DNA from: Diogma glabrata
Lineage: Eukaryota > Arthropoda > Insecta > Diptera > Cylindrotomidae
NCBI GenBank assembly: GCA_963693315.1
Contig: OY856186.1
Coordinates: forward strand, 377,916,656-377,980,655
Length of the DNA: 64,000 nucleotides
Reading direction: 5' to 3'
Shown here piece by piece: positions 1 through 64,000 of the stretch. The notes under the pieces were generated by a model. It was not told the origin of the DNA. It saw only the letters and a program-made list of their open reading frames with translations, and searched no databases. Both the position numbers and the translations under genes were made by a program. The first letter of the stretch is position 1. Each line of letters begins with the position of its first letter.

Positions 1-59
1 ATCATCAGTAGCCTTCATCAAGAGTTTCATATGGCAACAGATTTATATTACCATATATC

Positions 60-545
60 AAAATTTGGATTTGTATATATTATATCGTCATCATCCGTAG
101 CCTTGTAAGGCGTTGCCAAATGCATATCATCATATAACAGTATTTATATTTCATATCGTCATCATCAAGAATTTTGTAAGGCAATAACAAATGTACATCA
201 GTTATATTGACAATCATATTCTATTCATCAATGGCCTTGTAAGGCATTTACAAATTTATATTACTTACATCAACATTCATATGTACCAGTTTATATCGTC
301 ATCATCCGTAGCCTTGTAAGGCATTACCAAATGTGTGTCACCATATAACAGGATTTATATATTATATCTTCATCATCAAGAATTTTGTAAGGAACTAACA
401 AATCTATATCAGTTATATTGACAATCATATTCTATTCATCAATGGCCTTGTAAGGCATTAACAAATTTATGACACTTATATCAGCAATTATACTTTATAC
501 ATACATATCGTCATCATCAATAGCCTTGTAAGGCATTAACAAATT
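60..545. repeat. Higher-order minisatellite, 211-bp unit of three sub-repeats
   Basis: The core TTGTAAGG recurs at about 103, 174, 237, 314, 385, 448 and 526. The spacings are 71, 63, 77, 71, 63 and 78 bp, so three diverged sub-units form a 211-bp higher-order unit repeated a little over twice. Most sub-units read GCCTTGTAAGGCATTAACAAAT with a preceding CATCATC tract; the second of each trio reads AATTTTGTAAGG. A degenerate unit sits at 1-60, so the array probably continues leftwards out of the window. No coding potential is seen. Confidence 0.85.
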
Positions 546-560
546 TATCTAATTAATGTC

Positions 561-2599
561 ATCAATTTCAACCGCTGTGTGAGCTGATCCATGTCACATC
601 CTTTGGCTTCTTCATCTTCCAACAAAAAACAAATCATACAGTCCACTGCCAAGCCAGAGGCGTGTACAATGATATTTTTAAAATTTCAAAATTGTACGAC
701 TTTTGAAAAGTTGGCCACAATATTCAATCCGTCATTTTGTTTTTAACAATTTTAGAATACATTACTTCTAACTGTTTACTTTCTCACAGAATGAGAAAAT
801 GTCACAGCTAGCACAAATTTGAAGCAATGGAGTTAATGTAACAAATAAAAGAGTCGCAAGACTAGATATGTAATACAACTATAGCTCCCTTGCGAGAGAA
901 AAAGCAGAAATTACGGTACATTTTGTAACAAATTTGGTCGCAATGAGGTGACAAATGTGTTATAGCTATGTTAAAAATGTGTTGATGTAACATACTGAAG
1001 TTGCTCGCAACAAGATGAAACAACGAATGCTTTTTTTTATTTCAGTTGCATGTAATGTTTTTAAAATGTTTTAAATAAGTTTGCCTTTACATGATTTTTA
1101 TTGAAAGAATTTATAAGTTTTAAAAATCAGATACTACTCAATATGTACTTTGAAATGGAAAAATTTCATGATTTTTAGACTAAAACTTTATAACGGATGC
1201 CATTTTGTCGATGAGTGTGGGTGTTTTGCCTCTGGAAAATTAACGCGCCCCCCAAAAAAATGAAAATTTGAAAAATAATGAGAAAACGAGAAAATTTTCG
1301 AATTATTACTGTCAACATAAAATCCACAACTTTATATCTAAATACAGTTTTTAATGCTCCAAGCGTCATATTGCACCATAAATTCTTATAGGAAATAAAT
1401 AATACTACAGAAAATCACATTAGAATTTTCGCAAATAAAAGCGAATGGTGCAGGAAACACATAGAACAACGAAAAATATGGCGAACATTGAGATTCAAGA
1501 CAGATTGCTTCCAAAGTTTTTGAAACTGAATAAAAACCTCATTGCTGCGTTCATTGCAGTTGTATAACAACCTGATTGCAGCGTCCTTGTAGCTAACTAA
1601 ATTTCTTTAACTATTATGTTCGAACTTTGTTTTTTCTGCCATTGAAACACCTCACCGCAGCGTCCTTGTAACAGTAACTTGAGGAAAATATGTTAGTCAC
1701 AATGTCACATCAATTTTGCTAACTAGTTACTGGATTTGTGGCAACTACAATAAAATAACATTTTTAAGACGTACTACAAAACGAAATGTTTTATTACGTT
1801 AATTTAACTTAAACATAACTTCTTTTTGTGTAACTTTTATGAAACATTTGAACAACAACAAGTGTATTTTTCCGTAACAATATTAAACAGTATTGTAACT
1901 GAGCCAAATGATTTATTGCCAATCGCTAAGTTGAAACTATAATATAACCCATATGTGACTAAATTTGTTTTAAAAAACTGAATTAAAACCGAATCATAAC
2001 ATATTTATATTGCAAATCGAAATCTGTGCTATCTGGGATGCTAAAACCATGTCTTTTCAACATTGGGTCTATTTTTGAGCCAGTTCCTGGTCGATGCCCA
2101 TCACAAAACAAAGATTAATCGAAAGTGGATAAAAGAAAGAATAAATTAAAAGAAAATTAATAAAACCATGCCATATTTTTCGAATTTAAAATCTCGGTTT
2201 TAAGCTTTTAACCCTTAAAATAAGGGTAAAAACTACCCTCAAGAAATTTAAAAATATTTTAATCATAATCTTTGGTCGAACTCCTAACAAAATCATAGAA
2301 TTCCGTTTTTTTCCAGTCGCACCCATTTGTTTACAAAATTCACAAGTTTGTGGTTGTGGCAAAAAATCAAATTTTGTGAGTACCATTGACGGCCGTGATT
2401 CAGATGTGATTCAAAAAATCTGAAAAAAATTGATAGTTGTTTCTTCGTAAGGTACTAAATATTTCCAAAGTTTGAGGAAAAACAGTTTTTTCTTGGCATG
2501 AAATGCCCCATGTATATATTTCAATTGTTATTACTGTGTTAATAGTTCAATGTTACAAGTAACAATGCACAAATGTTACAAATCCTGCCGATTTAACCA
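561..2599. other. Intergenic AT-rich DNA without recognisable gene
   Basis: About 2 kb of AT-rich sequence with only short ORFs that resemble nothing I know. No tRNA, no clear inverted-repeat element and no splice-bounded exon was seen. Confidence 0.5.
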
Positions 2600-2775
2600 T
2601 TTTCTACAAATACCTACAATACCTACAAGATGTAGAACTTTGACGATCTCCAGCTTGATTTTTTCAATAGAGTCTCGCATTATTGGAATGCCCTACCATG
2701 CGTTGGTTTTCCATGACGTTTTTGATCCCCAGAATTTAAAAATCACCGTTCATAAATTTCGCAAAGAAACTTAAT
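2600..2775 (+). pseudogene. Non-LTR retrotransposon (LINE) C-terminal fragment
   Basis: A plus-strand frame holds FNRVSHYWNALPCVGFP at about 2667-2717, then stops and a relic of a phenylalanine/lysine-rich tail (PEFKNH). This is the usual C-terminal end of LINE reverse transcriptases, where an RVSxxWNxLP motif is followed by a short FK-rich helix. Stops in the motif tail and a competing frame downstream show it is decayed. No upstream reverse-transcriptase motif is attached, as expected for a 5'-truncated insertion. The LINE clade cannot be told from this piece. Confidence 0.45.
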
Positions 2776-5700
2776 TTATAATCTCAAACCGTTGTTTGTC
2801 AGACACAACGTCAAATACTTTTAGGACGTTCGAAATCAACAAAAAACGAAAAATTATTGTATTGCCTGTGTTAGTCTTTTGCTTTATATGTTCATGCTCT
2901 CATGAAATCAATTACAATCTGATATCGTTATACAACATTACGTTGAAAATTTCAAAACTCATATGATTTGAACATAATCAAAACAACGATTCTAATACAA
3001 TTGGTAATTGAATCTTTATAAAATATTTAGAACAAAAATAAAAAAAGTTCTGAAATTCAATATTTTGCTACAATTCGATGGTTTTGGATTTCAACAATAA
3101 AAACAGTAATACATGTTTTTTATAAACAACTCAATACACGTGCAAATATGTGTATCATCAAAAAATATAAACGAAAATTATTATAGAGATGATTTTTCAC
3201 TTTTCCGAGCATTTATTTTCTAAAACTCCAATTCTCTTCGTTACCTATATTCGTTCTCAAATCAAACAAATAAAACAGCAAAAAATTTGCAACCAACAAC
3301 ATATTTCTCCTCTTTAAACAAAACAACCAAATTTTAAAGTATTTTTGTAATATCGTTCTCACGATTTCGGGAAAAATACTGCGCATCTGCAATACTATTA
3401 TATTTTTGTCTCTTTTGGGCATAAAGCTGAAATACCTTTGATTTCAATTAGGATATAGATATCTCCTTTTTATGTTTATGGAATAATCTCTTGCACTGGA
3501 AATTGAATATTTTAGATGTATTCCCATAAGATATTTTTCCAAATATTATACGTCATCCAGGTTCGGGTTAAATTTTATCTGTAAATTTCCGGCAGTATGT
3601 GCTTGTCTATCGAATATGTATGTATTTAGTTTTCTCAAAGTCACAATATGAATTGGTTTTTGATTTCGGCAAAACTTTTGTATGTATGACGACTATGATG
3701 TAGTGCTTTTGTATCTAATTAAATTAAGATACGCTCTTTAATTTTAAAGAATTTTAGGAAAATCGGTTTTGAGGAAAAATATGGAAAATGAGTCCTGGGA
3801 GTAATTTGTTGTATTAATATGATTTTATAATTATGTGAACTTTTGACATAGTTTTAGAGTTTTTAAAAGTTTTATTGCAGTACTTTTAGTTTTTGGGTTG
3901 AAATTAATTTTATAATTGAAATTTCAAGTAAAGTTTAATAGTTAAAGGACATTTTTTATATTATTAATAGGTACATATGGTTTGGTCCAAAATGCCTGGA
4001 TATATATGGTATTGTTATACTATCGATGGAATTTTTGTTATATTTTTTTAACATACCCCTCGCACTTTGATTGCACATATTTTCCTTTCTCGTTTTGGTG
4101 GATTATGAGTTGTTCTTCAAAATTTATTGCATCAGATCCAAAGAATACTTTTGTCACTTAATGCGATTAACTTAGTGTTGTTTTTTACTTTGTACCAACT
4201 ACAAGCAAGTTTCTGGTTTTGAACGTTACAGTTTTTATTGATTCTATTTCAAAAGTTATTGAAATTTTGTACGATTTCTTAGAACACTGTTAAGGTAAAA
4301 CTATTTATTTAAACAAAAGACTTCAATATTTTCGTTTTATCCAACTGTTATGGCAACATTATAATCACAATCAACATGGACGCCCACTAGAACTAATTCT
4401 AGTTATTTTTCTCGAAAAAAAACTTCTAAGTTTATTAATAGTCTAAACACTATGTTATTGTTTAACTTTATATTCACTTCCAATAGTTAGTATGACCGAT
4501 CAGGTTGAGATTAAAAACAATTATATATATTCTAACGTTAATGTAAAGTTATTAAGAGATGATCTATATATTTCTCTTGCTTATCTTTACACGTAAACAC
4601 ACATATTTTTATTACTAAAATTATTAGGACAGGGATGTAGAACCAAGAACTCTACAAACTCACTTTTAAATACTGGAGTTGCAGAAGCAGATAAAATGGA
4701 AATTGTCCAATCTGACGTATCTCAGACACCAACACCAGGCTTGATTTAATTGTTGATTTTCAACAACAGCTAACCTTGTGAAATGTAACATTCAGTGCCG
4801 TCAATCATAAAATATGGAATAAATTGAGACAATTGGCTTGATTGTGGTAATGATGTTCACTCAAAACATTTTCTCGATCTTTGGCATTAATTTTGCTCCA
4901 TATTCGAATATAATAGATTAGATGGTACGCAAACATACCGTTATCCCTACAACGCCACTTAACAGTGAGTTAACAACCGTATTTTGTATGCTGAAAAGCC
5001 ACTCCAACTTTGTAGAACGATCAAGGATTAATTCAAAAACTCGTTGATTGCATTCTTGCCAGACTATGCTTTGAAAGCAGTTTAACAAATCTCATATCTT
5101 CCCGAGGAGCTAAAAAGAACGGCGACTAGTAAAAAGACGATGTTATGCAGGATCTGAAATCCCTTTTATTTTCCGGAAAACTTGGTTTAAGAAAAATTTG
5201 GTGGAGAGAAATGCAATGAGCAACTTAAGCTTATTTGTTCCCAAAATGCTATTGCATGGTCCATCCATCCCTGAATGACGGTAAAGTTTGATTTTCCTGT
5301 TTGGTTTTTGATATGTTTATACAACGCTTCCTCATTTTTTGTATCACAATCATAATTTTATTTGATAATTAATTTGTATTAAATTTTATAGGTTGTGGTA
5401 ATTGATCAATTTTTCCATTTCGATTAAATTTTATAAATATCAGAGAAAAAAAGATAACTAATGTCATCGAGTTAAACTATGCTTCCGTGATTTGTATAGT
5501 AAGTATAGTGCTTGTAATAAAACATTTGGCAGCAAATAAAAAATTAACGTTTATTAACCGATAGTACACCAGATGAACCGGATGGACTTATAAGTAAAAA
5601 ACCTACGATAACTTTATAAAAAGCATTCGGATCGCGTTCTCACGTTTTTCGATGGGATACGATAAACGATTCGATGCAGTGGACGAAGTTTGAAAAACAG

Positions 5701-6167
5701 TTTGTTTGATGTTCGAATCTCAAATTTCAAAAAAGGCTCCACTCGGATTTTTTTCAAAGTGGAGTTTTTCGCTTACACATGTAGACCGATGTTTTATGAG
5801 CGAGAAGGTCTCATATCTGGTTTTTAAAGTTGGAAAAAGAGCATAACAATAAAATAGGGTTTTAACAATCTGTTAAGCAAAAACCGTATTCTAAAATAGT
5901 TATTTACTTATTATTTGATACTTTTGGTTTAACTGGTGTTCATAGTTTTGCCAAAAATCAGAATAATACAAAGATATCTGTAAGATATCTGTAAGAATCC
6001 AGAATACATTGCAAACAACATTATTATCGGTGGAGACGTTGTAAAGGTTAGAGCAGCCGTTAAATTAAATTTAAAATTTAAAAAAAAACCTATAATAAAA
6101 TAATAAAAATGTTTTTTTAATAATGCACATTCGTTCATAATGCCGCGTTATTACTAAAACCATCTAA
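2776..6167. other. Gene-poor intergenic stretch
   Basis: About 3.4 kb of AT-rich DNA. The part 4670-5290 is less AT-rich and gives short peptides that vaguely recall reverse transcriptase (a VNHKIWNKL-like string near 4800), but stops and frame changes are too frequent for a call. Otherwise nothing recognisable. Confidence 0.4.
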
Positions 6168-6689
6168 ATCGACAAGACTAAGCTTGTAACAACATCGAGG
6201 AACGTACCTCCCGGCAATCTGAATACTGGCGACTATGAAGTAGAACGTGTAGAAAACATCAAATACCTCGGGTCTGTAATAACATCGTCAAATGATATGC
6301 AATGCAGGCAGATATTAAAGCCCGTGTCTCTGCTGCATACAGAGTTTTCTATGCATATTCAAAGCTTCTGCGATCAAAACATCTTTCGCGGTCGTGTAAA
6401 CTCACACTTTACAAAACATTAATCCGACCTGTGCTTACATTTGGAAGTGAAAGCTGGACACTGACTTCCTCCGATTGTAGAATTCTATCAACATTTATGG
6501 TCCATGTAAAGATGCTGAAAATCAGTATAGAGTCCGAATGAATGATGAAATCAGACAGTTTGTTGGAGGCTGCGATGTAATCGGATTCATTAAATCCAAC
6601 CCGATTAGATGGTTTGGTCATGTAGAAAGGGCTCCATTAGATAGAATGATAAAAAAGGTGTCCCAACAACAACCATCTGGTGTTCGTCG
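6168..6689 (+). pseudogene. LINE reverse transcriptase, C-terminal part (pseudogene, cut by gap)
   Basis: The segment encodes, over three overlapping frames, the region after the reverse-transcriptase core of a non-LTR element. First comes a strand ending VENIKYLGSVITSSNDM (about 6245-6298). Next is IKARVSAAYRVFYAYSKLL, then LYKTLIRPVLTFGSESWTL (about 6410-6465), then a tail with MNDEIRQF and NPIRWFGHVERAP (about 6540-6630). This order is typical of many arthropod LINE proteins. There are frame breaks near 6300 and 6535, so it is not functional. It runs into the assembly gap at 6690. The family is not the same as the LINE at 47.5 kb. Confidence 0.75.
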
Positions 6690-6889
6690 NNNNNNNNNNN
6701 NNNNNNNNNNNNNNNNNNNNNNNNNNNNNNNNNNNNNNNNNNNNNNNNNNNNNNNNNNNNNNNNNNNNNNNNNNNNNNNNNNNNNNNNNNNNNNNNNNNN
6801 NNNNNNNNNNNNNNNNNNNNNNNNNNNNNNNNNNNNNNNNNNNNNNNNNNNNNNNNNNNNNNNNNNNNNNNNNNNNNNNNNNNNNNNNN
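6690..6889. other. Assembly gap (200 N)
   Basis: Exactly 200 consecutive N. A fixed round size suggests a scaffolding placeholder, so the true length is unknown. Different elements in opposite orientations flank it (a plus-strand LINE on the left, a minus-strand BEL/Pao on the right). ORFs spanning it are artefacts. Confidence 0.98.
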
Positions 6890-9410
6890 TAAATTCGATT
6901 TCCATAGAATCCTTGACTTTTGCATATAATTGAGCTAAAAGTAATGAAGCGCAAAACTCCAACCTCGGGATTGTATTCAGCGTAACGGGTGTTGTTTTTG
7001 ATTTAGAGCACAGAAATTGACCTTTTATTACCGTCATTTTTAATGCCACATATTACAGCAACCAAATCCCATTTCAGAAGCGGCACCAAAACCGTGCAGC
7101 TCAACTCTACTTATTTCTTCGAATGGACAAACGCATCCAGGTATTTCAATAAATTGTTACGATTGTAATTCCACTACAAACATAGACTATTCCGATTATA
7201 ACGAGTGTGAAATAAGGTTCATCTGGGGAACAATCTCAGAACAATTGGATTTCCATTTGCTGAGTTCAAAGCCACCCCTAGTTAACGCAGTTAAAATTGG
7301 TATTGATTAGCTTTGTTTTTTGAGCATCATCTGCTCTAGAAGCGAAATCATCGACGTAAAAATCCATCAGTAATATAAATGAAACGACTGGAAAATCTTA
7401 ATATTCATCTAACATTAACGCCTTTAAAGTTCTTATTGATAAGAACGGGGAACTTGTTGTGCCGTAAATGTCAGTGTTTGATTGAAACACAGAACCGTCA
7501 TCTTCGGGCACATTTTTTCAAAGAGTTTGTTGAAGTGATCTATCAAAATTATGGATATTGATTTGCCGGTACGTTTTGGCAATGTTAATAAATCGGGTTG
7601 AATTGTTGGTCCATTCATCAAACAATCATTGAGACAGATTCCACTCGACGTCTTAGATAACGTATAGCAAACCACCCTTAAGTTAGTAGAGGAACTACTC
7701 TCACGACAAACGCCATGATGTGGCATAAAATAAGAGATATCTTATCTGGTTTGATTTGGATCAACAAGCCTGATATGACCAAGAGATAAATATTCGTTGA
7801 TAAGTTCTACAAAGGGTTTTTTCAATTTTGAGAGATATATTTTAGTTATTTTCCTGATAATGAAATAGTCTCAATGGAGTCTCATTCTTATAGTTATAGC
7901 AACCGAGTTGATGAATGTCATTTTTAAAAGAAAGATCGACACTATATCTTCAACTAGACTTATGTTTAACGTTCTCTATGTAATGTTGTTCACATAATTT
8001 TTTTTCTATCGAGAAATTGTTTTTATTACTGACTTCTTCAAATACAACTTGCTATGAGGATGTTTTATCAGTTGCGACTGTGATTTCTACGTTTTCACCC
8101 AACAGTTTTATTCATTATTGCTAAACGTAGATTACGAACGCATCATTTTCGATGTTTGTTATAATTATAAATAAGAGAATCCGACCGATGAAATGAGGAG
8201 TTGTGATTAAAATTTTGATGGGTTGTCAAGATAATAGTAATGAGTGGGCATAAAAATAACATCAAGAGTAAATGTCTTGTTGATTAAGAAAAAACACATT
8301 TGAGATTAAAACTAATAATTATTAATCATATTTAATTTATTATAATTATAATCGATCGTAATATACTAGTAAATCTTAATTTCATCTCACAAAATAGTAA
8401 AATTAATTTAAATAGTAAAAGTTGTGATAGTACAAAAAAGTAAGTTTATGTTGTGTTGATAGTATATATAGTAAAAAGAAAAATTAGTTAAATTTATAAA
8501 AAAAAACAAGTTGAAGGAACCAAATCATAACCTGAACAATTTGTGGTTTCGTTTTATTTTTATTATTTTTGTTTTAGTGGCTAGATGTAGACTATGTAGT
8601 TAAAAAAAACCAAAAATGTCACCCATGACTAATAGACTATTACTTAAATTAAACATCTGTAATGTGAAAACTACTTAAACAAATGTATTTCATGACTTTT
8701 GTTACAAAAAAAAATTGTCTTGCTGTATTTAACCTCCCAAAATATATATTTATATAAATTTATAATATATTTATCTTGAAAAATTAAAACACAAGTTTTC
8801 AATTATAATTATGGAATATGGGAAGATGACCGGCTAAGTTCAAAAGAATGAGGAGTGGGATTCGTATTACTTCTGGGTGAGTTTGTAGAAATAGTTTCTT
8901 ATATTTGTTTTGTGCACATGTGATCTTATATATTATGTGTCTTAACTAAATTAAATATAATAATGGGGTGTTTGTGATGGTCGTGGCTTCTTCAACGATG
9001 GGGTCGCCAGAGTCTGTTCCTTTATCCTTTGTGTACTCTTCCTGATCCGTTTTTGTTTAAGCTACATACGCACACTGTTTATTTGTGCTATGGCGGCAGG
9101 CACACTTCTTAAAAGCCACATGCTGAAGCTAGTTCAGGGCTATCAACCTTGCTAGGTGCGCGGCCTGCCTCTACTGATCCATTGGTGTTTCCAATGGCCC
9201 AGTTCTCAAAGATATTGCACTTAATTTTTCAAAGATATTGCACTTAAAAATTGATTGATTCTCATCACAATAATAGCAAGAAAAACGATTATCCGTTACG
9301 ACAGAAGAGCGACTAGAAATGATAGAAACTCGTTTGTTTATATTATTATTTGATGTATTCACTTGATCACGTTTTGACCGAATGTTCGAGTCCGAAATGT
9401 TCCACATCCA
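6890..9410 (-). mobile_element. BEL/Pao LTR retrotransposon, decayed internal part
   Basis: Reading on the minus strand from 9410 down, I see BEL-type gag and pol pieces in the expected order. A zinc-binding gag segment has CYYCDENQSIFKCNIFEKLS (about 9300-9220), then KKCACRHST (about 9110-9085). The reverse-transcriptase start is MPHHGVCRESSSSTNLRVV followed by SLNDxLMxGPTIQ-like text (7726-7600). The catalytic FYVDDFASRADDA lies at about 7365-7325, and GGFELSKWKSN near 7285. The RNase H/connection region has LCSKSKTTP and TIPRLEFCASLLLAQL (about 7020-6930). Many stops and shifts separate these parts, and the protease stretch is missing or eroded. Integrase would lie beyond the gap. No LTR was found. 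The YVDD box survives, but the element as a whole is dead. Confidence 0.8.
9198..9248. repeat. Short tandem duplication inside the BEL gag
   Basis: TCAAAGATATTGCACTTAA occurs twice about 24 bp apart within the gag relic. It looks like a small replication slippage duplication. Confidence 0.8.
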
Positions 9411-10440
9411 CTCTTACATAAACAAACAATAACGTTCAATACTTTTCTGAAGCAGGTAAGTTGGTTATTCTCACAGGAGTCAGTTCGCCAGTAACATTCT
9501 TTCAACCCCATTTCGTGGGATCGAGGGCCGGTTGTGTTTGAGCAAAAAATCCGATCCACGATTGGACTTGAAAATAGACGCGTTTCAAATGTTTTTTGAG
9601 TGCGTCTACAGTTGGTGGTAACGTTGCAAGATTAAGGGTTGCTTTTTTTTTGGATTTAACTTGACTTGATGTTTTCTGGTTGAAGAGGTCATATCTATAT
9701 TTGTTGAGTTGTTGACCCGGACTCAACTCTGCATCAGCTCTTGTTGGTTTGTATTTATACAAAGCCAACGAGCAATTTATTCCTGCATCCAAAATTTCAT
9801 CTACATTTGAAATTGGCTGTTTGAACAGAGAGGCAAATTCGCGCCATTGCTCACCAGCCAAGTAAATCGAATAAATCGAAAAATAACTTTTTTCCTTTTT
9901 TGAAAAAGGCTGAAGTTGTATCGCAACCTGTGAAGGCATGTGCGAATAATACATGCGATTTCACACTTGCAAACTGGTCGTCCAAGCTTCGAGTCGAAAA
10001 ATTTTTTCTGTTTTGCGGCTTCAGAAAATAAATTTTTTGACTATGCAAGAAATCATTTTGCTCGTCATTGAAAGCTCTAGTTAAAGCAGTCAAAATTACC
10101 AATACGTCAATATCTTCGGACACCACTACCACTGATTTATCGCTGTCATAATTGCTGCGTATAGCTTCTGCAGCGATCGTTCGATCTGCATCGCTAGAAC
10201 ATTCTATGGATGTGAAACAATTGCTTAATAGCGTATTATGTAAAAAATTGATGAATTGGTATTTGACAAAAATTTGGTTTTTTCGATTGTGATAGTTGTG
10301 GTCTCGTTGAAATTATATTCGGCAGACATAAATTTTCTTGATCTCCGCTTTCTTTCAGATGATTTGGTTGTGATGTCATCGTAACCATCAAAAACCATAC
10401 AAAGGTTGATCGTATGTTATAAAGCATGCATACATGTAAC
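9365..10440 (-). pseudogene. PIN-like nuclease / CXC-domain mobile-element protein, broken
   Basis: On the minus strand from about 10430 downward there is a recognisable but frameshifted protein. It begins with a VFDGYDD-like motif (about 10400), then a segment with SSDADRTIAAEAI (about 10205-10165). The core follows: VVVVSEDIDVLVILTALT (about 10135-10080) and FAHAFTGCDTTSAFFKKGKK (about 9950-9895). After that come NLATLPPTVDALKKH and RVYFQVQSW (about 9640-9560). It ends with WKECYWRTDS-like text and LNVIVCLCKSGCG (about 9490-9400). The acidic residues in SEDID and GCD are arranged as in PIN/FEN-type nuclease folds; that is my inference. The CxCKxGCG end is like the start of a CXC cysteine repeat. 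Proteins of this layout occur in many copies in invertebrate genomes. At least three frame breaks (near 10255, 9900 and 9520) make this a pseudogene. It abuts the BEL gag relic at about 9365. Confidence 0.6.
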
Positions 10441-11029
10441 GTTCTTTTGCTAACTTTGAAGATTCGATGGCTGCGGTTTATAATGTATTATAGTCACTTG
10501 GACTGATTATCGGAAAACTAATGGCAGATTCGTGATCAGCGACCCCTAAAACCTACTGGGGGGCGTTTTCAGTCCCTAATTTTCACTTTTACTATATTTT
10601 GCAATCTTTTTAAAAATGGAGGGTGAAAAAGGGGTTAATTTTGAGTTTTGGAGGTGTTGGGGGGGGGGGCTAGTCACTTCGCTTTCTAGTCACGAATGAC
10701 ATAGGGACTCATAGAAGCTAATGCTAAAAAAAATTTTTTTGATTCACCTTCCTATAAGAAACTATTTTATTTCCCCGCTTTATTGACTGGACTAATGGGG
10801 ATTTTGTATATAATTAAAGCACATTTCAGGCATTTTATTCAAAATTGTTTCAGGGGTTAAATTGTTGACTAATGATCAATTTTTGTGTTGTAATTGTTAA
10901 TTATTAGTAATTCATATTGAAAGATGAATATTTGATTAAAGAAACGATTAGTATGGCATCGTATTTATCGTTTGATGGCAGTTTAACGGATCATTGTCAA
11001 AGCAGATAATTTAAAACAATAATAACAGT
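10441..11029. other. Intergenic stretch with a poly-G run
   Basis: No gene is seen. A run of ten G (about 10660-10669) follows other G-rich tracts (GGGGGGCG at about 10558, GGGTGAAAAAGGGG at about 10620). That is an unusual patch in a genome this AT-rich. Confidence 0.6.
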
Positions 11030-11250
11030 TTTATTTTGGTGCAACGATAATTTTGTATGAAAGTGTTCAATAATCATTTATTTGTGCTAGTGCAACGAAA
11101 ATTTTTGTATGATTTTTTTCAACAAACCACCTATTTTAATGCTACAATTTTTTTAATGGGATTTTTCTACAATTTATTTATTTTGGTGCAATAATTTATG
11201 ATGGTATTTTCTACAATCATCTATTTATTTCGGTGACAATCATAGGAAAG
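11030..11250. repeat. Degenerate tandem repeat, about 48-50 bp period
   Basis: Four to five diverged units each contain a TTTTGGTGCAA-like start, a TTTTGTATGA-like middle and a TTCTACAATCATTTA-like end (starts near 11033, 11082, 11133, 11183 and 11230). Divergence is high, so the array is old. Confidence 0.6.
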
Positions 11251-13185
11251 AAGGTAGTTTTATTACAAAGTCTACTAAGTTTTAATAGAAATCATTTGTA
11301 ACATCATCGACAACTAGTACAATACTCAACGCCAGACTTAGTCATAATAAGTTAGTTATTAATATAAGGAGTTAAATATATTACGTACAGCCGGTCGGTT
11401 TTGGAACAAATCGGGGGGTGCTAACTTGTTTCCGTTTATTCAAAAAATTTTGGGTGTATCTAACATTTATCCGAGGATAAAATTACAGAATCTACCTACT
11501 GAGACTATTTGGAATAAACCTAAAGCGCGCGTATCCTTAAGTCGTCAGGATTACTTATGGTCGTCAGGACTACCTATGGTAATTCTAATCATCCGCTCAT
11601 TATAACTTACTAAGACGAACACTTGAGATGTCGTGTTGTTGTGGTTTTTAGCCATAATGATAATATTGATAGATACAGAAATTTATTGGGTTGGGATTGG
11701 TTCTCAGTAATGTTTTTAAATGGCAATGTAACAGTTCTATTATATGTTGTTGCTGCAAGAATGCAATCTAGTTAGGGAGTAGATTTGCAGGATTGTTTAC
11801 CAGAGCTTTAAAAAATTACTGTAACACAAACGTCTTTACTGAGCCTCTGACAAGCAAGTGAAGTAGTAGATTTAAATTAAGATTTGACATGTTAACTTTT
11901 TTATTGATGACGTTTTCCAAACAAACTATTGTGAACCTGCTCAAATCTCACATACTCAATGTTGGATCTAATATTTTTCAGTAACTTGGTGTCTAGAGAT
12001 TTTGAATTTCTGACAATATATATTTAGATATGTCTCAGCTGTTTGAAATTTTCTAGAAAAAAATTTTAGAGTGTAAACATCTACTACTTTATTATAGCAG
12101 TACTGTTTCTGCTTTTGTTTCCGTTTGCACAGGAAAACAATAACAATTATCTTGCTTGAATCAAAATATATTTGGTTTGTATAACATCGTAAACAGAAAA
12201 GTTGAAGTTAATAATTTAGAAAATGTAAACATAGGAATCACACCAACACAACTGAAAGCACATTTATTGTTGCTTGTTGCTAAGCCGATTACATCATAAA
12301 TAACTTTACGAATTACGATCATATCGAAAGCGAAGAAAAACTATGCAACGAAATCGAATTTGAAATAAAATTTAAATACTTAACTTTAGACTTCCAACAA
12401 TTGCACACTTTACTGAAAACTAGAACTTTCAACTATTGAAAATTGTATTTCTCATATTTAGTAATGACAAACCATAAATACAAGCCATCGACAGTAAAAC
12501 AAGGAAACATAAAAACTACAACATCATAACGAAATTTTTACGAGGAACTTTGTTCATATTTCAAATTCATTTTCTGCATTAAAACCGTTAAAAATTTCCT
12601 CTTTACTAAAACCGTACAAATAATTTTCAATACAATAGAGATAATCATAAATAATAAAATAAAAAAGAAAATGGAAAAATCAGTTATGCAAATTTTAATT
12701 TGTTTCGAGATATTTTTTTGTGTTGTATTGTTTCTATGAATAATTTTCCGAAACACAAATTCATCTTCCATTTTATTTTTTGTGTTGTTTTGAATTTTGT
12801 TTTCTCTTTATATTAAAATCAATCAAAAGATATTTTCTAATATGAAAAGCACATAAATCAATCTATAAAAAGTTTTTCTTCGGAAGAAAAATGATAAGCT
12901 TTTGTTATATTTAATGATAAATTGTTAAATGAATAAACAAAATGTTGGTTGTGAATTGTAAAACTATTTGTTATGAATTTTTTTCTGAAATATTGATAGA
13001 ATTGGTTGGAATAATTAGGTGGATGTAAGGATGAGATATAGTGATTTGAATGAAGTTTCTTGATTTTTGATTTAGATTACAAAATATTGAAATATAACAA
13101 CAATATTAATTTTGGTAAAATTCCTACTTGTCTATGCTAAGTGTAACGTTTGTGCTCCTACTTGACGTTCAGGCTGATAACGAAT
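11251..13185. other. Intergenic AT-rich DNA
   Basis: No recognisable gene. A 19-20 bp tandem pair (GTCGTCAGGA(T/C)TAC(T/C)TATGG) lies at about 11542-11582. The remaining ORFs are short and unrecognised. Confidence 0.5.
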
Positions 13186-13845
13186 AATTTACAACCATTT
13201 AACTACAATAAAAAACCTATAACCTACAACCTGCAACCTACATCCAACAGTCTAACACCTTTAAGCTACAACCTACCACCTGCAACCCACAACCTATAAC
13301 CTTCGACCTACAACCTTCAACCTACAACCGTCAACCTACAACCTACAACCTAACTCAACAACCTCAATCTACAACCTACAAACTACAATATACGACTTAC
13401 AATAAATAGTCTGCAATCTTAAACGTACAACCTGCAACCTAAACCTACAACTTACAACCTAAACCCTACCACCTCCAACCTCCAACCTCCAACCCACAAT
13501 CTCCAACCTATAACGTACAACCTATTACCTACAACCTTCTACCTACAACCTACAACCTACAACCAACAACCAATAACCCACAAACCTCAACCTACAACCA
13601 TTATCCTACAGCCTACAACCTACTACTTACAACCTAAATCTTCAACCCGTAACCCACAACCTTTAACCCACAACCTTTAACCCACAACCTTTAACCCACA
13701 ACGTACAACCTATTACCTTCAACCTTCATCCTACGACCTACAACCTACAACCTACAACCTACAACATACAACCTGCAACTTACAACTTACAACGTACAAC
13801 TTACAACCTACAATCTACAATCTACAACCTACAACTATTATAAAG
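13186..13845. repeat. Heptanucleotide (ACCTACA)n-type satellite, about 650 bp
   Basis: A long run of ACCTACA heptamers (TTGTAGG on the other strand) has many variants such as AACCTAA, AACCCAC, AACCTTC and AACCTCC. A short internal duplication of ACAACCTTTAACCC is present near 13650-13690. The plus strand is almost free of G across the array, which gives strong strand asymmetry. Confidence 0.9.
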
Positions 13846-14410
13846 CGGTAATCCGTGTTATAGCGGGATTTATAAAAAGAAACGAAAGGATTTACATGTT
13901 GGGTCTGCCCCAGGAAAATCTCTAATAAACCTTTCACCGACTCATGACCCAATATAGGTTATACTTATACTAACTTGATGTTTATAATTAGTTTGTTTAT
14001 GTTTTGTTGTGATCTGTCAAAATATGGCAACTCACAATAGCAAAAATTAACTTTGCTGTGTAAATTAATGAATGCAGTCAATACAAATTATTGAGATTAA
14101 AAAATGCATGCATTCATTGATTTCTTCACTTGGAGATATTCACCTGTCCCTCTGGTATTAAAAAGTTAAAGGTTTAGATAGGAAGCGAATTATATATAGA
14201 ACTTAGAAATGCAAGTCACATCTATTTTTTTGCGATAACGAGAAGAACATCAGAATTTATATGCGAGCGATTAATTATTTTGAGATATTGAAAAAACCAA
14301 AGAACAGGTGAATTTTTATATTCTTTTTGGTTTAATTTAAATTCATTGGAACTATTTTATGATATTGTGATTAATTAAAAGAAAATAAATACAAACAAAG
14401 AAAAAATAAT
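13846..14410. other. Intergenic DNA
   Basis: No gene or repeat recognised between the heptamer array and the dispersed repeat at 14.4 kb. Confidence 0.4.
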
Positions 14411-14631
14411 GAGAAGGGGTAAAAACACTATTTAAAACGAGGACAAGTGGGGTGTCATTTGAAAGAGCACCTAATTTGGAACACATTGCAATTTTTTTAA
14501 TTTTGTGGTGCACAGTTTTTGAGTTATTGTGCAAAAATGACACTGACTGACAGAAATTTTTTTAAATTCACAGAGCTTAAGAGTTTGGTAAATTTTGAAT
14601 GAAAATTATAGCGAAGTCTGAAATAATTATT

Positions 14632-14686
<55 letters not shown>

Positions 14687-14830
14687 GGAACGGGAGTGGA
14701 AAGGGCTAAAAATAATCTTTTTTGACCCAAGCAAGTGAGGTATCATTTGACGGAGCACCTAATTTAGAACACATTGCAATTTGTTTTAGAATTTTTGCAC
14801 AGTTTTTGAGTTATTGTCAAAAAAGTACGA
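14410..14830. repeat. Two diverged copies of a dispersed repeat flanking (GT)n
   Basis: The copies at about 14410-14555 and 14690-14830 share the motifs GGTGTCATTTGA, AGCACCTAATTT, GAACACATTGCAATTT and CACAGTTTTTGAGTTATTGT. A third copy lies at 22745-22900. Short ORFs here are artefacts of the repeat. Confidence 0.8.
14636..14684. repeat. (GT)n microsatellite
   Basis: About 24 uninterrupted TG dinucleotides between two copies of the dispersed repeat. Confidence 0.97.
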
Positions 14831-15825
14831 GTTACAACAAAGTTACAACAAACAAAGTTACTGTCGAAAAACTATCGAAAGTCAAGGAAAAACTATCGTT
14901 GTATAAATAGTAAATACTATATTGCTGAATATGCATTCCATCACAATTGACCTGCGGATCTAAAAATTAATGCCATAAGAGTATTGATTCCAAATTATGG
15001 GTCAATAGATCAAGTAGTTTCTTAAAAATCGTATCCACATAGACGAACTCACACTCACACAAAGACAGGAATGCAACCGTAAAAATCATCTCAATAGATT
15101 TTGATGGTTAATAAGATATTATTATGTTTTGCAATCTTATATGCTTTAGTTTATTCCACTTTTTATATGTGTGGTTGAATTAAATCCACTCTACAGTCAG
15201 CAAAAGTAATCAGTTTGTGATTATTGTTATAATAATAGTTTGATTGGTTTCAATATTCGAACACTTGAATTGTGTTCGTTCTAGAATAACACAACATTTG
15301 GTAAATAATCAAAGCCTGTTTGTTTAATGCCAGCAAGTTGATGAAACTATCCTTAACACGTATAAACTTTTAATTAAAAGTGTCAGTTCTGTTGAAACAC
15401 TTCAAAAGTTTTCAAAAATTCCATATTAAAAAATTATTCCAAAATACTTGGATTTCTAATATTTATTTTTTTATTATACGTAAAACATCAAAAACATGCA
15501 CGTAACAACAAAGTAAAACTTAAATTGAAAACTGGCTAACAAAAAATAAAAAACAACAAAATTTTGTAGTTAGAAGAAAAATTTTAATTAAATTTTCTGT
15601 CGATAAAATATAAATTTTCCATACTTTGTTTGGGCTAGTTTGAGTTGTTCAACTGATGTAGTTATAAGTTATGCTTAAACTGTGGTCAATAGTTAGTTCT
15701 TATACGAATAACAAAAGAAACTTACTTATTTGAATGTTGAATTAACAAAATTGCTGTAATGGAGTACTTAAAGGAATGTCAGTATATTTTAAATTATTGA
15801 CATGGAAAAAAAATTAATTTTCCTA
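14831..15825. other. Intergenic AT-rich DNA
   Basis: Nothing recognisable beyond short ORFs. Confidence 0.4.
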
Positions 15826-15995
15826 TGATCGTGCAAAAAGTGACTATTTTTAGCACAATGTACTGTGCCAAAAGTTTAATTTTTTGCACTACTGCAAAAA
15901 GTACCTTACTAGTACCTTATGATCGTAAAAAGAGTATATTTGTACGTATATATTTGTAAATATGCACTTTTTGCACTTTTTAGACTAATAACTAT
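15826..15995. repeat. GTGCAAAAAGTG inverted-repeat element, copy 1
   Basis: It begins with GATCGTGCAAAAAGTGACTA and ends with the inverted motif TGCACTTTTTGCACTTTTTAG. Internal GCAC/GTGC motifs alternate in orientation. A related copy lies at 17565-17690. The structure suggests a small non-autonomous DNA element. No target duplication was identified. Confidence 0.5.
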
Positions 15996-16255
15996 TTTTT
16001 AACCTGTCTTGCATGATTTTTAATTGGAGCAAAGCTCCATTTTCCCCCAGATTCGGATTTTCGATTGTCCGCATACTCCTTCCAAACTATTAAAGATATC
16101 AAAATGAAGTTTTGCATGTAAGACGACATCTAGCCATAGATGGTTTACAAAAAAAATATTGAAAATTAGACATACCACGGAGGAATAATCACCGAAAAAC
16201 GGTTCTCATAGACTTTCAATGGGAAAATTATCATTTTTTCACAATACTTAAACAA

Positions 16256-16372
16256 ATTATTAAATTTTTTTTTTTTTGTTTCTTTTTTTTATTTTTATAT
16301 TTTTTTTTAATTTTTTTTTTTGTATTTTTTTATTTTTTTATTTTTTTTTTTTTTTATTTTTTGTTTCAATTG
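16256..16372. repeat. Poly-T/(TTTTTA) low-complexity tract
   Basis: More than 110 bp almost entirely of T with single A or G interruptions. Confidence 0.95.
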
Positions 16373-17564
16373 CAGTGATAGTGAAAGTCGTAAAATAAAA
16401 GCTTGTTATTAGTTGATTTTAAAAAAATTTAATAACACACTTTTACCTACATTGAACAAGTTCGATCATGTTTTCAACCTGGAAGGGTTTTTATTTGGTT
16501 CGTTCACCTTTTTTTCTTTGCCGTTTTGTTAAAGTCCTTTTTATAGACAAAATTCACGATACGATCGTTGTAGTCAGACATATCGGTTTCAAATCCATTT
16601 AAAAAAATTTTCATTGATTTTCCGCTAAATCTATGCCGGAGGTAGATGCAGCAATATTTACCACACATTAAACTGTAGCGATTTTGTAGTTCTTTTGGAT
16701 TGTAACATATCTTCGGACATATCTTTTGGATTGGACATATCTTCACTCCTTTTTATCAATTACATTCTGCATTGGTCACCTAGTTATATGTATGTAATTC
16801 AGGATATAATTTTACGTTGAAGTTTGATGCCATTACCAATATTGATTGATTAAATTTTGAAAAGAAAAAAATACAATTAACGTAATTAATATTGATTGAA
16901 TGAAAATTAATTAAATTAAATATTCCAAGTCAATATTATTTTTGAACAGATGACGACACACAAAATAAATGATGGTGTTGAGCTTTTGACTAAATGTTTT
17001 ATTTTTTATTTAGACTATAAACGCCACATAACAAAATTCGATTATGTAGGAATATTATGGCTTACTAGTTGATTTTGCTGTAAAATTTATTTTTATAGTT
17101 CAGTTATAAATTAACACTCAAGATACAGTTTTTCTTAACGAAGTGTAATTCATATTACTGTTTATACTAGTTTCATTCCTGTATGGTAACGTCATAAGTT
17201 TATTATATAATGAGATAACATACATCACAATTCATAACTTAATTATGACCAAGTCTTTCAATTGTCATAAAAACCCGATTCATTCTGTAAAAATCTTTGC
17301 ATTTTATATCCAATATCTTTTCCTATATAGAAAAGGTATGCTCCTGGCTACGCTTTAGACCAGTGGTCGCATTTGAGTGTGCCTTAGTGCGCTAAAATAA
17401 CTATTTTTGTGAAAATAAGTTTTTTTCGCAAGCCAAGTAAATTCCGTAAAGAATACTGTAAAAACCTCTGCCACTTCGTATTTACAAATATTTTTTAAAA
17501 AAATTAAATAAAGAAGAAATTCAAACAATAATGCAATAATAAAGGCAAACGAATATTATTTTTT
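16373..17564. other. Intergenic DNA
   Basis: No gene recognised. An 80-codon minus-strand ORF at 16504-16746 has no recognisable motif, and I treat it as chance. Confidence 0.4.
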
Positions 17565-17690
17565 TCTACGATCGTGCAAAAAGGGACTATTTAGTGACTA
17601 TTTAACACGTGCAAAAAGCATATTTTTGCACGATGACATGCATCGTGCAATAAATATGCACTTTTGCACTAGTTACACAAATAACTATCG
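17565..17690. repeat. GTGCAAAAAGTG inverted-repeat element, copy 2
   Basis: It shares ACGATCGTGCAAAAAG and GACTATTTA with copy 1 at 15826. It also has several palindromic GTGCA/TGCAC motifs, including TGCACGATGACATGCATCGTGCA. It is shorter and rearranged relative to copy 1. Confidence 0.5.
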
Positions 17691-18439
17691 GCAAGTTTAC
17701 GATACAATTCGATTATGTGTATTTATTTTTTTGGAATGCAATGTTATTAGTTTATCATTTGTGAATGTTATTATATTTTGTTATTCAGCCTCGTGTTAAA
17801 TATTATATGAGTTAGACGTGCGGATTTTAGTTACTTAATAGAGTTTCGTTATTTTTTGAACTTATATTTTTTTCTCATTTTTCATTCAAACAATGAAAAA
17901 AGTGCGTGTAATCTTTATATGCGGTTCAAGTAAAACTTCTTTGGATACTGTAGCGGTTAATACTAAAAAGATTAAATACAAAAAAATATGTCATATTGAA
18001 ATTTAGAGTAGCATTTATTGATAATATAATTTACAACATATGTAATAAAACGCCATGTTTATATAATTTATTCCAAAACCAATTCAATTATTTTTATAAT
18101 TAAAATATATAATTAGAGGTTTATAAAAACTAAAGTGAGAAACATAATCTTTTTTTGCAAATTTGCTAATTTGCTTGATAAAACCGCATCCATTGTTGTA
18201 CTAAATCTTGTTGTTATCCTCATGCCTCAAAATAGGGTGAACGATAATATTGACATCAGGTTTCTCAATGAATAACTCAATTAGATGAACATTTTAGCTC
18301 TTGAAATGTCTTTCGCTCTTAAATAAAAGGTATATACATAATGTATGGTGACAAAAACCCTTATTCTTCAACAAGATATGGTCACAATGACAATAATGGT
18401 AAGGCTATACAAAAATGGATGTCCCTTAACGATATGTAA
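17691..18439. other. Intergenic AT-rich DNA
   Basis: No recognisable gene. Confidence 0.4.
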
Positions 18440-18710
18440 CTGATTTAAAGCCCAAAAGACCGGCTTACTTTCAAATCTGCAAGATGGAACACAGAAACTA
18501 ATCCATATTTGACAATTATATCTAGGAACGCTACTTGTACATCCAACAAAAGAATTATACTTCCATCGTTTCCACACAGTCAACATCGTCCAATAATATT
18601 TGAATATGGTTTAATGGTCCCAATGTCACCATCTATAGAAAAACCCAGAGGGAATTTTGGATTAGCAAATTGGAAACAGTTTTCTAAGGCGTTAATTATT
18701 TGAGAGATTT
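18440..18710 (+). pseudogene. LINE endonuclease-domain fragment, same family as the 47.5-kb LINE
   Basis: The frame reads KSARWNTETNPY, then PSFPHSQHRPIIF (about 18560-18600), PRGNFGLANW and a stop. The element at 47.5 kb has RSARWRRDYNPD, GFPRSQHRPVIL and PRWNFNKADW in the same order, so this is another copy of that LINE's apurinic-endonuclease C-terminal part. It is interrupted by stops upstream and stops after NWKQFSKALII. The reverse transcriptase is absent. Confidence 0.75.
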
Positions 18711-18924
18711 GGTTGTGGACTTGTGATTTTGTAAACATTTTTTTGTTTCTTTCTTTATATCATACGATTAAATAAAAAGTAGGTTTTTATGTTCAAGTAA
18801 TACATTGGATTAGCGCTTGAATTCTGTTTAGTTAGTACACCTCCTCAATTTTTTAAATAAAAATAAAATGTTGCCTCAATGACAGTTAAAAAAATTATGG
18901 AACTCGAATGTGAATTTCCAAGGG

Positions 18925-19060
18925 ATGTTTTCTAGCCAGCTGCAGTAACTTAAATATTAAGCTGTCAAATCACAGGATCGAGGGTTCAACTCTCCACGGG
19001 TCACCTAACGTGGTGTTATAGAACGACTTAAAGTTGGGCAGCACTAAGGACAACTTCAAT
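18925..19060 (+). repeat. Possible tRNA-derived SINE fragment
   Basis: GGATCGAGGGTTCAACTCTC (about 18976-18995) resembles an RNA polymerase III B box, and a loose A-box-like TAGCCAGCTGCAG lies about 45 bp upstream. No clear cloverleaf can be drawn by eye, so a SINE relic is more likely than a tRNA gene. Confidence 0.3.
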
Positions 19061-19205
19061 AGCAGCGCTCAGAAGATTAGTATGGTTACCATTATTTTTT
19101 CACCAAATTCTAACAAGCAGAGGTGGAAATTGTTCTGAATTGAACACCGTTAACAAAACCTACATCTTCACCTCGCTCTTTTTACCGGTATACATTATAA
19201 GTTTA

Positions 19206-19320
19206 TTTTAGTTTCGTTTCGTTTAGTTTAGTTTAGTTTAGTTTAGTTTAGTTTAGTTTAGTTTAGTTTAGTTTAGTTTAGCTTAGTTTAGTTTAGTTTA
19301 GTTTAGTTTAGTTCAGTTTA
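19206..19320. repeat. (TTTAG)n pentamer array, short
   Basis: About 22 pentamers with a few substitutions (TTCGT at the left edge, one GCTTA, one TTCAG). Confidence 0.95.
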
Positions 19321-21719
19321 ATCTGGAAAGATGTATCTAAAATAATAATATAAATCAATATAATCTATAATCCTCTATCTTCTTCTTATAATAATAAAAT
19401 AAAGTGTTTGTCTGTCTGCGTGCGCTCTCCAGCGAAATCTGCCGCACACAGGAGTCTGATTTTGCCAGGAGAAGGCCATTAACAGGTACTAATGCACCTC
19501 GGAGCCGAAATTTTAAAATTTAATTAAGTTTTTCTATAATTAATAATTTTAATTTTCCTAATGGTTTGCCTAAATGTATATCATATTTTATACCTGGCTT
19601 TTATTCAACTTTCACTCAGTCATCTTTGATCGATTTTTTTTCCGCAAAACAGAATTACTATTCGAATGGACAATTAAAGTATAATGTGACAAACAAACTC
19701 ATTTAGATGAAAATTATATACATTTATAAATTTATTATATACATACATGATACAATTAAATGTATCCAACACATTACGTTGCAACAAATATTTCTAATTT
19801 ACAACAAACATGTTCTTGGTTTGGTGTATATAGATGTCTAATACATATTTCATTTGGTTTATTTATATATGTTATACATGTTCAAAATATAGAAAATGGG
19901 CTTTTCTTTTCCTCTTTTTAGAAACATTGATGCAGCAAGTTTTTGCAATGGAACCTTTGTATTGAAGAAAAGGATTATGAACAATCATATCAAAGCTACA
20001 GGTTGAAAGTGTTTTACTTATTAAGAAAAATATGCGTCCCCATTAATTTAAAAAACAAACAAGGTTATTTGAAGAAATCGGTAAAATATATGCAAATATG
20101 TCAACAAATGAAGTGATTTGACTGGTTTTAGATTAGGATATAGTCTGAAATTTTAAATGATATTATTCTTATTATTATTTTTATATTATACTACAAATTA
20201 GTCTTATTATTATGTTTGACAATTTTTTTTTTTTAAACTCTGGCAGAAATGTCGAAATAAGACGACGGCTATAAATCGACAAAACCCAAAAAACGAAAAC
20301 CTTCACTAAAAATGCTGTCATTCTTAGACCGGTTTTTCGATTAGTATCAAACATCAGCGCTATGCATATTTAGTCTGCTCTTCAAAGTTTTCTTTCAGTG
20401 ACATGCTCCATTACTAATAAAAACACACAGAGCGCATGTAGAGCATTGGAAATAATTGGTAAAATATTATTTAAGATCAGCAAATAATCGGGATAGATTG
20501 ATAATTGAAATTAGTCAACATGAAATGGTATGATAAAACAGTAAATTTTGGTGCGGTTTGCCTATTTTGTATCGCAAGTATGACGGTTCCAGAGTAAGTC
20601 ATTGACAACTGTTACACCCAATAAACGAATGTTTTGACGTTCGCCTAATTTTTTGCGACACATATTAAGCCGATTAACGTGAAAATTTGCAAGTGTTTAA
20701 TTTAAACTCTCCGAAACTCTTTACCAATCACTTTCAAATATTGACCTTCCGTTCAATTTTCAAACTATCTGGATTGATCAGCTAGAGTGATAATGATCTC
20801 TGTTATTCATATTTCCCAAATGGAAAAATTAAACTAGGCTCCTTCTATTCTCATTACGACCCTTTGAAATTATTCTTACTAATTCAACAAAATGTACGCG
20901 TACGCAATTAATATATTTGGCGGGTATCTGCCATTTAAATTTACAATATGCTTAGCATTGAGTATGCGGTATACCCTATTTTCCGATTGAATGGTTTTTT
21001 CGATTGCATCGCATTTATTCATTATATCGAAAATTTTCGAATTTTTTTTTTTTTTATAAAATGCGTTGTGTGGCAGGAATTACAATATGTGTCACAATAA
21101 CACATAAAAACCTTTTAGGACCAAGGTCCCACAACAACATACGTTCAAAGGTGTTGATGGACGTAAATCTGTCTTATTTTGTTTTTTATATTTTTTTGTT
21201 AAAGAATGGATAACTAAACAATAAATCCTATCACTGACAAAACAAAATATGACATAGGCCAATATTTTATGAAAGAATAGAGAAAAAAAATGTAAATTAA
21301 AAAGTAAATAGCAAATTTTTACAAAAATTTGCTGAAACAAAACAAAAATGTAGTTGCCAATAATCGATCCGGTTGCATATTCCATTTCTTAATGATTAAA
21401 GCCCACACATAGTTATATGAAGGCTCGTTTCTTCAAGGAAGCAATAGCTTCTCATCATCAAGGATTATTTCACAGATAAGGTTGAGGGCGCTACCGTTGA
21501 CTGAATACAGTTCATCCGCCACCACCCCTAAGATGTCACCTTGGCTAGTGATATCTCACTACTATTGCCAGTGGTATGTAATATCTAACGTTAACTCGAA
21601 TGTCAATAGCAGGGACTGGAGTACGCGGGGTTGTTACACCCGTAGATCAAAAATAAAAAAAAATTTCAAAACAATAAAAACTGATCCCTCCATGCGGGAA
21701 ATTATGATATTTCAATAAT
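19321..21719. other. Intergenic DNA; less AT-rich island at 19380-19510
   Basis: 19380-19510 carries a GTGTTTGTCTGTCTGCGTGCG-like tract and GAAATCTGCCGCACACAGG. Tracts of this kind recur in insect repeats, but I cannot assign a family. 21480-21650 is also GC-richer, with a 78-codon ORF that matches nothing I know. The rest is featureless. Confidence 0.4.
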
Positions 21720-21990
21720 ATGATTTTATATTCTATTTTACAAATTTTTACCAAATGATTTTTCGATGTTATGAATTAAATTTTCGATTATTTGATTTTC
21801 GTAAACGTGATGTTTTGACTTTTGATGCAATAACTTTACGATGAAATGAATTTTCGGTGAAATGATTTTCGATCTAATGCTTTTTCAGTTTCAAAACCAT
21901 TCGGTGATATAAAATTCCGTGGTATGATATTTCGGTCTACTGATTTTCGGTTCTATTACACGATTTGATGATTTGATTTTGTGATGCTAT
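21720..21990. repeat. Decayed short-period tandem repeat (TGATTTTCG type)
   Basis: Variants of (A)TGATTTTCGGTNNTATGA recur about every 18-22 bp across 270 bp, e.g. TGATTTTTCGATGTTATGA, TTTGATTTTCGTAAACGTGA, AATGATTTTCGATCTAATG and ACTGATTTTCGGTTCTATTA. Spacing and sequence are irregular. Confidence 0.7.
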
Positions 21991-22404
21991 GAGGCGAACT
22001 CGATAAAACAGATCGGGTTCAGTGTCGGTCACGTAGATCTTATAGTAGACTTATATTAGGTATTGTATATGTTCCATTTATAGTAGGTATTGTATATGTG
22101 TTATTGTTTGGCATATTTCTCAATTGAGTGAATTTGTTTTAGTAGATTGCTATACGCTTGTTTTAAATGTCGTGAAATTTTTCACAAGAATTTGATATAA
22201 AAAGTTCGTTCACATATGAAACGAGGTTCAAAATCTCAACATTAAGCCTGTTTTCGAATTCTGTTGTTATAGTTATTTTTCACAGATACATATTCCCCAA
22301 GACTTTAATTCTACTAAAGAGCAGAACTATTTTATGACAGACGTTAGGTTTTTTTAGGGTTCCGTTTTTTGTAACAAACCCTATTGCTGAGAGTAAAACG
22401 AGAT

Positions 22405-22655
22405 ATTCAAATTTGAGGTGCGTATAAAACTAACCTGTCCACATAAGATAACGGCTACAAATAAAACTAAAGTTTTTTTCGTTTGGTTTACATTGGTACG
22501 ATGTGAGACCTTTGAGAAAATACATTTTTTTTAAAGATTCAAGGAGGGTGTCATATGAAAGGGTTTCATTTCAGTATTCCTTAAAAATTTATTTTGGAAT
22601 TTTACACCTCACCCTTTTTTGTATAATTTTGAATAATGACGTTTCCTTCATTTTT
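22405..22655 (+). repeat. Dispersed repeat family R, copy 1
   Basis: Blocks AAATTTGAGGTGCGTATAAA, TTTTCGTTTGGTTTACA, GAGACCTTTGAG and TTTATTTTGGAATTTTACAC match 36885-37135 in the same order and orientation. A copy of the 14.4-kb repeat follows at 22745, which suggests both are parts of one longer element. Confidence 0.85.
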
Positions 22656-22744
22656 TCTTACCTCGATTAGCTCCGAACATAACTGATTGAAAATCTTCAA
22701 ATAAAAAATATGTAAAGTGTCACATACTCATAATTATATTTATT

Positions 22745-22903
22745 AAGGGAGTGGAAATGAGAAGAGGTAAAAACACTATTTAAAACGTGGTCAAGTAGGG
22801 TGTCATTTAAAAGAGCATCTAATTTAGAAAACATTGTAATTTTTTTCAGAATTTTGCGGTGCACAGTTTTTGAGTTATTGTCAAACAAGTGCAACTTTCA
22901 GAC
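22745..22903. repeat. Third copy of the 14.4-kb dispersed repeat, abutting the TTTAG array
   Basis: It shares GAAGAGGTAAAAACACTATT, AAAACGTGGTCAAG and CACAGTTTTTGAGTTATTGT with 14410-14555. It ends with AACTTTCAGACCG, and the pentamer array starts immediately after. Confidence 0.8.
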
Positions 22904-23487
22904 CGTTTAGTTTAGTTTTGTTTAGTTAAGTTTAGTTTAGTTTAGTTTAGTTAAGTTTAGTTTAGTTTAGTTTAGTTTAGTTTAGTTTAGTTTAGTTTAG
23001 TTTAGTTTAGTTTAGTTTAGTTTAGTTAGGTTTAGTTTAGTTTACTTTAGTTTAGTTTAGTTTAGTTTAGTTTAGTTTAGTTTAGTTTAGTTTAGTTTAG
23101 TTTAGTTTAGTCTAGTTTACTTTAGTTTAGTTTAGTTTAGTTCAGTTTAGTTTAGTTTAGTTTAGTTTAGTTTAATTTAGTTTAGTTTAGTTTAGTTTAG
23201 TTTAGCTTAGTTTAGTTTAGTTTAGTTTAGTTTAGTTTAGTTTAGTTTAGTTTAGTTTAGTTTAGTCTAGTTTACTTTAGTTTACTTTAGTTTAGTTTAG
23301 TTTAGTTCAGTTTAGTTTAGTTTAGTTTAGTTTAGTTTAATTTAGTTTAGTTTAGTTTAGTTTAGTTTAGTTTAGTTTAGTTTAGTTTAGTTTAGTTTAG
23401 TTTAGTTTAGCATAGCTTAGTTTAGTTTAGTTTAGTGTAGTTTAGCTTAATTTAGTTTAGTTTAGTTTAGCTTAGTTTAGTTTAGTT
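22904..23487. repeat. (TTTAG)n pentamer array, about 580 bp, with higher-order structure
   Basis: More than 110 pentamers. Variant pentamers recur: TCTAGTTTACTTTAG at 23111 and at 23266 (155 bp apart), TTCAG at 23141 and 23306, TTTAA at about 23171 and 23336 (165 bp apart, the extra 10 bp being a duplicated TTTACTTTAG). A segment of about 31 pentamers was therefore duplicated inside the array. Confidence 0.95.
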
Positions 23488-23846
23488 TTATGATCGTCAA
23501 ATAACATTCAATATTTCTCAGGCAGATAACACATGTAGTAAAACGAAGACACTCAACACAAAAATCAATAATTGCAAAAGATTTTTTTGTTTTCATCTGT
23601 CACTCAAAACAGTTTTTTTACATCTGTCATTCAATTTTTGCATCATAAGAAAACAATGACATTCAACACATAAAAAAATAAATGCAAAAATTACTAACAA
23701 AATACATTTAATAATTCAATTATACAGACACCAACCACATGCTCAAATTTTTTTCTCGTTTTTGCATTTTATTTTAGGTTTTAATTTTTTATCAAAAGAA
23801 TTTTGCATTTTTTTCTCACACAATTTTTTCATAAGATTTATTTTTT

Positions 23847-23966
23847 CATCTGTCACACAAAACACTCATCTGTCACTCAAAACACTCATATGTCACTCAA
23901 AACACCCATCTGTCACTCAAAACATTCATCTGTCACTCAAAACACTGATATGTCACTCAAAACACA
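23847..23966. repeat. 20-bp tandem repeat, six copies
   Basis: CATCTGTCACTCAAAACACT is repeated six times with a few point changes (CATATG variants, GATATG in the last). The unit length is 20, so every copy shifts reading frame. Overlapping ORFs here are repeat artefacts. Looser single copies lie upstream near 23597 and 23621. Confidence 0.95.
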
Positions 23967-24114
23967 AATCAACAACACAATTTTTACCTGCCCTTTCTTC
24001 CAGTTATGCTTGGCGCCTCTTTTGCAAACACCGGTGTGGTTCTGTTGTTCCTTAGCGGTGGTATCGTAGCATAATCAAAAGTGTCAAATGGGTGAAACAA
24101 GAATAAAACTCTAA

Positions 24115-24344
24115 ATAAAAATTTCCACTAGTTCAAATTTTTGAATGTTTATTTATATTTCTTTTCCTTAACTTTTTTGGTTTAATACAGAAAATTTTAT
24201 TTATTATTTGACTTAATTTCTAACTCACCATTCGATCGTATAAATCTGTTCAAGTAATTTTTGTTTTATTTCATATCTCTAATAACTTAACTCCAAATTT
24301 TTAGCTTAACCGTGACAATTATTATAAACCGGATTAAATTTGAA
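24115..24344. repeat. 230-bp direct duplication, copy 1
   Basis: By eye it is identical over all 230 bp to 24375-24604. The copies are separated by 30 bp of AAATTTGAATTAAATT-like sequence. Confidence 0.95.
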
Positions 24345-24374
24345 TTAAATTAAATTTGAATTAAATTTGAATTG

Positions 24375-24604
24375 ATAAAAATTTCCACTAGTTCAAATTT
24401 TTGAATGTTTATTTATATTTCTTTTCCTTAACTTTTTTGGTTTAATACAGAAAATTTTATTTATTATTTGACTTAATTTCTAACTCACCATTCGATCGTA
24501 TAAATCTGTTCAAGTAATTTTTGTTTTATTTCATATCTCTAATAACTTAACTCCAAATTTTTAGCTTAACCGTGACAATTATTATAAACCGGATTAAATT
24601 TGAA
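24375..24604. repeat. 230-bp direct duplication, copy 2
   Basis: No difference from 24115-24344 was found in a base-by-base read. In such AT-rich neutral DNA this implies a very recent duplication or an assembly duplication. Confidence 0.95.
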
Positions 24605-25489
24605 CCAACAAAATATTATAGTAAATTTAAATATTTTATTTATTTCAACAGTAATCACTTAACTTTTATTGTATTATTTTCAAGAATCTATTAGTAACAT
24701 TTTTCCAATTTTACACTTTAACTTTTATTATACTATTTTCAAGAAACTTCTAGAAACTATTTTCTAACTTTTACACTTAACTTGATTCGCAAATTTTATA
24801 CTGATAGAGCTCCCAAAATTGTCTCTTCAGTTTTTAATTTTTTTATTTTTGTAACTCAAAAATTCAACTCAACTAGATCTTAAATCTACTTTTTCTTTAT
24901 ATAGAAAAAATATGGAGGGGCTGAAATCTCACAGCTCTGAGATATCAAGACTTCGGTCTGGGTTAAGGATTTTGATATAGTTTTCGGCAAAAAACTTTTA
25001 TGAGGACATGGTTTTTAGTTTTGGGCAGCGATGTATATCAAACATAACTCTTTGTTAAAGTACAAGTATTTTTTATCTCTGTTTAAAGATTTATTACAAA
25101 ACTAACACGAAACATCAATACGTTGCCGGAAAATTATAATCAAAATTCCAAAAGTATTGTTAAATTAAATAAAATCAAACTTCTTCAAAATTCCAAAAAT
25201 ATTCCAAAAATTAGAATAAAACCAAATATTTAAGTTTTTTCTAAATTCCAATAATATTTCAAAAATTCTTAAAAATTCAAACTGTTTCTAATATTCTAAA
25301 ATATTGCAAAAATTATTACAAAATCAAATATTGAAAATTTTTTCAAAATTCCAAAAACTATAAAAATATCAAAAATTAAAAATTTTTTCAAAATTCTAAA
25401 AATATTCCAAAAATTCTTACAAAATCAAAAATTAAAACTTTCGCCGAAATTCTCAAAATATTGTAAAAATTATTACAAAATCAAAAATA

Positions 25490-26120
25490 CTTTGGATGAT
25501 ACTGTATTGAGTGGATGTAGATTTTAATATAAAGGCTGGCGGCTAGTTGCGTTGAATTCTCCAGGAGATGAATAAGATGATACGAGATGTTGGAGATGTT
25601 GTATCCAATATAATGAGTTACCTTGAATGTGTTGATTAAGCTGAATCTTCGGTTATGATTTACCAATTTTATTGTTCACGTAAAGTAAACACAAAAGCCA
25701 GCAGATAAAATGTTGTATCAACCATATGATGAATTAAATTTATTTCCAAACTTCTTCAGGTATAGTAGCTTCCACATTCACTAATGGTCTTGAACCATTA
25801 TTAAGTAGTACGAATATAAATAGATTCCCTCAAAACACAATAACATTTCAGAGTTTATTTGTATTTATACGAAATAGCTTATACAAGTTACATAAAATTT
25901 GCCTTATTGTATTTATCAAATTGGCGAGGTGATTCAATATAATTTATTAGGGAATAACATTTTTAATTTAACACGAAAAATAAGAACTTTAACAATTTGG
26001 AAAAAACAAAATCCGAATAATAAAAAAATATTTATTGCTTTTTTAATAAATGTTAACGAAATCATCGCCTGCTAAATTTTAAATTTTTATGAGAAATAAT
26101 TTTAGTTTTGATGTTCGCCA
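25490..26120 (-). mobile_element. Sequence nested in repeat copy A
   Basis: This block interrupts the AATATTCCAAAAATT-rich interior and has no counterpart in copy B, so it is either an insertion in A or a deletion in B. It is GC-richer at 25540-25660. Read on the minus strand it carries an AACAATAAA polyadenylation-like signal near 25670, which could fit an LTR fragment. No family could be fixed. Confidence 0.35.
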
Positions 26121-26227
26121 CAATACAATATTTTTCAAAATTCCAAAAATATTTCAAAAACTATAACAAATTCAAAAATTTCAATGTCCAATTTCATTTT
26201 AAATTACATTTACGTCATAAAAACAGC

Positions 26228-26635
26228 TTTATTTTTTTTTTCCAAAAAATTGGCTAAAAAAATAAATGAAATCATTTTTTGACACACTTGACATTATTTT
26301 TTGACAAACTTATAATGCTATAATTCTCTATAATAATAATAAAATATCATGTCATAATAAAATATCATGTCATACAAACTATTAATTTTAATTTTTTCCA
26401 AAAAAATTGGGTAAAAAATAAATAAAAACCTTTCTTTTGACACACTTGACATTATTTTTTTGACAAACTTATAACGCCATAATTCTCAATAATAATAATA
26501 AAATTGCATTTCAAAGAAACAATTTTATTTTTTTCCCAAAAATTGGGTAAAAAATTAAATAAAAATCTTTCTTTTGACACACTTGACAACATTTTTTTGA
26601 CAAACTTATAATGCAATAACCTAGTTTTTGATCTC
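26228..26635. repeat. Tandem monomers of about 137-158 bp, three copies
   Basis: TTTTGACACACTTGACA followed by TTTTTTTGACAAACTTATAA occurs near 26278, 26436 and 26573. Copy B has one such monomer (about 39300-39420). Confidence 0.8.
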
Positions 26636-26970
26636 ACATACCAATTCCGACCATCACGATTTATCCAAATTTAATGTTCCTACTCGTAATCACTTAAAAT
26701 GAACGTTTTTTAAGCCAAAAATATGAAAATTTGCTATTTTTGACACACATAATGATTTTTTTGACACACTTCCGGTACAGTTATCGAACACAGCGTCCTT
26801 TTGGACCTGTCCCTTGTGAATACCTATTTGTGAAAAAAAAAATTTTGAAATCAGTTTTTAGAATCAGTAGGTCCTAAAACGTCGAGAAATGCCAAAAAAG
26901 TGGGGGTAAGAATTTCACTTTGAGCTCATGAATGTAATACTTAGGTCTTTCAGACCGAAGTAATATTATT

Positions 26971-27855
26971 TCAAAATAATCCCAAATTATGCATTTTAAC
27001 TAAAATTAACATAACAAAAAATATAAGTTAAACATTAACTTTGTTAAAAACAGTTAATACGGAAAACAAATTAAATTATACTTGAAATGCAGTTTTTTGT
27101 CATGGTTAATTTTAGTTTATATTTTTTGTTGGGTTTTTTTGTTTTTATTAATTTTACCAAGTTAATGGTTTTACTTATAAATGACAAAATTTGAGTTGTA
27201 AAGGGCCATTAGTTGACATTGGCTCTTTACAGTACAATACTACTGATTTAAATAATGAAAATTGTTACGTTTTTTAAAATAAATTGACAATGCTACATTG
27301 GTTAAAATGACCGCGTTCATATAAGACGCAAAATCAAACAAGCTTTTTAGTTGATTCTACCAACGTTTTTTTTCGGTGTGAATTGGAGATGTTGGCAATT
27401 TTTATGTTGGTTTTTCGAACGACTTAAGAATAATATTTTATATTTTACGCTTAATAAATAGTCAATACTTCATAAGCAAATTAAAATTGTTCAATTGTGG
27501 TTAATTGATAAACATCATACATAACTTTTTGAATTATTCAAATTGTGTTTTGTATGTAATTCCATATAAAATTTTTGTAATTTTTTCTCTTATCCCTCTT
27601 TTGCAGCGCCATTGCGTTAAACACCGGAACAGAAAAATCGCTCTATACAATCCTTTAAAACTTATTAAGGACATGGTCCTCCAAGCTGGATTGTAGACAT
27701 AACCTGTATCATCAGTTAATTAACAAAAGCACATCAGTTAAAATATTATTATTCTGGAAGCTATAACGTTGTTATGTGACGACGTTATGCCAAGGATATA
27801 TGTTTATATTTTAAAAAAAACACTACGGCCCCTGTCCAGAAAAAAAATCTCTATA
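26971..27855. other. Intergenic DNA with one splice-acceptor-like site
   Basis: At about 27596-27606, TATCCCTCTTTTGCAG precedes an open frame of 29 codons (27607-27696) ending in a stop. It could be a small terminal exon, but nothing recognisable is encoded. The remainder is featureless. Confidence 0.3.
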
Positions 27856-27929
27856 TCAATAGAGTCAATGTAGAGTCGATAAAAAGTCGAAAAAAAAATT
27901 TTATAAAATTCAAAATAGAAAAACTAAAT

Positions 27930-28081
27930 CTAACCTTAATCTGATTTTTTTTATTGATGTCTTCAATGTTGCAAGCAAGCCGGCTTGTTTTCCTTCTAAT
28001 TCCTAGTTTGTATTTCCCAAAATTGTCTGGACTTTTGAATTCGACTAAACTACTTCCATCGTTTTCGTAAATTGTATCCAA
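27930..28081 (-). CDS. Possible isolated coding exon, unknown protein
   Basis: On the minus strand the frame opens after a possible acceptor (TTTAAAG just above 28081). It reads about 50 residues of balanced composition (start LDTIYENDGSSLVEFKSPDN, end INKKNQIK) and meets a GTTAGA donor-like site near 27930. The amino-acid mix is less lysine/asparagine/phenylalanine-biased than chance ORFs here. I do not recognise the protein, no partner exon was found nearby, and it may be chance. Confidence 0.25.
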
Positions 28082-28399
28082 CCTTTAAATTATGTTTAGA
28101 CAATGTGAAACTGGACCAAAACCAAATGATGTTTGAACTATAGTTTTGTAATAAACCTGATTGCTGATCTTTTGTCTTATAATGATTATTACACCAAATA
28201 ATAGAAACACTTCATAATGTACATTGAATTCATGAATTTATTTTTAAAACAAAATTTAAAAAATATATTTCTTTACAATTCCTTAATTAAAAATGGTTTT
28301 AATATTATAGCAATTTTGTTTAATATTATAGCTATTTAAAGTGTTGTCTTATTGAGTAACAAATAACAACTAACTATTGACAAATTATATGTTGCTTTT

Positions 28400-28491
28400 A
28401 AATCATTCCTCATATATCTGCAAGCAACCGGTTGTAATCAAACAACCAATACATACAATAAAGTGCACTGCAGATATATAAGGAATGATTT
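28400..28491. repeat. 23-bp inverted repeat hairpin (one mismatch)
   Basis: The left arm 28400-28422 begins AAATCATTCCTCATATATC. Its reverse complement, with a single mismatch, lies at 28469-28491. The loop is 46 bp and holds a short CAACCGGTTG palindrome. This could be a very short MITE. Confidence 0.85.
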
Positions 28492-28497
28492 CTTCTC

Positions 28498-28806
28498 ATG
28501 GTGGTACAGGGTGTCCCTACAGTTTCATCCCCCGATAAGCCGACAACTCTTTTGCACATACGCACTAATGGATTTGTTGGAGTTTTGCTATTAATATCAC
28601 CACGTTCTATACTATTAACTCGTACGGTAAATCATACAGTTAGCACCATATCAACTGCATATAATTCTGGTTCAATTGTTGGTCCTGAACAAATAGCTAT
28701 ACATCACCAATCTACAATAAGTATATTTAATTGCATGCCCAAAAATTCTTGCAGACTTCATAAAAATATATATAAATGTTCCACTTTCTTGAAAATTAAG
28801 TATTAG
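28498..28806 (+). pseudogene. Possible trypsin-like serine protease exon, degenerate
   Basis: The ORF contains KPTTLLHIRTNGFVGVLLL followed by ISPRSILLT, then NSGSIVGPEQIAIHHQ. Chymotrypsin-family proteases have a similar order: strand, small-residue turn, LISPRxILTAxHC, a variable loop, then a xxIxxHP strand. Here the catalytic histidine motif (AAHC) is not present; RTVNH stands in its place, so activity is not expected. Possible acceptors lie at TGGTACAG (about 28508) and CCCTACAG (about 28522). It could be a diverged protease-homologue exon, a pseudogene, or coincidence. No aspartate or serine exon was found downstream. Confidence 0.3.
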
Positions 28807-28809
28807 GCC

Positions 28810-30110
28810 TGCTGGAAATTCTTAAATTTTCCACTTTATTTTTCACCAAAAGAAACAGTACAATTACAACTCTAGGATTTAGTTATTTTTCAAGATATAA
28901 ATTCTATTTAGTTTAAAACAAACTTTTATTATGAGCCAAAAACAAATCATCAACACAAATATTTTAATCAAATTTAATTTGTATAATACAATCCTTAATT
29001 AAAACTTTTTGGCTTTTTGAGATCAACAACTCTTAATTGTAATTTTTGTTTTTGATTTGCACATCAAACAATAACTGTACTAAAATTTTTTGTTTAATTC
29101 TTTTTTTTTATTTAATTTCAAGAACCAACTAACTAAAAAGATAAACCTTTTGGTTTTTAAATCAAAAACTAACACTTAATTCCTATCCAAATCACCAGCT
29201 CTAACTTTTTATTAATTATTTTGATTTTATATTTTTATGATTTCGATCTCAAAAATCAACTGACTGACAATCAAGCAAAAATGCTAGCATAATTATCATT
29301 CTATTTTTATGACTAAAAAGGGACAAAAGTTAATTCATTGTCATAATGTCTCTTTTATTCGTTTATCGTCGAAACGTACAACAAGATTTCGTTGAATTAT
29401 TAAAGCATAAAAAAAAACATTTGCGAGAGAATATTGTGTTTCATCTTTTTTTTTCATTTAAATATACAATAGAAAAAAAAACTTTACAAAGGAAAGTTAC
29501 ATAATTACGTTTAATGTGATATTCCAAATTGCAAGGTGCGTCATCATTTTATTATTTCTTGATTTACGTTTAAAAAAAATCAAAAACTAAATAGTAGTGT
29601 ATATTAAGTTATATACATTAAAACGAAAACAAAATATAAACAAAGTAAACAATGAGTTTAGGAAAATTACATGCTGGACGATAAAAGATTCATCATTTGC
29701 GACTGATTATATAGGTACGTTTTAAATAGAACTTATGTAACGAGAAGTAGGCAATATTATAGTTAGAGAATGAGGAATATGGGGTAAGTTATCAGGCTGC
29801 CGGCCTTTGCTAGTAATGCAGTCGGTTTATCTGTCTGACCTGTCAAGTCCCGACTTCCCGACAACCCAACTCAATTCCACAAATGTCACCTGGCAGAATT
29901 CGTGAGCACAACAAGCAGAATTTGTGAGCACAACAAAGTTCAAATATAAGATGCTAACGCACTACCAGGGATCAAAACGGTGGCTTTTTGATAAGGAGTG
30001 CAAATTCTGGGCAAAGTTTTTCAACATTTATGCACATTTGTTCATTGCTCAGTCCATGTGTAGAAGTAATCAGATTGTGGTGTGATATTTCATGCCACCA
30101 AACGTACCAG
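28810..30110. other. Intergenic DNA
   Basis: No gene recognised. 29790-29980 is GC-richer and holds a 22-bp direct duplication (GCAGAATT(C/T)GTGAGCACAACAA, 29893-29937). Confidence 0.5.
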
Positions 30111-31545
30111 TGTTGTGCAAATTCTTTTCAAAAAGTAATTTACGTAATTCTTTACATGTAAAGAATTCATTCAAAAATCATGTAAAGAATGTAAAGAATG
30201 TAAATAATGCTAAAAAAGAATAAAAAGATGTCCCAATTTTCTCATTAGATTAATACATAATTTAAAATGAAACTCAAACTCCTAAATAATCATAGTTTTT
30301 AAGTCAGTCTTTAGTTGTATTTATCATTTAAATACTGATTTTTATAGCTCTTTTAAGAATTAAGACAAAACTTGTGTCTAATTCCAACAATGAAATACAA
30401 ATTTTGAATTGAAAAGAATTACAAATTGGTCTCTATAAAATATTTTCCCGCTTTAATCATAGAAAAAGCAAGGAAGCTGCACAAAGCTAAGTTTTGGTTT
30501 GAGTCGATACTAAAAATAAATTTTAAATTTAATCACAAACTTGTTAAAATATAAATAAACAATTTCACGATATCAGAAATATTGAATTTGTGAAATCAAT
30601 CATTTGTTTGTACAACTAAGATTTTAAAAATAACATTTGTTTTTGAATACAAAGCTTATATATGTGACATCTCAACAAACATTTTCTTTAATATAAATTC
30701 TAAAGTTGAATAGTTGAAAACATGGGTTCGGGCATTCTTCATTTTATCAACTGACAGGTAAAGCCTGTCTTTGATAACTTGTATACTGAAAATAATTGCT
30801 ATTGTAAATCAAGCTTGTTATATGTGTCGTATTCAACAAATTGATGTTATTGTAGTTAAACTGTTAATTTTTTGTAATAAGTTTTAAATTTTAATACATA
30901 ATTTATGATTTCCAATCCTTGCTTTTTCTATGATTAAAGTGGCAAAATATTTTATTTCATACTGATATCGAAAACGACATTTTTCGGATTACTTATGGTA
31001 CAAACAGTTGAACTTTAACGTCCTAGGACTTTATAAAATTTTATAAAGTACTAAGACGTTAAAGTTCAACTTTTTGTACCATAAACGTTGAACTTTAACG
31101 TCCTAGGACTTTATAAAATTCTATAAAGTACTAGGACATTAAAGTTCAACTTTTTGAGCAAAATTTAAAACTCATTTCTTTTTATTTTAATAAATTTCCA
31201 GTATGAAATAAGATTTTGCATTTATCTCAAACTAAAAGTGTTTTTAAAGGTCTCACTAGTAATTTCTAGCAACTAAACAACTAGCTCGTACTTTAAAGTT
31301 TCACTTTTCGTTCTAGATAAATAAATAACTATTATAGTGACCGAAATTCGTAATTCTTTTCAATTCAAAATTTGTATTACCACTGTTGGAATTGGGCACA
31401 AGTTCTGTCTTCTAAAAGGAGCTGTAAAAATCACCTGAAAGTAAAATTCTTTACATTTATTAATCATTCTTTACATTGTTTACGTAAAAAACTATTCTTT
31501 ACATAAAAATTTAAAGAATTATTCTTTACATGAAAATGCACAACT
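30111..31545. mobile_element. Fold-back element with long nested inverted repeats
   Basis: The termini carry GTTGTGCA followed by AATTCTTTACAT-type repeats in opposite orientation (30113-30215 against 31440-31545). Further in, TACAAATTTTGAATTGAAAA (about 30387-30420) is mirrored at about 31360-31385, together with flanking AATTCCAAC and ACTTGTG blocks. A second inverted pair (AAAGCAAGGA and its flanks, about 30437-30476 against 30917-30956) lies inside. Two 64-bp palindromes sit in the right half. No coding sequence was seen, so this is a non-autonomous fold-back type element. Confidence 0.8.
30995..31150. repeat. Two tandem 64-bp palindromes
   Basis: 31007-31070 and 31087-31150 each start GTTGAACTTTAACGTCCTAG, end with its near-perfect reverse complement, and have essentially no loop. 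The first extends to 88 bp through ATGGTACAAA / TTTGTACCAT. They differ from each other at only a few positions. Confidence 0.95.
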
Positions 31546-34055
31546 CTGAAAACGCACCACAATTTTCAGTTATGTGGAAGGCCGAAGTGAAGTAAGAAAA
31601 GACACAATTGCAAAGAGTGATCGGAAACCAAATACTTACGCAGAAGGACCTGCGTTTTTAAGGGTTCTTAGCTCAAAACTAGTGTGTAATTTAGCATAAG
31701 AAGAAATTGATCAATTGATGCCCGCACACTTTTGAGCTGACTTTTTTACCACAACCATTCCACAGACGTCGACTACAACATTATTAAAATATTACTAGAT
31801 CACACATTAACTTATTTTACTGAAAATTAAACTTTCATTCATAATTCAATTCCAATATTTTTTCGAAACTTCATCTATCTAAACAATCAATAAAAACCAA
31901 AGATATAAATCAAGATTTTTCAATTAAATAATTGCATCAATAAAATTGTTGCCATACAGATATAGTAATTAATTGGCTTTCAAATGAAAAACATAAGTTG
32001 ATTTATTACACCACCAAATTGTATTTTGTGACATGAATACGAAATTTGTTATTTTAAATATTCTAAACATGAACAATTTAGTATTTTCAAAATTTTATTG
32101 CAATTTAATTACGAAAAATATTTTTTACTGCAGGTGATATGTGTAGTTTAGAAGTATCGTGATTAATTGGATAAGTAAAATTTGAAGTCTTTCATAATAA
32201 GAATGTTGGAACTAGAAATAATAACTGTTGATAGTAATAAAAACATATAATACAGTAGTTGTTAGTTGGTAGTTATGGTCATTACCAACATATCACTTCA
32301 AACAAGATTAACAAGATTAATGTTTGTTATATAAAACATACGCTAATAACCTCGTTAAGAAACGAATAAAACATCCTCCTTCTACTAAATCAAAGTTATA
32401 ACAAGAACACCTCCACTCGTAATAAAAGCTCATAAATGTCTCAATTCAAACGAAAAAGTAGAAAAAGAAGTAAAACAACCTATCATACATCATAAAAATT
32501 CCAACGAATATAACAAATAACATAAAGCAACAACACATCTAGCACACCCCAAATTTTCCATCCTCCAGATGTTATTCCATTTTATGATTTATTTTGTAAA
32601 GGCGAACAAAAAATCGGATAAGTTACCAACGCAGAAAATTCATATTTATATCCATTGCTATATATTTGTATCACGGTTGATGAAAAAATTAAAAGCGAAA
32701 ATTCCAAATATCTCTAATATCAGTTTCGTGTTCTATTTTTCTAGATCTTACTCTTAGAGCTTTTTTTGTGTATACATATCTTGAGTATGTCATTCGTTCG
32801 TTTTCTTTTTATAAAATGGAACCCTCGACGATATGATTGAAAATATAATATACATATATTTCGGTAATAAAAACAAAATAAGATTTATTAGCGAACACAA
32901 GCTTGCGGGAGATTAATCTTGTTTTTGTAAGATTATAACTTTTGGTGTATCATATTGATCTAATTTCGTTTGTGATGTTTATTGTTTTATATTTTGTCAT
33001 TATTTGTAAGAAAAACATTTTGATTTTACCAAGGTTGGTGTCTGATTGTAAGGTGATACATTTTTTCCACTTTGCTGCTCAAAGGGGAAGAAAAACATTT
33101 ACTTTCATTATATTTTTTCATATATCGTCGTTCTTTGCGTTTTATTTTTATGTACAGAATAACTCTCATGTTTTAATTTATATTTGCAAATGACTTTTAG
33201 TTTTTTGTACATTTGAATTGCACTGAGTTTTCAGTGTAATAGTTAAGAAGATATATGTTAACAATATTTCTTGTCAGCTCTGGTACAAAGCCGTTTGAGA
33301 TGCTGAAAAATTTGGAGGAATACGTTAGAAGTTAGAACACAAGCCAGATTCACCGTTGCGGTATATGATAATTAGACAATCGTACATTTTTCTGGCTATG
33401 TATACTCTCACTGTCCCAATACGTAAACCACGGATGACGTTTTTGGCACCATCAGATATTTGTAAAGTTGAATAAAATCCGTTGAATAACTGGTTTTCTT
33501 CACCTCAAAAATTAATCTTGGATGAATGCAAATACGTTTAACTGTAATATAAAACATGATTTCCATTTATCGGAACTCTGTAAGGTTGAGATTTTAAATT
33601 TTTTTTTGATATTTTCTCCAACTCTAACGCATTTTGAAATGGATGGTATCGTTTAAATCAGAGTTTCTCAACTGATTTCATGCTACGGACTAATAAATAT
33701 TTTAAGATTCTGCTTCGGATCTTGTGAAATATTACGTGTTAGATGGTTGAAAAGCAGATTTTATGATGTGTAATAAACAAGGTTTCAAACTTTTATATCA
33801 CTAATTTGCTCCGATCTTTCAGAGCGAATAAGTAAAAAAATTTAACATTTCCAAAAGCAGGAATAAAAATAAAAAAATATAGTTCTTACTCCTAGCTCGA
33901 AATAATAGTAATTTATTGTGTAAGTGTTTTACGCTATATTTTATTTTATGAGTAAAATGTTTTATTTTTATTGTTTTATAAAATATAATCATTATTTATA
34001 AAACACAATAAAAAAACTTTATTTCAGAATTCAATACAATCAAGTAAATTATTTT
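31546..34055. other. Intergenic DNA
   Basis: About 2.5 kb without a recognisable gene. ORFs of 62 and 83 codons (32569-32757, 32942-33193) are rich in F, I and K and have no motif, so I regard them as chance. A little coding-like composition is visible on the minus strand at 33300-33520 but with stops. Confidence 0.45.
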
Positions 34056-35110
34056 ATCCTTCCGGCAACTATAATAGTAGATTCTTGTATCAGCTTAGAA
34101 TGAAGGCAATTCTTCACGAGGATGAAGTTTCCCGAAACGAGCGTAGCGAGTGGAGGGAATCATCCGAGTGAAGAATTGCCATCATCCTAAGCGAATACAA
34201 GATGCTATTTTATCCACGACTGTAAAATATTTCATTTAATTTCCAGTTTTCATGCAAAAATTTGTATCGCCATATTGAAATAAAAACATCAAAGATAGCG
34301 AAAAACAAAACAAGTTTGTTGTTTAATTTGTTAGGGGAATATTTAATAAACTATAGAGCTGTTAAAGAATTTTAATCAAATTCACTAGTTGTGGAATGAA
34401 TACAATTACAATGGAAGACATATGCATGGAAAGTATATATTCTTTAGTAGTCGTGGATAAATAGGTTTATTTTTAGAACCATTATTGTGTGCGTTATTAG
34501 TTTTAACTCTCAACTTAATAGAATAAAATAAAGTGCTGTTCATTTTATTTTGTTGCGTGAGTGCTGCGGTGTTCCTATGTTCCACTAAAACAATTTATTT
34601 ATATAAATCTGAAATAAATTTTTTTGATTGTGTTTTATAAAAAAATCAAAAAAACAATTTTATGTAAATAACAATAAATTCAAACCAATGTGCATGTCCG
34701 TCTCTCGAATAACGAAAAAGGCAAAGGTTACTATGATCAGATTGAATTGAATTTTATTTGTCCAAAACAATAATTTTTATGATTTTTGGTTTCTCAATTC
34801 TCATTAGAATAAAATTGTATGCCTTCGTTGTAGCGAATTTCATTTTCAAAATATAAAACAATTAAATTGGTATTGAAATTGAATCAAATTTATTTAAATG
34901 TTTCGAATAATTGGTACAAAAAAGTAAAATGTAATTCATTGTTTTTTTATTCGTTATTGTTTTTTTATTCATTAATATTGTTTTCCACAGCAATCGAATA
35001 ACAGAATAAAATTAACAATTGTTTATTCTATTCTATTAAAACTAATGACACTCACAATTATGATTGTTAAAAAACAAAAATAAACTTACATTTGTAATTG
35101 CCGGAAGGAT
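34056..35110. mobile_element. TIR element, 1055 bp, with palindromic sub-element
   Basis: ATCCTTCCGGCAA at 34056-34068 is matched exactly by its reverse complement at 35098-35110. No transposase ORF lies between. Near the left end, 34082-34203 is a further imperfect palindrome (GGCAATTCTTCAC against its complement) around an ACGAGCGTAGCGAG centre. TTATCCACGAC (about 34209) is mirrored at about 34449. It is a non-autonomous DNA transposon with nested inverted repeats. The flanks show no longer target duplication that I can see. Confidence 0.75.
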
Positions 35111-36382
35111 AATTTTTTTTTTTTAAATTTTCACACATTCAATTTTTGCTTCAAATTTAATCCTTCGTTGGAAAAAAAAATATTATTCTGCTGAACGGTT
35201 TGTCCAATTAAGTAAGTATTGTTATAAAAATAAATAAAAAAGATGAAGAAAAAGTAGTAATTTAAGTTTTTTTCATATGGACTGAAAGAAAAAAGAAAAT
35301 CGACTCTAAAGGAGTAAATTAAATAAAAAGGAAATTTTGCTCCTACGAGTAAAAACGATATTAAAAATGTATAGTACATTTTTGGGTTTTCCTGAGTGAA
35401 AATTTGTTCACGTAAACGTAAAACGTTTTCACTTCGCATAGGAAATGCAATTTTTCTACAATAGTAAATTTATAAACGATATTTATTATAAATTTTTAAA
35501 TTAAAAATCAATAACATATATTCATAATTCATATTCTATTTTTTCATCGTTGTTTTGATTTTAAAACTTTTTAAAAGTACATGAGAGTACGCATAGCAAA
35601 AACAATTTGTTATTTAGCGAAACTGATTTTACCCAAGTGGAAAAAAGATTTTCACAAGAGATTATGCCTCCATGAAAATAGAATTTTTATATGCTATCGT
35701 ATAAAAAAAATTTTCATTGTTAAAATAGTATTCACATTAGAGGAGTGAAAAAAGCTCGAATAAAATAAAATTGTAACTGGTAATAAATATAAATAAATTC
35801 GCGGACCACTAATGGCCCGCTGACCACCGGTTGGAAAACACTGGTTTACAATAAAACTTGCTGCTTTTTAAGATGTTGTACATGATCTGAATAGCCAAAT
35901 TACTGCCACTTCAGAAATTAAGTTTGGAAGGATTAACATTTTAAAAATATTTGACCGTTTGTCAAAACAATTCATTACAGAAGAAAAAAGTGTTCTTGAC
36001 CGAGTTGTAAAAACTTGACCATTTTTGATTTTCCTTAAACTTGGCATATAAGTAATATGGACAAAATAAAAAATACTACTTGTTTTACAGTTTTTTTTAA
36101 AATGCACAGTTTGATCATAGGGCCCCGAACATGCATGAAAAAAAAATTCTAAATTAATTAATTGTTTTTGTAATTAATTTTAAAATTAAAATATTAAAAC
36201 ACTTTTTTAAAGATGGCGCTAGGGTCGACGATCAATTGGATTTTAATTTATTTTTCTTTTAAAAAACAGTTCTATTGTAACTCTAAAATATACCAAATTT
36301 ACAAAGACCGGTTAATTCGTGTTCTTGAGATATTTAATTTTAAAGATTTTAGTCTGACTAAAAATTATAATTTTTCATAATT
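35111..36382. other. Intergenic DNA
   Basis: Long chance-like ORFs occur on the minus strand (35131-35439, 35868-36107), rich in F, Y, I, L and K, without domains. Nothing else recognised. Confidence 0.4.
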
Positions 36383-36438
36383 TTTTCCATTAACATGAAA
36401 TGTTATAATGGAAATTAACATTTCATGTTAATGGAAAA
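36383..36438. repeat. Perfect 22-bp inverted repeat, 12-bp loop
   Basis: The left arm 36383-36404 begins TTTTCCATTAACATGAAATG. Its exact reverse complement is at 36417-36438. It is a candidate hairpin-forming site. Confidence 0.95.
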
Positions 36439-36884
36439 GAAAATTTTTTTCAAAAAATATTTCTATCCTTACTTCAAAATATATCAAATTTACAAAGCGA
36501 GACGTAAGACGACTAAAATTTTAATTCTTAATTATTTTTTCGAACATTTTTATCAACAAAAAACTTTAACCACTGAATTTTAAAAAAAGATGAAAAATTA
36601 GAATTTTAGTAGAAAATTAAATATCTCAAGAACAGGAATTAAATATTGACTTTGGAACTGCTCTTATTGTTCTGGTTTTATTATTGTCTTCACTTCACTT
36701 TTTATTATTGTCTTCACGTCAAAGTGCATACAAGGTTGGATGTAACAATCTTTTGTAATGATCTTTCGTAGGGGTTGATTGATGTGGTATTAGAACGATA
36801 GTGTTAGTTTTAAGTTATCATTAACTCTTGAGTTAAAATTCTAGAGAATTATATCGATTATCTCGTAAACTATAAATGCTATGG

Positions 36885-37135
36885 ACCTAAAATTTGAGGT
36901 GCGTATAAAACTAATTTGTCCACAAAAGATGACCAATACAAATAAAACTAAAGTTGTTTTCGTTTGGTTTACAGGGTTACAATGTGAGACCTTTGAGGAA
37001 ATACATTTTTTTATAATTTCAAGTAGGGCATCATATGAAAGGGCTTCATTTCAGTATTCCATAAAAATTTATTTTGGAATTTTACACCTCACCATTTTTT
37101 GTATAATTTTGAATAATGCCATTTTCTTTCCACTC
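36885..37135 (+). repeat. Dispersed repeat family R, copy 2
   Basis: Same blocks and order as 22405-22655, roughly 85-90 percent alike by eye. The 86-codon ORF across it (36881-37141) has no counterpart frame in copy 1 beyond chance, so I do not call it a gene. Confidence 0.85.
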
Positions 37136-37651
37136 CCCTAAATTTCGACATTTGATTAACCGAAAAATAATCTAATTTAAACCATTTACAAGCTGGTGTA
37201 ATTGAATCTTTCTTGAGTTACCATAAACAGCAGTGGATAAGATGTAACCTGAAGCTACATTTTTGATGTGATTTTTGATGAATGTATATATGTGATTGTA
37301 ATTTACTATTGACATTTACGATTAAACATTTATCTTCTTATGAGTCTATGGTCTGGCAATATAAAGACAGTACATTACAAATTTTTGTCAATTATTTTTG
37401 ATATTGTGGTCTTTTACATTCACAGAACTTTTGGCCAGCGAATTTTATTCGCACTTGTTTGACTTCTTTTATTTTGTTTTGTAAAAACTCTGAAACTTAA
37501 ATCAAAATAAATTAAAATATAGTAGGTGTTTTAAATTAAATTAAAAACATAATGGGATTGAAATATAAAAGGTTTTAAGTATCACGACTTCGGTTTGTGA
37601 TTTTTTCGATATATGTTTGTTATAGGAATTCATTTTTCATGGGTGATGAAC

Positions 37652-37829
37652 CTAAAGAGTTTGGTCTGTATTATGATCGATTTTTAAAACCACAACAGAA
37701 TTGAATTTTTCATTTGATGAACCTCGATGTATATCCCATACATATTGGTACCCTCTAACTTTCTGTCTCCACACCCGGAAATTATTAATAAACAAATATT
37801 TGCTGTCAAATGGTAGACTGTCATCCCTA
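37652..37829 (-). CDS. Possible terminal coding exon, unknown protein
   Basis: On the minus strand a good acceptor (CTTTAATTTATAG, just above 37829) is followed by about 58 codons that start DDSLPFDSKYLFINNF and end SVVVLKIDHNTDQTL, then a stop. Composition is protein-like (W, D, R and G are frequent) and unlike the neighbouring chance ORFs. I do not recognise the family. Upstream exons were not found, and it could be a retro-pseudogene or chance. Confidence 0.3.
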
Positions 37830-37849
37830 TAAATTAAAGTTGTCAAATG

Positions 37850-38582
37850 TATGAGGAAATATATCGAGGTCTACCACTTTTTTTGCATTTCTTTTTGCCT
37901 AACGTCAAAAAACAGTGTTTATAATTTTTGTGAAGATTATTTCTATTCCCAATTTTAGTAAATATATTATTTTTTCCAGTGGAAAATCTTCCGTTGCATA
38001 AAAAATATTACTTGCCAAATAATTGTTCCTTAAAAAAATCAAATGATTTGTAGCGACTTATCGACATATCGCGTTGTTGTTCCAAAACTCTTACCCTATA
38101 TCAAAAGAAAAAATTAAAAGAAAAATATCCAAAGAAACTACGTAAATTAGTTAATTATTTTAGTTTTGACCTATCTCAATAATAGAAATTGGGTCATAGA
38201 AGTGTCAAATTGAAATGATAATATGAAAAGTTAATCAAAATATATAATGTATATTAGTTTGTTAAGTGTGAAATGATAGCCTTTGATTTTCGTGTTGGTA
38301 TGTGTATTAGTTTTTTGTGATATGAATAGAAATGGCGCTACAACACCTCTTGTTTTAAAGATAATGTTTTTTTCCTTTTTTGTCATGCAACTGGTTATGT
38401 AATTTAATGTAAATAACTGTTGGGCGTAGGAATAATCGATATATTTTGAAAGGAAACAGAGATAGAAAATTCTCGCTAACAAATCATCAATGCGATGCAT
38501 ATAAGATACAATGTAAAAGAGATATTTGTGTTTGAACTAAAAATTTTTAACCATCTAAGAGTTTTCTACTTTTAAAAATAGG
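37850..38582. other. Intergenic DNA
   Basis: Nothing recognisable. Confidence 0.4.
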
Positions 38583-39808
38583 AAAGGGCTGAAATCTCAT
38601 ACTCTGAGATATCAAGACTTCGGTCTGGGTTATGGATTTTAATAAAGCTTTCGGCAAAAAACTTTTTTGAGGACAATGTTTTTAGTTTTGGGAAGTGATT
38701 TATATCAAACATAAAACTCTATGTAAAAGTACAAGTTTTTTCTCTCTGTTTAGAAATTTATTACAAAACACGAAACATCAATACGTTGCCGGAAAACTAT
38801 AACAGATCATCATATATTAATATAATTTTGAGAAAATATGAAACACTTAGCAAACTACTCAAAAATCTTTCCATTTAGTGTTTCGAGACATATTACAAAA
38901 TCAAAATTTCTTTCACACTTCCAAACATATTCCAAAAATTATAACAAAATCAATAATTAGAACTTTTTTCAAAATTCTAAGAAAATTACAAAAATTATAA
39001 GAAAATCAAAAATTGAAACTATTGAAACATTGAAACAAAATTGGTAAAACATTGCAAAAATTATAACAAAATCAAATATACAAACTTTTTTCAACATTCT
39101 AGAAACATTCCAAAAATTATAACCAAATCATAAATTGAAACTCTTTCAACAATTCTAAATATATTCCAAAAATTATTACAAAATCAAACATTGAAATTTT
39201 TCTCCAAAATTCTGATAATATTCCCAAAATTCAAACTTTTCCAAAATTCTAAAAATACTCCAAAAATTACCATAAATTCAATTTCATGTTCAATTACATT
39301 TCATGTCATACAAATAATTAATTTTATTTTTTTCAAAAAATTTGGTAAAAAAATAAATGACAAAACATTCTTTCGACGCACTTGACAATAATTTTTTGAC
39401 CAACTTATAATAAAATAATCTATTTTTAGTCACTCATACTAATCCAGACTATCAAGATTTCTTTAAATTCAAGGTACTACTCATTATCATTTAAAATACT
39501 GTTTTTAAAGCAAAAAATATGCAAATTTCCTAGTTTTGGCACACTTGACGGTTTTTTGACACATTTTCGGTACAATTATCGCACACATCGTCCTTTCGAC
39601 TCTTCCAATTGAGAATACCTTTTTTTAAAAACAAAAATTTTTGAAATCCCTCCAACGGAGGGACGGCCGGCCGTCAGACAGACATTGGGGTTTTTTTGCT
39701 CCCTTAGAATCAGTAGGTCCTAAAACGTCAAAAAATGCAAAAAAATTAGGATAAGAATTTTACTTCTGGCTCGAGAATGCAATACTTAGGTCTTTCAGAC
39801 AAAGGTAA
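38583..39808. mobile_element. Repeat family A/B, short copy (B)
   Basis: Same ends as copy A at 24912 (GGGCTGAAATCTCA and ATACTTAGGTCTTTCAGAC). It has the same repeat-rich interior but a single TTGACACACTTG-type monomer. It also carries GGACGGCCGGCCGTCAGACA (about 39661-39680), a short GC palindrome that is absent from A. Confidence 0.7.
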
Positions 39809-41557
39809 TTGAAAAAAATAAAAATAATAAATAAATAATTTTTATTTTTTACTGATTTATTATAAGTCGTTTAGACCTTAGTTACCGAAATAATAATGAC
39901 ATTCATAATTTCCAAGGGAATTAATTATAAGAGAGAGTTATGGATTCATAATAGACTTAATTTTTATTATAAATTTTTGTTTTGTTTATTTATTAACAAC
40001 ATTATTTACATAAATCCATAGTAACGAATAATAATACCCTAGCAATACAATTCGAAGTGAAAAATAACTAACTTGTTCAATTAAAACGCAAAATCATGCT
40101 ATCAAAATACTTGATAAAAATAAATGTTTTAGATTAATAAATGTTTTAGGTAGTAAAAAATAAAATTATCTATGAATCACGTGAATTATTAGATGTCAAT
40201 TACCTTGTGAAACTTGCTAACCCTCGGGCCAGAGGCACTCGGGTAGTAAACGTTTCCCTCGGTAATTAAGATCCTTTTAATTCCCTTGATACATAAATAA
40301 CTATTTTGACGCATAAATAATGTTTAATTATTTACCAAACTTTTATTTATAAATCATAACCTAAAACTGTCTAATTTTTTCTACTTTGAAAGCACATGTG
40401 ACACTTTTACAAAATAAAAATTGTTCTTACAGCCTTTTCTTCTCATAATAAAAAATATTTTGCTTGCCAAACGTAATTCGAAAAAAATATCAGTTGATGA
40501 TTTAACCGTGGTTCCGTCTGCACAATGTTATCAAATAATTTGATAATCTCTTATTGACTAAGGAAATTGATTTTTCTGTTATTTTTTTTTCAACAAAATT
40601 TGTATGTAACAAAAATTTCTAGTTTAAATATTTCACCTACCTAAAAATCTTCGGACAAAAGAATATAACTGTTTGCACATGTTATTTATTCTCTCTGTGT
40701 AAGCAAATAGAATCCCTTTGAAAACCTACACCCTTTCATGTTCCAAACTATTGACATAAAAGACTTTTTAATAGCAATCGCTTGAAAATGAATTTTTTTT
40801 TATTGTATTCTCCTAATAAATTACTATAGAAACACTTATAGTAGAAACACTTATCCTAACAAAGAAAAGAAAATATCAAATATTTTATTTTGAAGGATAT
40901 ATGATCTGGATTTTATTTATATTTGCAACAAAATGATAAGGTAAGAAAAACATGAAAATGAGAACATAAATAAATAATCAAAAGAAAAGGTTCTTGTTTC
41001 GAATACTAATTTTTCTGAAACCAAGAACCCATGTTACTAAGGTGCTACTCCTAATGTTCGCTATTTTTATTCTCATATTCTTGTTACTGTCACTTTGTAA
41101 ATAAATCTGGGTTGTCAAAAATTAATGGAACGAGTATTGAAATTTCAATTTATATGGGATTTTAGTCAATCGAAAAATGATTGTTAGAAGTTTGCTCTTT
41201 GATATATGGTTTGGAGTGCCTAGAAGAAAAGATGGTTATCTTAAAAATCGTTATGCTAAACGTTCAACATTAAAATGTTCTTTTGTGTTTGTAATAAGGA
41301 CATTAGGTTATTTTATAGACCCTAATATTATATGCTTAAATGAGTTTTGGAATTTTAGTTACATTTAAACTTATGGTTTAATGTAATCAAATATGGTCAT
41401 ATGATGCTATACCGCCATACAGTTAATGCATTCGTTAAAACCTTTTCAGAGCAGAGCAATGTTACCACTGTTAATGCAGCAGCGATTACAAAATTATGGG
41501 ATACCTAAGATGAGGTGGTGAGAGGGCTTAAGGCATTGGAGCCTAGTGCAAAAAGTA
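39809..41557. other. Intergenic DNA with a hairpin at about 40190-40272
   Basis: CAATTACCTTGTGAAACTTG (about 40198) is mirrored imperfectly by GTAAACGTTTCCCTCGGTAA (about 40246), around a CCCTCGGGCCAGAGGCACTC centre. AAGGGAATTAA (about 39916) is mirrored at about 40279. This is probably the core of another small inverted-repeat element. No gene was seen. Confidence 0.5.
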
Positions 41558-41712
41558 CACTAAAAAAATAAAGGAAATTTTTACAAAATTTTTATAAATA
41601 TACAACCCCTCAATTTTTTTCCTTCAAATCCAAAAATAATTTGTAAATCAAATAAAATTTTTGTTTTTTCAAATAATTCAAGTAATCTACAATATTTTTG
41701 GTAAAATTTGTT
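41558..41712 (-). mobile_element. CACT-ended MITE family, truncated copy
   Basis: It begins CACTAAAAAAATAAAGG, with TTTTTATAAATATACAAC inside. The rest matches, in reverse orientation, the interior of the element at 61008-61247 (CTTCAAATCCAAAAATAATT and CTACAATATTTTTGGTAAA). The other terminal repeat is missing. Confidence 0.7.
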
Positions 41713-42150
41713 TACGCCAAATCACACAAACCATGTTTACGCCAACTCATAAAAAAAATATAAAAAACACAACAACGTACAAACTAATTCCAACCCATGT
41801 AAACGCTATGTCGTTGTTTCACATTTAATTCAAATGATAGAATATAGATGACGCCCATTTGATAAAGGTGGCGAATTAGTCGATGTGTCAGATGAAAATT
41901 AGTGTTTTGTTTGCGTTGTAAATTGTATAAATTAAAGGAATTGGATAAGATATTTCTCTTTTATGCATCAACCATCAGGGAGGCAACATCATCTTAACTA
42001 CACCAAAAAGGACTGCCAGAATACAGGTGAATATAAAGTGTCATAAATTTCAATGGTAAACCAACAAAAAATGTGTGTTTATTATAACTAGAATATAAAT
42101 ATTTATCAAATCAGTGAAGGTTTTATAATCGATTATGAAAGCCAATATCG
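41713..42150. other. Intergenic DNA
   Basis: No recognisable gene. A short direct repeat TGTTTACGCCAA(A/C)TCA occurs at about 41709 and 41733. Confidence 0.4.
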
Positions 42151-42440
42151 GTAAATATATTCAACTAGTGAAGTTCTTTAAATTATGGACTGTCATAGTC
42201 GTCATGTTCATTTAGTGAAGTTCTTCAAACTATATACAGTAATATCCATTTATTGAAGTCTTCAAATTATATACCGTCAACTCGTCATATTCATCCAGTA
42301 AAGTTCTTCAAATTATATACCGTCATACCCGTCATAATCAACCAGTCAAGTTCTTCAAATTATATACCATCATACTCATCATATTCATCATTGAAGTTCT
42401 GCAAATTATATTTATTTTGTTCTCATCATATTATATAACT
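42151..42440. repeat. Tandem repeat, about 50-60 bp period
   Basis: Units contain (G/A)AAGTTCTTCAAATTATATACCGTCAT followed by ACTCGTCATATTCATCCAGT, in five to six diverged copies (near 42170, 42220, 42257, 42300, 42350 and 42395). The short ORF across it is a repeat artefact. Confidence 0.85.
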
Positions 42441-42825
42441 TCGTTTGATCATCAAGGAAGTATACAACCATCAAATCACCACATTAAATTAAAGGATTTA
42501 CTGTCTTCAAATTAATTTTTTAATCTTAAATTTGAATTCTAAATGTTGAAATTAAAATAATTTTATTTAACTAATTTTTTCTTTTATTATTTACAGTCCA
42601 CTTAGTTTTTCGTATTATTAACTATATAGTTTTGAACCCAGCGCATTGGTTAATAAGGTGGAAGATCCACCAACAAACTTATAAAAAATTTTGTGAGTTG
42701 TAAAAACCAAATGTTCCAGCTTCCGATATTGGCAGTAGACTGTATTAAAATGACAATTTTAAAAATACCGGAACTGCAACTCATATATATTTTTTTTTCT
42801 CAAAAGATCAGGTAAATAACAAATT

Positions 42826-43010
42826 TAGTTCTGCCTCAGCAGGCTATGCGATGGTATAAATATTAAATTAATGTGTGCCTTAGCCGATCATATGCGATGA
42901 TATAATATTAAATTGAGTTCTGCCTCAGCAGGCTATGCGATGAAATAAGTGATAAGTTAATTTCTACCTCAATAGGCTATGCGATGATATAAATATTAAA
43001 TTGACTTCAG
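42826..43010. repeat. Tandem repeat, 43-46 bp period, four copies
   Basis: TTCTGCCTCAGCAGGCTATG and diverged forms, each followed by CGATGATATAAATATTAAATT. TATGCGATG recurs at 42845, 42891, 42934 and 42978. Confidence 0.9.
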
Positions 43011-43199
43011 GCAATATAAAAAATTTGTAAAATTTACTTAATTTTTTTTTAGTGTAGATATCCATGGCTAATATATATTTTAGTCAATAAATTAGATACG
43101 AAGTCAAAAAGTTTTTGGGTACATAAAACAGTTGAGAAGGATTTTACAGTATTGAAAGAGTGTTTAGTAAAGCGTATACTGATGTTTTGAAATACCGCA

Positions 43200-46100
43200 C
43201 GTTTTGCACGCAAAGTCAAGCTCTAGGTTCAAAGAGATATGCAACAATGTAGATATTATCATGCCCCATGGCCATAGGCAAGTGTGATTGACCACAACCA
43301 ACCGAAAACACCACACACTTCTTCATACGGATGAACCTATTTCTATCACAGAAACAATACACAATAAGCAATCTGTAATAGCAACTGATGCCTTAGTACC
43401 AGTAGAAGATACCGAAACTTTTAATTTGTCAACGAAAGCGTCAAAAGTAATGCTTCCAACAGCAATGGTCAAAGGATTTTTACTGTGACACTCTAAGACT
43501 CATCCTCTCAGGAATCATTTGTGACTGAAAGTTGTGCTCAAAGTCTTCGATTAAAGAGAAGCAATGGAAAATTTATAATGAAAAGTCTTGGTGATACAAA
43601 TCTTGGTTGTTCTCATAAAAAATTGCAGCTGTCAGTAAAATCACTTGACAAGAGCTTTAATAATGAAACAAATTTAGAAGAATACATTATTCCAAAAATT
43701 GATTATGTTGGATTCGAAAGTATATATTTATAGTTCATAATTTTAGCTGATATATATGAGCTCCGACACTTGGAATTGGCAAATTCAATCCAATCTGCCA
43801 ATTTTTATGGCAGAATATGAACAACGGTAACACATGAAGAAAATATCACCAAATCCATCAGCTCAGCAGTATTATTTAACACATCATGGCGTCTTGAAAA
43901 AGTATAGCTCTGCTATACTTAATTGGGAGTTGTTTTCGACGCGTCCACGAAATCAAATAATATGAGCTCTCTTAATAGTTGTCTCTTGGTTGGCCCAGTT
44001 GTTTACTGTTCCTTATTTGATATAATTTTGCACTTCAGAAAATATGAATTTGTTTTATAGGCGATGTCGAAAAAATGTATAGACAGATTTTGGTGGCTGA
44101 GCCAGACACATCATTTCCAAAAATTGTTTGGAGAATGAATGAAATGGATCAAATCAAACATTTCCAATTACAAACTCTTACTTATAGAACGGGACTAGCA
44201 TTCTTTATTGCCACGAGATGTCTTAAAGAAATAGCAATACAAAACAAGTTCAAGCACCCAGTGGCTTCCGAAGCAACGGAAGAATATAGACGACTTGATG
44301 ACTGGTGCAGATTCTGAGGAAAAATAATCAATTTGAAGGAAACAATATGCAGCATTCTACAACATGCCCAATTTAACCTCAGAAAAATATCATCAAACCT
44401 TACAAAATTATGTAAATCGGAAAATCAAAGCACTAAACATATGATTGAAACATATGATCCGTTAACGTCGAAAGTTTTGGTGTTAATTTGGAATCTCATA
44501 ACCGATACTTTTCCATTCCAGTTTAAGTGGGAGGATAAACAGGTCCATACAAAGAGAACTATTCTTTCAGAAGCCAGCAAAATATTTGATTCGATACGAT
44601 GGCTTGCGCCTGTCATCATTCAAGATTTTGTTTCAGAATTTTTGGAGAGCCGTTCGCTTAGGACGATCGATTGTTGACAAAAATCGAAAAAAAAAATACC
44701 TAGATGTATTGGAACAACAGATGAAGTACAGCTTCACGAGTTTTGTTATGCTAGCATCATGGCGTACGCAGCGGTAGTTAACGCAAGAGTGGTAGAAAAG
44801 CGGGATATAAGATGCAGCTTATCGCCTCAAAAACAAAGGTTTCTCCTCTTAGACAAATAAGTATGCCACGGTTAGAATAAATGGGTGCATTGACATTCTC
44901 GAAACTGTGTGTAGTATTTCTTACTTCTTGATATATTTAGACCTTTAAATTTTTTATTTAATTTTTTTAAAGAATGGAAAAAATATAATTAAAAATTTAA
45001 AGGTCTAAATATATCAAGAAGTAAAAAATACTACACACAAGTACCAAAATAGGACCAAGAAAATTTTCAACTTTATTAACATTGTCGAAACTGATGAATC
45101 ATGTGCAGGAAGCATTTCAAATAGTGGTTGAACAAGTGGTATTATGAACTAATCACCCAACTCACTCGGAACCTAACATCAGCGATTTTGAACACCTTTA
45201 GTCGAAAGCAATAGAAACATATCAGAACGGAGGCAAATCCAGCATATCGCGCATCTCGGGGTATTAGCATGGATGAATCAAGCCAATATTTGTTATTGCG
45301 GTCTGGACCAAAATGGTTGCAGGGATAAATAACATCGTGGCTGACACAGATTGACTCTTATGGCACGAATGAAGAAGAAAAGTCAAAGGTTGAAGTATAT
45401 GCGGTTTCAGTATCATTGATTTGTGAACCATATATTTTGTTAACAATTTTAGACAGTCACTCAAATTTTTATTGGCATTGGTGATGAAATTTGCCGATTT
45501 GTGTGGCAAGAAGCAGATGCAATAAGGTCAAAGGGGTTTAACAAAGGAAGACTTGTTGAAAGCATCTGAGCATGTTGAAAGCATCTGAGAACCAATGTTT
45601 TGCTGTTGAAATAAAATGTTTATAAAAAGGAACTAATATTATCAGAAAAAGTAAAATTTTATCGCTCAACCCTTTCTGGGATGAAACAGGCATGTTAAGG
45701 CTAGGTGGAAGAATAACAAAATCGAGTTTATCCTATAAATCAAAACACCCCATTATATTACCCAAAAACACATCACTGACAACCACAATATTATTAGACT
45801 GTCATGAGCAGCTATACCACGCTGGGTTTAATTTGATGACTTCAATCATAAGACGATAGTATTGGGTTATAGTTCAAGCGAGGGATGTCATAAAAAGAAA
45901 CTATTAAACATGTCATAAACAAAAACTTTGAGTGTAAATATCCGTTTTAGTCAGTTTGGGGATGACTATGCAGGTCCGTTTAAGGTTCAAATAGTGCGAA
46001 AAAAAGGTCAAGCTTCAATAGAAGCATGGGACCATTATCTCGATTTGTAAACCGTAGTGAAATTTGCTGTGATATATTTAGCGACAACGGTACCAATTGT

Positions 46101-46805
46101 GTTATTGCAAATCATCAATTAATGAACTTATATAAATGCCTTTGAATAAACAATAATATTTTAATAATTTCTCATGCTTTTTTAAGCAAAAACATTAATT
46201 GCCATTTTAATTCCCTAGGCCCACTAATAATTGGAGGTCTTTGAGAGGCGGTAGTGAAAATTAGAAAAACAACATTTATACCGAGTGGTCAGTGAATGCA
46301 TACCAGAGAAGAATTTACCAGTTTACTAACCAGAATAGAAGCAATTCTTACCTCAAAATCTTCTTTGTGGGTGTCGAGTACCGAGGATGAGAAAGTATAC
46401 TTACTTCAGTGCACTTTTGAATTGGACGTCGAATAATTGCACTTCCCAAAAGAGTTGTGGAAGATATTTCTCCATCAAAGCGCTGGGACGTTGTTAAACA
46501 AATAAAACAACATTTCTGACGTTGTTTTCAAAACGATTATTTGACAAATTTCAATTCAAATTCAGAAATAAATGGAAAATCAAATCTGAAAATTTAAGAA
46601 TCAAGGACGAATTCTTGCCAGCCTTTAAGTGGATAATGGGCAAAATTGTGGCTGTAATTCCAGGCGAAGATGGTTTAGCGAGATTCATCAGTATCAAAAC
46701 AGCATCCGGAATAACAACACGGTATATTTCTAAGCTTAAGAAACTTCCCATTGCCAGTATTGAATCTAACGATTCAAAGGGGTCGGAATGTTTATACAAC
46801 TGAAA
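43200..46805 (+). mobile_element. BEL/Pao LTR retrotransposon, decayed gag-pol
   Basis: Plus-strand pieces follow the BEL/Pao order. The zinc-knuckle end has KHHTLLHTDE (about 43310). The protease region has SKVMLPTAMVKG and, in another frame, VTESCAQSLRLKRSNGK (43450-43570). The reverse transcriptase starts with HHGVLK (about 43880), followed by MYRQILVAEPDT and LATR/IATRCLKE (44075-44225). The connection has WNLITDTFPF and TKRTILSEASKIFDS (44490-44600). RNase H has KTKVSPLRQISMPRLE (about 44835-44880). Integrase has LRLGGRITKSSLSYKSKHP (45700-45750), DYAGPF (about 45966) and a C-terminal beta-barrel-like part from FKWIMGKIVAVIPGEDGL (46625-46680). There are numerous stops and frameshifts. 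The catalytic YVDD is degraded to a form near RLDD at about 44293. No LTRs were identified. Confidence 0.85.
44907..45038. mobile_element. 132-bp palindromic MITE inserted in the BEL RNase H region
   Basis: GTGTGTAGTATTTCTTACTT at 44907 is mirrored by its near-exact complement ending at 45038. The arms are about 50 bp, with TATATTTAGACCTTTAAATT shared, and the loop is about 30 bp. It lies directly after the MGALTFSKL part of the RNase H relic, so the insertion is younger than the BEL element. Confidence 0.85.
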
Positions 46806-47313
46806 CTGCAACAATCAACATCATAAATTCTATATAAAATACTAAAAGAAGAATTACTGTTAATCCAACAATATAGCAAGTATAATTAATTAAATTAATA
46901 TAATTATTTTTCACTTATCTCTTAACACTCTGTTGAGATTGTTTCTAATAGCAATATTGTTAAACATAAACTGTAAAGGCATTGATTATCAGAAATTGTT
47001 GTAATTTAAAATAAATAAATGGTGAGAGTTTATGCAATTATTTTCATCAAAAAACACACGGTATGGTCCACATCATGTGCATGACATGTGTTATGCACAA
47101 CTTTGAGTACACGGATTTTGTATCATGCGCAAAAAATACACATTTTCAAAATTATTTTACTTGTATATAATTTAGCTCAAGATTTTTGCTTTACACAGGG
47201 TTTAACTAACTTGAGGCTACCTTCCCTGTAAATGGTTTGGTGGCATCGATTGGGAAAAGATACCATACACGAAGAATGATCGTGTGGCGCAGCCAATTTT
47301 AGATATAGGTACG
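46806..47313. other. Intergenic DNA between BEL and LINE
   Basis: This region could contain the 3' LTR of the BEL element, but no matching 5' copy was seen. CATCATGTGCATGACATGTG (about 47076) is a short imperfect palindrome. Confidence 0.4.
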
Positions 47314-47360
47314 AATTTAAGATTAGACTGTAGATACTGTCTACAGTCTAATCTTAAATT
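47314..47360. repeat. Perfect 21-bp inverted repeat, 5-bp loop
   Basis: AATTTAAGATTAGACTGTAG (from 47314) is mirrored exactly at 47340-47360. It lies about 145 bp upstream of the LINE start codon and could form a strong stem in the 5' UTR. Confidence 0.95.
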
Positions 47361-47477
47361 TCAGTCTAATTTAAATTTGGAGTACAAATATATACAAATA
47401 TATCGAATTTTTCACTTTCTCAACAAAACCATAACAGTCTATTTCAACTTGGTAGCCAAATATTTCATTTCGAGCTC

Positions 47478-49684
47478 TTGGCTGTGATACAAAAAAAAAT
47501 AAACATGAACCAAAATCAAAATCACAACAACAACGGTACTTTTCAGCACCATAAGACAAAAAATATTGGACTCTCAGTCCGTATTTTGCAATTGAACATT
47601 GAAGGCATAAGCAAGTCAAAAACTGAACATCTACAAAGATTATTAAAAGATTACGACATCGACGTTGTAATTCTGCAAGAAACGCATGCAGCAGATGGAG
47701 CGCAACTTACCTCTAGAGGAAACATTGTTGGTTACAAATTAATTAGTGCTATTTACCATCAAGCGTATGTTAAGTCAGATATCATGAACTGCATCCATGT
47801 ACTTACACAGACGGACAACGATATACATCTTATTGTTGTTGATATATCAGACATGAAGATTGTAAACGTATACAAGCCTCCAAATACAGAATGGCCAGCT
47901 GCCACTCGACCATTATTTCACCACCCAGCAATATATACTGGTGGTTTCAATAGCCATCACACACAGTGGTCCTACTCAAACAACAATCTCAATGGCATAC
48001 AACTGACGGACTGGGTGGATGGTAACAACATGTTCCTGGTGTATGATTCGAAAGACTTGAAAACCTTTAGATCTGCTAGATGGCGACGTGATTACAATCC
48101 CGACCTCTGTTTTTCCACAAAAAACGAACAACGAAACGCTATTCCAATATCAAGGGCTGTCTTACAAGGTTTTCCACGCTCTCAACATCGTCCAGTAATT
48201 CTTGAGGTTAGAATTCAAATTACATTCGTTAGCTCTACTCCTCAACCTAGATGGAATTTTAACAAAGCTGACTGGGTGATACGCTGGATCCAACCCATTC
48301 CTAAAAACTACGATAGGTTTGTTGGAGCCATCATCTCAACTGCTAAGAAATGCATACCAAGAGGCTTCCGTGAAGAATACATTCCTGGCTGGAGTAGAGA
48401 GAGCGATAAATTATATGAGGAGTACCTTAGTAGTGGTGAGGCAGACGTGGCTGATGACATAATTTACTCACTGGACACCGCAAGAAAGCAAAAGTGGATT
48501 AACGCTGTTGAAAACTTAGATTTTTCCCATTCAAGCAGGGAACCTTGGAGTCTCCTTCGGAAGCTGGGTGGCTCAAACTCAATTGCTCGTGCTAACGATG
48601 AAATAAATCCAGAGGACATTGCAAATCATATCGTAAACATATCTCGTTCTTCTATTAATCGCCTTCATAAAAGAACAATTAAACGTAAATTAAGAGAAAT
48701 GAAGCGCAATTGCTCGTCTCCATCGAAGTATGCGAGCTCTTTTAGTAGCGAAGAACTTGATTCAGCTCTGTCCCAAACAAAAAACGGAAAAGCAGCTGGG
48801 TACGATGGTATATTTCCAGAATTTCTTAGTAATGCTGGAAAAAATGTAAAACAATGGCTAACTAAATTTTTCTCGAATATCCTAGAAATCGGCAATCTTC
48901 CAAAACATTTTAAGACTTCAAAAGTGATAGCGATACTTAAGCCAGGTAAACAACCATCCAATGAACCAGGAAGTTACCGTTCAATTGCCTTTTTGAGCAC
49001 CTGCTACAAATTGTTAGAACGGCTCATATACAACCGTATCGCTCCGATACTGAATGACCAGATCCCAGTCAAACAAGCTGGTTTCCGTCCCAATCGCAGT
49101 TACACTGACCAACTGCTCGCTTTAACATTATACATCGAAGCTGGGTGTCGAAAACAATTAAAAACAGGCGCAGTATTCATCGATCTCACTGCAGCATATG
49201 ACACGGTCTGGCGTATTGGGATTATATATAAGCTGGTCAATGAAATATATTGTAGCATCCTCTCGCGTTTAATTAATAATATGCTGAGTAATCGTGTATT
49301 TAAATTCCATCTAAATAGTTCCTGTAGTATAGGTCCAAAATGCTTAACAATGGTTTGCCACAGGGTTCCGTCCTGGCGCCATTACTTTTTAATCTGTACA
49401 TCCATGAAATTCCTGACACAACATCAAAGAAATTTGGTTACGCTGATGATTGGACCCTGGCCACTCAAAACAAAGATATAGGTATCTTGGAAGATTTGCT
49501 CTCAACTGACCTGGAGATAATGAATGACTATTTTCGAACGTGGAGTTTATTTCCTAATCTAAGTAAAACCGAGACTTCTTGTTTCCACTTAAACAACAAA
49601 CTGGTAAAACACGAACTATCAGTGTTTTTTAACGGCACTGTCATTAAATACAAACAACAGCCAAAGTACCTGTATTTGAGCTGC
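47478..49684 (+). pseudogene. LINE retrotransposon ORF: AP endonuclease plus reverse transcriptase, frameshifted and 3'-truncated
   Basis: The protein copies element RNA into DNA at a nicked target. Residues count from 47478; M10 (47505) is an equally good start. The endonuclease part includes LQLNIEGISKSKTEHLQ (about residues 36-52), DVVILQETHA (about 62-71), YTGGFNSHH (about 153-161) and GFPRSQHRPVIL (about 231-242). Canonical enzymes have GDFN; here the aspartate is glycine. The reverse transcriptase follows: LKPGKQP, VFIDLTAAYDTVW (motif A, about 49175), then after a frameshift near 49320-49340 NGLPQGSVLAPLLFNLYI (motif B) and FGYADDWTLA (motif C, about 49433-49462). It is I/Jockey-like in style. 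Homology stops after KYL at about 49675, so the C-terminal part and 3' end are missing. Small in-frame deletions are likely near residues 93 and 266. A second fragment of the family lies at 18440. Confidence 0.88.
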
Positions 49685-50888
49685 AATCAAATTGATTGTA
49701 AGCTCATTTAATGTGTATTCATGTTTTGTTTTAGGTAGATTTTATAGAAAAATCTACCTTTATTAAGTTTTATTTTTTAATGTGTCATAAAAACCATACG
49801 CTAAATAAAAAAACTTGGTAGCTTGCACAAGTAAGACAGTGATTTTGGAAAACGACATACATTTCCCATTATATATCTAAAGTCGGATCCAGTTCGAGTC
49901 TAAGGATTTAAAAATTCAAATAGATACACATGCTGCCATGAAACAGTTGCATGATCAAAATTATCCATTTGGGCTTTATTCGAAATATTTATTACTTTTA
50001 AAAGTTAACATTTATCACATTTTTGGATAAACATTTTAATGGTTTTCAATATTTTTGGTCGATCTTCCTAAATGCTCAAACCTTTTTCAAATGTAAAGGT
50101 TAACAGTTCATAAAGAATCGTAGTTAGAATGCACAATAAAATACTTCTATATTTCTATTGCCTCTATTATTTACGATAAATTAAAATTCCAAGGAACAAA
50201 AACAGAATGTTTATTTCAAAATTTCATAGCAATAAGATATAAAATTAATAATTTATTTGACATTCATAATTCTCATAAAGACAATCATATTTTAATGAGG
50301 TGTCTATCTCTAATTCTTCTAAAGAATAAAATCGTTTCAAGTGAAACAAACATAAAATACCATTCTGAGCTATTTTGACAGCTAAGATATTACTTTAATC
50401 TTTTTCTGTCTCATAAAATAAAAACATCTCATAACAGTAAAATCTTATCTTCCTCAATTACTTCATAATTTTTCGTTTTATTTTATTTCATTTTCAGAAA
50501 AATATTTTATATTTTTGTTTGTCAAAACTCAAACCAAAATTATTTTCTCCATCATATAAATTCTAAATAAAGAAATCGAAAAACAAATTTACGAACAAAC
50601 AAAAAAGTTAACAGTTTTATCTTAATATTGATAAAAAATAAAAAAACAATTTAATTACAGATCATTAAAAAGTTTTTTATTTGAACTAAGATATTTAAAA
50701 ATAAAAATTCATTAAATATTTTTAAGGACTAAAATTAATTTATTTAAGAAACCTCCAACTTTTTGTTTTTCTCTGAACTTTAAATGTAAATTGAATCAAT
50801 TATGGTTTGATGTTTTGGCCTAAATGTCGAATAAAAATTTTGTGTTCATCAGTTCGTGCTCTTTTTCATTACGTTCACAAACAATACC
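49685..50888. other. Intergenic AT-rich DNA
   Basis: It contains a small hairpin at 49733-49759 (AGGTAGATTTT and its complement) and otherwise nothing recognisable. Confidence 0.5.
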
Positions 50889-51474
50889 GGAGCTATTTCA
50901 CGCAAGTTCAGCATATTTTTGGGAAATTTTGATTTGACCTTTCAATTTTGATTATTTTTTGTTTATAGATAGTCTTTCATAAATAAAAAATACAATTTCT
51001 CTTAGAATTTTTTTTTTCGACCAAGGGTCTTCACAGGGTGCCCCTCAATTTTTTGTTATTTTGTGATGTGAGTGCATTTTGATGAGCGATTGTAGAAAAA
51101 CTACTCAATCGATTTTCATAAATGATATGTCGTTGAATAGGTATTAGAACAAAGTTTTTAAAAATGTACACTGTTAATTTTTTGAAATAATTTTTAACGG
51201 TGTAACATAAGAAAAAAACGGTGTAATTGAACACAAGATGGCGATACACCCTTTTTTTTTAAACTAAATTGAAGCTTATTTTATATCTAACTACTTGTGA
51301 AAGTTTAGGAGATGCGTTATTTTTTGTTTTAAAGATAAAATTCGTTGTGCATATGACTGTCGGGAATCAGTTTTTTTGTTTCTGAAGGAAAATTATAAAA
51401 ATGGCGTTATAAACTAAGAGATTTTTTTTTATGTTAAATATCAAATATTTTATTATTAAATGATCTTTTTAAAA

Positions 51475-52760
51475 TATTATAAAAATGAAGAAAATATGAG
51501 CAATTTCAGCATAAATCCACAAAAGCGCTTATTGCTATGCACATTAAATGAAGCTTATGTGGAGTTTAAAAATAAGTTTCCTGATATGAAAATAGGATTT
51601 ACTAAATTCACGTCCCTTCAACCACAAGAATGTATAAAATTATCTCAATGAGTTCATAATGTGTGCGTGTGTACCATACATCAAAATATGAAACTAATGA
51701 TTCAACACTCTAAGATGTCTTGGATTACTGATGCTGCTTTCCAGAATTATAAAACATTATTTGACTTTGTTTTATGTGGTGAATTTACAGAAGATTGTCA
51801 TACTTTGAAGTGCAATGAATGTTCAAAAAAACTTCAACAACTGGAAGAAAGATTACTAACTGATTTTGATGTTAAAGGAATCCTTCAAGACAGATATCAA
51901 CAATGGATTACCACTGATCGATGCAATTTGGATACTTTAATAGAAACTGTAGAAGAATTTATGAAAAAATTTATTTACCGTTTACAAATTTTGATACCAC
52001 ACAACCTTATAGCAAAACAGCAATCTACATTCATTGAGGAAAAAAAAATTAGAAGCAGGAAGTGCTTTGTTCAAGGGGATTTTTCTGAAAACTACGCCTT
52101 CATAATTCAGGATTCGGTTCAAGGTCATCATTATAATAATTCACAAGCTACTATTCATCCAATTGTCATTTATTTTAAAAGTGCTGCAAGTGAATATATA
52201 CAGCACCGAAGTTTTATACTAATTTCGGATATAAACGATCACAACAGTACTACAGTCCATCTTTTCATTACAAAACTTATTGAATTCATCAGAACGCATA
52301 TAAATTCTAATATTAGGAAAATAATTTAAAACACCGACGGGGCACCTTCTCAATACAAAAATAAACATAACCTAATTAACTTATGCAACCATAAAAAAGA
52401 CTTTAAGGTTGATGCAGAATGGCATTTTCATGCTACCAGCCATGGCAAGGGACCTTGCGATGGAATTGGTGGTACACTGAAGCGTTCTGCACACCGTTAT
52501 AGTACAGGGAGCAGAGATATTATTGAAAAAACAAAAAAACTTTTCGAATAAGCTTTAAAATGGGAATCTATCATGAACTTTGGATACGCCGATAAAAATG
52601 AATATCAATTAACAAAAAAAAAAATTACAAAATCGATATAAAAATGCGATTACTATAAGTGGAACTCAAAAATTTCATTCTATTGTACCATTAGATACTA
52701 AGACAATAAATGCAAAAATGTTTTCCAACTCAGAAGAAACTTTTAGATGTAAAATAAGTA
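51475..52760 (+). pseudogene. Transposase-like protein of the long-TIR element, with in-frame stops
   Basis: A continuous frame with stops runs from about 51475. The N-terminal part has KRLLLCTLNEAYVEFKNKFP and KIGFTKFTSLQPQ, a stop at 51649, then in the same frame VCVCTIHQNMKLM. A cysteine-rich stretch (CNECSKKL) follows, then STDRC-like TTDRCNLDTL. Next is FVQGDFSENYAF (first candidate catalytic aspartate, about 52070), HPIVIYFKSAASEY and HSTTVHLFITKLIEF-like text. After a stop at 52327 the frame continues with TDGAPSQYKNKHN (second aspartate, about 52335) and EWHFHATSHGKGPCDGIGG (about 52418-52470). A third stop follows near 52548, then a frameshift before a C-terminal GTQKFHSIVPLDT (about 52660-52700). 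I recall this protein type as multicopy in cnidarian, fish and arthropod genomes. The three stops and the shift make it inactive. Confidence 0.75.
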
Positions 52761-53230
52761 AATATTTTTTAATAACTATATTTATTTTCTTTAACCTGCA
52801 TATATAATTTGTATGATACTTTAAAAAGTTTATTCAATAATAAAATATTTGTAATTTAATGTTGAAATACAATCTTTTACTTTATGATTCCATAATAACA
52901 TAATACGAACAAAATGGTTCTCCAGTGAAAAGTTCCTAAATAGATTTTGTTATTTATACGGGTTTTTTGTTTGCAGTCGAAACTGTCAAATTATTTTTTA
53001 TAAGAGTGACAAGTGATTACTAAAAGCGACAAATAAACATTTCATTTTTTTATGCCATCTAATACAAAGAAAATAATTGCAGAAGTGTTTTCCTATTCAA
53101 AAGAAACTTCTGTTTGTAAAATAAGTAAATCATTTTCATCAATCGTATTTATTTTATTTATTGTACTACATATATAATTTTTATAATATTTTAAAAAGTT
53201 CATCTAATAATTAAATATTTGATATTTAAC
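52686..53230. repeat. Direct duplication of the transposase 3' end
   Basis: 52686-52870 and about 53050-53230 are alike: the codons around TGTTTTCC(A/T)A(C/T)TCA and AGAAACTT and the following CATATATAATTT untranslated sequence occur twice, about 365 bp apart, inside the element. Confidence 0.8.
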
Positions 53231-53763
53231 ATAAAAAAAAATCTCTTAGTTTATAACGCCATTTTTATAATTTTCCTTCAGAAACAAAAAAACTGATTCC
53301 CGACAGTCATATGCACAACGAATTTTATCTTTAAAACAAAAAATAACGCATCTCCTAAACTTTCACAAGTAGTTAGATATAAAATAAGCTTCATTTAATT
53401 TAAAAAAAAAAAGGTGTAGCGCCATCTTTTCTTCAATTACAAAGTTTTTTTCTTATGTTACACCGTTAAAAATTATTTCAAAAAATTATCAGTGTACATT
53501 TTTAAAAACTTTGTTCTAATACCTATTCAACGACATATCATTTATGAAAATCGAATGAGTAGTTTTTCTACAATCGCTCGTCAAAATGCACTCACATCAC
53601 AAAATAACAAAAAATTGAGGGGCACCCTGCGAAGACCCCTGGTCGAAAAAAAAAATTCTAAGAGAAATTGTATTTTTTATTTATGAAAGACAATCTATAA
53701 ACAAAAAATAATCAAAATTAAAAGGGGTCAAATCAAAACGTTGTTGAATCTTCGTGAAATTGC

Positions 53764-54124
53764 TTAATATTTAAAGTTCTCCATTATTTATCGGGTGTAG
53801 AAAAAATAGCGTATGCAACTCTCATATAAAAGTTATTAATACATGATCGTTGCATAATATACTATTATGCAAAAAATTTAGTACATTCTGTGTCGAAAGC
53901 GCTTTAATAAAGTTTGACGTATAAGATCAAAATAATTTATGTTTGTTTTTTCGGCTGGTAGCTCCAGTTTGACATAATATTCAATGAAGTGAAGTTAGTA
54001 TTCTGAAAAAATTCTGACGCATATCGTGTAAAATATCAAGTATAAATTATAAAGTTATGAATTGAAAAATTTCAACGAAAATTGGTTTTCCATAACTAAA
54101 TTAATTATTGTTGAAATAATTAAT
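53764..54124. other. Intergenic DNA
   Basis: No recognisable feature. Confidence 0.4.
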
Positions 54125-54659
54125 AGTCCCTGGGCCCACGCCGATTTCATTTGATGATTACCACATATTTTATACTTCGTGAGGCTCCTATCCTTGACGA
54201 GTCCGAAAACTTCTGTTCTGTCATTTTCCTCGATTCGGCCGATTTCTTGTTCAGCAAGCTCCGAAAAAGGCCGATTGCTCGCGATCTTGTAAATTTGCTA
54301 CCACATTTTTATTTTTTAACTATGTGGATGGATATTTATTTGTGAACGCGGCGTTAACTTTGTCCGATAAAAATTTGTTTGCTATTGTAGAGTTTGACAA
54401 CCCAAACATGCCAAAATGTTAATTGTTGGACTCGACAATTGCAGACACATTTTCGTCCTAAAACAAATTTCCACCCCCAAGTTAAAAAATAAAATTGTGG
54501 AGCAAGTTTACATGATCGCGAGCAATCGGGCCGAACGAAATTTGGCCGAATCGAGGAAAATGGCCAAGCAAAAGTTTTCAGACTCTTCAAAGACAGGCAC
54601 CACACCAAGTATAAAATAAGTGGTAATCATCAAATGAAATCGGCGTAGGCCTAGGGGCT
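54125..54659. mobile_element. Fold-back element, 535 bp, arms about 230 bp
   Basis: The left end AGTCCCTGGGCCCACGCCGA is mirrored on the right as AGCCCCTAGGCCTACGCCGA. The arms remain alike through GATTTCATTTGATGATTACC, TTTTCCTCGATTCGGCC and CGATTGCTCGCGATC. AAT flanks both sides and may be a 3-bp target duplication. The ORFs on both strands (54151-54345, 54354-54619) mirror each other and are consequences of the inverted repeat. Confidence 0.85.
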
Positions 54660-56020
54660 AATGATGATACTGAAAAAAAAAATAAAAGTTTATAAAGTCT
54701 TGATTATAAAACAGACAATATAAAACTGAATCCGAATAAATTTGAATTTTCTCTAATCATCAATATTGGCATAAAAAATGTTCACAGTTAATTTTGTCGC
54801 ATTCAATACATTAAAATAAAAATATTTGCACAACAATAACATCATGAAAATTTTTAATCCAATTTCCTTAAACAAACAAACAAAGAAAGTTTTTCCATAA
54901 ATAATTGTTTAAACCGGAAATCAAAAATAAAAACTTACTTAAAATTCGGAAAACATGCAGAGACTTTTTCTTTCTTCTAACACTTTGCCCTCTCCGTGTT
55001 TTTTTTTATTTTTGTTTGAAAGTGTTATTATATTTGTCTCTCTTGTTCTGTAATTTTATTGCATAAAAAGACTTTTTAGTGCCAACAAGAAGTTCGATTT
55101 GTTTATTTTATATTCAATAAACTTGTTTTGTATTGGCATATTGTCACTAAAGTTGTCTAGAGCAGTGCGAGTATTTGTTTCAAAGAAAAGAACTATCTGT
55201 TTTCCTTATGTTGCAGTTCGTCTTAACTCTTAGTTGTAGGGTTGTACAATATATCAGAAATGTAGTCTTACGACCTAGGTCTTGTGTCACTAAAAATTAA
55301 GTGTCTTATTTAATGTAGATCATACAATAGCAGACCACAATTTAATACCAGTGTCACAGTATTAATATCATAAACTCCCAGAATAATAGTCTAAAAATGG
55401 AAAACAAAGCGCTAACTAAATTTTGATGGGCTGAATTACTGTCTTTTTGCATCCACCATCCAATCTATAGATCGAAAACATAAATAATAATTTTTACATA
55501 AATAATGTTAAACTGATATACTTATAAGACTTTGGTTGGGTAATGTCTTTCCTTTTACTTTGGTATTAGCATCGCTATTGCCATACGACATGGTTCTGAA
55601 ATAGGAACAAGTCACACATTTCGCCTGAAGATTTCCATGAAGTGCTACGAAGCTGTTACCCCGTAAAAATCATTGGTTTAAACACCTGTCTTATACGAAA
55701 ATCAATGTAACCAATACTAATGCATCCAACCGTTTCTTTATACTCAGTTGCTTTCCACACTGATCGTTTTTAATTTTGCTATTTCATTTTATTATACTGT
55801 TGGCTCATGAAATTTTCTTTATAATTACTTGCGCTTTCTAAAATGAAAACAGTCTCATGATTATACTCAAAAAGAGTTTATGAATTAATTTAAATACACT
55901 AAATATTTTGGGATAATCCAAACTTTTGATTAAATTATTTTCAAATGTTTTTATGTGATTGGTGAAATTAAAAATAAAATTTATATAGTTTAATTTAAAG
56001 TTTAATAGCCAAATTTAGTT
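54660..56020. other. Intergenic AT-rich DNA
   Basis: No gene recognised. Confidence 0.4.
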
Positions 56021-56450
56021 AAAGTACACTCAGAAGTTTATGTTATTTTCTATTATGCACAGCTGTGTATAATCGGTTTTTGCATGCTGTTTATACAAAA
56101 GTAACTATATTCTAAAATCATTTGACATGAATATACATCAGTTATGGTTTAAACACAATGCTCAATTTTGCATAGATATTGGATACTAAATATAATGCAA
56201 AATGTGTATATTGAGTAGAACAAAATTAATGTACTACTCATAACACCATTTGGGATTTATAAATATTCAAAATACATGGTCTAAGTAATATACATTTTTT
56301 GTATAAATCATTGATACTAATTATAATGTAATATGTGCATATATTTTAATGTATTTTATCTAACCTTATATTTTCAAACTTAAATGTTATAAAATAAATT
56401 TTGATACAAATCATTATATCAATATATGTATACATTCAGAGTGGTTTTAC
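56021..56450. repeat. Left subterminal repeats of the two-gene transposon (inferred)
   Basis: This region downstream of the transposase stop contains repeated motifs. GATATTGGATACTAAATATA at about 56177 and ATCATTGATACTAATTATAA at about 56305 are diverged copies 127 bp apart. TATGCA, TGTGTATA and TGCATAT words are frequent. Similar words occur in 60366-60673 and in 63640-63990 in the opposite orientation. CACTCAGAAGTTTATG at about 56031 could be the outer end, since CACTA-type elements start CACT; that is only a guess without the matching right end. Confidence 0.4.
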
Positions 56451-56494
56451 CTCACAAAGAACAAAACACCATAGTTATATTTTTTAGTAATTCG

Positions 56495-56500
56495 TTTATT
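56495..56500 (-). terminator. Polyadenylation signal of the transposase gene
   Basis: AATAAA on the minus strand, 27 bp beyond the stop codon. Confidence 0.6.
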
Positions 56501-56527
56501 ATATTCAATTCAAAATTTTAAGTCGAA

Positions 56528-58894
56528 TTAACAATTTTTAGTTCTTATGAACGTTCCTTCTTTGAGATCGTGCTTTGTAGTTGGTAGCATGTTAAAATCT
56601 TCATAACCGCTACATATAATAGATGGATTTTCTGGGAGCTGTAGCATATAAGCTTGGTAGTGGGTTGAAAAGTTTATCGTCTGATAACAATTGAGGATGA
56701 ACAAAACTGAACTTTTGAAAGCAAAACACTTTTTAATTTCACAAAATACCCCATCCTTTGTTTGGATCATCATTCCGGGTGAGTATGATATATTGTTTAT
56801 TTTGATCCACTTATGTTGTGTGTATTCCTTGTGGGCAAAAACATGGAGATGCTCTAATTCAGGGAAGGGTAAATAACATGGTGGTCCTGTGTTGATTGAG
56901 ACATGCAATCCCTTTTGAGATAAAATACGATATGCAAATGTTAGTTGCTGCTTTGTCATTAGCGATAGGGGAAGATTTACTCTTGATGTTGTATTTTTTG
57001 AGTATTGTTTTAATTCCCTATGCTTACCTTCTAATCTCATACACCACACTTGCGACAGTGGTCCAATTTTAGAAATAATCATTGGATAATGGATCATAAA
57101 GTGATGTTTAGGTTTCAATTTTTGTTTGAAAAATGAAACGAAAAATGTGTGATGATTTTTAATCAGAACTTTTAAATCATTAATTTGATTGGTGGTTATT
57201 GACTTTGATGTTATAATGTCCAGAATTTGCACAAAGGTTCTAACGAACTTCCACACAGGATCAGTTTTTGGGACCAACTCTCCAATAAATAATGTTAAAA
57301 AGTGGAAAATTCCTCGCATTTCCGATGCAGACGTGTTGAATTTGTCTTTCTGTATATGGTCAATTTGAATCGGCTGTGAAATATTCGAAATATCGGAGGG
57401 TCCGTAGTTAAATAAACTTTTTCTATTGTTGAATTCATCCAAGGAAAACAACTGCTTCTCAAAAATAAAATAATTTAAAATTTGCGAGAGGTTGTAGTGG
57501 CACACTCCTTCGTACAAGTCGTGCATTATGTCTACAGACATATTATTTGTTACACTGAAGGATGGTATATAACTGAATACGCAACTACTTTTTACTCCGG
57601 TTTCCGAAACATTATCCAATTGGACATCATATTCATATTCGTTTTGGGTTCGAAGAAGAGATACTCTTTCAGTACACATCGTATGCAGGTCATTTCGATG
57701 TACTTTGCAGAAACGACAGACAAAATTTGCAACGAAAGACTTTGTAAGTCCCAAGATTTCGTGAATTCCGAGATTGTCACCAAGAATTAATCCCAGGACA
57801 AAATAAACATGAACTATTCTTCCATCTATGTTAAGACGAATCCCTTCCTTTTTTAGTATAACGCATTCTTTAACCAAATTTATGTATGTTGTTTTGTCAC
57901 CATACACTTTGTCTTTAGATTTGAACAGCTGTACTACCAATATATTCTCTAATAGAGAAATATATGGTTGCGGGATAGTGGGAAATAAGACATAAGTAGC
58001 TGCTATTGAGTTAAGCTTTTTATGTGATCCAAGTGGGTTATCAGGCTCCCAATCGTCGAAATAAAGGTGGAAAGGTATCACAGTTTTTTCGCCAAAATTA
58101 GCAATTTTTTGCTTCCAGTAATCGCCTTGAATAAAGTGTGAAAACGTATTAGAATCGAGCAGATTCGCAGCATACATCAATGATGTTGACAAAACATTGG
58201 GTAGTTCAAAGAAATGTTTGAACAGTGACATTAAGGGGACATGGACACCATGGGTTTCATGAGAATGGTACTGCACTGTGAGTTTCTTTTGGATAGGTTT
58301 AACACTCCTCTCTATTGCAAATTTTTGAGGGATGATGAACATGTTGTTTTTCACTAAATCATGTTTCAGTTTTTCCTCATCACCATAATTCAATAGGACA
58401 CTTTTAAGCCTGTCAAACTTTTTTACATTTTCTTCATGGTTATCCCCACTTAAATCCAAAACTGCCTCAAAGGGAGAAACAATCAATTCTGCAATTTTCT
58501 TTGATATTAATTGAACCTGCTTTCGATTAAAAGATGAAACGCTGTGTAAGTCTAGCAGTAATTTCTTAACCATATCATTAATCTGCGTAGACCAGTGGGC
58601 ATCGTGTGAAGTGCTTTGCATTTCCATAACTGGTACAGACTCCAATCTTGGCGCGTCAAACTGAGCGTTGAGACTATCTGGTGATCGACTGGCGCGCTTA
58701 ATATTATCCGCTTGGGAAAATGCTATGGAATCACTGTGTACTGATTTTATATGTTTGGTCAGGTCCCGGCCTAAGGGGAAAATCCGATGACAAGAGTCTT
58801 CACCACATTTCCAAATTGATTCATGCTCTTTTCTTATATGGGTTATTAACTGTCTCACTTCTTTGAACTTGAGGGAGCAATGAAAACAATTCAT
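56528..58894 (-). CDS. C2H2 zinc-finger CACTA/EnSpm-like DDE transposase, intact ORF
   Basis: About 788 aa from the chosen start (58894). The frame stays open upstream to 58948, but TTTTTACAG ending at 58916 looks like a splice acceptor, so the upstream codons are probably intronic and a 5' non-coding exon lies further up. Residues 3-24 (C3, C6, H19, H24) and 30-53 (C30, C35, H48, H53) form two C2H2 fingers, probably for binding element ends. A linker follows, then the core: YFDDWEPDNPLGSH (D280/D281), GLILGDNLGIHEILG, NFVCRFCKVH (C393, C396), SVDIMHDLYEGV (D455) and MRLEGKHRELK (E622, E627). These fit an RNase H-fold D-D-E catalytic site with the D-x-M-H box seen in CACTA/CMC transposases; the assignment of each acidic residue is inferred. 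It faces the SAM gene head to head across 2.5 kb. No frameshift or stop was seen. A domesticated host gene is the alternative. Confidence 0.8.
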   Translation of the reverse strand: MNCFHCSLKFKEVRQLITHIRKEHESIWKCGEDSCHRIFPLGRDLTKHIKSVHSDSIAFSQADNIKRASRSPDSLNAQFDAPRLESVPVMEMQSTSHDAHWSTQINDMVKKLLLDLHSVSSFNRKQVQLISKKIAELIVSPFEAVLDLSGDNHEENVKKFDRLKSVLLNYGDEEKLKHDLVKNNMFIIPQKFAIERSVKPIQKKLTVQYHSHETHGVHVPLMSLFKHFFELPNVLSTSLMYAANLLDSNTFSHFIQGDYWKQKIANFGEKTVIPFHLYFDDWEPDNPLGSHKKLNSIAATYVLFPTIPQPYISLLENILVVQLFKSKDKVYGDKTTYINLVKECVILKKEGIRLNIDGRIVHVYFVLGLILGDNLGIHEILGLTKSFVANFVCRFCKVHRNDLHTMCTERVSLLRTQNEYEYDVQLDNVSETGVKSSCVFSYIPSFSVTNNMSVDIMHDLYEGVCHYNLSQILNYFIFEKQLFSLDEFNNRKSLFNYGPSDISNISQPIQIDHIQKDKFNTSASEMRGIFHFLTLFIGELVPKTDPVWKFVRTFVQILDIITSKSITTNQINDLKVLIKNHHTFFVSFFKQKLKPKHHFMIHYPMIISKIGPLSQVWCMRLEGKHRELKQYSKNTTSRVNLPLSLMTKQQLTFAYRILSQKGLHVSINTGPPCYLPFPELEHLHVFAHKEYTQHKWIKINNISYSPGMMIQTKDGVFCEIKKCFAFKSSVLFILNCYQTINFSTHYQAYMLQLPENPSIICSGYEDFNMLPTTKHDLKEGTFIRTKNC

Positions 58895-59440
58895 GGCTAT
58901 GTAATTGGCATAGATCTGTAAAAATATACACATAAAAAGTAATTTCATAGTTATATTGTTGGGTTTGGCATACCAAATAGTTCTTCGCTAGTATGAAAAG
59001 GGGTGCCACAAACTTGAATTCACTCGAGTTACTGTTAAAAAAAATAAAAGTTTTTTAATATTATAATAGAAACATTAAACATATCAAAAATTAAATGCAA
59101 TATATAAATTATTTTTTTAACTACTAACTTGAGAAATCGTCAATATTTCCTCGAATGCCCCATTGAGAAGTAATTTTTCTCAAGCTAGGTCAATAATAAT
59201 AACAAACAATTACCTAGGTTAATAATGACAAATTTTCTTTTATTTTTGATTGAAATGAACAAAAAAACACAAACAAATAATAATTGCATTGCTTTGTTTC
59301 GATTTATTTTTATGAAACTAAACTTCCAGGCTACTTGATATTTTAAGATATTATAAAAATGAAATGGAAAATGACTAATATAAATATCTAATGAAAGTAA
59401 ATATTATAATTAGTGTAAGCAGTTAAAAAAAATTCTATAT
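58895..59440. promoter_or_regulatory. 5' side of the transposase gene: intron acceptor and upstream region
   Basis: The acceptor lies at 58916-58918 on the minus strand, with a T-rich tract before it. The 5' exon and promoter must be further right but cannot be placed by eye. GTTGAGAAG-like and CATTGAGAAG words around 59163 recall the hairpin at 59443. Confidence 0.4.
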
Positions 59441-59442
59441 AT

Positions 59443-59548
59443 ACCTCGGTTGAGAAGACTAATATAGACCTCGAACATTATATCCCTCGGCGCTACGCGC
59501 CTCAGGATCTAAAAGTTCTCGGTCAATAATAGCCTACTTCTCAACCTT
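59443..59548. repeat. Imperfect hairpin element with GGCGCTACGCGCC centre
   Basis: CCTCGGTTGAGAAG on the left and CTTCTCAACCTT on the right, with further pairing of GACCTCGAAC to GTTCTCGGTC. The centre is GC-rich (CTCGGCGCTACGCGCCTC). It resembles the centre of a small inverted-repeat transposon. Confidence 0.6.
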
Positions 59549-59909
59549 GTTATATAATGTACTATTATATTATTAGCAACATAATTTTTTAAATATTCAT
59601 ATTATTCAGCAAATAACAATATTAATAGTAAATAAGTACCTATGTTGTCGACCAAAACGTAATCTATATTCAAAAAATGCAAGCAAATATAAAGGTTATT
59701 TTGCACCACTGCAAACTCCTAAATAAATTTTGTTAACTAAGTTTACAATTTCAATAATATAATTGTTTATTTTTGATATGTAGTTATATAAATGATCAAA
59801 ATCGATCTTCCTTGTAGAAACTTGAAAAAGAAAATTTTAAAAACAAGAAGTAAAAAATTTGAGTAAATACAGAACTTACTTAAATTGTCTTTTTATTTTT
59901 TGTGTCTAG

Positions 59910-60326
59910 AGGCTCGTTGACACCAAGTTAGTTTACAATCTGCTTGGCGGCGAGTTTAGAAGCAGGCGTGTTCGCTTATTAGATAGTGCCGATAACACAC
60001 AAAATGGTTTGCTTGCTCAAAAGTAAACAAGCTTACTTGGAAAATTATCTTACAAAGTTTGGTGATTCACACTAAAAAGTAAAACTTTACAATCATACTA
60101 CTAGCAACTACGATTACTTACGGCTAGTTTACCAGCCAACAATCGAACAAGCCAACAATCGCACAAGCCAGTGAGAGATTGTTTACATGAGAGAGAGATT
60201 GCTTACAATCATTCAATCATTCATGAGATTGTTTACAATCTGCTAGTTGGACAGTGAACATGTTGGCACTGTGCTAATTTACAATCTGGATAGTAGATTG
60301 TAAACTATCTTAGTGTCAACGAGGCT
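59910..60326. mobile_element. MITE, 417 bp, TIR about 32 bp
   Basis: The left end GGCTCGTTGACACCAAGTTA continues GTTTACAATCT. The right end is the complement of GCCTCGTTGACACTAAGATA plus GTTTACAATCT. The interior holds repeated ATTGTTTACAATC palindromes and GCCAACAATCG(A/C)ACAA twice. No ORF was seen. It lies in the intergenic region between the two divergent genes. Confidence 0.85.
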
Positions 60327-60365
60327 TAAAACCTGAAATCTGGACATAAAATATGATGAAATCTT

Positions 60366-60673
60366 TGTATAGGTCATTTTTGCATGTTGAGTATGCCCTG
60401 TGTATACATAGCATCCACAAAAAATCAGAATGTCTAATTAAAAATCACAATTGCATATCCATAATACACAAAATAAATTATGGATTTTCTTGCATAATGT
60501 TTATGCCATACATGTTTGTTATGTAGGTCTTTTTTGCATGTTGAGTATGTACTGTGAATTCAAAGTATCCACAAAATAATTCGAAATGTCTAATTATAAT
60601 CCCAAATTGCATATCCATAATACACAAAATAAATTATGGATATTCTTGCATTATGATTATGCCAAACATGGTA
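60366..60673. repeat. 154-bp tandem repeat, two copies, each with a hairpin
   Basis: TTTTGCATGTTGAGTATG recurs 154 bp apart (about 60378 and 60532). Each copy ends with the inverted pair ATCCATAAT...ATTATGGAT (60457-60485 and about 60611-60641). The copies are about 90 percent alike. Word content matches the subterminal regions of the transposon. Confidence 0.85.
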
Positions 60674-60804
60674 TTTTTTGTGGTGTCAGTGGTATCGCCG
60701 ATTTTTATATTATAAGGTCATATAAACGGATGAACATCCAAAATTATATATATATAAATTACATCCCATACACGAAAGACAGCAAGAAAATAACAAACAC
60801 ATAT

Positions 60805-60940
<136 letters not shown>

Positions 60941-61007
60941 CATACACATATATATAATGTAAATACGTAACGTACTGCAATTTTGAAAATAAAGAAAAAC
61001 GGCACTG

Positions 61008-61247
61008 CACTAAAAAAAAACTAAGTAAATTTTACAAACTTTTTATAAATATACAACTCACAATTTTTTTTGTAAGTTTACCAAAAATATTGTAGAATAC
61101 CTAAAAAATTATTTGAATAAACCAAAAATTTATTTGATGTATAAATTATTTTTGGATTTGAAGGAAAAAAATGGTAGTTTTATCATTTATTTTGTGTGTT
61201 GTATATTTATAAAAATTCTGTAAACGGTACTTTTATTTTTTTGAGTG
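61008..61247 (+). mobile_element. CACT-ended MITE, 240 bp
   Basis: The left end CACTAAAAAAAAACTAAGTA and the right end (complement) CACTCAAAAAAATAAAAGTA are similar. The arms continue through TTTTTATAAATATACAAC on both sides, about 55 bp in all. A truncated relative lies at 41558 in the opposite orientation. TG occurs just outside both ends. It sits about 210 bp upstream of the SAM gene start codon. Confidence 0.8.
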
Positions 61248-61456
61248 TGACTCTCAGATATTCATTTGTTTAGATACATAACGCACACGTGTTTTTTTTC
61301 ATAATATATCAAGCATTCGTCGCTAATAGATCGATATACTTTGCGCGTGTGAATTATTTTGCATTTGAGACAAACATTAAATTCGTAAGGCACATTTAAA
61401 ATAAATATTTATAAGTTAAACTTTGTTTTCGTATTTTGAAGTATACGGTCTTAGAA

Positions 61457-63404
61457 ATGTATACTCAAGCAGATATTTGGTGCGAGGACTCTGTTGTGGA
61501 ACAGCTTCTTCGTTATTTTAATATTACAAATGAGAAATCAATTGCAAGATTCAAAGGTAAGTAAATATGTTTTTATACAATATCATTATATTTAACTAAT
61601 ACTCGACAATATCACACTTAACCTAATTTGTTTAATATTTTCAGAAGAAAAGATTGAATATTCGTGGTTTGAACATTTGACCGAACGAGAATTGGAAATT
61701 CTGCTTCCTACAATCCGAGAGCGGGTACAATTTCGGATAGGACTAGCTGCCTTCAAAAAACTAAACAAAGATATCGAGATCATTTCCACAGTCGATGAAA
61801 AATCAAAATCGGAAATATCGTTTTTGGTAAGTTTGTTTTAAAACTTGTGCTCTAACTCAATTTGAACTAAACGAAAATATATGGAAAAGGATTTGAAAAA
61901 GCTGTTGGACAAGACCGCACGCGGAAAAATGATAATGGACGGTTATCAGAATAATGGGATCCTCAGCTCAGAGTCACGCGTTCGGCTAGTGGACATAGTT
62001 GTTGACGAAGTATTCCGATGCTCATACCCGAAAGGAAACTCGACCATGAAAATTCTCACTGAAAAAATTCGCCAGTTATTTCCAAATGAGGAAGAGGTAA
62101 TGATTTTCCTTATATCAACATATAAATCGAGATTAAATTAACTATTTATATTTTTAGAAAATATATTACATTGCCCCGAAAACGCTGTCATCAAATCAGA
62201 CACATGCTAAAGGTATTTTAGCGAACAAGATACGAAATACGGCATCTAATTTTCGAGTTGGCAAAAAGGATAAGATCGCTGATACGGATGATCTATTTTC
62301 AGGTGTGTTTATGAATTTCATTATTTTAAAATATGCTTTTATTAATTAAATTTCTAATTGAGCAGATGTCTTCGCTGACATGGATGAAAGCGAGGACTTA
62401 CTCTGGCTTAAAATAAATACAGGACCCTGGGAAAAACTGTGCGAGAAATGGGAGGCTACTATTGATGCTCGACAACAGAAGTACTTCGGTAAATCAGTCG
62501 AAGAAATTATGAGCCAATGGCCCGTCCTTCGTGAGCCAAAAGCATTTGAATTAGTAAGTGGCTTTATCTAATTTTTATTTATAAAAAAACATATTATTTT
62601 ACTTTGAATTTAAATATTTATTTTTGTGTTTCAGATATCCATTGGTTTCAATTTCTCATATCCGGCGGCAGGCTTGCTCTTGGTCAAAAATTGGAAAGAT
62701 TTTGTAACCAATCTTACTGAGGTCCTTAGCGTGAAATTGAAGTCAAAAGCACACAAAGAACTACTGCATTCGCTGTGTAGTATAACCGATGTAACGAGTG
62801 ATCAGTATTATTATAAAACTACAATAAATAAAACCATTTATTAATACTTTTTCAATCATTTCATAGATTCTGCCGTTCTCAACACGTTAAAGTTGCTGTG
62901 CATTTCGATGCCAGCGGCTCAACGAACTCACGATGAAAGTGGAGGCAAATATTGGATTCCGAACAGCGAAGAATCTTTCAGGGGTATGGTGACAGTTTGC
63001 AAGGTGAGTTTGTTTGAAAATATACTTAAAAAAATATAATTTCATGAACAATATTACTATATTTATAGACCGAAGCTGAAGTCGAAACCCAATTGGACTT
63101 GCATCGATCTTCCAAAGCCAAGTTTAAGAAGACACTCCAACCCATTATTTTCTTCGTTGAAGACACGTCTAAAATCATCACCGCAGTGAATAACGCGAAA
63201 TTTTTGTCGGCCAATTTGTTGACGGCTGTTGACAATGTGTTCAAAGTTTATATGGTGCTCAATGCTGAGTACAATTGGGAGTCCCAGCACATTTGGGAAT
63301 TTATTCAACAATATTTGTTCGAAATTACTTCGAAATTTGACAAAAATTCTAAAAATATGTTGGCGCTCATAGCTGAATTGAAAAGCAAGAAGACAGCAGT
63401 TTAG
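61457..63404 (+). CDS. SAM-domain partner protein of the transposon, eight-exon intact gene
   Basis: Exons: 61457-61556, 61645-61826, 61890-62096, 62158-62302, 62366-62553, 62635-62779 (or -62797), 62867-63003, 63069-63404. Introns are 60-90 bp with GT...AG ends and phases that join without a shift, giving about 479 aa (485 with the longer exon 6). The intron-2 acceptor (GGAAAAG) is weak, as is the exon-6 donor. Residues about 12-76 look like a sterile alpha motif: RFKEEKIEYSWFEHLTERE, then LLPTIRERVQFRIGLAAFKK. Exon 3 has SRVRLVDIVVDEVF and KIRQLFPNEEE. The last exon holds FKVYMVLNAEYNWESQHIWE, like the C terminus of multicopy SAM-bearing proteins I recall from fish and invertebrates. Its job is unknown; SAM domains oligomerise, so a transpososome or DNA-binding partner is plausible. 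Start chosen as the first ATG of the frame. No stop or shift was seen. Confidence 0.75.
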
Positions 63405-63430
63405 CATACTAAACTGCTGTATAAACATGT

Positions 63431-63456
63431 AATAAATGAAGTAAATATGAAATAAA
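63431..63456 (+). terminator. Polyadenylation signals of the SAM gene
   Basis: AATAAA at 63431-63436 and again at 63451-63456, 27 and 47 bp beyond the stop codon. Confidence 0.65.
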
Positions 63457-63469
63457 GAATTTTAAAATA

Positions 63470-64000
63470 TAAATGTGTCAAAGATATTGAATTTGGACTA
63501 ATTAATAATAAAATGGCATAGAGAAAATCACAACTTATTGCATAATAGGCAAACCCAAATATATTAGAAGTTAGCTATAATAAAGCATTCTCTCTAGGAA
63601 AATATTTATGTAATAATTAGTCACAATAGGTATACTCATCAGACAAAAATGTATTTAATACCAATTATTGAGTATTTTATACCAATTATTGGTATTATTA
63701 CAAATGGCACATGTCATAACAATTATGCCCGTGAACTATCTGATACGCAAATTATGTTCTATTTACTATGTACATATGTGCTAACGAGTATGTCCATAGT
63801 GAATACATGTTATATTTGGCTGCATAATAATTAGGTAATATTAAGTGCTTATTTATTAAATACAGAAATGAATGTTCATTATGCCATACTTTGTATATAC
63901 TCCTTAATTCATTTCCTAAATTTGGTATATTATAGTGATATTTTTGTCTTTCTACGTTAAGCAACATGTTCTTATTTATAGTCTAATGTGTATATTGTTT
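63470..64000. other. Right subterminal region, end outside the window
   Basis: AT-rich DNA with words resembling the left subterminal part in inverted orientation (e.g. GGCATAATGAACATTCATTT on the minus strand, TGTGTATATTG at the window edge, and ACCAATTATTG twice at 63660-63690). No outer terminal repeat matching the left side is seen before 64000. Confidence 0.35.

Follow-up and report, generated by a model that had tools for sequence, protein, structure and literature searches.

A CACTA/EnSpm-type transposase gene and a candidate SAM-type partner gene lie head to head in the genome of Diogma glabrata

Two open genes lie head to head within positions 56027–64000 of a 64,000-nucleotide stretch of the Diogma glabrata genome (contig OY856186.1; hereafter the window), TP on the minus strand and ORF2 on the plus strand. 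We conclude that they are probably the gene complement of one CACTA/EnSpm-type DNA transposon, with ORF2 encoding its accessory protein. Overall, the genes are real, the family assignment of the transposase is correct and the partnership is supported, whereas a single element is unproven; we infer the membership of both genes in one element at this locus, its mobility and the role of ORF2. What appears to be new is the SAM-type partner and the predicted BAH-like tail of TP, and not the RAG1-like fold, which is expected for EnSpm. The features of the region are as follows.

56027..56480: candidate left terminus CACTCAGAAG and subterminal region, with motif copies ATTATGC, TTTTTGCATG and TGTGTATA
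56495..56500, minus strand: AATAAA poly(A) signal of TP, just past the stop
56531..58894, minus strand: TP, 788-aa transposase with two C2H2 fingers, predicted RAG1-like DDE core and predicted BAH-like C-terminal domain
59910..60326: MITE-like short inverted repeat between the genes, arms of ~35 bp, 90.6% alike over 32 bp
60365..60680: two imperfect tandem copies of ~155 bp, rich in the subterminal motif
60687..60691: CAGTG followed by GTA, alternative right end for 56027, with which ORF2 would fall outside
61008..61247: MITE-like repeat CACTAAAAAAA...TTTTTTTGAGTG, 0.2 kb before ORF2
61457..61556, plus strand: ORF2 exon 1 (SAM, first half)
61645..61826, plus strand: ORF2 exon 2 (SAM, second half)
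61890..62096, plus strand: ORF2 exon 3
62158..62302, plus strand: ORF2 exon 4
62366..62553, plus strand: ORF2 exon 5, the top-scoring exon against the homologues
62635..62797, plus strand: ORF2 exon 6, end 62797 preferred over 62779
62867..63003, plus strand: ORF2 exon 7
63069..63404, plus strand: ORF2 exon 8 and stop
63431..63436, plus strand: AATAAA of ORF2, just past the stop
63480..64000: right-hand region with the subterminal motif, terminus past the window or unrecognised

The frame of TP comprises 819 codons from stop to stop (56528..58987, minus strand). Its first two in-frame ATGs would give proteins of 806 and 801 aa and the third, at 58894, one of 788 aa; the third is favoured because most relatives displayed in the alignment have their start at, or close to, the MxCF methionine that corresponds to it. 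The seven introns of ORF2 are 61–88 nt long and have GT–AG boundaries. Two donors of exon 6 keep the frame, 62779 (479 aa) and 62797 (485 aa), and the latter is more likely the true end, since the longer form aligns with the homologue from the weevil Ceutorhynchus assimilis with fewer gaps. The frames, introns and poly(A) signals agree with the original prediction, which had been made from the letters of the window and described a 788-aa transposase head to head with an eight-exon gene, both open and each with a poly(A) signal just after its stop; the eight exons of the second gene stand, but its length of 479 aa probably gives way to 485 aa.

A protein database search with TP returned 219 proteins at E ≤ 1e-3 (best 6.9e-248), of which the 120 listed were analysed as relatives; those of the 120 that carry a species name come from insects, among them Photinus, Cydia and Acyrthosiphon. 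In an alignment of 52 rows, made up of TP and 51 relatives picked from these 120, residues D280, D373, C393, C396, D455, H458, H598, H602 and E622 are invariant (52/52), the finger residues H24, C30, C35 and H48 are likewise kept throughout, and every row has C(2)C and H(3-4)H between the second D and the E. Which of the aspartates are catalytic we infer. The DxMH box is a mark of the CMC transposase family, and its D455 and H458 are present in 52/52 rows. A DDE site combined with C(2)C and H(3-4)H defines EnSpm according to PMC12730594, and because this arrangement ties EnSpm to Transib and RAG1, a RAG1-like fold of TP is expected. Structure comparison indeed places a RAG1-type catalytic core at residues 100–661 of the predicted model (mean pLDDT 88.4). 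Residues 665–783 form a BAH-like C-terminal domain, which is recognised from structure only and had no match by sequence profile. Pfam Transposase_21 (PF02992) matched three of the 52 alignment members at E ≤ 1 (best 9.3e-5), and C2H2-type matches were obtained with alignment members as well. The TP of the window itself matched neither Transposase_21 nor Plavaka in Pfam, and neither a Chapa nor a RING domain was among its Pfam matches; P0107, a relative outside the alignment, matched PF18759 (Plavaka, 7.4e-5) and PF02992 (0.0018), both below the cut-off. The motifs, the predicted fold and these weak matches of relatives agree and support TP as a CACTA/EnSpm (CMC) transposase, as had been called. 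Viral contigs yielded no relative of TP, whether searched with the single sequence or with the 52-row alignment, and no relative of ORF2.

Direct searches with ORF2 gave nothing useful: it had no Pfam match at E ≤ 10, SAM included, its single match in the PDB was LSm7 (E 0.21), and no relative came directly from the protein database, which weakens our preferred explanation. Homologues are present, however, in two gene models of more than 1,100 aa among the TP relatives, P0082 of the butterfly Brenthis ino and P0107 of Ceutorhynchus, where an ORF2 homologue is followed by TP. With the 120 listed TP proteins as the search space, ORF2 matched homologues within the first 480 residues of P0082 (24% identity over 344 aa, E 1.5e-19) and the first 345 residues of P0107 (29% identity over 289 aa, E 1.9e-25). 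An HMM built from these two homologues alone and run against the spliced ORF2 and 1,453 six-frame ORFs of the window found the spliced ORF2 at E 5.2e-37 and, among unspliced frames, exon 5 (1.1e-13), exon 8 (9.3e-8) and exon 3 (1.3e-3); exons 6 and 7 scored 0.11 and 2.3, and the top frame outside the gene 0.67. In the predicted fold of the ORF2 half of P0082, which is mostly below pLDDT 50, the usable part is an N-terminal five-helix pattern. Since both models skip the zinc fingers and P0107 also skips most of the SAM domain, they look like two adjacent same-strand genes merged by the annotation program; if so, the adjacency of ORF2 and TP would be real and the fusion perhaps not. The genes of the window are divergent, whereas the Brenthis and Ceutorhynchus models require the same strand, and this difference weakens the reading of one element.

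The SAM label of ORF2 appears to hold by homology. The N-terminus of P0082, scanned alone, scored 24.4 bits against a SAM_1 cut-off of 23 (the whole protein scored 19.3, below the cut-off), and a five-row N-terminal profile of the ORF2 family, which includes the window ORF2, had ANKS6 (5.4e-4), tir-1 (2.5e-3) and BICC1 (4.4e-3) as its top PDB matches, with coiled-coil chains following from 0.07 upwards. Five assembly-derived TPs (P0061, P0062, P0083, P0103 and P0105) carry the second half of the SAM domain in frame before the zinc fingers, and in P0061, P0062 and P0103 the similarity sets in sharply where ORF2 has its intron 1, a pattern that would follow from an upstream exon with the first half. 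An HMM of this second half, made from the five TPs and P0082 with ORF2 excluded, placed the exon-2 frame of ORF2 at the top of 1,454 sequences, though with a modest E (0.035). The spliced ORF2 came second (next 1.4) at an E of only 0.41, which weakens the preferred explanation, and among the 120 listed TPs the HMM brought up no case beyond those used to build it (next E 2). As judged from these models, SAM and TP are found both as neighbours and, partly, as one polypeptide. The originally predicted SAM type of the partner appears to stand through its homologues, but not through the Pfam scan of ORF2 itself.

The joined homologues and the half-SAM TPs also support ORF2 as a transposon partner, in line with the earlier proposal that SAM gene and transposase belong together; the two genes are co-located elsewhere, being joined in the Brenthis and Ceutorhynchus models. 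ORF2 could instead be a resident SAM-type host gene that stands beside the transposase by chance, as its eight well-spliced exons and the lack of a terminus enclosing it might suggest. We consider this highly improbable: models from two insect orders couple ORF2 homologues with this kind of TP, and the TPs of a further group include half of the SAM domain in the same protein. ORF2 is presumably similar to 'SAMD3-like' proteins, and a literature search gave no relevant title on SAMD3 as a host relative.

The spread of the association was read from a midpoint-rooted FastTree phylogeny of 108 TPs (the window TP and the 107 of the 120 listed with at least 600 aa). The window TP falls in a clade with P0001–P0005 (support 0.996), which the root separates from P0082, P0107 and the half-SAM group. 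One clade of 14 members (support 0.96) contains P0082 together with the half-SAM group, so the SAM links represent fewer independent cases than seven, and P0107 belongs to a separate clade of 11 members (support 0.885). These about three well-separated cases suggest that the association of SAM/ORF2 with TP is old or has been renewed in the family. The partner reading is weakened by the fact that only seven of the 120 listed TPs show ORF2 or SAM in the same protein (the two joined models and the five half-SAM TPs), although most of the 120 come from short assembly contigs. It is weakened likewise by L001, a distant TP on a 4.5-kb contig of a bacterial MAG and the one TP locus found in prokaryote genome contigs, which is without ORF2: the ~2.2 kb upstream of its ATG gave no ORF2/SAM match.

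The left-end candidate CACTCAG starts at 56027 and would be a fitting left end. A comparison of 55.9–56.5 kb with 59–64 kb for inverted repeats gave no good partner of 56027 right of ORF2 in the window; the terminal repeat that had been expected to match a left end near 56031 (here 56027) was not found there, and the reading of one element is weakened for lack of an inverted repeat joining the two sides. From 54 kb on, 42 CACT...AGTG pairs have equal flanks of 2–4 bp, among which 56027 pairs only with 60691 (GTA flanks, 6/12 bases) and 59415 (TA, 6/12). The best pair overall (61008–61247) was discarded as a pair of element ends, being the MITE-like repeat, to which stretches at about 41554–41705 and 43015–43054 are related.

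The existence of the 56027–60691 pair also weakens the reading of one element, as it would delimit a TP-only element of 4,665 bp and place ORF2 in a second, neighbouring element of the same family that extends past 64000. The pair has a 3-bp GTA on both sides, motif-rich DNA reaches 60680, and CAC..GTG ends with 3-bp duplications are named as EnSpm marks in PMC12730594. However, the terminal repeats agree at 6/12 positions, of which 4 are forced, and a single GTA flank is no surprise given the 27 AGTG sites that the window has right of 56027; moreover, motif A points the same way at 56077 as at 60377, where two ends should be inverted, though its copies at the right are mixed, with 63630 on the minus and 63868 on the plus strand. 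On balance, two neighbouring elements seem unlikely to us.

A common motif links three non-coding stretches, left (56027–56480), middle (60340–60720) and right (63480–64000). ATTATGC occurs in 7 copies in 56027–64000 as against 6 in the other 56 kb, and none of the window's five best matches (≤4 mismatches) to a 20-mer from the middle falls outside these stretches, with three belonging to the middle itself. Judged against 600 random pairs, the sharing of rarity-weighted 7-mers gave p values of 0.015 (left–right), 0.0017 (left–middle) and 0.0017 (middle–right), and that of 8-mers 0.005, 0.023 and 0/600, respectively. Unweighted counts were not significant for 7-mers (0.09–0.13) or 8-mers (0.16–0.20), which weakens the preferred explanation, and the sharing of 6-mers was not significant either. 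The pattern speaks for a single DNA family throughout the 8 kb, although a single element is not thereby proven.

Because the genes are separated by the two MITE-like repeats and a long TA microsatellite, 'intact' is valid for the coding frames only, and the original description of an intact autonomous element is not confirmed, as neither a matching right terminus nor a proven target duplication was found. The same repeats, and the lack of a right end in the window, would fit a dead or domesticated pair whose ends have been lost and whose genes are remnants or host-recruited. This state, which is compatible with the other readings, strikes us as possible but rather less than probable, given that both coding frames are open and the catalytic residues are kept.

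For the preferred reading, a single transposon encoding both proteins, we propose the following hypothetical mechanism. TP would be the catalytic subunit, predicted to bring the transposon ends together and cleave them; if it behaves like RAG1 and Transib, it would bind and cut both ends as a dimer, and its predicted fold suggests hairpin formation on the flanks. ORF2, encoded on the 5' side of TP, would be the transposon's own accessory protein, consisting of SAM and a part without known family. It most likely self-associates via SAM and recruits TP, or the motif-rich subterminal DNA, to an excision complex, SAM supplying either self-association or the contact with TP. ORF2 would be the best candidate here for the job that TNPA performs in plant CACTA elements; the TNPA of maize Spm binds subterminal repeats, and both it and TNPD are required (PMC2613891 and PMC1636069). 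A more far-reaching version, which we hold to be doubtful, is a RAG1–RAG2-like two-subunit recombinase in which a RAG1-fold TP with a BAH-like chromatin-reader tail works with an end-pairing SAM-polymer scaffold, the SAM exon having moved between the partners.

The half-SAM/TP proteins directly predict that both proteins act in one complex. Animal CACTA-type elements seem poorly characterised, and a conserved SAM-type partner would fill the place of their missing accessory factor with a candidate that can be tested. A RAG1-like fold with a gene partner would be a second natural case of a transposase gaining a companion subunit, and the origin of V(D)J recombination turns on how a transposase acquires such a companion.

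Compared with known systems, TP has the same order of D, D, C(2)C, H(3-4)H and E as EnSpm/CACTA transposons (CMC or CMCT clade, including Plavaka), and the second gene beside the transposase is a further likeness; possible ones are the CAC start at the candidate left end and the weak Pfam Tnp2/Plavaka matches of TP relatives. It differs from them in the BAH-like tail predicted from structure, and the ends here are candidates. In contrast to known CACTA accessory proteins, the partner is SAM-type, without a match to any of them in the searches made. Among the papers listed by the literature searches, judged by title, term counts and abstract opening, none announces a SAM-type or BAH-type CACTA partner; the terms 'EnSpm' and 'SAM domain' both occur in PMC11760641 (zebrafish Asz1). 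Among SAM proteins, ANKS6, tir-1/SARM1 and BICC1 are alike as the best PDB matches of the ORF2-family N-terminal profile, while the remainder of ORF2 has no Pfam match at E ≤ 10. Animal CACTA elements of the TRC kind, SmTRC1 among them, share the Transposase_21 kinship and more than one protein; PMC1636069 describes TRC ends that begin with CCC, 2-bp duplications and products made by alternative splicing, whereas the candidate left end here starts with CAC. With RAG1, Transib and RAG1–RAG2 transposons, TP shares the catalytic core in its predicted fold and the spacing of zinc ligands, at about 10% identity and with N-terminal fingers of the C2H2 type. In the Pfam and PDB searches made, ORF2 resembles SAM proteins rather than RAG2 (Kelch-PHD). 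As in the RAG1–RAG2 transposons, a second gene adjoins the transposase, and RAG1–RAG2 is a precedent (PMC4411706) for a transposase and a companion gene from the same transposon.

The predicted CACTA/EnSpm-type transposase and the SAM-type gene ORF2 are separated by a MITE-like repeat (59910-60326) with arms of about 35 bp, at which inspection by eye revealed no clear target duplication. A small AT-rich inverted-repeat family with the ends CACTAAAAAAA is present in the window at 61008-61247, about 41554-41705 and 43015-43054; the first of these copies precedes ORF2 at a distance of 0.2 kb, and the ends of the 41.5-kb copy read TACACT...AGTGTA. The window also holds a foldback of about 550 bp at 54116-54668 (arms of 130 bp, 83% alike) and a 2.8-kb element at 50938-53725, whose inverted arms (549 bp, 96% alike) enclose a broken frame at 51460-52551 that we take to be transposase-like. 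No match was found between this element and any relative of the transposase.

Among the protein-database relatives of the transposase, the assembly-derived transposases P0061, P0062, P0083, P0103 and P0105 are fused in frame to half of a SAM domain; an upstream exon probably encodes the domain's first half. A distant relative (29% identity in the best segment) is encoded at 2158-4465 of the contig L001, which was deposited as part of a MAG labelled Aquifex. Its TTAGG-type repeats suggest that this contig is a contaminant from an arthropod.
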